DNA from: an uncultured Erythrobacter sp.
GTDB taxonomy: Bacteria > Pseudomonadota > Alphaproteobacteria > Sphingomonadales > Sphingomonadaceae
Assembly (NCBI GenBank): GCA_937899785.1
Contig: CALCCG010000237.1
Location: 1-38,933 of the forward strand
Direction: 5' to 3'
DNA length: 38,933 bases
The notes under the pieces are model-generated. The model saw only the letters and a program-made list of their open reading frames with translations, was not told the origin of the DNA and ran no database searches. A program made the translations under genes and the position numbers. Positions 1 to 38,933 of this stretch are shown piece by piece. The first letter of the stretch is position 1. Each line of letters begins with the position of its first letter.

Positions 1-568
1 TCGAGACAAAGCCGCGTTCCACCACATCGCTAACCTGGTCGAAAATCTGCTGGTTGGAGGTGACAACTTCGCGTTGGAGCGCGATCTGACCTTCAAGGTT
101 ACTTGCCTGAGCCTCTGCCGCTGCGATCTGAGCCGTCAGCCGCGACCGTTCCGCCTCTGCGCGTCTACTTGCCATTGCGACTTGCGCTTGACTGAGCTCT
201 TGGCGAGCCGCAATCGCTCCTAGGCTGCGACCTGCCACATCACCGCCTGCCGCTGCTTCACGATCCGAGTTGATGACCAGAAGGCGGTCACCTTTTGTGA
301 CCACGTCGCCATCGGAAACTGTGAGCTCAGAAACAAGCCCCTGTTGTGGTGCTACGATCTTTGCACTGGTTGCATCTGTGAGCAGCAGACCCGGTACAGT
401 CTCAATGCGAGAATACGTGCCCCAGCTGACCCAAACAGCCGCTATCGCGATGATCACAAACAAAGCTGCTGCGAACAGCTTTGTCGAAAGGGGCTGCGAG
501 AGCACCACTTCACCATGCAATTTATTCGACGTGCTCTCCAGCACTTCAGACCTAAACAACGACCCCAT
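1..568 (-). CDS. HlyD-family secretion adaptor, N-terminal part (runs off window)
   Basis: This is the first 189 codons of a periplasmic adaptor (membrane fusion protein) of the HlyD/CvaA type, which links an inner-membrane ABC exporter to an outer-membrane channel in type I secretion. The ATG at 566-568 is preceded by GGACGGA about 8 nt upstream. The protein shows a short cytoplasmic N-terminus (MGSLFRSEVLES), one membrane segment around residues 31-48, a biotinyl-lipoyl-like half motif (APQQGLVSEL...DGDVVTKGDRLL, about 75-98), then a long Ala/Gln/Glu-rich helical hairpin region ending DVVERGFVS at the window edge. The opening resembles adaptors of bacteriocin or peptide exporters with a peptidase domain. 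The partner exporter is expected beyond the window. Base composition is less GC-rich than the downstream genes, hinting at accessory DNA. Family assignment is secure; the substrate is unknown. Confidence 0.85.
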   Translation of the reverse strand, partial: MGSLFRSEVLESTSNKLHGEVVLSQPLSTKLFAAALFVIIAIAAVWVSWGTYSRIETVPGLLLTDATSAKIVAPQQGLVSELTVSDGDVVTKGDRLLVINSDREAAAGGDVAGRSLGAIAARQELSQAQVAMASRRAEAERSRLTAQIAAAEAQASNLEGQIALQREVVTSNQQIFDQVSDVVERGFVS

Positions 569-926
569 CGTTTATTCCGTCCAATTGATCCCGCACTAAG
601 TATGTTGACGGGGTCGAGTTGGCTGATTGTATGAAACCGTCAAAGCGCTGATTTAAAGGCAAATCAGGGGCCTAGTTTTTCTGTAGGGGCTGCTGAAACC
701 CCAGTAATTCTGGGATTCTCTGGGCCTCACTCCATAGTGTAAATCTCGCCCGTGCGGACGAATATGCGGTTTCTTTGTCTAAGTTAGTTATGTCGAAGGC
801 GAGCTATTGCTGGTGCGACACAATTGTGAGGTGCCGTCGAAAAGGCACTCGCCCAATCTAGCGAATCAACTATGTCCGTTTGTGGGTCGCTAGCGGAATG
901 TCGGCTTTCGGCTTGCGCTCACCCAA
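569..926. other. 358-bp spacer without a gene; two small hairpins
   Basis: No credible coding frame is seen between the start of the HlyD-type gene and the 3' end of the amidohydrolase gene, which is transcribed toward it. It holds two perfect small inverted repeats: CTGATTT/AAATCAG at 648-654 and 661-667, and CCCAG/CTGGG at 700-704 and 710-714. The sequence is relatively AT-rich and should contain the promoter of the adaptor gene (minus strand); TTGACG on the minus strand at 643-638 could be a -35 element but no convincing -10 follows. Operator or terminator roles of the hairpins are guesses. Confidence 0.4.
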
Positions 927-2693
927 TTACTCCGCCGCTTCCGCCAGCTCAGCGCGCTGTGGCCCGCGCACGAGGCCGCCGGGCGTTTCGCCGGTCCACA
1001 CGCCGTTCTCGAAGGTGACCACGCCACTCTTGATCGTCGCGACATAGCCGTCGGCCTTTTGCAGCAGGCGCTTGCCGCCTGCGGGCAGGTCAAATTCGAG
1101 CCATGGGCGGCCCAGTTTCAGCGCGTCCATGTCAATCACGTTGAGGTCGGCGAGATAGCCGGGCGCGATCAGCCCGCGATCGTCGAGGCCATAGAGCAGC
1201 GCGGTGTCGCGGCACTGGCGCTTGATCGCGTTCTCCAGCGTGATCCTCTCGCCGCGAGAGCGGTTCTTGACCCAATGCTCCAGCATGAAAGTGGGCGAGG
1301 CCGCGTCGCAGATCGTGCCGCAATGCGCGCCGCCATCGCTGAGCGAGTTCACCGTGTCATCGGCGTGCTGGAGCGGATGGAGGAAATCGAGGTTCCCGTC
1401 GGCGTAGTTCAGGATCGGGAGGTAGATGAAGCCGGTCGCCTCGTCCGCGCACAGCATATCATAGGCGTATTCCTGCGGGTCGACGCCCGCCGCGCGGGCG
1501 CGCTCTTTGACGCTGGCGCTGGCATCCGGCTCATAGTCAAAGTCGGGATCCATCTCATACTGCAGCGCCCAGCCCTGGGTGATGACCATGACGACGCCAA
1601 TGATATCCATGGGCGCATCGGAGTAATCGTTGGGCTCGGACAGAAGCTGTTTCTTAAAGGCGGGATCGAGCAGTTTCGCCTTTTGCTGGTCCCAAGGCAG
1701 ATCCTTGATCGTGTTCCAGCTCGGGCGGAAGGCGAAGGGGTTCACGGTGCCCTGCCAGGCCATGATGATACCGTTTCCGCGCAGCGCGATCTGGGCGACG
1801 ATGTTGGCGCCGTTGTCATTCTCGGCGCGCATCGTTTCGATCTGCTCTTTGAGCGGCATTTCCTTGGCAATGCTTTCCAGCGCGGCAAAGGTGACAGGGA
1901 TGCCCGCCTCGCGGCTCAATGTGCCCATCCATTCAAATTCGTTCCAGTCCCGCTGGAGGTCGCTGGCCATTTCGAACACGGCGTGGCCGCCCGCTTGCTT
2001 GGCGCGGCCCATCGCTTTGCCGATGGCGACCAGCTCTTCGGGCGTTGCTGTGGTGCCGGGGACAAGCTCTCCATCGACCGATTTGTGCAGCACGGTGCGC
2101 GAGGTGGAGAAACCCAGAGCGCCCGCGCGCACACCTTCTTCGACAATCGCGCTCATCGCCGCGATGTCTTCTTCTGTGGGCACAGCGCCGGGTTGCTCGC
2201 GATCACCCAGCACATAGGCGCGCACCGCGCCGTGGGGGACATGCGTGCCGACATCGACCGTGCGCGGCAGCTTCTCCAATGCGTCGAGATACTCGGGGAA
2301 GGTCTCCCAGTCCCAGGTGATCCCTTCGGCCAAAGCCGTGCCGGGGATGTCCTCAACGCCCTCCATCAGGCTGATGAGCCATTCGTGGCGATCGGGCTTG
2401 GCGGGCGCAAAGCCGACGCCGCAATTGCCCATGACGACCGTGGTGACGCCGTGCCAGCTGGATGGCGCCATCTCCTGATCCCAGGTTGCTTGGCCATCAT
2501 AATGGGTGTGAATGTCGACAAAACCGGGCGCGACGACCTTGCCGCCCGCGTCAATCTCGCGCGAGGCATCGCCGCCAATGTCACCGATCCCTGCGATCAT
2601 TCCGTCCTTTACCGCGACATCGCCGGTAAAGGCGGGTGCGCCGCTGCCATCGACGATCGTTCCGCCCCGGATGATGAGGTCATACTCCGCCAT
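927..2693 (-). CDS. N-acyl-D-amino-acid deacylase / D-aminoacylase-type amidohydrolase
   Basis: Metal-dependent hydrolase of the amidohydrolase superfamily, D-aminoacylase branch, 588 aa. Such enzymes hydrolyse N-acyl-D-amino acids or related amides in the cytoplasm; the substrate here cannot be read from sequence. Visible signs: the N-terminal beta-sandwich strand ([15 protein letters not shown]), the metal-binding HTH motif (His62, His64), the [10 protein letters not shown] stretch characteristic of D-aminoacylases (bridging Cys), [10 protein letters not shown], and the C-terminal SDGGAH motif with the catalytic Asp. The start at 2693 is chosen because GGGAGAG lies about 7 nt upstream and [11 protein letters not shown] is the normal family N-terminus; an in-frame start at 2732 would add 13 residues of no family resemblance. 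It is divergent from the hydrolase at 2762, with a 68-bp shared promoter region. Confidence 0.85.
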
Positions 2694-2761
2694 TTTGTCT
2701 CTCCCACAATTCGTTACATTAATCCGTACCACAGCCCGGCGCGCGCTGCTACGCCCTGGCC

Positions 2762-3670
2762 ATGGTTATGCAAGCGAGCGGGGGCCCGAGCTGGAGCCCC
2801 GACCCCGAAAGCGGGATCACGATTGACTTTGTCGAAGCGGGCGAATTGACTTTCGAGGTGGCGCAGGCGGGGGAAGGCGATCATCTGGCGATCCTGCTCC
2901 ACGGCTTTCCCGAGCTTCATTATTCCTGGCAAGGCCAAATGCCCTTATTGGCCGAAATGGGCTACCGCGTCTGGGCACCCAACCTTCGCGGTTATGGTGG
3001 AACCTCTCGGCCTGAGAGGGTCGTGAACTACTCTTTTGACAAGCTTCTGGCAGATATTGGCGCGCTGATTGATGCGAGTGGCGCCAAGAAGGTCACGTTG
3101 ATTTGCCACGATTGGGGCGGTCTTATCGGCTGGCGGTTTGCGATCCTCAAGACCCGGCCGTTGGAGCGGTTTGTGGCGATGAACATCCCGCACCCGCTGG
3201 CGCTGCGACGGCAAAGCCGCAATCTCAAGCAATTGAGGAAAAGCTGGTACATCTTCTTCTTCCAGATCCCCTGGCTGCCCGAGACGCTGTTCGGAACGAA
3301 CGGCGCAAAGCGGATCGGCGACATCTTTCTCAACACCTCTTGCAACCCGGAACAGTTCGGGCGCGATGTGCGGGAGGTCTATCGCCAGGCGGCGGCAAGG
3401 CCCGGCGCGCTGAAAGCGATGATCCATTATTACCGGGCGCTGTTTCGTGGCCGGCAGGTCTTCAATGTCGGCGATGGGCGCGTCGAGGTGCCAACGCTGA
3501 TGATCTTTGGCGAACAGGACGTTGCAATCGAAACGAGTGCCATTGAAGGGACCGAGAAGTGGGTGCCCCATTACACCGTGAAGCGGCTGCCCGATGCCTC
3601 GCATTGGGTTCAGCAGGACGCGCCGGACGAAGTCAACGCGATCCTGAAAGATTGGCTGCCTAAGGCGTGA
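2762..3670 (+). CDS. alpha/beta hydrolase, epoxide hydrolase-like
   Basis: 302-aa cytoplasmic alpha/beta-hydrolase of the soluble epoxide hydrolase/haloalkane dehalogenase group. The oxyanion motif HGFPE is at residues 47-51, and the nucleophile elbow HDWGG has Asp117 rather than Ser. A candidate acid is in GEQD and the catalytic His in SHWVQQD near the C-terminus. The Asp nucleophile with HGFP and a cap region containing two Tyr (WYIFFFQIP, HYYRALFRG) favours an epoxide hydrolase over an esterase. The ATG at 2762 has no clear ribosome-binding site; a second ATG at 2768 is possible, so the exact start is uncertain by two codons. It is divergent from the amidohydrolase and followed after 29 bp by the exported phosphodiesterase, so the two may be co-transcribed. 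The natural substrate is unknown. Confidence 0.8.
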   Translation: MVMQASGGPSWSPDPESGITIDFVEAGELTFEVAQAGEGDHLAILLHGFPELHYSWQGQMPLLAEMGYRVWAPNLRGYGGTSRPERVVNYSFDKLLADIGALIDASGAKKVTLICHDWGGLIGWRFAILKTRPLERFVAMNIPHPLALRRQSRNLKQLRKSWYIFFFQIPWLPETLFGTNGAKRIGDIFLNTSCNPEQFGRDVREVYRQAAARPGALKAMIHYYRALFRGRQVFNVGDGRVEVPTLMIFGEQDVAIETSAIEGTEKWVPHYTVKRLPDASHWVQQDAPDEVNAILKDWLPKA

Positions 3671-3699
3671 TTAGTTCTTGGTACCAAAGGGGTTTCGCC

Positions 3700-4650
3700 A
3701 TGGTTTTCACATCACGATTTGGCAGTGTCCTTGCTTTCGCCGCAATCGCGCTCGCCGTACCCGGCGCCGCGCAGACGGATCGCGGCGGTTACGCGATCGA
3801 TCCGGCGGGTGACCTGTCGGCCATGCTCGATTGCCTCGAGGCTGAGGGCAAGACGCTGATCAGCGCGCATCGCGGCGGGCCTTCGGCGGGCCTGCCGGAA
3901 AACGGGATCGAGACGATGGACGCGATCCTTGCAGGCGTGCCCGCGATCATGGAGGTCGATGTCGCGCAAAGCACCGACGGCGTTCTTTACCTCATGCACG
4001 ACCGCACGATTGATCGCACCACGACGGGCAGCGGCAAGACGAGCGAGCTGGCGTGGGACGCGATCAAGGGCTTGAACCTCGTCGACGAGGCCGGGTGGAT
4101 GACACCGTACACCGTGCCCACGCTCGAAGCTGCGCTCGATTGGGCCAAGGGCAAGACCGTCCTCCAGATCGATTTCAAACGCACCGCCAGCTTTGAAGAC
4201 ACCATTGCACTGATCCGCGCCAAGCAGATGGCCGATAGCGTGATCCTCATCGCCTATTCGCAAGCGCAGGCGGCCAAGCTCCACAAGCTCGCGCCCGAAA
4301 TGCTGGTTTCCTATTCGATTTCAAAGCCCGGCGATCTCGATGCGATCGTCGCTGCCGGAGTGCCCGCGGAACGGATCGTTGCCTTCACCGGCACACGCAC
4401 CGCGCGGCCTGACCTCTACGCAGCGCTCGATGAGGCTGATGTCGAGGTGATCTTTGGCACTCTGGGCCGCCCAGATCGCTCGATTGACGGGGTGATTGCG
4501 CGCTTTGGCACGTCCGAGCGTTACGCTGAACTGGGCGAGGGCGGGGTCGACATCCTCGCTACCGATCGCGGGCGCGAGGCGGCGGCGGCGCTCGCTCAGG
4601 CGGGGCGGTTGCCCGAAGCGGGAGCGTGCGGGGTCAGCCTGGGGCAATAA
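3700..4650 (+). CDS. exported glycerophosphodiester phosphodiesterase
   Basis: 316-aa GDPD-family enzyme, expected to hydrolyse glycerophosphodiesters to sn-glycerol 3-phosphate and an alcohol in the periplasm. A Sec signal peptide is visible (hydrophobic stretch about residues 9-21, likely cleavage after VPGAA). The family active-site signature is complete: AHRGG (His57, Arg58), PENG (Glu68, Asn69), EVD (Glu85, Asp87) and the general acid in LMHD (His100). The ATG at 3700 is preferred because AAAGGGG lies about 7 nt upstream; in-frame starts further 5' would overlap the preceding stop and bury the signal peptide. The gene is followed after 54 bp by the small Cys-rich peptide gene. Function at family level is secure. 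Confidence 0.88.
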   Translation: MVFTSRFGSVLAFAAIALAVPGAAQTDRGGYAIDPAGDLSAMLDCLEAEGKTLISAHRGGPSAGLPENGIETMDAILAGVPAIMEVDVAQSTDGVLYLMHDRTIDRTTTGSGKTSELAWDAIKGLNLVDEAGWMTPYTVPTLEAALDWAKGKTVLQIDFKRTASFEDTIALIRAKQMADSVILIAYSQAQAAKLHKLAPEMLVSYSISKPGDLDAIVAAGVPAERIVAFTGTRTARPDLYAALDEADVEVIFGTLGRPDRSIDGVIARFGTSERYAELGEGGVDILATDRGREAAAALAQAGRLPEAGACGVSLGQ

Positions 4651-4704
4651 TCGGCGTGCTAACGCGCTGTGAACCCTTACCCAATCGCAGCTCTGGAGGC
4701 ACAA

Positions 4705-4992
4705 ATGAAGACCGCGGCAACCCTTTCGGCAATCACTTTGGGCGCGATTGGGGTCACGGCTGTCTCTTCATCCGCGGTGCAGGCGCATTACGCTCGCGGG
4801 ATCGAGCGGTGCTATGGCGTTGTCGCCAAGGGAATGAATGACTGCGCGACCGACAAGCACGCCTGCGCCGGCGTCGCACGCGTAGACCGCGACCCAAGTG
4901 ACTGGATCTATGTGGCTCGGGATAGCTGCAAGCAGATCGCCGGTGGTCGCACGGATGCCCCCTTTGTCTGCTTGCCGGATGAGTGCGCTTAA
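4705..4992 (+). CDS. bufA1: DUF2282/BufA1-like small exported Cys-rich peptide (bufferin-type precursor)
   Basis: 95-aa exported peptide with the pattern of the DUF2282 family, recently renamed BufA1 for bufferin-type metallophores: ribosomal peptides whose Cys residues are modified by a DUF692 (MNIO, BufB) enzyme with a DUF2063 partner (BufC) and which bind copper. Seen here: a signal peptide (hydrophobic residues 7-25, likely cleavage after VQA), then the family core CYGVVAKGMNDC...HACAG...SC. Cys positions are 36, 47, 54 and 74 (the usual four) plus 89 and 94 in a C-terminal extension (VCLPDECA). The start is supported by GGAGG 7 nt upstream. No bufB, bufC or DoxX-like bufD gene lies in the window, so the peptide is an orphan here. 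Family is confident from the motif spacing; modification and metal binding are inferred. Confidence 0.75.
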   Translation: MKTAATLSAITLGAIGVTAVSSSAVQAHYARGIERCYGVVAKGMNDCATDKHACAGVARVDRDPSDWIYVARDSCKQIAGGRTDAPFVCLPDECA

Positions 4993-5020
4993 TGGCGCCC
5001 GACCCATGAGCAAGCGGGGC

Positions 5021-5872
5021 TTAAGCCGCTTCGGCCTCGACCTCCGGTGCGTCAAGAAAGTCGCGGATCGCGGTGACGCTTTCCTCACGGTGGCTGAGGA
5101 GGAACAGATGCCCGCCGCCTTCCATCACCCTAAGCTCGCTATTCGGGATCAGCGCGTCGAGAAACTTGCCGTTGATAAGCGGCACGATCGCATCGTCATC
5201 GCCCATCATGATCAGCGTCTTCTTCTTCAAGAGGAACGGCAAAGCGGGCGCGCTGGTCCAGCCCAGCATGCAGAGCAGCTGATACATATATCCGCGCGCA
5301 GAGGGTGGCTTCAGCCGCGCCATATGGCCCTTCTTTACTGCCATCTTGCCCAGACCTTCACCATAAAGGGTCTCAAAATTCTTCAGCATGTAATCAGTGT
5401 CGATATAGCGGCGCGGATTGGCCATTTTGGACAGCGCCTTTGGGCTGCCTGGCATCATGAGCATTCCTGCGCTGGTGGCGATCAGCACGACGCGACGCGT
5501 TCGGTTCGGGTGCTGCATGGCAAAGTGCTGCGCGATGCCGCCGCCCCAGCTGATGCCCATCACATCGACCGTGTCCACGCCGAGGGTTTGGAGCAATTCG
5601 GAGGCCGCCCAGCAGATCGTGAAGGGGTTGTAAGGCACCACCGGATCGGGCGATTCGCCGACACCAGGCATATCGAACATGATAAATGCGCGCTCGCTCA
5701 TTTCCTCGCAAAACGGAGCAAGCGCTTCGATATTGGCGCCGATCCCGTTGAAGAACAGAACCGGGGGCTCCTTCTGCGCTGAATCGAGCCTCCACGTCGC
5801 AACCCGTAGCGTCCGACCGCCCACCTTTTGCATCGTAACGACGGCTTCATCCATACTATCAGCCAAGTCCAA
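5021..5872 (-). CDS. phaZ: intracellular poly(3-hydroxyalkanoate) depolymerase
   Basis: 283-aa alpha/beta-hydrolase closely resembling the intracellular medium-chain PHA depolymerase PhaZ of Pseudomonas, which mobilises stored polyester to 3-hydroxyacids. Shared features: LFFNGIGAN near residue 39, the DMPGVGES segment, the nucleophile elbow GISWGG (Ser108), PGSPKALSKMANPRRYI, GDDDAIVPLIN (catalytic Asp about 225-227) and GGGHLFLLS (His255). It lies 117 bp downstream of phaC on the same strand, as in the Pseudomonas phaC1-phaZ order, so a joint transcript is likely. The start used is a TTG at 5872 with AAAGGA about 5 nt upstream; an ATG six codons later (5854) also fits family length but lacks a spaced Shine-Dalgarno. 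It converges with the bufA1-like gene, leaving 28 bp between stops. Confidence 0.85.
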   Translation of the reverse strand: MDLADSMDEAVVTMQKVGGRTLRVATWRLDSAQKEPPVLFFNGIGANIEALAPFCEEMSERAFIMFDMPGVGESPDPVVPYNPFTICWAASELLQTLGVDTVDVMGISWGGGIAQHFAMQHPNRTRRVVLIATSAGMLMMPGSPKALSKMANPRRYIDTDYMLKNFETLYGEGLGKMAVKKGHMARLKPPSARGYMYQLLCMLGWTSAPALPFLLKKKTLIMMGDDDAIVPLINGKFLDALIPNSELRVMEGGGHLFLLSHREESVTAIRDFLDAPEVEAEAA

Positions 5873-5989
5873 CCCGTCCTTTATCCGTTGTCATCGCTTT
5901 TGCGAGAAATGGCACAGGAGAGCTCGTCGATCCCTCGCGAGCGCTGCCTGTGCCATACCCCGGATCCCAACGGGGCGGGGCGGGCTGTA

Positions 5990-7687
5990 TCAGACTTCTT
6001 CGACGACGTAGAGTCCGGGAGCGCCCTCAAGCGGGGCATAGTCCTTGCTGCCAAGCTCGCTCGGCGCGGCGATCTTTTTACCAGCGCGCTTTTGCACCCA
6101 TTCCGCCCAAAGCGGCCACCAGCTGCCTTTGACCTCTTCGGTGCCTTGCAGCCATTCATCAGCGGTCGCGGGCAGCTTGCCCTTCTTCTTCTGGACGAAA
6201 TACTTGGCCTTGGGATTGGTCGGCGGGTTGAGGATCGCCTGCATATGCCCGCTCTGCGAGAGGACATAGGTGACATCCTTGGAGCCAAACAGCTGGGTCG
6301 AGCGATAGGTCGCCTTCCACGGCGTGATGTGATCGGTCACTCCGCCCAGGATGAAAAGGTCAGAGGTAACCTTGGTGAGGTCAACCATGTGGCCCGCCAT
6401 TTCGGTTTCCCCCGGGGTGGAGAAAGCGAGCGTCTCATACAGCGTCAGGAAGTCGCCCATCAGGGTTGAGGAGAGGTTGGTCGCATCCGAATTCCAGAAC
6501 AGGACATCAAAGGCCGGCGGGTCCATACCCAGCAGGTAATTGTTGATGACATAGTTCCAGATGAGATCATTGGGCCGCAGCCAGGCAAAGCCGCGCGCAA
6601 GGTCATCGGCCTTGATAATCCCCTGCTTCGCCGCGCGCTGGCGCGCCAATTGCAGGCCATTCTCGCTCACCAGCGAGCCCGCTTCGATGTCGGTCGGTTT
6701 GGGGTGGAGCACGCACACCATCAGCGTGAGCGAGCCCAGCACGTCGTTCTTGGTCGCCGCCAGTTTCGAGGCCAGCACGGACGCGGTCTGCCCTCCAGAG
6801 CAACCGGCTGAAACGTTGACTTTCTTGGACCCAGTGATGTTCGAGACCACTGTGAGCGCCTCTTCGCACGAGGCTATGTAGTCATCCATGCCCCACACGC
6901 CCTGTTCTTTGGACGGGTTACGCCAGGAGATAACAAAGGTTTGCAGGCCGTTATCGACCTGCCACTTGATGATCGACTTCTCTGGTGAGAGGTCGTTGAT
7001 GTACATCTTGTTGATCTGCGGCGGGATTGTAAGCTGGGGAATCTCGTAGACGTCATCCGTGGTGGCTGCGTATTGGATCAGCTCGTACATCTCGGTGCGG
7101 TGGACGACGCTGCCTTTGGAGGTCGCGACATTCTCACCCAATTTGAACGGGCGCTTGTCGACCTGACTGACCATGCCCTTGTTCTTGGTGAGATCGGTGT
7201 AGGCGTTTTGCAGACCCTTGATCAGGCTCAGGCCGCCGGAATTGATGATCTGCTTTTGCGCCATTGGGTTGCCCACCAGCGTGTTGGTTGGGGCCAAGCC
7301 GTCGAGGATGATGTTGGCGATAAAATTGGCGCGGTTGCGCTCCAATTCATCAAGCTCGAGGTCCTCCAGCCAATTGCGCATGCCCTTTTGCACGGCGAGG
7401 TAATATTGCGCGCCGGCGCGGAAGAAGGGGTTGTACTGCCAGGCCGGGTCCATGAAACGCTTATCTTTGGGGTGCGGCTTTAAGTCGCTCTTGCCGGTCA
7501 TGATCTTGACCATGTCCTCGGTCATCGAACGGGCGTGTTTGAACACGCGGTTCGGATCCGATGCGGTCTCGCGCAAAAGCAGCGCAACCGCTGAAACAAA
7601 GTCTTCGCGCGCAACACCGATCAGCGGTCCTAGAGCGTTTGTCGACTGGGCTGCCTCGTTTTCCAGTTGTACCGTTCCGTCTGCCAT
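5990..7687 (-). CDS. phaC: class II-like poly(3-hydroxyalkanoate) synthase
   Basis: 565-aa PHA synthase, which polymerises (R)-3-hydroxyacyl-CoA into storage polyester at the granule surface. The lipase-like box is SAGCSGG with nucleophile Cys296; the other catalytic residues are Asp452 (GGVTDHITPW) and His481 (SGHMQAILNPP), and Trp398 lies in LFWNSD. This numbering coincides, as I recall it, with Pseudomonas class II PhaC1 (Cys296, Trp398, Asp452), and the single-subunit length also fits class II. Class II enzymes usually prefer medium-chain (C6-C14) monomers, so an mcl-PHA product is inferred but not proven. The ATG has AAAGGGA about 8 nt upstream. phaZ follows on the same strand; no phasin, phaD or second synthase is in the window. 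Confidence 0.92.
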   Translation of the reverse strand: MADGTVQLENEAAQSTNALGPLIGVAREDFVSAVALLLRETASDPNRVFKHARSMTEDMVKIMTGKSDLKPHPKDKRFMDPAWQYNPFFRAGAQYYLAVQKGMRNWLEDLELDELERNRANFIANIILDGLAPTNTLVGNPMAQKQIINSGGLSLIKGLQNAYTDLTKNKGMVSQVDKRPFKLGENVATSKGSVVHRTEMYELIQYAATTDDVYEIPQLTIPPQINKMYINDLSPEKSIIKWQVDNGLQTFVISWRNPSKEQGVWGMDDYIASCEEALTVVSNITGSKKVNVSAGCSGGQTASVLASKLAATKNDVLGSLTLMVCVLHPKPTDIEAGSLVSENGLQLARQRAAKQGIIKADDLARGFAWLRPNDLIWNYVINNYLLGMDPPAFDVLFWNSDATNLSSTLMGDFLTLYETLAFSTPGETEMAGHMVDLTKVTSDLFILGGVTDHITPWKATYRSTQLFGSKDVTYVLSQSGHMQAILNPPTNPKAKYFVQKKKGKLPATADEWLQGTEEVKGSWWPLWAEWVQKRAGKKIAAPSELGSKDYAPLEGAPGLYVVEEV

Positions 7688-7832
7688 CGATGTCCCTTTC
7701 TAAAGCACCTCTCGTCCGGCGCCTCTTTTGGACGCCGTCCTTGTCATCCCTGCGATGCTTTGCCGGTTTGGCGCTTTGCGGCTCCGTTGCCTTTGTTTGG
7801 CCTTCGGCTCAAATCATCGCGTGGCCATGACA

Positions 7833-7849
7833 TGCATCGCATCGATGCA
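7833..7849. promoter_or_regulatory. inverted repeat in the phaC / c-di-GMP gene divergent spacer
   Basis: Within the 281-bp divergent spacer 7688-7968, TGCATC and GATGCA form a perfect 6-bp inverted repeat around a 5-nt centre. It sits 146-162 bp upstream of the phaC start and about 120 bp upstream of the diguanylate cyclase gene. A repressor or activator site for either gene is possible; no known operator consensus is recognised. The remainder of the spacer shows no gene. Confidence 0.25.
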
Positions 7850-7968
7850 ACGTGCAAGCGGTGACCCGGTTTCCCATTTGTTTGGTCAGCGCCTGCGTGG
7901 AATGTCCGTAAGGGGGCGTCTCCTAACGCTTAACCGTTTCTCAAAGCGTTTCGGGCCAAGCCCAAATT

Positions 7969-10794
7969 ATGTCCGACCGCGCAATTCGCCTGCGAGCCAA
8001 CCAATCCGGTGCAGCGCCCTCGACGGCGCGAACGCCGGGTGACGAAGCGCGCGAGGGCGAAGCGGATGACGCGACGGCCGAAGACGGCTTCCGCGCGCCC
8101 CCCGACCATCGTGATGCGATGCCGCGCAAAAACACCCGTCCGGTCAAACCGCGCACAACCCCCAGCGCGGAAGGCAACAGCCGCGCGAGCCGAGATCGGC
8201 GTTCTACAGATCGCGAGCGGCGTCAGAGCGCTGCGGCCAGCAAAGGCAAAGCCGAAGCGCCGGTGGCTGAGCACAATTTCTACCTCCCAGCGAGCCAGAA
8301 GGGGATGGCCCTGTTCTTGCTGCTGGCGTTTACGATCGCGGCAGGTGTCGCTAAGGCTGTGCCGAACCCGGTTGCTCTTTTGGCGGCGGGAAGCTCGGTT
8401 GCGATCCTGTTCACGGGGTCTATCCTCGCCAAATGCGAGCGTCGGGCCGGCATGCCCACCTCAGCCAGGCAATTGCTTATGGCGACCGGGATCATGGCGC
8501 CGATGGCTCTGGCCGGCTTCGTTTTTGCGGCCTGGGTGGAAGTGGGGCTGCCATGGCAATGGGCGGTTGCCAGTCTGGTGTGTATAAACGCGGCCGCGGC
8601 GGCGATTTACGGCACGCGGATTATTTCGCTGTTCGCCACCAAGATCTCCATTTGGACCTCTTTCGCCTTGCTTCATCCGTCGGCGTTGACCGTCACGGCG
8701 GTCATCGGTGCCGCGCTTGCGCTGATGCTGATCGCGCGGTTTGAGTGGAAGTCGGCCGAGAAACGCCGTCTCGCCTCTGAAGCGCGCGAGAGAGTGGCCG
8801 CGCGTGCGGAAGACATTCTGCGTAGCTTTGAAGAGACCGGGCAGGGCTGGTTTTGGGAAACCGACCGGCGCGGCCAGATCAGCTATAGCTCCCCGTCTGC
8901 AGCGGCGGTTCTGGGTAAGACGGTTCAGGAAATGCGCGGGCAGCCTCTCACGACCATTGTCGACGCTCATGCCGGCGAAGCCGATGCTGAGCGCACCCTT
9001 GGCTTCCACCTGACAGCCCGTTCGGCGTTTCGCGATATCGAGATCCGCGCGGCCAATCCCTATGATGAGGAACGCTTTTGGTCGCTTACGGGGCGCCCGG
9101 TTTATGATGGCTTCAAGAACTTTTGCGGCTTTCGCGGACACGGGGCGGATTTGACCGAGAAGCGTCGCAGCGAACAGCAGGTCACGCGCCTGGCGCACTA
9201 CGACTCGCTGACAGGGCTCGCCAACCGCGTGCAAATGAGCGAAGCGCTTGAGCAAATCCTCGCGGCTCCGCGCGAACGCGATCGCGCGTGCACGGTGCTT
9301 ATGCTCGATCTCGATCGGTTCAAGCATGTCAACGATACTCTGGGTCACCCAGCGGGAGATGCGCTGCTCAAACAGGTCGCGCAGCGGCTGGAGCGGGTCC
9401 TCGACGGGGTCGGACGCTGCGGGCGTCTTGGCGGCGATGAGTTTCAGGTGATCATTCCGGGATACGGTGATCGCGAAGCGCTGGCTTACATTTCCAAGGA
9501 AATCATCAACTCGCTCTCACAGCCCTACAGCGTTGATGGCCACAGCGTGGTAATCGGAGCCTCAGTCGGTGTGGCGCTGGCGCCTGATGATGGAACCACC
9601 AGCGAAGACCTGATCCGCAACGTCGATCTGGCGCTCTATGTGGTGTTGGATTATGTTAGGGGGTTCAACGTGTTCTACTCCAAGGATCTGCATTCAGCGG
9701 CCGAAGAGCGCGCGGAATTGGAGCTTGAACTGCGCGAGGCAATTCATTCGGGCGGCCTTTCGCTCAATTACCAGCCTGTGGTCTACGCAGCGAATGAGAA
9801 AATCGTTGGATTTGAAGCGCTTATGCGTTGGAATCATCCAAAGCGTGGCCTGATCTCCACAGAGAAATTCTTCGCTATTGCGGAGGATGCCGGCCTGATC
9901 GATCAGAGGGGGCTGTGGGCGCTGCGCCTGGCCTGCGCCGACCTGGCGACCTGGCCGGAATCGATCCGTTGCGCGGTCAACGTCTCGCCGCTTCAGTTTT
10001 CGAATCCAGAACTCCCGACCATTGTGGCCAACGCGTTGGCCCATAGTGGGGTTACGCCCGCGCGGCTGGAGCTTGAGATTACAGAAAGCGTGTTTCTCAA
10101 CGACAGTTCGGGGACCGACGCCATGTTTGGCGCGCTCAAACGCGTCGGCGTAAGGCTGGCGCTGGACGATTTCGGAACGGGCTATTCCTCGCTCGGCTAT
10201 CTCAAGAAGGCGCCGTTCGACAAGATCAAGATCGACCAGAGCTTCGTGCGCGGCGCGACTGAGGATGGCAGTCGCAATGGCGCCATCATCGCCTCTATCA
10301 CTTCGCTCGCTGAAGCGCTCGACATGGATACGACGGCGGAAGGTGTCGAGACGCTGGATGAACTGGAACTGGTGCGTTTGCTTGGGTGCAGCCACGTCCA
10401 AGGCTTCATCTACCACAAGGCGCTCGATGTCGATGGGGCCTCCCGGCTTGTCGAAGGCGATCTGGCGGTTGAACCCGATGGCCCGCGAGCCGCTCGCAGC
10501 CCGCGTCAGGTTTTGCTGCGCCGGGTGAGCATCGCGCACCGTGAGAAACGCTTCACCGCGAACATCCGCAACATCTCCGAAGGCGGTGCGATGATCGAAG
10601 GCTTGTGGAATGTCGCGGTTGGCGAGGTCATCCACATTGAGTTCGGTAAGCAAAAGTTCGTGGGCGCCAAGGTCCGCTGGTCGACCGAAAACCGGGTTGG
10701 GGTCGAGTTCGACGAACCGCTGCGCCGTCGGGCCGATGGCACTTTCTCAGTCTTGCGTGGGCGCCCCGAAGAAATGGCGTTCTCCAACACCTGA
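7969..10794 (+). CDS. membrane PAS-GGDEF-EAL-PilZ cyclic-di-GMP protein
   Basis: 941-aa bifunctional-type cyclic-di-GMP protein. Order: a charged, probably disordered N-terminus (1-105), about five membrane segments (about 112-257), PAS sensor (about 282-395), GGDEF domain with intact RLGGDEF (488-492), EAL domain (about 585-825) and a C-terminal PilZ-like domain (about 843-925, RRVSIAHREKR then NISEGG). The EAL domain keeps its signatures: FEAL (616-618), NVS, ELEITE, DDFGTG, KIDQ and EGVET (791-795), so phosphodiesterase activity is plausible. No RxxD inhibitory site precedes GGDEF at the usual distance. Odd point: the conserved C-terminal GGDEF motif, normally like LYAAK..GRN.YRF, reads LYVVLDYVRGFNVFY at 556-570. 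A paralogue follows 157 bp downstream. The ATG start gives the longest frame; the N-terminal tail makes later starts possible. Activities are inferred from motifs. Confidence 0.85.
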   Translation: MSDRAIRLRANQSGAAPSTARTPGDEAREGEADDATAEDGFRAPPDHRDAMPRKNTRPVKPRTTPSAEGNSRASRDRRSTDRERRQSAAASKGKAEAPVAEHNFYLPASQKGMALFLLLAFTIAAGVAKAVPNPVALLAAGSSVAILFTGSILAKCERRAGMPTSARQLLMATGIMAPMALAGFVFAAWVEVGLPWQWAVASLVCINAAAAAIYGTRIISLFATKISIWTSFALLHPSALTVTAVIGAALALMLIARFEWKSAEKRRLASEARERVAARAEDILRSFEETGQGWFWETDRRGQISYSSPSAAAVLGKTVQEMRGQPLTTIVDAHAGEADAERTLGFHLTARSAFRDIEIRAANPYDEERFWSLTGRPVYDGFKNFCGFRGHGADLTEKRRSEQQVTRLAHYDSLTGLANRVQMSEALEQILAAPRERDRACTVLMLDLDRFKHVNDTLGHPAGDALLKQVAQRLERVLDGVGRCGRLGGDEFQVIIPGYGDREALAYISKEIINSLSQPYSVDGHSVVIGASVGVALAPDDGTTSEDLIRNVDLALYVVLDYVRGFNVFYSKDLHSAAEERAELELELREAIHSGGLSLNYQPVVYAANEKIVGFEALMRWNHPKRGLISTEKFFAIAEDAGLIDQRGLWALRLACADLATWPESIRCAVNVSPLQFSNPELPTIVANALAHSGVTPARLELEITESVFLNDSSGTDAMFGALKRVGVRLALDDFGTGYSSLGYLKKAPFDKIKIDQSFVRGATEDGSRNGAIIASITSLAEALDMDTTAEGVETLDELELVRLLGCSHVQGFIYHKALDVDGASRLVEGDLAVEPDGPRAARSPRQVLLRRVSIAHREKRFTANIRNISEGGAMIEGLWNVAVGEVIHIEFGKQKFVGAKVRWSTENRVGVEFDEPLRRRADGTFSVLRGRPEEMAFSNT

Positions 10795-10796
10795 CG

Positions 10797-10844
10797 CGCG
10801 CTGGTCTGCGTACCTTAGGCTGGGAGTTTCGCAAGACCAGCGCG
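10797..10844. terminator. 11-bp perfect stem with 26-nt loop after the first c-di-GMP gene
   Basis: CGCGCTGGTCT (10797-10807) is exactly complementary to AGACCAGCGCG (10834-10844). The stem begins two bases after the TGA of the upstream gene, as expected for a transcript-end hairpin, but no T-run follows it, so it is not a canonical intrinsic terminator. It could protect the 3' end of the message or attenuate read-through into the downstream paralogue. Confidence 0.4.
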
Positions 10845-10922
10845 GTTACGCCTCCTTCGCTGCTGCGTTATCCTAAAAATAACCACTCAGCTTTACACAC
10901 GGGTAAGCGCCAAATTGTGGTG

Positions 10923-10934
10923 GCTTACGTAAGC
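10923..10934. promoter_or_regulatory. 12-bp perfect palindrome just upstream of the second c-di-GMP gene
   Basis: GCTTACGTAAGC reads identically on both strands and ends 17 nt before the GTG start at 10952, partly next to the ribosome-binding region (GAAGGA). This is a suitable place for a repressor operator. A near match, CTTATGTAAGCGA, lies at 38430-38442 upstream of the gene at 38513. No named regulator is recognised for this sequence. Confidence 0.35.
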
Positions 10935-10951
10935 GAGAAGGAACTGACGAA

Positions 10952-13126
10952 GTGCCCTTGAAAGGCCTTTTGTCATCAGGGGGCGGCAAATCCGCGAAGT
11001 GGCGACGTGCGATCGCTCGCCAAGCGCTGTCTGACGCGGAAAAGGTCGCCATGCTCGACCAGCTGGAGGTTTCGGGTCTGGGCTGGTTTTGGGCGAGCGA
11101 TGAAGAGGGGCGGCTGACCTATCTTAGCCCGGCTCTTGCGGAGCGTCTGGATATACCGCTCGAAAACCTGATCGGTGAACCGCTCGCCTCGCTGTTTGAG
11201 CCGGCTGCGAACGAACGCAACCCCAAACCGCTTTCGCTCCTGCTTAACACCCACAAGGCGTTTTCCAGCATGGCGGTGCATGCCGTGGCTCGCCCCGACG
11301 GCGCGGTGCTTCGTCTGGCTGGCCAGCCGATCGTGACGGGCAAGACGTTTGCAGGGTTTCAAGGCACCGGCACCGACATTACTGAAGATTATCACCGCGA
11401 GCAGGAAACCGAGCGGCTTGCGCGATTTGATTCGCTTACGGGCCTCTCCAACCGCCATCGGATGGCGCATGTCATCGAGGCGACACTCACCGCCTTTCAG
11501 GCCGCCAGGCGCAATTGCGCGGTCATTATGCTCGACCTTGATCGCTTCAAGCAGGTCAACGACACGCTGGGCCACGCCGCGGGCGATGAACTGCTCAAGC
11601 AAGTGAGCGCACGGCTGCAGCGCGCGGTGGAGCGTGATTGCACCATCGGGCGGCTGGGTGGCGATGAGTTTCAGATCATGATCCCGGACATCGATGATCG
11701 CGGCGAGTTGGGAGAGATCGCGGCGAAGATCATCACGATGCTCAAACAACCCTATTCGCTCGAAGAGGGTCGCTGTGTGATCGGTGGATCAATCGGCATC
11801 GCGATTGCCCCGCACGATGGCGTGACGCGCGCCCAGATTGTGCGCTCAGCGGATCTTGCGCTTTACGCCGCGAAGAACAGCGGGCGCGGGCAATACAGGT
11901 TCTACACCGCTGACCTTGAAAATGAGGCGATATTCCGGCGCCGCCTGAGCGAAAATCTGGGCGAAGCGGTGCGCGAGAAGCAATTGCTGTTGCGCTTTGA
12001 ACCCATTGTTGAAGCGAAGAGCAAGGCCGTTCGCGCGCTTGAGACGCATATCTGCTGGGACCATCCAGATCGCGGCTACATTGATGAGGAAGAGTTCGCC
12101 TCGATCCTGGACGGGTCAGACCAGGTCATTGAAGTCAGCCAATGGATGATAGAAGAAGCGTGCCGCCACGCTGCGGATTGGCCGGAATGTGTGCGGATCG
12201 CGGTCAACGTTCCGCTGAACCTGTTCAAGTATGACGGGCTTGTCGCGCACATCTCGAGCGTCCTTCAAAGCACAGGGCTGGTTCCAAGCCGGTTGGAGCT
12301 TGAAATCAGCGAGGACCTGTTCATCGGCGATGCGGAAGCGGCGGATCGGACGTTGGGTGCGCTTTTCAAAATGGGTGTTCGCCTTACGCTGGACGACTTT
12401 GGCAGCGGCTATTCCTCGCTCGCCTATCTTCGCCGGGCGCCGTTTGACACGATCAAGATCGACCAGAAGCTTATCTCCGAAGCTGTGCGGGTCGAAGCGC
12501 GTGAGCTCGGCCTGATCAAAGCCATTGTCGCGCTTGCTGACGCGCTTGAGATGGACACGATCGCGACTGGGATTGACACGCCCGAGCTTATGAAAGCGAT
12601 TGGCGAATGCGGAGTAAGCTGCGTACAAGGGGCGATCTACGCCGAGCCCGTCGATATCGATACGGTTCAGACCGAGCTTATCGGTGGGTCCTGGATCATC
12701 CCGCCCAACGAAAATCGCAGCAAGCGCGCACGCCGTCGTACGGTCTTCCGCAAGATTCAGGTGATTCACGATGATCACTCGTACGAAGTCACTTTGCGCA
12801 ATCTCTCCAAGACCGGCGCGTTGATCGAAGGGCTTGCCGATGTCCCCAAAGCCACACAATTCGTGGTCGACTTTGGCGGCGGGCAATTGGCGGTGGCGAC
12901 CGTGATCCGTTCAAACGGCGACATTCAGGGCCTCGAGTTCGAGCAACCATTGGTCGACGATGGATCAGGCGGTCTGTGCACTCGCAACCGGGTTAGCCCC
13001 TATGCTCTTGCAGCTGCCGGCGCGCCGCTCAAAGCGCTCTCAGCTGGCAACTACAAGACGATGCGGGGCGGGACTTTAGGCGATGCGAGCGTCCCGCAAT
13101 TCGGCTATTCTGGCGAGACCGTCTGA
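10952..13126 (+). CDS. PAS-GGDEF-degenerate EAL-PilZ protein
   Basis: 724-aa soluble paralogue of the preceding protein, without its membrane segments. Order: PAS (about 30-145), GGDEF (about 157-320, intact RLGGDEF at 236-240 and intact LYAAKNSGRGQYRFY), EAL-like domain (about 330-570) and PilZ-like domain (about 594-680, RRTVFRK then NLSKTG), then a short tail. The EAL domain has lost hallmark residues: EAL is ETH (364-366), the usual NVS is NVP, and the EGVE motif carrying an essential Glu is TGID (539-542); DDFG and KIDQ remain. It is therefore expected to make, and perhaps bind, c-di-GMP rather than degrade it. The start is a GTG with GAAGGA about 10 nt upstream. Family is certain; the balance of activities is inference. 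Confidence 0.85.
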   Translation: MPLKGLLSSGGGKSAKWRRAIARQALSDAEKVAMLDQLEVSGLGWFWASDEEGRLTYLSPALAERLDIPLENLIGEPLASLFEPAANERNPKPLSLLLNTHKAFSSMAVHAVARPDGAVLRLAGQPIVTGKTFAGFQGTGTDITEDYHREQETERLARFDSLTGLSNRHRMAHVIEATLTAFQAARRNCAVIMLDLDRFKQVNDTLGHAAGDELLKQVSARLQRAVERDCTIGRLGGDEFQIMIPDIDDRGELGEIAAKIITMLKQPYSLEEGRCVIGGSIGIAIAPHDGVTRAQIVRSADLALYAAKNSGRGQYRFYTADLENEAIFRRRLSENLGEAVREKQLLLRFEPIVEAKSKAVRALETHICWDHPDRGYIDEEEFASILDGSDQVIEVSQWMIEEACRHAADWPECVRIAVNVPLNLFKYDGLVAHISSVLQSTGLVPSRLELEISEDLFIGDAEAADRTLGALFKMGVRLTLDDFGSGYSSLAYLRRAPFDTIKIDQKLISEAVRVEARELGLIKAIVALADALEMDTIATGIDTPELMKAIGECGVSCVQGAIYAEPVDIDTVQTELIGGSWIIPPNENRSKRARRRTVFRKIQVIHDDHSYEVTLRNLSKTGALIEGLADVPKATQFVVDFGGGQLAVATVIRSNGDIQGLEFEQPLVDDGSGGLCTRNRVSPYALAAAGAPLKALSAGNYKTMRGGTLGDASVPQFGYSGETV

Positions 13127-13247
13127 AACGCGCAGTCTTGCCCGCCTTTAAGCCACCCCTTGCGTCGGTCGGGGCCTATCCAAATCTGTGAACCCTTGCG
13201 CTTTTCGCGAATGACACAGGCGGTGGCGCGCGCTAAATCGCTCATAA

Positions 13248-15065
13248 ATGACTGACCTTTCCAAAATTCGCAATTTCTCGATCATCGCGCATATCGACCA
13301 TGGCAAGTCCACGCTGGCGGACCGGCTGATCCAGTTCACCGGCGGCCTCACCGAGCGCGAGATGACCGAGCAAGTCCTTGATAACATGGATATTGAGCAA
13401 GAGCGCGGCATCACGATCAAGGCCCAGACCGTCCGCCTCAATTACACCGCGAAGGACGGCGAGACCTACCAGCTCAACCTGATGGACACGCCTGGTCACG
13501 TCGACTTCGCCTATGAGGTTTCGCGCAGCCTCGCCGCGTGCGAAGGCGCGCTGCTGGTCGTCGACGCAGCCCAAGGCGTCGAAGCGCAAACCCTCGCCAA
13601 CGTCTACCAGTCGATCGAGCACGACCACGAAATCGTCCCCGTCATCAACAAGGTCGACCTGCCCGCCGCCGAGCCCGAGCGTGTGCAGGAGGAAATCGAA
13701 GAGGTCATCGGCCTCGACGCCTCCGAAGCCGTCATGACGTCAGCCAAGACCGGCATCGGCATCGAAGACGTGCTCGAAGCGGTCGTCGCCAAAATCCCGG
13801 CCCCCGAGGGCGCGCGCGACGTCCCGCTCAAAGCCTCCCTCGTCGACAGCTGGTACGACCCCTATCTCGGCGTAGTCATCCTCGTGCGCGTCATTGAGGG
13901 AGCGCTCACAAAAGGCCAGAACATCACGTTCATGCAGGGCGGCACCCAGCATCTGGTCGACCGTGTCGGCTGCTTCACCCCCAAACGCACCGACCTTACC
14001 GAACTCGGCCCCGGCGAAATCGGCTTTATCACCGCTCAGATCAAAGAGGTTGAGCAAGCCCGCGTCGGCGACACGATCACCACGGTGAAAGGCGGGGCGA
14101 GCGAACCGCTGCCCGGCTATAAGGACGTGCAACCGGTGGTGTTCTGCGGGCTCTTCCCGGTCGATGCAGCGGACTTTGAAAAGCTGCGCGAGAGCATCGC
14201 CAAGCTGCGCCTCAACGATGCGAGCTTTTCGTTCGAGATGGAAAGCTCCGCCGCGCTGGGCTTTGGCTTTCGTTGCGGGTTCCTGGGCCTCTTGCACCTC
14301 GAGATCATTCAGGAGCGGCTCTCCCGCGAATACGATCTCGACCTCATCACCACCGCGCCCAGCGTCGTCTACCGCTTGCAGCTGAGCAAGTCGAAGACCG
14401 AGGACGCCAAGCAGATCATGCTCCACAACCCCGCCGACTGGCCCGATGTGAACCGCATCGATGTGATCGAGGAGCCGTGGATCAAGGCGGTGATCTACAC
14501 GCCGGACGACTATCTCGGATCGATCCTCAAACTGTGTCAGGACCGCCGCGGCATCCAGACCGATCTCACCTATGTCGGCGGGCGCGCGCAGGTGACCTAC
14601 GAATTGCCGCTCAACGAGGTCGTGTTCGATTTTTACGACCGCCTCAAATCGATCTCACGCGGCTACGCCAGCTTCGATTACGAGCAGATCGGCCTGCGCC
14701 AAGGCGATCTGGTGAAGATGAACATCCTGGTGAACGCCGAACCCGTCGACGCGCTGTCGCTGATCGTGCACGCGGGCGTCGCCGAAGAGCGCGGCCGCGG
14801 CATGTGCGAGCGCCTCAAAGACCTGATCCCGCGCCACCTCTTCAAAATCCCGGTGCAAGCCGCGATCGGCGGCAAAATCATCGCCCGCGAAACCATCGCC
14901 GCGATGCGCAAGGACGTGACGGCGAAGTGCTATGGCGGCGACATCAGCCGCAAGAAAAAGCTGCTGGAAAAGCAGAAGAAGGGCAAAGCGAAGATGCGCG
15001 AATATGGGAATGTAAGCATCCCGCAGGAGGCTTTCATTGCGGCGCTGCGGATGGGGGAGGAGTAG
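13248..15065 (+). CDS. lepA: elongation factor 4 (LepA)
   Basis: 605-aa translational GTPase LepA/EF4, which acts on the ribosome during initiation or elongation and is normally about 600 aa. The G1 motif AHIDHGKST is at residues 14-22, ERGITIKAQ (switch I) and DTPGHVDF (G3) follow, then NKVDLP (G4). The C-terminal LepA-specific region rich in Lys ([21 protein letters not shown]) is present near the end. The ATG follows a 121-bp spacer after the c-di-GMP gene; no strong Shine-Dalgarno is visible. Only 3 bp separate its stop codon from the stop of the convergent restriction endonuclease gene, so no room is left for a normal terminator of its own. Confidence 0.97.
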
Positions 15066-15068
15066 GCG

Positions 15069-15863
15069 CTAGTCTCGATACCCTCGGATCGCCGCAGCAT
15101 CGAGTTCTGACGCGGGCACAAGTCGATAATGGCGTTCTTCAACGACTTGCACTGAGTCATCCTGAATCGTCAGCTCGAATAGAGCCACAACACCATCGTC
15201 CATGAACTGTGCAGATATCGCCCGACACTTCAAACCAGGAAATTTGGCCTCAACAAATGCAATATCCTGGCTCGTTTGGACGACCCCAATCTGATCATTC
15301 CCACCTTTTGCTTGGACCGGTACAACGTAGTGACAGCCGTGCTTGTCGATACCAATGTAAAGCTCATCAATCTCAATTTGGCCGAGATCTTTGACAATCG
15401 TACGAAGATGGTTCTGGAGGCTAAATGTCGTCAATCCGAGAAAGGTATCGATTAGTCGATTGTAACGAACAATGGCCAGGAGTGCTTGTTCGTCATCCAG
15501 CGCGTAAGCACGTATGACCTCTGGAGTGGCATCGGGAATTGAGATCTTGACCAGCTCGGGCCGAGGAACGATGCGGGTCTTCTTTACTAGTCGGAAACGA
15601 TAGCGAGAACGGCCAGCCCCTTCGATGATCCACTCGCGACCGTCTGTCTGAGTGGCGAGGACTGACGTCGGCATTGGTGTCCGATAACGTACGCTATAGA
15701 TTACATCGCCCAAGTTTCTCGGCAGCTCGATACCGAGTTCTTTGGCTTTCTCGACTAGGTCTGCTCGATCAAATTCGAAAGATTCGACGTCATGTTTGAA
15801 GTGATCGAAAAAGATGCTTTCGATAAGTTTTTGATACCTGCTGCTCGGCTTTTTTTTAGCCAT
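15069..15863 (-). CDS. putative type II restriction endonuclease (methyltransferase partner)
   Basis: 264-aa protein encoded directly after a C5-cytosine methyltransferase, overlapping its last 8 bp (ATGGCTAA shared). Gene order, coupling and lower GC fit the nuclease half of a type II restriction-modification system. The likely catalytic core is in the second half: DELYIGID followed by VPVQAKGG, that is Asp173 then Gln184-x-Lys186, a PD-(D/E)xK-like arrangement with Gln in place of the acidic residue; Glu164 or Glu167 could add a further ligand. The N-terminal half (1-130) shows no motif I recognise and may bind DNA. The target sequence cannot be read from the protein. It converges on lepA with a 3-bp gap. 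Nuclease identity rests on context plus a plausible core, not on a known full-length family. Confidence 0.65.
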   Translation of the reverse strand: MAKKKPSSRYQKLIESIFFDHFKHDVESFEFDRADLVEKAKELGIELPRNLGDVIYSVRYRTPMPTSVLATQTDGREWIIEGAGRSRYRFRLVKKTRIVPRPELVKISIPDATPEVIRAYALDDEQALLAIVRYNRLIDTFLGLTTFSLQNHLRTIVKDLGQIEIDELYIGIDKHGCHYVVPVQAKGGNDQIGVVQTSQDIAFVEAKFPGLKCRAISAQFMDDGVVALFELTIQDDSVQVVEERHYRLVPASELDAAAIRGYRD

Positions 15864-17193
15864 TTGCGGTCTTTAGACTAGCGGCAATTTCTGCTTCAAT
15901 ATCTTCTTGCTTTCTTTTCTTTGCGCCACTTTTCATCGTGCGACGTGTTTCCGGTGGTTTAACGTCAAAGAATGCCGCGGCTTCGCCAACGGTCATGCGT
16001 AAGAGCTTTGGATCACCCAGATCCAGTGTTTCCAATTGTTCTGATGAATCGAAACGCCCTGAAAGGAAGACCTGTTCTGCTACTGCTCGAGCTAAAGGAG
16101 GAGGCACTGAGTTGCCGATCTGCCGTGCACCATGCCATTTTGTTTCGTTGAAGCGAAACCAATCAGGATAGCCGTGGAGCCTCGCCATTTCTCGGACAGT
16201 CACGCACCTAGCAAACTTGTAGTGAATAGGGCGAGGGGAAGTGCAAGCCCCTCGTGCACCGTCCGTACCGGCCCGCAAGGTGTTGCTCAGCCCATCGCGA
16301 TGCAGCTTGTAGAAGCGGGAGATTGGGTCGGTTTCGCCTTCGACGGTAGACGCAAATCTTCTCCTTGAGATTTCAGTGTGTTCTGTCCTAGCGCTCGAGG
16401 TGAGTTGATTTGGGTCCCAGTTCCGAATTTTGCCTTTGTGCAAAGGAGCATTGGTCCGGCACCGCATTTCTTCGGAGTATTTAGAGCCCTTGCCCCAGCT
16501 TGTGAAAGGCACTTCATCAGTTGTCCTCAGCTCTTTGAATTGTTCAGCATCTGGTAAATCAGAGAGGGCATCAGCCGGCGAAGGCCCAACTGGCTTTCCT
16601 GGGATGAACTTCCTTTTTCCATCTGCTGGATTTGTCTGGAGCTCCGGGTAATCAGGTAGTTGCTTTCCCGTTTTCGCTCCAAATAATATCAGTCGTTCCC
16701 GATGCTGAGGAACACAATAGTTGGCGGCGTCCAAAACCTGCCAAGGGGTGCGCACTTCATATCCTAGTTCGTTTGCATACTCGATAAACTCGGTGAGGAA
16801 TTTCTTATGCTTCCCGACCGTAAGGCCCTTCACGTTTTCGAATACGAAATAGGTTGCAGCCAACTCCGCTGTGATCCGAAGGAAGTCGCGCACTAGTCGA
16901 TTTCGCGGATCATCCAAAACCCGCTGCCCAATCATTGAGAACCCTTGACAAGGCGTTCCACCGAAAACGACATCGTCTTTCTTAGCGCCCAATCCCGCTG
17001 CAACACGTATTTCACTGGCTCTAAGGCCCTCAACCGACCGAGGTAGTACGGCGCAATCCGGGAAGTTGTATTTGTGCGTAGCGCAGTGCACTGGATCAAT
17101 TTCTACTGCTGCGACTATGTCAAAGCCAGCTTGTTCAAAGCCTAGGCTCATCCCACCAGCTCCAGCGAAAAGGTCGATTCCAATCGGACGCAT
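15856..17193 (-). CDS. DNA (cytosine-5-)-methyltransferase
   Basis: 445-aa C5-cytosine methyltransferase protecting the host site of the adjacent nuclease. Conserved motifs in order: I DLFAGAGGMSLGFEQAG (7-23), IV GGTPCQGFS with catalytic Cys82, VI FENV (118-121), VIII QHRERL (163-168), a target-recognition region (about 180-320) and X GNSVPPPLARAVAEQ (from about 360). About 65 residues follow motif X, including a basic stretch, which is longer than minimal enzymes. The ATG at 17193 is chosen because GGAG lies 7 nt upstream and MRPIGIDLFAGAGG is the normal opening; in-frame ATGs at 17205 and 17259 are less likely. Its GC content is visibly lower than lepA or the purine genes, a sign of transfer. 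Confidence 0.93.
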   Translation of the reverse strand: MRPIGIDLFAGAGGMSLGFEQAGFDIVAAVEIDPVHCATHKYNFPDCAVLPRSVEGLRASEIRVAAGLGAKKDDVVFGGTPCQGFSMIGQRVLDDPRNRLVRDFLRITAELAATYFVFENVKGLTVGKHKKFLTEFIEYANELGYEVRTPWQVLDAANYCVPQHRERLILFGAKTGKQLPDYPELQTNPADGKRKFIPGKPVGPSPADALSDLPDAEQFKELRTTDEVPFTSWGKGSKYSEEMRCRTNAPLHKGKIRNWDPNQLTSSARTEHTEISRRRFASTVEGETDPISRFYKLHRDGLSNTLRAGTDGARGACTSPRPIHYKFARCVTVREMARLHGYPDWFRFNETKWHGARQIGNSVPPPLARAVAEQVFLSGRFDSSEQLETLDLGDPKLLRMTVGEAAAFFDVKPPETRRTMKSGAKKRKQEDIEAEIAASLKTANG

Positions 17194-17353
17194 CGTATTC
17201 TCCATTCGCTTTTGGTTGGTGAAACAGTAGCGGAACATCTGCAAGGGTAAGGCCACCAACTTGCGTCAGAATGGTCCTAGTTGTCCACGCTTAGCGCTAG
17301 CCTCCCCAAACGCTCCGCTCCGCGTTTGCTGACGCTCACCGGCCTCTAGCTTG

Positions 17354-17601
17354 TCGCTTGCTCCGCAGGCGCCTGGTCTAGCCACCGTCGCTCACACCCA
17401 CCGATCCGCCTCAAACCCCTCATCCTTAAGCGAGTGCACCGTTTTCCTCGGCTTGGGCTTGGGGGGTTTGGGGCGCCAATCGTAGGGCTCTTCGTTCCGC
17501 TCCTCGCGCGGGGCGCGCTCGGCCTCAAAACGCGCTGCGTCTTCGGCGGCGATGCGCGCTTCGTCGCGGGCCTTGAGCCGCTCAAACAGCGCGTGCGCGC
17601 G
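17354..17601. repeat. direct repeat copy A (248 bp), detached 3' end of the HTH-like gene
   Basis: This segment matches 18332-18579 in the same orientation at a constant offset of 978 bp, with one mismatch seen (T at 17560, G at 18538). It comprises 38 bp downstream of the gene's stop codon and the last 69 codons plus stop. The similarity stops sharply at both ends. Together the copies bracket the toxin-antitoxin genes. The comparison was made by eye. Confidence 0.93.
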
Positions 17602-17631
17602 CCGGTTCGCGACTAGGACGCAGACGCTCAC
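17392..17631 (-). pseudogene. 3' remnant of the 279-aa HTH-like gene, open as a 79-aa frame
   Basis: The reading frame carries the last 69 residues of the intact gene at 18370-19209 (from RAHALFERLKARD to FEADRWV, with one D-to-E change) preceded by ten unrelated residues. It is most simply a truncated duplicate. It is not closed, however: a GTG at 17629-17631 overlaps the antitoxin stop codon (GTGA), so it could be translated by coupling as a third gene of the toxin-antitoxin transcript. The peptide is highly charged, with a Pro/Lys-rich stretch (RPKPPKPKPRK). No function can be assigned; remnant is the default view. Confidence 0.7.
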
Positions 17632-17915
17632 TGCAACAACTCCCCCACCAAGCTAGGCCTTTTCGCAATCATCGCCAGTAAGACCCGCCCCGGCCCGGTA
17701 GGCCGCCGCCGTCCGTGCTCCCAGTTGAGCAGCGTGCCCTTCGCGACGCCGATGCTGCGCGCGAACTCGGCTTGGGATAGGCCGGTGCTCGCGCGGATCG
17801 CGACCACGTCGACTTCGGGCACTTCGACCTCGTGCACCCGCGCGCCGGTCTTTTTGCCCTCGGCAAACTCGATGGCCTCGGTGAGGCCTTGTTTGATGCT
17901 TTCGTAAGCGCTCAT
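17628..17915 (-). CDS. XRE-family antitoxin (HigA-like)
   Basis: 95-aa antitoxin with a helix-turn-helix in the C-terminal half (IRASTGLSQAEFARSIGVAKGTLLNWEHGRRRPTGPGRVLLAMI, about residues 40-83), the pattern of XRE-type antitoxins of HigBA modules. The N-terminal part (YESIKQGLTEAIEFAEGKK) is the typical toxin-binding arm. Its ATG overlaps the toxin stop by 4 bp (ATGA), giving the toxin-first order typical of higBA. It should neutralise the upstream-encoded toxin and repress the shared promoter at 18267-18293. The stop overlaps the GTG of the downstream remnant frame. Confidence 0.85.
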   Translation of the reverse strand: MSAYESIKQGLTEAIEFAEGKKTGARVHEVEVPEVDVVAIRASTGLSQAEFARSIGVAKGTLLNWEHGRRRPTGPGRVLLAMIAKRPSLVGELLQ

Positions 17916-18253
17916 TGATTGTCTCCATGTCGGGCGATCAGGGCCTTGCTCAGCTCCACCAGCTCGGCCTGTTCCTTGCGCCCCAGATTGTCCTTCTCGT
18001 TCTTGGCGAACACGGTCAGAAGATAGATCGGCATATGCCGCCCGCCGAACACGTAAACGGTGCGATAGCCGCCGCTCTTGCCGCCGCCGGGGCGGGCAAA
18101 TCGGACCTTGCGAAGGCCACCGCCCAGCGAAACCCCGGCGTGCGGGTTGGCGGCGATGAAATCGACGAGTGCGCCGCGTTCGTCCTCGCTCATGACCCCC
18201 TTGGCCCGTCGGAGGAATTCGGGGAGTTCGACGACGGTCTGGAGCGGGGGCAT
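17912..18253 (-). CDS. RelE/HigB-family toxin
   Basis: 113-aa protein of the RelE/ParE superfamily, HigB-like group, whose members usually cut mRNA on the ribosome. Seen: N-terminal helices (LPEFLRRAKGVMSEDERGALVDFIAANPHAG), a beta-sheet core (GGLRKVRFARPGGGKSGGYRTVYVFGG.HMPIYLLTVFAKNEKDNL) and a C-terminal helix, all in family order. The phrase YLLTVFAKNEKDNL is typical of this group. It is followed with a 4-bp overlap by the antitoxin. Its promoter region bears strong -35 and -10 hexamers. Assignment as a toxin is confident; the molecular target is inferred from the family. Confidence 0.85.
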   Translation of the reverse strand: MPPLQTVVELPEFLRRAKGVMSEDERGALVDFIAANPHAGVSLGGGLRKVRFARPGGGKSGGYRTVYVFGGRHMPIYLLTVFAKNEKDNLGRKEQAELVELSKALIARHGDNQ

Positions 18254-18266
18254 TATCCAGGATGAG

Positions 18267-18293
18267 TATACTTCACTGGCGCATATGTCAATG
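18267..18293 (-). promoter_or_regulatory. promoter and probable operator of the toxin-antitoxin operon
   Basis: On the minus strand TTGACA (18293-18288) and TATACT (18272-18267) stand 15 nt apart, 14 bp upstream of the toxin ATG (the -10 ends at 18267, ATG at 18253). The -10 lies inside an 8-bp palindrome AGTATACT (18267-18274), a natural place for autorepression by the XRE antitoxin. Hexamers are near consensus; the spacer is one or two bases short. Confidence 0.5.
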
Positions 18294-18331
18294 ACGTATA
18301 TTTGGTGCGCCCACCACGCGCCGTTCCGCGT

Positions 18332-18579
18332 TCGCTTGCTCCGCAGGCGCCTGGTCTAGCCACCGTCGCTCACACCCACCGATCCGCCTCAAACCCCTCA
18401 TCCTTAAGCGAGTGCACCGTTTTCCTCGGCTTGGGCTTGGGGGGTTTGGGGCGCCAATCGTAGGGCTCTTCGTTCCGCTCCTCGCGCGGGGCGCGCTCGG
18501 CCTCAAAACGCGCTGCGTCTTCGGCGGCGATGCGCGCGTCGTCGCGGGCCTTGAGCCGCTCAAACAGCGCGTGCGCGCG
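18332..18579. repeat. direct repeat copy B (248 bp), native 3' end of the HTH-like gene
   Basis: Partner of 17354-17601, same orientation, one mismatch seen. In this copy the coding part continues into the full gene (18370-19209), so B is the parental context and A the duplicate. The 752 bp separating the copies (17602-18331) hold exactly the toxin-antitoxin genes and their promoter. Recombination between the copies would remove 978 bp with the whole module. Confidence 0.93.
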
Positions 18580-19209
18580 GCGGGTTGCGGGGGAGAGGCG
18601 CTTCCATTGCTCGGCGCGGCGGTGGTCGGCTTCGAGCCGGGCCGCCTCAATCTTCGCGTCAAGGCTGGCGCGCACTTCCTGTGGGGTAACGCCGTTCTGC
18701 TCGGCCTCCCATTCGGCGCGCCACTCTTTCTTGAGCCGCTCAACCTCCATCTTGCCGATCGCGCCCAGGCCTTTCGCGCGCCCCTCCGCAAAGCGCTCCG
18801 GGCTGCGGTTGCGCAGCATGAACATGAGCAAGCGGTCGTTGTAGCGCTTTCGCGTGCCGATGAGCTTGCCATAGGAATAGAGCGGCTCGTCCACGCCGTT
18901 GAGCGCGCGGTCCATCGCGACATCCTCGATCCGCTGGACGCCCAGATCGAGCGCCTTTTGCCAGGCCTCGCGAAATTCCTCGGCGCCCTCAGAGCGGCGC
19001 AGGTGATAGACGCCGTGCGTGCTCATCGCGACGATCTTGCAGGCCGCGCTCACCGAACCGGTGTCCGCGAGCGCTTCGATAAAGGCGCGCTGGCGCTCGG
19101 GCGTCCAACCGTCCTGGCGCTGGGCCTGGCGGGGCACGGGGGTTATGTCGTGCAGGTGCCCATGGGGGACGGGCGGGCCGGATGCGGGCGGGTCAGCTTT
19201 GCGGGTCAT
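18370..19209 (-). CDS. conserved hypothetical protein with N-terminal HTH-like region
   Basis: 279-aa protein of unknown function. Residues about 34-75 (WTPERQRAFIEALADTGSVSAACKIVAMSTHGVYHLRR) look like the helix-turn-helix of small terminase or transposase-type DNA-binding proteins; the middle (about 75-140) continues EFREAWQKALDLGVQRIEDVAMDRALNG; the C-terminal third is charged and helical, ending in a basic Pro/Lys-rich stretch and FEADRWV. The ATG at 19209 is chosen because the family-like sequence begins soon after; no good Shine-Dalgarno is visible, and the longer open frame to 19875 runs antisense through the phosphoribosyltransferase. The last 69 codons are duplicated at 17392. It is divergent from the purine salvage operon (102 bp to its TTG). 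A phage or mobile-element origin is possible but unproven. Confidence 0.7.
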   Translation of the reverse strand: MTRKADPPASGPPVPHGHLHDITPVPRQAQRQDGWTPERQRAFIEALADTGSVSAACKIVAMSTHGVYHLRRSEGAEEFREAWQKALDLGVQRIEDVAMDRALNGVDEPLYSYGKLIGTRKRYNDRLLMFMLRNRSPERFAEGRAKGLGAIGKMEVERLKKEWRAEWEAEQNGVTPQEVRASLDAKIEAARLEADHRRAEQWKRLSPATRRAHALFERLKARDDARIAAEDAARFEAERAPREERNEEPYDWRPKPPKPKPRKTVHSLKDEGFEADRWV

Positions 19210-19311
19210 TGGGCAGGATAGATCAGAGAATTGCGCTGTAGGACAGATTTTTGTGGTGCAGCGCAGCGGGATTGTGCCAGTCTCCGCGCACCACGATCGG
19301 CGGAGGACCTG

Positions 19312-19887
19312 TTGGACACAAAGACCTATCTGGACGCGAACGAGCTGCTCGAGCTTTCGTTTGCGCTGGCCAATCAGATCATCGAAAGCGGGTTTGTGCC
19401 TACGCATATTGTGGGCATCTGGCGCGGCGGATCGCCGATCGGGGTCGCGGTGCAGGAGCTGCTGGAGTTTCGCGGCATCCCGACCGATCACATCGCCATT
19501 CGCACCTCCTCCTACACCGGCATTGGCCAGCAGGCGCGCGAGGTGAAGGTCTATGGTCTGGGCTATCTGATCGATACGCTTGACGCGGGCGATCGGCTGC
19601 TGGTGGTCGACGATGTGTTCGACACCGGCAAATCGGTCGAAGCGTTCGTGAACGAGCTGCACGCGCGGTGCCGTCGCAACACGCCCGAGACGATCAAGAT
19701 CGCGACCGTGTTCTACAAGCCGTCCAAGAACCAGACCTCGCTTACCCCCGATTTCTACGTCCGCTCGACCGAGGACTGGCTGGTCTTCCCGCATGAGATT
19801 GACGGGCTGACGCCGGCGGAAATCGCGCAGCACAAGCCAAGCGCGGGCGAAATTCTCAAACTGCAAGAGCGCCAAGGAGAGCCCTAA
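19312..19887 (+). CDS. purine phosphoribosyltransferase (probable hypoxanthine/guanine type)
   Basis: 191-aa type I phosphoribosyltransferase that should transfer the phosphoribosyl group of PRPP to a purine base. The PRPP-binding motif VVDDVFDTGKS is at residues 98-108; the N-terminal strand VGIWRGGSPIGVAV supplies the PPi loop. The start is a TTG at 19312 with GGAGGA 4 nt upstream; the open frame continues to 19231 without a ribosome-binding site, and a CTG at 19309 is an alternative. It overlaps the adenine deaminase gene by one base (TAATG), so the two are translationally coupled. As that enzyme makes hypoxanthine from adenine, hypoxanthine-to-IMP is the most likely reaction here. Xanthine or guanine preference cannot be excluded. 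Confidence 0.82.
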   Translation: MDTKTYLDANELLELSFALANQIIESGFVPTHIVGIWRGGSPIGVAVQELLEFRGIPTDHIAIRTSSYTGIGQQAREVKVYGLGYLIDTLDAGDRLLVVDDVFDTGKSVEAFVNELHARCRRNTPETIKIATVFYKPSKNQTSLTPDFYVRSTEDWLVFPHEIDGLTPAEIAQHKPSAGEILKLQERQGEP

Positions 19888-20924
19888 TGGCCGACGCGAG
19901 CCCTGACCCCCGCAGCGCCTTTATCGCAGCGCTGCCCAAAGCTGAGCTGCATTTGCATATCGAAGGCTCGCTGGAGCCCGAAATGATGTTCGAACTGGCC
20001 CGGCGCAACGGCGTCGCCTTGCCCTATGCAAGCGTGGAAGAGGTCCGCGCGGCCTATCAGTTCTCCAACCTGCAGGAATTTCTCGACCTCTATTATCTCG
20101 GCATGGGCGCGCTCATCGAAGAGCGCGACTTCTACGATCTCACCATCGCCTATCTGGAGCGCGTGCACGCGGACAATGTGCGCCATGTCGAGATCTTCTT
20201 TGATCCCCAGGGCCACACGACACGCGGCGTGGCGTTTGACACGGTCATCACCGGTATCACGCGCGCGCTGGATGAGGGCGAGGCGCGGCTGGGCATCACG
20301 TCCAAGCTGATCATGTGTTTCCTGCGCCATCTGTCCGAAGAGGACGCGTTTGCCACCCTCGAAGAGGCGCAGCCCTGGCTGCACCGGATCACTGGCGTCG
20401 GGCTCGATTCAAGCGAAGTCGGCCATCCGCCCGAAAAATTTGCCCGCGTCTTTGCCAAATGCCGCGAACTGGGCCTCAAACTGGTGGCGCATGCGGGCGA
20501 AGAGGGACCGCCCGAATACGTTTGGCAGGCGCTCGACACGCTGGGGATCGATCGGATCGATCACGGCAACCGCGCGCTTGAAGACGAAAAGCTGGTCAAG
20601 AGGATCGCGCAGGATGGATACACGCTGACCGTGTGCCCGCTCTCCAACCTCAAATTGTGCGTGATCGACGAGATTGGTGAAAGCCCGGTCAAAGCGATGC
20701 TCGACGCCGGGATCAAGGCGACGGTCAATTCCGATGATCCGTCCTATTTTGGCGGATATATCAACGACAATTACCACGCGGTGGCGCGGGCGCTGGATCT
20801 GAGCCTTCAGGACATCGCGACGCTGGCCAGCAATTCCTTCGCGGGCTCTTTCCTGGATCCGGCGGAGATTGAAACGCGGCAGGCCGAGATCGCGCAAGCG
20901 CTGGAAGCGCAAGGCGCGCGCTAA
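19887..20924 (+). CDS. adenine deaminase (adenosine deaminase family)
   Basis: 345-aa metal-dependent deaminase. The family motifs are intact: HLHIEG (His22, His24), the substrate and Zn region HAGEEGPPEYVWQAL, IDHGNRA and SDDPSYFGGY. The details LQEFLDLYY, VGLDSSEVGHPP and HAGEEGPPEY match the Pseudomonas adenine deaminase branch (the type represented by PA0148) better than true adenosine deaminases, so adenine to hypoxanthine is the favoured reaction. It starts at the ATG overlapping the preceding stop and forms a two-step purine salvage operon with the phosphoribosyltransferase. Adenosine remains a possible substrate. Confidence 0.85.
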   Translation: MADASPDPRSAFIAALPKAELHLHIEGSLEPEMMFELARRNGVALPYASVEEVRAAYQFSNLQEFLDLYYLGMGALIEERDFYDLTIAYLERVHADNVRHVEIFFDPQGHTTRGVAFDTVITGITRALDEGEARLGITSKLIMCFLRHLSEEDAFATLEEAQPWLHRITGVGLDSSEVGHPPEKFARVFAKCRELGLKLVAHAGEEGPPEYVWQALDTLGIDRIDHGNRALEDEKLVKRIAQDGYTLTVCPLSNLKLCVIDEIGESPVKAMLDAGIKATVNSDDPSYFGGYINDNYHAVARALDLSLQDIATLASNSFAGSFLDPAEIETRQAEIAQALEAQGAR

Positions 20925-20942
20925 GACCGGATCGCCTTTCGC

Positions 20943-20990
20943 CCGGTCCTTTGCGCGGTCCGTCGACCGGTCCTTTGCCCGGTCCGTCGC
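20943..20990. repeat. 24-bp tandem repeat, two copies
   Basis: Units at 20943-20966 and 20967-20990 are identical at 22 of 24 positions. Each unit is itself a doubled motif (CGGTCC followed by TTTGC or GTCG). It lies in the 107-bp spacer between the adenine deaminase stop and the convergent membrane-protein gene. It is too short for CRISPR; it could be slippage-prone DNA. Confidence 0.85.
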
Positions 20991-21011
20991 GGGGCCCTTA
21001 CCCCCGTCTCG

Positions 21012-21029
21012 GCGCGCTCTTGAGCGCGC
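21012..21029. terminator. hairpin between convergent genes
   Basis: GCGCGCT (21012-21018) and AGCGCGC (21023-21029) form a perfect 7-bp GC-rich stem with a CTTG loop, between the deaminase stop (20924) and the membrane-protein stop (21032). A short CTTAAAG follows rather than a T-run, so termination strength is uncertain. Position suggests a shared, bidirectional terminator. Confidence 0.45.
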
Positions 21030-21031
21030 TC

Positions 21032-21412
21032 TTAAAGACCACCCGGATCGGCTTTCGCGTTCCACAGCTGCCACACGGCAAGCGCGCTTGGCACCAGCAT
21101 TGTCACCACAATCAGGATATTTTCAGGCGTGTCCCCTTGCGGGCCGTGTTCCGCGGCGATGTGCCAGGCGTGCAAAGCTGTGAACAACGCTGCAAGCGCA
21201 AGGCTGGTCCAGCGCGCCCACCCGGCGGTCGTCACCGACGTCAGGATGATGGGCAGCGCGGCCAGGCTCATCAAAACGCCCAGAAACATGTTGATCTCAG
21301 GCGACAGGCCATCCCCGGCTTTCACCATTCCCATGATGAAAAGCGCGACAAGCCCGCCAAAGTTCACCAGCATCAAACGGCTCGCGCTGGCGAAGTGTGC
21401 GTCTGCAGTCAT
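21032..21412 (-). CDS. small inner-membrane protein downstream of the TonB receptor
   Basis: 126-aa hydrophobic protein with about four membrane segments (about 13-31, 40-60, 65-88, 98-118). I recognise no family. The ATG at 21412 has GAAGGG 8 nt upstream; the longer frame to 21610 is antisense-type extension into the receptor gene. It begins 26 bp after the stop of the TonB-dependent receptor on the same strand, so the two probably form one Fur-controlled transcript, and a role linked to uptake of the receptor's ligand is inferred from that alone. Confidence 0.65.
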   Translation of the reverse strand: MTADAHFASASRLMLVNFGGLVALFIMGMVKAGDGLSPEINMFLGVLMSLAALPIILTSVTTAGWARWTSLALAALFTALHAWHIAAEHGPQGDTPENILIVVTMLVPSALAVWQLWNAKADPGGL

Positions 21413-21438
21413 GATCCGACCCTTCTTTTCGTTTGGTC

Positions 21439-23727
21439 CTAGTAATTCAGTTGAACCTGCACGCCGATCACGCTGGGATCGGTGCTGGTGAAGCTGGGCT
21501 GCGCGTTGAGCGAGGGCGAGCCGGTCTGTGGGTCGACCGTCGAAACCAGCGGTCGGGTAAGCGCGCGCTCGTTGAACAGGTTGTTGGCAAACAGCGCAAT
21601 TTCGCCCCAATCGGTGCGAAAGCCGATGCGCCCGTTGACCAGAACGATCGGATCGCCCTCATTTTCGGGAAGATTGTCGACATTGGCGAACTGATCGGCG
21701 GTGAAGGCGGCGCTGAGATTGACGAAAACGCCGCTCTCATCTTCGAAGTTGAACCCGGTTGACAGGTTGAATTCGGGCGCGGCGGTGAACTGATTGCCCG
21801 CCAGATTGGCAAAAGTCGGATCGTCGGGATTGGTCGGATTGCCGTCCGCATCCTGCGCAAACGGGAAGTCGATAAACTCGGTGTGCAGCAGCCCCAGCGA
21901 GGTGAAGAAGGTCAGTTCCGGGATGATCTCCACCCGGAAATCCGCTTCGAGACCGTACAGTTCGGATTCGCCCGCATTGACCGTTTGGCCGGTGAAGGGC
22001 AGATTGCTGGGATCCGGGATGAAGACCTGCTGATCGGTCCAGGTCGAATAAAAGACATTCGCGTTGAACGTGATCCGCCCGTCCCAGAATTGCGAGCGGA
22101 AGGCGAGTTCGTAATTGGTTAGAAATTCAGGATCAAACGTCGCCACAGTCGGCGTCTCACCCGGAGGCGCGAACAGGAAGGAGCCGCCCGCGCGATAGCC
22201 GCGCGCCACCGTCGCGCCGATCAAGACGTCATCGGAAATGTCGTAGGTGATCGAGACGCGCGGCAGAAACGCCTCGAAGTCGGCGCTCACTGGCGGCTCG
22301 TTCGATATCGGAATAATCAACTGGCACGGCAGGCCGCCAATGCCGGGAACAAAGTCCGCAACCACACAGCTTTCCGGGTTCACATCGAGCGATCCGCTCA
22401 GACCCGAGGTTGCAAACGTCTCCCAGTCATAGCGCGCGCCAAAGTTGACCGTCCAGCGCTCGCTCAATTCCCACGCGACATCCCCGAAGACCGCGTAATT
22501 CTCTGTCGTGCTTCCTTGCAACGCCAGAATTTCAAAGGCGGTGTCTGCGGGGGTTGTGGGAATGCCCAGAAGCGATGAGGTGAAGGCAAACACCGTCTCG
22601 CTTGAGGTTTCGGAATCGAAGTAATATCCGCCAATCCAGCCGCTGAGCGCGCCGTAATCGAAGTTGGCGCGCACTTCGCCCGAATAGGTCCGGTCGCGCG
22701 ACCGACCAAAGCCGGCGGGGGCAAAATCGGTGTCGCGATTCACGTCTTCGACCGTGCCGATGGCGGTGACCGACCACGTGTCGGAAAATTCGTAGTCGAG
22801 ATCGATTATGCCCCGGATCACTTCATTGTCTTCAAAGCGCGACGAGGCCGGGAAGGTCTCTTTGCCGAAGATATCAAAATCCTGGAACGCGGGATCGTCG
22901 ACCGGCACCGGTGACTGGACGATGTTGAACTGGCCGAAATCGGTCTGGGCGTAGCTGCCGGTGAACAAAAGGCGCAGGCCTTCGGCAAATTCGGGCTCGA
23001 ACAGCAGCTTGCCGCGCAGAGTTGTGCCTTCGATGAATTGCGCGGGTTGATCGTTGACGCGGTCGAACACTTCGAAATCGTTCTCACGATAATCCGCCGC
23101 CAGACGGAAGGCGATCTGGCCATCGACGATCGGCACGTTGAGCACGCCGGACCCCTGATAGGTGTTGCGCGTGCCAAGGATGCCGCGCGCTTTGACCTCG
23201 AAATTGTAGGTTGGATCGGCGGTGTTGATGATCAGCGCGCCCGCCAGCGCGTTGCGCCCCTGCGTCGTCGATTGCGGCCCGCGCAGAATTTCCACCTGGG
23301 CCACATCCCACAGGTTTGAGATGCCCTGGTTGGCGTTAAAGCTTGCGGGCGCGCCATCGACATAGACCTGTGCGGTGGAGCCGGTGCCGGTGTTGCCCAC
23401 GCCGCCCAATTGAATGCCGCGGATCGAAAGCTGGTTGATGGCATCCCCGCCCGCGGTTGAGACGTTGGCGGTGCGCAGCAAAGCGTCGCGCAGATCGAAC
23501 AGCGCCTGGTTTTCGATGGTTTCCTGCGTCACCACCGCGACCGAGGTTTCAACCTTCTGCAAGGTTTGATTCTGTTTGGTGCCGGTCACGATAATGACCG
23601 GGCGGTCCTCGTCTTCGGCCTCTCCACTGTCGAGATCCTGCGCGAGCGCGGCGATCGGCACGGCCGCGCTGGCGAGCAGGCCTGAGAGCGATCCGGCAGC
23701 CCAGCGTGCGATGCGTGGGTGGTTCAT
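21439..23727 (-). CDS. TonB-dependent outer-membrane receptor
   Basis: 762-aa outer-membrane receptor. A Sec signal peptide ends at about residue 29 (AALAQ), then an acidic stretch and the TonB-box region (RPVIIVTGTK, about 41-50), a plug domain (LRDALLRTANVSTAG to LRGPQSTTQGRNALAGALIINTADP) and a long beta-barrel closing with an aromatic residue (VQLNY), as required for BAM-dependent insertion. The start at 23727 is placed by the signal peptide, with AGGGA about 9 nt upstream; the frame is open to 23826 but without a signal. A Fur-box-like palindrome lies 63-99 bp upstream, so iron-siderophore uptake is the leading idea. The precise ligand is unknown. Confidence 0.9.
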   Translation of the reverse strand: MNHPRIARWAAGSLSGLLASAAVPIAALAQDLDSGEAEDEDRPVIIVTGTKQNQTLQKVETSVAVVTQETIENQALFDLRDALLRTANVSTAGGDAINQLSIRGIQLGGVGNTGTGSTAQVYVDGAPASFNANQGISNLWDVAQVEILRGPQSTTQGRNALAGALIINTADPTYNFEVKARGILGTRNTYQGSGVLNVPIVDGQIAFRLAADYRENDFEVFDRVNDQPAQFIEGTTLRGKLLFEPEFAEGLRLLFTGSYAQTDFGQFNIVQSPVPVDDPAFQDFDIFGKETFPASSRFEDNEVIRGIIDLDYEFSDTWSVTAIGTVEDVNRDTDFAPAGFGRSRDRTYSGEVRANFDYGALSGWIGGYYFDSETSSETVFAFTSSLLGIPTTPADTAFEILALQGSTTENYAVFGDVAWELSERWTVNFGARYDWETFATSGLSGSLDVNPESCVVADFVPGIGGLPCQLIIPISNEPPVSADFEAFLPRVSITYDISDDVLIGATVARGYRAGGSFLFAPPGETPTVATFDPEFLTNYELAFRSQFWDGRITFNANVFYSTWTDQQVFIPDPSNLPFTGQTVNAGESELYGLEADFRVEIIPELTFFTSLGLLHTEFIDFPFAQDADGNPTNPDDPTFANLAGNQFTAAPEFNLSTGFNFEDESGVFVNLSAAFTADQFANVDNLPENEGDPIVLVNGRIGFRTDWGEIALFANNLFNERALTRPLVSTVDPQTGSPSLNAQPSFTSTDPSVIGVQVQLNY

Positions 23728-23789
23728 TCTTGTAAGTCCCTGTGATTTTCGGGCGCAGTTGGAAGGAAAGAGAAGGAGCGCCCTACCGG

Positions 23790-23826
23790 TTGGTATTGCG
23801 CGAATAAGAATGATTCGCAATACCAA
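23790..23826. promoter_or_regulatory. Fur-box-like operator inside a 37-bp palindrome
   Basis: The 19-bp GCGAATAAGAATGATTCGC (23800-23818) agrees with the classic Fur consensus GATAATGATAATCATTATC at 12 of 19 positions, counted by hand, including the A-A-T / A-A-T / A-T-T core. It lies within a larger perfect inverted repeat: TTGGTATTGCG (23790-23800) and CGCAATACCAA (23816-23826). The site is 63-99 bp upstream of the TonB receptor start, suiting iron repression. The nearest gene on the other side is bamD, 118 bp away. Confidence 0.6.
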
Positions 23827-23944
23827 GTGTTACAATCGGAGCTTCGCGGCGTGCGTTGGTCGCGGCGCAAAGCCGGGGACGAGGCGGCCCAACCGGGCGC
23901 AACTTCACTTGGCGTTCACGCGGGCGCTGGCTATAGACGTGGGC

Positions 23945-24736
23945 ATGACCAAGCTTTCCACCCACCTGACCCGCGCCGCTCTGATCGGCGCGGCCGCTTT
24001 TGCCACCACCGCTTGCGGCGGGGGTTCGGCCAACGAAGACGTCGCCTATATCGCGCGGGATGTGGAGACGCTCTACGCCGAAGCGCAGCGGCGTCTGGAT
24101 CGCGGCAACACGCTGCTTGCGGCGGCCCTGTTCGATGAGGTGGAGCGCCAGCACCCCTATTCGCCCTGGGCCCGGCGCGCGCAGCTGATGAGCGCCTTTT
24201 GCTATTACATCGCGCGCGATTACAACAGCGCGATCGCCAACTCGCAGCGCTTCTTGTCGATCCACCCCGGCAACAAGGACGCGCCTTACGCCTATTACCT
24301 GATCGCGCTGTCCTATTACGAGCAGATTTCCGATGTGAACCGCGACCAGAAGATCACCGAACAGGCGCGCACCGCGCTGCGCGAGGTCAACCGCCGCTTC
24401 CCGCAAAGCGAATACGCAGCGGACGCGCGGCTCAAGCTTGACCTGGTGGCTGACCACCTGGCGGGCAAGGAAATGGAGATCGGGCGGCATTACCAACGCT
24501 CGGGCCAATGGCTGGCGGCCAATTTGCGCTTCCGCAACGTGCTCGACCAGTTCCAGACGACAAGCCACACGCCCGATGCGCTCTACCGCCTGACCGAAAG
24601 CTGCCTGGCGCTGGGGGTCACCAACGAAGCGGTCAAATACGCCGCGGTTCTGGGGGCCAATTATCCGGGCTCCAAATGGTACGAGCGCGCCTTTGAGCTG
24701 ATCGAGGATCACGCGAGCGGTGTACAACCCAGCTGA
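23945..24736 (+). CDS. bamD: outer-membrane protein assembly factor BamD (lipoprotein)
   Basis: 263-aa TPR lipoprotein of the BAM complex, which inserts beta-barrel proteins into the outer membrane. The signal ends in a lipobox TTAC with lipidated Cys24, then several TPR-like repeats (LYAEAQRRLDRGNTLLAAALFDEVERQHPYSPWARRA..., CYYIARDYNSAI, QRFLSIHPGNKDAPYAYYLIALSYYEQI, FPQSEYAADARLKLDLVADHLAGKEMEIGRHY). This matches the family in order and length. The start at 23945 is fixed by the signal peptide, although the frame is open back to 23576 and the Shine-Dalgarno is weak. recN follows after 56 bp, the usual alphaproteobacterial order. Confidence 0.93.
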   Translation: MTKLSTHLTRAALIGAAAFATTACGGGSANEDVAYIARDVETLYAEAQRRLDRGNTLLAAALFDEVERQHPYSPWARRAQLMSAFCYYIARDYNSAIANSQRFLSIHPGNKDAPYAYYLIALSYYEQISDVNRDQKITEQARTALREVNRRFPQSEYAADARLKLDLVADHLAGKEMEIGRHYQRSGQWLAANLRFRNVLDQFQTTSHTPDALYRLTESCLALGVTNEAVKYAAVLGANYPGSKWYERAFELIEDHASGVQPS

Positions 24737-24792
24737 CGCTGCGCGAGGCCTTGATGACGGACGAGCTTTGACCCGTTAGGGGTCGAAGGACC

Positions 24793-26490
24793 ATGCTCAC
24801 CCGGCTTTCCATCCGTAACATTGTCCTTATCGAAGCGCTCGATCTTGATTTCGCGCGCGGGCTGGGCGTGCTGACGGGCGAGACGGGGGCGGGCAAGTCG
24901 ATCCTGCTCGACGCGCTGGGTCTGGTGCTGGGCGATCGGGCGGAAGCGCGCTTGGTGCGTTCGGGCGAAGCCAAGGCAAGCGTCACGGCCAGCTTTGACT
25001 TTGACGTCATGCCGCCGCTGCTCGCGCAGGCGCTGGACGACGCGGACCTAGAGGTCGAGCCGGGGGAACCGCTGCTGATCCGGCGGCAGGTCACGGCGGC
25101 TGGGAGCGGCGAGAGCGGGAAAGACAAGAGCGCCGGGTCCAAGGCGTTCGTCAACGATCAGCCGGTGAGCGCGGCGCTGCTGCGCGCGCTGGCGCCGGCC
25201 TTGGTGGAGCTGCATGGGCAGCACGATGATCGCGGGCTGGTAAACCCGCGCGGGCATTTGGCTTTGCTGGATCGCTACGCCGGGACCGATCTGGCCGGTT
25301 TGCGCGCGGCGTATGATGGGTGGGCCAAGGCCGAAGCCCTCCTCGCGGAAGCGCGCGCCGAAGTTGAGCGGGCCAAGGCCGATGAAGAGCTGCTGCGCGC
25401 CCATCTGGCCGAACTGGAAACGCTGGCGCCCGAAGTGGGGGAGGAAGCGAGCCTCGCGGCGACGCGCATCGATCTGCAAAAGGGTGAGAAGCTTTCAGGA
25501 GACCTCGAAGAGCTCAGGCATATCTGGGAGGGGTCGGATTCGCCGCTGGCCAATTTGCGGGTCGCCGCGCGCAAGCTTGATCGCATCGCTGAGGAGCACG
25601 AATTGCTGGCCGAGGCGCTGGCGGCGTTGGATCGCGCGGTGATCGAAGCGAGCGAGGCGGAGGACCGACTTGAAGCCGCTGGCCACGCGCTGGTCCACGA
25701 TCCGCAGGCGCTCGACGCGGCGGAGACACGCTTGTTCGAACTGCGCGCGCTCGCTCGCAAGCATCGCTGCGAGGCCGATGGCCTGCCCGGACTGATGGTT
25801 GAGATGCGCGGCAAGCTTGAGGCGATCGAAGGCGGCGAGGCGCATCTGGGCGGGCTGGAGGCGGCCGCCCACGCCGCGCGCGAGGCCTATGTGAAAGCCG
25901 CGCAGAAAGCCTCTGGCGCGCGCGCCAAGGCGGCCAAACGGCTCGACCGGGCGGTCGCGGTTGAACTGGCGCCGCTCAAACTCGACGCCGCGCGGTTTCA
26001 GACTGCGCTGCAAGCCCTGCCAGAGGATCGCTGGGGCGCTTTGGGCCAGGACGCGTGCGAGTTCCTGATCGCCACCAATCCGGGCGCGCCGTTTGCGCCG
26101 CTCGTCAAAATTGCCTCAGGCGGCGAGCTCTCGCGCTTTATCCTCGCGCTCAAAGTGGCGTTGGCCGAAAAAGGTGGCGCGGGTACGATTATCTTTGACG
26201 AGATTGACCGGGGCGTGGGCGGCGCGGTCGCGAGCGCGATCGGCGAACGTTTGGCGCGGCTGGCCGCTCAAGAAGGGCAATTGCTGGCCGTCACCCACAG
26301 CCCCCAGGTCGCCGCGCGCGGAGGCCTGCATTATCTGATCGCCAAATCGTCAAGCGGCACCGTCACCAAGACCAGCGTCGTTGAATTGGACCCATCCGGT
26401 CGCCAAGAAGAGATCGCGCGCATGCTTTCGGGTGCCGAAATCACGTCGGAGGCGCGCGCGCAGGCGGATCGGCTGTTGGAGGGGGTTTGA
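24793..26490 (+). CDS. recN: DNA repair ATPase RecN
   Basis: 565-aa SMC-like ATPase for double-strand-break repair. Walker A GETGAGKS is at residues 29-36, a long coiled-coil middle (about 165-380) follows, then the ABC signature ASGGELSRFILALK (about 440) and Walker B TIIFDEIDRGVGG (about 465). Length is typical. The TGA shares one base with the ATG of the next gene (TGATG), so the following reading frame was translationally coupled to recN. Confidence 0.95.
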   Translation: MLTRLSIRNIVLIEALDLDFARGLGVLTGETGAGKSILLDALGLVLGDRAEARLVRSGEAKASVTASFDFDVMPPLLAQALDDADLEVEPGEPLLIRRQVTAAGSGESGKDKSAGSKAFVNDQPVSAALLRALAPALVELHGQHDDRGLVNPRGHLALLDRYAGTDLAGLRAAYDGWAKAEALLAEARAEVERAKADEELLRAHLAELETLAPEVGEEASLAATRIDLQKGEKLSGDLEELRHIWEGSDSPLANLRVAARKLDRIAEEHELLAEALAALDRAVIEASEAEDRLEAAGHALVHDPQALDAAETRLFELRALARKHRCEADGLPGLMVEMRGKLEAIEGGEAHLGGLEAAAHAAREAYVKAAQKASGARAKAAKRLDRAVAVELAPLKLDAARFQTALQALPEDRWGALGQDACEFLIATNPGAPFAPLVKIASGGELSRFILALKVALAEKGGAGTIIFDEIDRGVGGAVASAIGERLARLAAQEGQLLAVTHSPQVAARGGLHYLIAKSSSGTVTKTSVVELDPSGRQEEIARMLSGAEITSEARAQADRLLEGV

Positions 26491-27104
26491 TGGATCTGGA
26501 TGGTCCCGCGATTGACTGGGCCGCAACGGGACAAATGCTGGCCGGGATCGGCACGATGCTGGGCGCGCTTGCGGTTGCGTTCGGCGCCTGGTTTGGGGCC
26601 CGGCAATGGCGCAACCAGCAGATATCCAGACAGAACATGGATATGGCCGCTGAAATTCTCGCAAAGGTCTATCGCATGGAGATTGAGCTGAAAGAGCTGA
26701 TGCAAAGGACCATTTCAGACGACGAGGTTGCCAAATTGTGATTGGAGTTGGACCCGGACATTTCGAAGCACAACATAGATTATTTGGACAAGGGCGATCT
26801 GCAGCGTCTGATTGATCACCGATACCATAACCCAAAGTTTGAGGACCTTGATTTTGAATCGATCAAGATTTCCGCCCGCCTCCATTTTGGCCAGCGCGCG
26901 TTGGACCTGTGCGATGAGATTGAGAGCATTTATCTCGATGTTGGAGCGATTGGATATGACGGAGAATTCACGCAGCCGACCGATGTCGACAAGGAGATTT
27001 TGAGCGAAGAGATTAAAGAGTTTTTGTCGCGCAGCTTTGAGGCCAAAATGCGCTCCAAGATTATCGAGCTTGAGGCGCTTCTGGTTCCGCAAGTGCGTTT
27101 GTAA
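26490..27104 (+). pseudogene. membrane-anchored hypothetical gene split by an in-frame TGA
   Basis: The frame from the ATG at 26490 gives 83 residues with one membrane segment (GTMLGALAVAFGAWFGARQW, about 21-40) and a helical cytoplasmic part ending EVAKL, then a TGA at 26739-26741. The same frame continues for 120 residues (LELDPDISKHNIDYL ... LLVPQVRL) to a TAA at 27104. The second half has only a TTG directly after the stop and no Shine-Dalgarno, so independent translation is unlikely. Together they would make a protein of about 204 residues with a single-pass N-terminus. The simplest view is a nonsense mutation or a sequence error in one gene. I recognise no family. If the stop is real, an 83-aa membrane peptide would still be made. 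Confidence 0.6.
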
Positions 27105-27218
27105 AAGGCCGCTCACAAGGCGGGCGGATTGACAGGCCGAGGGGCCAAGGCGTCGTAAGATGCGCCCGCCCTGGTGCCGGATATGCGCGGGCGACCCGCG
27201 ATTTTAGGGGTGAAGGTA

Positions 27219-27731
27219 ATGGAGTTTCTGGGCGGTCTGGTTCTTTCGATTGTGGCGATGGTGCTGCTCGCGCTGGTTGGCCTCACCACGGTCTTTGCGC
27301 TTGGCTTTATGACGGTGCTTGGATTGCTCACCGAGATGAGCTTCAAGCGGCTGTTCTTTGTCTCCTTCGCCATGGCTCTCGCCGCGCCGGTGCTGCTTGG
27401 CTTGGCGACCTTTGCGGCGATTGCGGATGGCTCGCTCGAACGCGATTTGCGCCGCGATCTGGGCCAGGTGATAGACCTGCCGCCTGAAGCTGGGGGCAAT
27501 TGGCGCGAGGCGATCCCCAAACTGCGCGATCTGCGCGATGATATTGAAAACGGCGATCTTACGGATCAGGAGATCGAACAGCGGATCGAAGATCTGTTCG
27601 ACGGATCGGATGGCACAACGATTGATCTCGACAACGCCCAACCCGATGATGCAGGACAAGAGGCCACAGTCAATGTTGACGGGGTGGAATTGATCCAGGA
27701 CGGCGATACACTCCAAATCCAGATTGATTGA
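27219..27731 (+). CDS. small membrane protein with acidic C-terminal tail
   Basis: 170-aa protein with two or three membrane segments (about 5-24, 25-38 and 46-70) followed by a hydrophilic, strongly acidic tail (LRRDLGQVIDLPPEAGG ... DGDTLQIQID). The ATG at 27219 has GAAGG and AGGGG just upstream; an earlier in-frame start at 27174 has none. No family is recognised. It lies in the recN-ligA interval in which other alphaproteobacteria usually have few genes. Confidence 0.6.
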   Translation: MEFLGGLVLSIVAMVLLALVGLTTVFALGFMTVLGLLTEMSFKRLFFVSFAMALAAPVLLGLATFAAIADGSLERDLRRDLGQVIDLPPEAGGNWREAIPKLRDLRDDIENGDLTDQEIEQRIEDLFDGSDGTTIDLDNAQPDDAGQEATVNVDGVELIQDGDTLQIQID

Positions 27732-27788
27732 TCAGCCTATGCGGTGCCCGTCTTGCAAAAAGGCCCCCCAAAAAAGGTCACACCGCGC

Positions 27789-30297
<2,509 letters not shown>

Positions 30298-30338
30298 GCG
30301 GGATAGGCGGACTAGCCGCGCGATCTAGGGGGGATCAC

Positions 30339-30995
30339 ATGAAAGTGCTTTACGAGAGCGAGCGGTTGGGCGGACTGTTCCTGATGCTGGGCGCCGCCTC
30401 GCTGCTGTTCATCATCGTTGAATACATCGTTCTGTCTGCGGGCGCGCCGGGCTTTGATCAATTGCCAGAGCGCGGAGCGTTCTTTCTGGAGCGCTATTCG
30501 TCGTTTGCCCGCGGCTGGCATTTTGAGGTGGTCGCGATGGCGCTGGTCGGCGCGGGCGCCCTGGTGCGGCTCGACAGCCCGGCCAAGGCGGGATGGGCGC
30601 TGGTGGCCATGGGTGTGGCCGCTGTGCTGCCGATGTATCCGCTGATGATCGGGGGCTACGTCCCCGCTTTGGAAGCCGCGCAAGACGACGTTCTGGCTTA
30701 CACAATCCTCAACGAGATCGCCTGGGAGATCTTTGTCGCGGGCAATATGATCCTCAATTTGGGGGTAGCTCTGGCCTTCTGGCTCGAATGCGGGGCGTCT
30801 CCCCAGCGCCCGCCGCGCTGGCTTATGTGGATCGGCTTTGGTGCCAATCTGATTGCGGGGCTGGGCATGTTGGCGATGCACGTCGGTCTGCCCGTCCAGA
30901 TCAGCGTTGCGGGGACGTTCGCGCTGGTCGGCTTTCTGGTTCTGGCGATTTTCGGCGCGTTTCAGGCGTTTAGGCGAGCGCCTGCCGGGCCATGA
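30339..30995 (+). CDS. multi-pass membrane protein, unknown function
   Basis: 218-aa protein with about six membrane segments (about 10-32, 60-78, 84-104, 122-146, 160-182, 188-210), spaced by short loops. GGGGGG lies 5-6 nt before the ATG. No family is recognised. It follows ligA by 41 bp on the same strand but also precedes a small glycine-rich peptide gene, so it could belong to either transcript. Confidence 0.65.
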   Translation: MKVLYESERLGGLFLMLGAASLLFIIVEYIVLSAGAPGFDQLPERGAFFLERYSSFARGWHFEVVAMALVGAGALVRLDSPAKAGWALVAMGVAAVLPMYPLMIGGYVPALEAAQDDVLAYTILNEIAWEIFVAGNMILNLGVALAFWLECGASPQRPPRWLMWIGFGANLIAGLGMLAMHVGLPVQISVAGTFALVGFLVLAIFGAFQAFRRAPAGP

Positions 30996-31035
30996 GCGCC
31001 CTTCAAGACCAGACGATAGGATGGAGGCTCGCTCA

Positions 31036-31206
31036 ATGAAGATAGGTGTTGGCATTGCCCTGGGCGTGGCCCTGGGTTTGGCGTTGGACAATCTCGCGCT
31101 TGGCATCGGGGTCGGGGTCGCCATTGGCGCTGGGCTGAGCGTGGCGGGTTCCAAGGAGAAGGGTGACCAGAAGGAGGGCGACCAGAAGGGTGAGGGCGAA
31201 GAATGA
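31036..31206 (+). CDS. 56-aa Gly-rich single-pass membrane peptide
   Basis: Small protein with a Gly/Ala-rich membrane helix or hairpin (GVGIALGVALGLALDNLALGIGVGVAIGAGLSVAG), a glycine-zipper-like pattern, followed by a Lys/Glu/Gly tail with two copies of EGDQK or similar. GGAGG is 8 nt upstream of the ATG. Its TGA overlaps the ATG of the following CinA-like gene (ATGA), which supports it as a real, coupled gene. Function unknown. Confidence 0.55.
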   Translation: MKIGVGIALGVALGLALDNLALGIGVGVAIGAGLSVAGSKEKGDQKEGDQKGEGEE

Positions 31207-31703
31207 GCCTGCTTCACGATCTCCACCCGCAAGCCTTGCGCATTGCTGGGACCTTGCGCGCCCGCAAACAGCGCATCGCCGTGGCCGATGGGGCGACCGG
31301 GGGGCTGATTATGGCAAGCCTGCTCACGGTGCCCGGCGCGCTCGATTTCTTCAAGGGCGGGGGAGTTGTGTACTCGTTCAAGGCGCGCAATGTCCTGTTT
31401 GATCTCCCGCGCGAGGCCTATGACGGCATGACGTCAGCGACCGAGGAATACGCTCTGCTTCAGGCGCGCGGCATTCGCGACCGGATGGGCGCGTCGTGGG
31501 GCATCGCGGAAAGCGGTTCGGCGGGTTCAAGCCAACACCCGATGGGGGTGGCTTCCGGGCGCAGCGTGGCCGCCATTGTGGGCCCGGATGTGGAGCGCGT
31601 GGCGGTGCTCGAAACGACGAGCGATGACCGGATCGCCAATATGGAAGGGTTCACAAGGAACGCGCTGGACCTGGCCGAATCGGTCTTGTCCGAGGGGCTC
31701 TGA
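31203..31703 (+). CDS. CinA C-terminal-domain protein (PncC-like) with altered active site
   Basis: 166-aa protein of the CinA C-terminal (nicotinamide-mononucleotide amidase, PncC) family; active members recycle NMN in pyridine-nucleotide salvage. Clear family features: RIAVADGATGGLIMASLLTVPGALDFFKGGGVVYS and, toward the end, GPDVERVAVLETTSDD.I. In active members the signature is usually AESCTGG; here it is ADGATGG, so the position of the catalytic Ser is Gly30, while the later Thr (Thr32) is kept. Loss of NMN amidase activity is therefore expected unless another residue substitutes. The gene overlaps the preceding 56-aa gene by 4 bp (ATGA). Confidence 0.78.
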   Translation: MSLLHDLHPQALRIAGTLRARKQRIAVADGATGGLIMASLLTVPGALDFFKGGGVVYSFKARNVLFDLPREAYDGMTSATEEYALLQARGIRDRMGASWGIAESGSAGSSQHPMGVASGRSVAAIVGPDVERVAVLETTSDDRIANMEGFTRNALDLAESVLSEGL

Positions 31704-31724
31704 CAAAAAATTCGAAATTTTTTG
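31704..31724. terminator. AT-only hairpin with T-run after the CinA-like gene
   Basis: CAAAAAA (31704-31710) pairs with TTTTTTG (31718-31724) around a 7-nt loop containing TTCGAA. It begins directly after the TGA and supplies its own T-run, so it may end transcription of the cinA-like operon before the ECF42 promoter. The all-AT stem is weak by terminator standards. Confidence 0.35.
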
Positions 31725-31731
31725 CGATCCC

Positions 31732-31758
31732 TGTCGAATCCGTCTTGCCCGCTGCGTC
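31732..31758 (+). promoter_or_regulatory. candidate ECF42-dependent promoter
   Basis: TGTCGA (31732-31737) and CGTC (31755-31758) stand 17 nt apart, 54-80 bp upstream of the DGPF gene. As I recall, ECF42 sigma factors recognise a TGTCGA -35 element and a CG-rich CGTC/CGA -10 element. The site would make the DGPF-ECF42 pair autoregulated. Read by eye only. Confidence 0.5.
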
Positions 31759-31811
31759 TTGGTGTCAGAGCCTCGCCACAAGCGGCGTCGGCCACTGACG
31801 GAGATGACACG

Positions 31812-32174
31812 ATGCAATACATGTTGCTGATCAACGAAAGCGAAGACGCCTATTCGGGCGATGACGGCGCACAGGTTATGGAAGCCACCTTGGCGGGCCA
31901 TATGGCGCTGATCGAAAAGCTTGTCGCCAGCGGCAAAGAGTGGTCGGGCAACCGGCTGCGCGAAGCCTCGACGGCCACCACCATTCGCTACAAAGCGGGT
32001 GAGGGCGCCTTGCACGACGGGCCTTTTGCCGAAACGCACGAAGAATTGGGCGGCTATTACATCGTCGACGCCGATAGCCTGGACGAAGCCATCGAATGGG
32101 CGCGGATGATCCCGATCCCCGGCGATGGCGGGGTGGAAATCCGCCCGGTCCATCCCGACGACGAGGACATGTAA
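31812..32174 (+). CDS. DGPF/YCII-domain protein, partner of the ECF42 sigma factor
   Basis: 120-aa YCII-related protein. The family name motif is clear: HDGPFAETHEELGGYYIVDADSLDEAIEWARMIP followed by VEIRPV. Such proteins are habitually encoded next to ECF42 sigma factors and are thought to be part of their regulon; their biochemical activity is unknown. GGAG is 8 nt upstream of the ATG, which excludes the longer frame from 31722. The stop overlaps the sigma factor's ATG by one base (TAATG). Confidence 0.85.
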   Translation: MQYMLLINESEDAYSGDDGAQVMEATLAGHMALIEKLVASGKEWSGNRLREASTATTIRYKAGEGALHDGPFAETHEELGGYYIVDADSLDEAIEWARMIPIPGDGGVEIRPVHPDDEDM

Positions 32175-33442
32175 TGGCGGGCGCGCCCGGAAAATCGGAT
32201 GTTCCGGGCGCGTCCTTCGCTCGCGCTCTCTTGGAAGCGCGGCCGATGGTGGTCGCGGCTTTGGCCTCGCATTTGGGCGATCTCGACGCCGCGGAAGAGG
32301 CCTTTGCCGACGCCTGCGTGGCGCTGACCGAAAGCGGGGCTCGGCCCGATACCCTCGCGGGATGGCTGATCGCCGTGGGCAAACGCAAAGCGATCGATCG
32401 CATCCGCAAGCGCGACGCGCGCCAGCGCGCCGATGATGGCGCGATGGAGATCGCCGACATTCAGGAGGGCGAAATGGACAACGTCATCCAACTGCCCGAA
32501 GCGATCCCGGACGAACGCCTCAGGCTGATTTTCATTTGTTGCCACCCCGCTTTGGCGCTGGAAGCGCGCGCGGCCTTGGCGCTCAAGGTGATTTGCGGCT
32601 TGCCCGTGCCCGCCATCGCCGAGTTGTTCCTGACCAGCGAGACGACCATGTTTGCGCGGATCACGCGGGCCAAGGCCAAGATCCGCGACGCGGGGGTTTC
32701 CTTCGAATTGCCGCCGCGCCGCGAATGGCCCGAGCGGATCGACGCGGTGCTGCTCGCGCTCGAGCTCGCCTACACCTCGGCCTATTCCGACGCGGGGCAA
32801 TCGCGCGCCGTGAACGAAGGCGGAGAGCTGGCGGGCGAGGTGGAACGGCTCACCACGATGCTGACCGAGCTCTTGCCGCAGGAGCCTGAGATTTTGGGCC
32901 TGGCGGCGCTGGTGACGCTGGCGCGCTCGCGCGAGGGGGCGCGGGTGGACAGCGAAGGCGCGATGGTGCCCCTGTCGCAGCAGGACACCGGCTTGTGGGA
33001 CGCCGAACGGATCGAGCGCGCGCGCGACTGGCTGGAGAGCGCGAGTGCGTGTGAGCGCGCCGGTCCCTATCAGGTGATGGCCGCGATCCAGCTTACCCAT
33101 GCACGCCGCGCGTTTGATGGGGCGGTCGACTGGACGGCGATCGGCACCCTTTACGACGCGCTGATGGCGCTGCGACCTGGCCCGATGGTTGCTCTCAACC
33201 GGGCTTTGGCTCTGGCCGAAGTCGAAGGGCCCGATCCGGCTCTCGCCGAACTCGACGCGCTAACCGATCCCCAGCTGATGGCTTCGCGTCCCTATTGGGC
33301 CGCGCGCGCGCATCTGTGCGAGCGCGGCGGGCAGAGGGCGCAGGCTTGCGCGGCGCTTGACGAGGCGCTTGCGCGCGATCCGGGAGCGGCCGAGCGCGCC
33401 TTCCTGCAACAATGGCGCGCGCGTCTGGAGGGTGGGCGTTAG
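32174..33442 (+). CDS. ECF42-type RNA polymerase sigma factor with C-terminal TPR extension
   Basis: 422-aa sigma factor. Regions sigma2 (FARALLEARPMVVAALASHLGDLDAAEEAFADACVAL) and sigma4 (ERLRLIFICCHPALALEARAALALKVICGLPVPAIAELFLTSETTMFARITRAKAKI) occupy the first 190 residues. They are followed by a helical extension of about 230 residues (PPRREWPERIDAVLLALELAYTSAYS ... RPGPMVALNRALALAEVEGPDPALAELDAL), which is the hallmark of the ECF42 group. No anti-sigma factor is nearby, as is normal for this group, where the extension is thought to control activity. The start overlaps the DGPF stop. The signal that triggers it is unknown. Confidence 0.9.
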   Translation: MAGAPGKSDVPGASFARALLEARPMVVAALASHLGDLDAAEEAFADACVALTESGARPDTLAGWLIAVGKRKAIDRIRKRDARQRADDGAMEIADIQEGEMDNVIQLPEAIPDERLRLIFICCHPALALEARAALALKVICGLPVPAIAELFLTSETTMFARITRAKAKIRDAGVSFELPPRREWPERIDAVLLALELAYTSAYSDAGQSRAVNEGGELAGEVERLTTMLTELLPQEPEILGLAALVTLARSREGARVDSEGAMVPLSQQDTGLWDAERIERARDWLESASACERAGPYQVMAAIQLTHARRAFDGAVDWTAIGTLYDALMALRPGPMVALNRALALAEVEGPDPALAELDALTDPQLMASRPYWAARAHLCERGGQRAQACAALDEALARDPGAAERAFLQQWRARLEGGR

Positions 33443-34392
33443 CGGGTTGTGGGCGTTGCGCTGCGCCAGCCGGTGCGGGCGCGCTCTCGCCCGGTGAGGC
33501 GCCGACGAAACCACAAAATCGCCCAATCGCCGCGTTTTAGACGAGCGCGCGGTGTGAATCCGACCCGTCGATAGGCCCGCCGCACTCGCGCTTCCTGATC
33601 GCCCGCCAAAAGCCCGGCAAGCAAGAGGTCTCCGCCGTGGGAAACGCTCGCCGCGAAATCGCGCGCCAGTTCGACCAGCGGCCCGGCAAGAATGTTGGCG
33701 ATAAGCAGATCATAGGGCCCGCGCAGCTTGAGCAGCGGGTCCGACATGCCGTCCGCCACCACCATCGTCATTTCGCCGCGCCGCGCGCCGAGCGGCATGT
33801 GATTAAGCCCCGCGTTATCCTCAACCACGTCAACGCAAACCGGATCGATATCCGATGCGGTCGCTTCGGCCCCGGGCCAGAGCCGCATCGCCGCAAAACC
33901 GAGCAGGCCGGTGCCTGTGCCGATATCCGCAATCCGGCGTATTGTGCGCCCACTCGCCTTCATGGCGGCGAGCATTTCGAGACAGCCAGCGGTCGTCTCG
34001 TGATGGCCGGGGCCAAAGGCTTGCTCTGCCGGGAGCACAAAGTCGTCCGCGTTGTCGTTGGCGGGTAAAGCGTGTGGGTGGACGTGTAACGGTCCGGCGT
34101 TGATGGGGGGTGTGCCCTGCTGGCTTAGGCTGAGCCAGTCTTCTTGTGGCAAAGGTTCCATTGTGATGGGCGGCGCGTCGTGCTTGAACAAGCCCGCCAT
34201 GGCCCGCTTCTGGGGGGCTCCGGGCTTGGTCGGGTACCAGCCTTCGAGCACCCATTCCTCGGGTCGGTCTTCGGCGAGTTCCCGGCCCGCAATGACGAGG
34301 TTGAAGTCCCAGTCTTCCAGCTCGTCATGCGCCAGCAGCGCGGCCTGAACAACGCGCTTGGGCGCGTGCGCGATCATTTTCCAACTTATCAT
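33439..34392 (-). CDS. prmA: ribosomal protein L11 methyltransferase
   Basis: 317-aa SAM-dependent methyltransferase that trimethylates L11. Features: LPAEQAFGPGHHETTAGCLEML (family FGTGxHxTT), the SAM-binding motif ADIGTGTGLLGFAA, DIDPVCVDVVEDNA and NILAGPLVELA. The ATG at 34392 has AAGGGG 6 nt upstream; the frame open to 34485 lacks one. Length is near the usual 290-320. The stop overlaps the convergent sigma-factor stop by 4 bp. It lies 20 bp behind the SDR gene on the same strand. Confidence 0.88.
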   Translation of the reverse strand: MISWKMIAHAPKRVVQAALLAHDELEDWDFNLVIAGRELAEDRPEEWVLEGWYPTKPGAPQKRAMAGLFKHDAPPITMEPLPQEDWLSLSQQGTPPINAGPLHVHPHALPANDNADDFVLPAEQAFGPGHHETTAGCLEMLAAMKASGRTIRRIADIGTGTGLLGFAAMRLWPGAEATASDIDPVCVDVVEDNAGLNHMPLGARRGEMTMVVADGMSDPLLKLRGPYDLLIANILAGPLVELARDFAASVSHGGDLLLAGLLAGDQEARVRRAYRRVGFTPRARLKRGDWAILWFRRRLTGRERARTGWRSATPTTR

Positions 34393-34412
34393 GCGACCCC
34401 TTGTTTCCCCTG

Positions 34413-35123
34413 CTAACGCACGAAGCTGGCCCCGTTGGCATCGATCACCGCGCCAGTCATGCTGGGCGGGGCGTCCAGTGCGCAAAAGGCGATAACCTGC
34501 GCGATTTCGTCTGGTTGCGCGACCCGGCCCAGCGGAATATCGGCCAAAAGACCCGATCCGCCGCGCGTTTCCAAGTAATCCCCTGCCATGGCGGTGTCGG
34601 TGAAACCAGGCGTGACCGCAAAACTAAGTATTCCTACGGAGGCGTAGCCGCGCGCGATCGTTTTGTGCATCGCGACCATCCCGCCTTTGGCCGCGGCGTA
34701 GTGCCAATGCGCCGGAGAATCGCCCCGATAGGCGGCGCGGCTGGCAACATGGACGATACGCCCGGGAAAGCCGCGATCCTGCCAGTGGCGCACCGCCAGC
34801 CGCGAAAGCTGCGCAGCGGCGGTCAGATTGATCCGGAGAGTGTCCTCCCACGCGTCGAGCCATTCCAGGTCCGATCGCTCGATCCGGTTGGGCTCAAACA
34901 GGCCTGCGTTGTTGATCAGGACATCAACCGCGCCGCCCGAGCGATCGACCGCTTCGTCCCACAAACGTTGCGCGGCCAGCGGGTCGCGAAAGTCAGCGGC
35001 GATCGCTTCGGCGGCGCCCGGGCGGGTCTGGTGACCGATAACGGGATAGCCGCGTTTGATCAGCGTGTCGTAGGTCGCTGCCCCGATCCCGCGGCTTGAT
35101 CCGGTGAGAAGAATGAAACTCAT
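34413..35123 (-). CDS. short-chain dehydrogenase/reductase (FabG-like)
   Basis: 236-aa NAD(P)-dependent oxidoreductase of the classical SDR family. The cofactor-binding motif TGSSRGIG is at residues 7-14, NNAG at about 71-74, the catalytic Ser in HVASRAAY, and the YxxxK pair in YAAAK (about 143-147). AGAGG is about 5 nt upstream of the ATG. The substrate is not readable; a FabG-type ketoreductase is one option. It precedes prmA by 20 bp and is divergent from sdhC (109 bp). Confidence 0.82.
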   Translation of the reverse strand: MSFILLTGSSRGIGAATYDTLIKRGYPVIGHQTRPGAAEAIAADFRDPLAAQRLWDEAVDRSGGAVDVLINNAGLFEPNRIERSDLEWLDAWEDTLRINLTAAAQLSRLAVRHWQDRGFPGRIVHVASRAAYRGDSPAHWHYAAAKGGMVAMHKTIARGYASVGILSFAVTPGFTDTAMAGDYLETRGGSGLLADIPLGRVAQPDEIAQVIAFCALDAPPSMTGAVIDANGASFVR

Positions 35124-35232
35124 GCACGCCTCTATCCGAAACTTTGCAAGTCTTGTCTATGCAACCGAGCTTGCGCGCGCGCCAACAATAGGTAAGACCC
35201 AAGACGGGATTGACAGCTAAAGACGAGTAGTA

Positions 35233-35628
35233 ATGGCACAAAGACCGCTTTCTCCGCACCTCCAGATATGGCGGTGGGGGCCGCATATGTTGGTTTCCAT
35301 CCTGCATCGGGTGACCGGCGACGGTATGGCTCTGGTCGGCCTTGGGGTTCTGGCGTGGTGGCTGGGCGCGCTGGCGAGCGGGCCTGAGGCCTACGAAACG
35401 TTCCTGTGGGCGGCCGGATCGCCGCGCGGCTATGTCGTGATGATTGGCCTGACCTGGGCGTTCTTCACCCATATGATGAGCGGGCTGCGGCACTTCGTGC
35501 TCGATATCGGCGCGGGCTATGAGCTGGACACCAACAAGATGTGGTCGATCCTTGCGCCCATTTTTGCCGGTGTCCTGACCGTGGCGGTGTGGACCTTCGT
35601 TCTGCTTCGCAGCGGAGGGCTGGGCTGA
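35233..35628 (+). CDS. sdhC: succinate dehydrogenase cytochrome b556 subunit
   Basis: 131-aa membrane anchor subunit of complex II. Motifs: RPLSPHLQIWRW at the N-terminus, SILHRVTG with the Ser/Arg quinone-site region (about 22-29), and HMMSGLRHFVLD (about 80-91) containing the haem-ligand His. Three membrane segments are visible. It overlaps sdhD (ATGA-type, TGATG) and starts the sdhCDA operon. Confidence 0.95.
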   Translation: MAQRPLSPHLQIWRWGPHMLVSILHRVTGDGMALVGLGVLAWWLGALASGPEAYETFLWAAGSPRGYVVMIGLTWAFFTHMMSGLRHFVLDIGAGYELDTNKMWSILAPIFAGVLTVAVWTFVLLRSGGLG

Positions 35629-36014
35629 TGGGCGACGGCACTTCGATCGGACGCGTCCGGGGGCTGGGGTCCTCGCATCACGGCGCGCATCACTGGCTCA
35701 CGCACCGTTTCAGCGCGATCAGCAATCTTGTGCTGATGAGCTGGTTCATCATCAGCCTGCTGCTGTTGGGCGATTATTCCTACGAAGCGATGGTCGAGTG
35801 GCTGTCCGCCCCGGTCCCGGCGGTGGCGATGATGCTGCTTGCAGGCAGCCTTTTCTGGCACGCGCAGATGGGTCTTCAGGTCCTGATTGAGGACTATATC
35901 CACGAACCCGGCTCGAAGTTCGGGCTGCTGACGCTTCTCAACCTGGCTGCCGTCGGCGGCGGGGTTTTCTGTATTTTCAGCGTTGCAACGCTCGCCTTTG
36001 GAGTTTCCGCGTAA
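35628..36014 (+). CDS. sdhD: succinate dehydrogenase membrane anchor subunit
   Basis: 128-aa second anchor of complex II with three membrane segments (about 33-50, 61-80, 97-122). The N-terminus [22 protein letters not shown] and the middle [19 protein letters not shown] fit SdhD. The ATG at 35628 shares its first base with the sdhC stop; a longer frame from 35541 overlaps sdhC and is dismissed. It overlaps sdhA by one base (TAATG). Confidence 0.93.
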
Positions 36015-37867
36015 TGGCCACCGCAGCAGCAAACGATCCCGGCCCACAATTGCAGGGCTCTTACACTATTATAGACCACACCTATGACGTCGTCGTGGTG
36101 GGCGCGGGCGGCTCAGGTCTGCGCGCGACGATGGGCGCGGCGGAAGCGGGGCTGAGAACCGCGAACATCTCCAAGGTCTTTCCCACACGCTCGCACACCG
36201 TGGCCGCGCAAGGCGGTATTGCGGCGTCGCTGGGCAACAACACGCCCGATCACTGGACCTGGCACATGTACGACACCGTCAAGGGGTCGGACTGGCTGGG
36301 CGATCAGGACGCGATCGAATATCTCGCGCGCGAAGCTCCGGCGGCGGTGTACGAGCTGGAGCACGCGGGCGTGCCCTTCAGCCGCAACGATGACGGCACG
36401 ATCTATCAGCGTCCGTTTGGCGGCCATATGCAGAATATGGGCGCGGGCCCGCCCGTGCAGCGCACCTGCGCGGCGGCGGACCGCACGGGGCACGCCATGC
36501 TCCACGCGCTGTATCAGCAGAGCCTCAAATACGACGCGGACTTCTTCATCGAGTATTTCGCGCTCGACCTCATCATGAGCGATGAGGGCGGCGAGAAGAA
36601 GTGCGTCGGCGTGATGGCCATGTGCCTCGATGATGGCACGATCCACCGGTTTCGCGCTCAAAGCGTGGTGCTGGCAACTGGCGGCTATGGGCGATGCTAT
36701 TACACCGCCACCAGCGCTCACACCTGCACCGGCGATGGCGGCGGCATGGTGCTGCGCGCTGGCCTGCCGCTCCAAGACATGGAGTTTGTCCAATTCCACC
36801 CGACCGGCATTTACGGCGCGGGCGTGCTTATCACCGAAGGCGCGCGCGGCGAGGGCGGGTACCTCACCAATTCCGAAGGCGAGCGGTTTATGGAGCGCTA
36901 CGCCCCGAGCGCGAAGGACCTGGCTTCGCGCGATGTGGTCAGCCGCTCAATGGCGCTTGAAATGCGCGAAGGGCGCGGTGTGGGCGCGGATGGCGATCAC
37001 ATCCATCTGCACCTCGACCATATCGATCCCGAAGTGCTGGCTCAGCGTTTGCCGGGCATCACCGAAAGCGGCAAGATCTTTGCCGGTGTTGACCTGACGC
37101 GCGAAGCGCTGCCCGTCACGCCGACCGTCCACTACAACATGGGCGGCATCCCGTGCAATTATCACGGCCAGGTTGTGACGCTCGGCCCTGATGGCAATCC
37201 GGATCACGAGATCCCGGGCCTCTACGCGGTTGGCGAAGCGGCCTGCGTGTCGGTCCACGGCGCGAACCGACTGGGCTCGAACTCGCTGATCGATCTGGTC
37301 GTCTTTGGCCGCGCGACCGGCCACCATTTGCGCGACACCCTTGAGCCCAACGCCGCCCAGTCCGAACTGCCCAAGGATTCGGCCGATCTGGCGCTCTCGC
37401 GCCTCGACCACTTCCGCCACGCGAAAGGCGGCTCGCCCACCGCGCAAATCCGCGCGGAAATGCAAAAGGCGATGCAAAAGCATTGCGCGGTGTTCCGCGA
37501 TCAGGAGCTGATGGACGAAGGCGTCCAGAAGCTCGCCGATCAGAACAAGCGGATGGAGGACATCCACGTCACCGACCAATCGCTGATCTGGAACAGCGAC
37601 CTGATCGAAACGCTGGAGCTGGATAACCTCATGTCTCAGGCCAACGTGACGATGGCCTCGGCGGCGAACCGCAAGGAAAGCCGCGGCGCGCACGCGCATG
37701 AGGACTATCCTGATCGCAACGACAAGGAATGGATGAAGCACACCATCGCCTGGTTCGACGGCTGGGGCGGACGCGGCTCGAACATCCGCATGGATTACCG
37801 CCCCGTGCACGAATACACGCTGACCGACGACGCTGAATATATCGAGCCCAAGGCGCGGGTGTACTAA
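36014..37867 (+). CDS. sdhA: succinate dehydrogenase flavoprotein subunit
   Basis: 617-aa catalytic flavoprotein of complex II, oxidising succinate to fumarate. The FAD-binding [18 protein letters not shown], the flavinylated His in SHTVAAQGG (about 61), [19 protein letters not shown] and the active-site Arg region are all present, and length is standard. The start overlaps sdhD. The usual next gene, sdhB (iron-sulfur subunit), does not follow within the window; instead come two unrelated small membrane-protein genes. Confidence 0.97.
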
Positions 37868-37893
37868 GCCGAGGCCACTTCCGGGCAAGAGCG

Positions 37894-38427
37894 ATGGAGA
37901 GCCAGAAACAGCGCCTCAGCGCCCGGCTCTCCTCCTATTGGAAGATGGAGGTTGGCAACGCGCTGTTGGTCCCGGCGATCATGGTGTTTGTTTGCGTCAG
38001 CTACGATCAGACGCTTGGTATCGGCCTGGTGCTCGCCTGGGTTCCTATGGGCGGGCTTTTGGTCCTCGGCGGGCTCTATTGGCGCGCCAAGCTGCATCAG
38101 TTGGAGGGGCGAGGCGAGACGATGCGCGCCTTCGTGCCGCTTGCGCGAAAATGGCGTTTGCCGCTGCTGGCGACCACCGTGTTGGCGCTGGTTCTGGCGG
38201 TGGGCGTGTGGCTCACCGACTTGGCCGCCTCAACCGGGGAGCGCTGGGCGATCACTATCGCCGCCGCGCTCGCGGGTCTGGAATATGTCAACTATTACCA
38301 TCGCCAGCTGCAACACTTTGACCATTGGGCTGATTTCCGGCGCTTGATTAGCGGAAACGGGTTTGCGCCGTCGTCCATGGCGAAAGACCTGAAGCGCCGT
38401 CCAAGTGATGCGGATCACGCTGACTAA
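37894..38427 (+). CDS. membrane protein, unknown function, behind sdhA
   Basis: 177-aa protein with about four membrane segments (about 24-40, 45-63, 87-107, 117-132) and a charged C-terminus (KDLKRRPSDADHAD). No family is recognised and no good Shine-Dalgarno is seen. It starts 26 bp after the sdhA stop, so it is probably on the sdh transcript. Confidence 0.6.
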   Translation: MESQKQRLSARLSSYWKMEVGNALLVPAIMVFVCVSYDQTLGIGLVLAWVPMGGLLVLGGLYWRAKLHQLEGRGETMRAFVPLARKWRLPLLATTVLALVLAVGVWLTDLAASTGERWAITIAAALAGLEYVNYYHRQLQHFDHWADFRRLISGNGFAPSSMAKDLKRRPSDADHAD

Positions 38428-38512
38428 GCCTTATGTAAGCGATACCAATTCTATTGACGCTTGTTACAAGTATCCGCGGCTCTAAGGATGAGACGCGAGC
38501 GAAGGGGTACGC

Positions 38513-38848
38513 ATGCAGCTTCTCGACAAATTCGATGATCCTGAGGTTGAGCGCGCCTATATTGAAAGCGAGCGCACAGCGCGCATTCCCGCGACCCGCT
38601 TTCTGGCGGGGATCGGGATCGTCACGCTTGTCAGCTATATTGGGTTCAACCCTATGCACTTTCCGATGGAGGGGGTGCTCGCCTACAATATGGCCGCCGG
38701 GCCGTATATACTGCTGCAGGTTGGCATCGTCGCGGTCACCTTCACGCGGTTCTACGTCGAAAAGCAGTGGGTCGATCAAATCATATTCAGCCTCATGACC
38801 GCGAACATGTACGCGCTGATCGAGGCGCGACAGCCATTGCCCGAATAA
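38513..38848 (+). CDS. 111-aa membrane protein, or truncated N-terminal domain of a longer gene
   Basis: Residues 29-46, 59-79 and 89-105 look membrane-embedded; the N-terminus (MQLLDKFDDPEVERAYIESERTARIP) is charged. AAGGGG lies 5-6 nt before the ATG. The TAA at 38846-38848 is followed in the same frame by an open stretch that reaches the window end, beginning with an ATG at 38864. The gene could thus be complete at 111 residues or be the N-terminal part of a longer protein interrupted by a stop, such as a membrane-anchored signalling enzyme. No family is recognised. Confidence 0.55.
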   Translation: MQLLDKFDDPEVERAYIESERTARIPATRFLAGIGIVTLVSYIGFNPMHFPMEGVLAYNMAAGPYILLQVGIVAVTFTRFYVEKQWVDQIIFSLMTANMYALIEARQPLPE

Positions 38849-38863
38849 TGTGCTATTGCACCC

Positions 38864-38933
38864 ATGGCCGAGGAGTACTTTTCAGGTGGTCCGTTACCAG
38901 TCGGCAAGTTACTCGAAACACTACTCGCCCTGG
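38864..38933 (+). CDS. possible start of a further gene, cut by the window edge
   Basis: From the ATG at 38864, 23 codons remain open (MAEEYFSGGPLPVGKLLETL...). It lies in the same frame as the preceding gene, 15 bp after its stop. No ribosome-binding site is apparent and the piece is too short to assign. It may be a separate gene or the continuation of the one before. Confidence 0.3.
   Translation, partial: MAEEYFSGGPLPVGKLLETLLAL

Follow-up and report, generated by a model that had tools for sequence, protein, structure and literature searches.

A predicted toxin-antitoxin module between two copies of a neighbouring gene's 3′ end in the lepA-HTH slot of an Erythrobacter genome, and its possible origin by splicing of two slot alleles

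The stretch of DNA analysed here (the window) comprises 38,933 nucleotides of contig CALCCG010000237.1 from an uncultured Erythrobacter sp. (assembly GCA_937899785.1). Within it lies a slot bounded on one side by lepA, encoding elongation factor 4 (13248..15065, forward strand; TIGR01393, E 7.4e-287), and on the other by a convergent gene for a 279-aa terminase-small-subunit-like HTH protein (18370..19209, reverse strand; phrog_4044, E 9.6e-26), which has no match in Pfam or NCBIfam. Of 114 genus genomes, 66 (its own included) have a match to the HTH protein with E ≤ 1e-50, and in the compared genomes of the genus the best full-length match reaches 64-65%. Next to lepA are the genes for a 264-aa type II restriction enzyme (REase; 15069..15863, reverse strand; PADLOC REase_II PDLC03404, E 1.6e-131), without a match in Pfam, NCBIfam or the PDB sequences, and for a cytosine-5 DNA methyltransferase (MTase; 15856..17202, reverse strand; PF00145; PADLOC MTase_II, E 6.9e-159). 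Adjacent as they are, and recognized by the PADLOC models, they constitute a predicted type II restriction-modification (R-M) pair. Elsewhere in the window, at 20939-20998, short tandem-like repeats of the TCGCCCGGTCCTTTGCGCGGTCCG type lie directly behind an adenosine deaminase gene.

The genes on the HTH side of the slot form a predicted HigB2/HigA2-like toxin-antitoxin (TA) module. Its first gene encodes a HigB2-like toxin (17912..18253, reverse strand; PF06296 RelE, E 3.4e-12; HigB-2 chains, best E 1.8e-11) and its second a HigA2/NadS-like antitoxin (17628..17915, reverse strand; NF041265 above cut-off; HTH_3; HigA-2 chains, best E 2.6e-9), the closest solved relatives being HigB-2 and HigA-2, respectively. 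A RelE-like toxin gene followed on the same strand by an overlapping HTH antitoxin gene is the arrangement of type II TA modules of the HigBA2/NadS type. The predicted module resembles HigB2/HigA2 modules in its toxin-first order, RelE-type toxin and HTH antitoxin, and is unlike them in being bracketed by gene tails. The stretch between the HTH and toxin genes (18254..18331, reverse strand) contains a promoter-like CATTGAC..TA part that, by alignment, is common to the HTH-adjoining TA modules of three other loci (L092, L036 and L186) and may be the TA promoter.

The gene tails are direct copies of 258 nt at 17354-17611 and 18332-18589, with 98% identity and a spacing of 978 bp in a repeat search of the window. 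A reading made from the sequence alone, without database searches, had described a match of 247 of 248 positions in the same orientation around the module, and a base-by-base comparison agrees: the 248-bp cores (17354-17601 and 18332-18579) enclose 730 bp carrying the TA genes and have a sole mismatch at 17560 (T) against 18538 (G), while the mismatches at 17602, 17606 and 17608 all fall in the final 10 bp of the 258-nt repeat. At the column of the single core mismatch the relatives are too diverged to give the ancestral state. The draft genome of 256 contigs has the repeat at exactly two places (E 4.8e-132 and 1.3e-126), so it is not due to chance. One copy is native and one detached, as that reading had also stated; the right copy (18332..18589, reverse strand) consists of the last 220 bp of the HTH gene and 38 bp past its stop, and the left copy (17354..17611, reverse strand) is the detached one. 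Beyond the left end of the repeat and past a 28-bp indel in the detached copy, an element piece at 17310..17326 (reverse strand) matches the native continuation at 18316-18332 in 15 of 17 bp, the latter sharing its first base with the end of the native repeat. This is a short match whose score was reached by 1 of 1000 shuffles, and its mismatch rate is 2/17 against 1/248 in the repeat (Fisher p 0.011).

The slot between lepA and the HTH gene was found at 113 distinct loci, window included, in Erythrobacter and relatives. These loci come from a contig scan (best 80 of 97 relatives) and from the 114 genus genomes (60 of 65 places outside the window fetched), which together gave 120 loci after removal of duplicates, 113 of them with lepA. 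Between the HTH stop and the end of lepA the median distance is 2.9 kb, with extremes of −132 and 4731 bp. The cargo is diverse, with 233 ORFs of at least 70 aa in 76 non-window loci of the first set falling into 170 clusters. A Pfam scan of the longest ORF per slot (101 ORFs; slots below 400 bp and ORFs above 1000 aa left out) gives HNH_2 in 13 and C5 methyltransferase in seven; the 25 listed of 65 Pfam families include further restriction or ATPase families in at most three ORFs each and no recognizable integrase. Constant flanks with differing cargo are the mark of a hotspot flanked by core genes, and the slot is a hotspot of likely defence genes. No description of it in Erythrobacteraceae was found in the literature searched by title and abstract start, with subscription journals largely outside that search.

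Several slots contain TA genes close to the HTH gene. Searches with seven query proteins representing two HigBA families, a CcdAB pair (PF07362, PF01845) and an SRAP protein (PF02586) detect three families of TA genes, whole or as fragments, in 27 of 112 slots, in every case on the strand of the HTH gene. All except L098 and L103 (25/27) start within 600 bp of the HTH stop, where uniform starts would place about 6, with a maximum of 15 in 20,000 draws, the relatedness of the loci not being corrected for. The window's TA module sits in the place and orientation usual for slot TA genes. Its antitoxin is closest to the slot antitoxins of two genus genomes, G057 and G036 (94 and 93%; support 87/96 in a tree with 13 of 23 inner branches open), followed by those of slot L092 and of a slot in G012 (86 and 85-86%), and the four closest antitoxin relatives seen all adjoin the HTH gene in the slot. 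With the window's antitoxin as reference, antitoxins elsewhere in the genus reach at most 83% and four plasmid copies 67-83%.

These observations speak against the earlier suggestion that the TA module is a small inserting unit that captured the HTH 3′ end: TA genes beside the HTH gene are common, the nearest relatives of the antitoxin have the same neighbour, and a search with the window's HTH protein finds no detached coding HTH tail in the other loci of the 113 with both flanking genes. The last 150 bp of the HTH gene used as query match in 24 of 112 slots; outside the window, these were rejected as detached tails and read instead as shifted stops or shared elements. Most of them are no more than about 210 bp from the stop of their own HTH gene, on its downstream side, several are near the lepA end or on the opposite strand, and many arise via one query (L043). 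A 12109-bp contig encodes P0006, the HTH protein of a close relative. Its first 199 residues are about 95% identical, with 10 differences counted by eye, and an unrelated C-terminus begins a few residues before the point that corresponds to the window's junction.

Transport of the TA module by a composite transposon, an integron cassette, an att-flanked island or another mobile unit with ends of its own would explain direct repeats at both ends of the insert, and TA DNA is indeed widespread on plasmids, with 53 records at 60-80%. This origin is nevertheless very unlikely, as no recombinase ORF lies between the repeats, in keeping with what the sequence-only reading had noted, the repeats are the end of a host gene found nowhere else in the genome, and a unit 17602-18331 with the same ends is not seen elsewhere. 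The TA DNA common to relatives stops near 17627-17634 and 18294-18299, inside the insert, and the module was for that reason rejected as a self-mobile unit with fixed ends.

The odd junction of the locus lies behind the antitoxin gene: there a second HTH 3′ end is followed by the R-M genes. Identity of the copies ends at 17601..17602, the putative illegitimate junction (no strand assigned), and 7 of the next 10 bp still match. In Erythrobacter longus (L033) the genes are arranged as HTH-MTase-REase-lepA, 76% and 81% identical, and this TA is absent; about 90 bp upstream of its MTase can be aligned with the sequence that follows the detached tail in the window. In another locus (L004, from G036) the match covers the detached copy and continues for a further 26 bp. 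From these alignments, both copies, the native and the detached one, appear to begin the same HTH-downstream stretch, which leads to TA in the first case and to R-M in the second. Among the four close slot relatives, inspected by eye, an HTH element directly before the TA promoter is found only in L092; L131 has the element but no toxin match, and L036 and L186 show no element there.

The two modules also occur separately. REase homologs are present in 5 of 114 genus genomes and lie next to the HTH gene or lepA only in the window's own genome (G000) and in G069, taken as E. longus from the HTH position; in both they are in the slot. In G012 and G035 they are far from the HTH gene or on another contig, and in G113 the homolog and lepA are on different contigs. 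G012 has TA in the slot and its REase homolog elsewhere, and E. longus has R-M without this TA. As to the one-copy strain without the TA module that the earlier reading suggested looking for, E. longus L033 would fit, with R-M behind its HTH gene and no insert, but it is another species. Among the genomes compared, all of which are clearly diverged, none is a conspecific strain with one or the other single allele, and the search for lepA tails gave none in the window's slot.

With the TA module in its usual place and both tails seemingly beginning one HTH-downstream stretch, a single new junction near 17601/17602 explains the layout. We favour, with a probability of roughly 0.6, the view that HTH-TA and HTH-R-M were two alleles of the slot that became spliced in tandem through one junction behind the antitoxin gene. 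An incoming DNA fragment would have recombined homologously at one slot flank, either lepA or the HTH gene and the genes behind it, and its other end would have joined illegitimately near 17601/17602, a process of homology-facilitated illegitimate recombination that would leave the HTH tail of the second allele as an orphan. A clean replacement of TA would presumably cost the cell its antitoxin, and this would favour survivors that keep TA with the newcomer stacked behind it. The identity of the copies, at 99.6%, suggests either that the donor was a close relative or that gene conversion followed. An exchange between the tails would remove 978 bp and with it the toxin genes, as the sequence-only reading had also concluded. 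Direction and mechanism of the splicing are inferred, and either allele could have been the recipient.

The case for allele splicing combines the usual TA place, the HTH-R-M order in E. longus, the shared element, the separate occurrence of the modules, the locus L103 and the junction peptide of P0002, a protein of a second genome, both described below. Counted against it are the 247/248 identity, for which one must assume a donor that is very closely related, an event of recent date or gene conversion; the abundance of TA DNA on plasmids, which makes an independent insertion possible; the shortness of the 15/17 element match and the presence of the element before the TA promoter in L092 only of four; and the lack of a conspecific single-allele strain among the diverged genomes compared.

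In L103 the SRAP gene (PF02586) lies between 85% identical 126-128-bp copies of its own HTH 3′ end, at HTH-relative positions −12..+115 and +940..+1065, the second copy being followed by a HigA-type match of 41%; we read this arrangement as a second, older case of such stacking. A comparison of each locus with its own HTH end also gives HTH-side repeats in L033, L045, L112, L133, L157 and L184. Other than in L103, these are pieces of 17-61 bp, most of them just downstream of the HTH gene, and were set aside; in L133, L157 and L184, CcdAB pairs are located between 39-56-bp copies of a stretch downstream of the HTH gene. In L108 a complete TA has upstream of it what is, by eye, a fragment of an antitoxin 3′ end, with repeats at 966-1032 and 1787-1858.

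The principal alternative is an insertion with long target duplication, in which a 730-bp TA unit entered an HTH-R-M-lepA ancestor at the HTH 3′ end and duplicated about 250 bp. Insertion with long target duplication has been described for R-M genes in Helicobacter (Nobusato et al. 2000, cited in PMC3874152, PMC3031569 and PMC1643837), and the accessible text of the citing papers records long, variable target duplications of about 100 bp for R-M systems. The locus resembles that system, as far as it is described there, in having a small selfish module between long direct target repeats, and E. longus has HTH-R-M without this TA. It is unlike it in that TA occupies its usual, HTH-proximal place and the tail leads into a second module. 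Two new junctions would be required instead of one, and, on a short match, the 28-bp indel and the unequal mismatch rates of extension and repeat (p 0.011) would not be expected of one simultaneous duplication. An origin by target duplication is considered unlikely.

The 3′ end of lepA, the opposite flank, is also repeated in some slots. With its last 150 bp as query, 18 of 112 slots give a match, which in 13 of them starts at query base 94-98, corresponding to about 15006-15010 in the window. Of four interior stretches of lepA used as controls, three match in 0 of 112 slots and the fourth in 12, falling to 0 (110 queries) once the query of L094, whose lepA is cut by the contig end, was dropped. 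Detached lepA 3′ tails are listed for L131, L178, L052, L092, L076, L080, L040, L107, L074 and L063; nine of the ten lie 57-75 bp behind the functional coding end, and that of L080 161 bp behind it. The functional lepA 3′ end is unusually coded in eight of these loci (not in L107 and L074), and further loci, among them L166, L186, L174 and L046, have an unusually coded end without a detached tail. The recoded end is located between 9-12-bp inverted repeats in L182, L174, L040, L092, L052, L076, L131 and L178, with one arm in lepA, some 73 bp short of the end of the gene, and the other 3-5 bp behind the coding end; the arms vary between species yet match each other. Elsewhere among the 112 loci, L141 has a 10-bp repeat at another position and the remainder have 8 bp or less. 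The L052 stretch, searched in seven genomes, is found once in each, one of them with a further partial match beside it.

Long detached lepA tails (about 135-165 bp, 81-88%) are present in L185 and L053 some 450-620 bp inside the slot, a mirror image of the window's HTH tail. A phage attachment site at the lepA 3′ end was considered and rejected, two pattern scans of viral contigs having given 0 and 1 match. The sole match, L195, comes from a viral collection and has a D12-class DNA methyltransferase gene (PF02086) nearby; as it holds a complete lepA, it was taken as chromosomal DNA. L056 has two 97-bp direct repeats of 99% identity (5903-5999 and 6735-6831), one just upstream of the HTH match and the other in the last part of that ORF (stop 6870).

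The putative junction is spanned by an ORF of 79 aa (17392..17631, reverse strand) in which nine residues encoded upstream of the junction precede the HTH C-terminus and whose start codon, GTG, overlaps with the stop of the antitoxin gene in the sequence GTGA. Among 5.8 billion proteins, a word-based search gives two matches, the ORF itself (P0001, recorded on two contigs) and P0002 (AAGA34_09575, on a contig of 7462 bp), a protein of 78 aa from another metagenome-assembled genome that is known here from its protein alone. P0002 is 77% identical overall and has the same first nine residues, the junction peptide MSVCVLVAN-RRAHALF and the same last eight residues; 18 of 79 alignment positions differ, and there is an in-frame gap. 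The differences are distributed as a mosaic, with 2 in the first 44 positions and 16 in the last 35 (p 1.8e-5), so the tails may have recombined since the junction arose, or P0002 may carry another allele. In a search for a full-length HTH protein with the tail of P0002, four clusters were listed (the window's own with 3 members, P0004, P0005 and P0054), and none was seen to have it, the tails of the two that were read, P0004 and P0005, being different.

P0002 bears on two objections anticipated in the sequence-only reading. An assembly error, in which the repeat was duplicated or a strain mixture joined, is conceivable for a draft of 256 contigs with 6.93% contamination, in which a 248-bp repeat can exceed short reads; the presence of the same junction peptide in a second genome, together with the record of the identical ORF on two contigs, makes it extremely unlikely. 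The other objection, that relatives might carry the same two copies with strong divergence between them, is touched upon in so far as P0002 has the same junction peptide and a tail 77% identical to the window's, but the native copy of its genome is unseen.

The detached tail could also be a working small gene, the TA operon having captured the HTH C-terminal domain and its product being made with the antitoxin through the GTGA overlap. The overlapping start would fit this, as would an ORF that is intact in the second genome despite 18 differences and an in-frame gap; an open frame would equally be expected after gene conversion from the native gene or if the tail were of recent origin, the mosaic points to recombination, and the HTH C-terminal domain has no known function. 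We regard a working gene as quite improbable. The wider idea that a host DNA-binding protein's C-terminal domain was captured as a live third gene, linking the addiction module to the slot flank, is likewise a doubtful one.

The proposed tandem splicing of slot alleles has a parallel in Vibrio cholerae, where effector-immunity modules are stacked, orphan genes are kept behind the newcomer and homology-facilitated illegitimate recombination has been proposed (PMC5361080). As portrayed in the accessible text of that paper, the Vibrio type VI clusters likewise have a constant gene, a variable downstream module and newcomers stacked next to older modules; unlike there, the constant gene here is the HTH gene, which is unrelated to the TA and R-M modules, and the orphan is the HTH gene's own 3′ tail. 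Integrase-less hotspots that recombine at flanking core genes are known as well, and the slot shares with those outlined in the accessible text of PMC5635113 two conserved flanks, high turnover and no common integrase seen, and differs in that TA is tied to one end and strand and that flank-gene tails persist inside.

If the splicing of two alleles is correct, the locus would record a way for modules to accumulate in a defence slot of the chromosome in the absence of a recombinase, through alleles joined end to end. The likely addictive module would keep its place at one end, and each event would be marked by orphan tails left from the flanking genes. Whether toxin-antitoxin genes guard such slots against swapping would thereby become testable.
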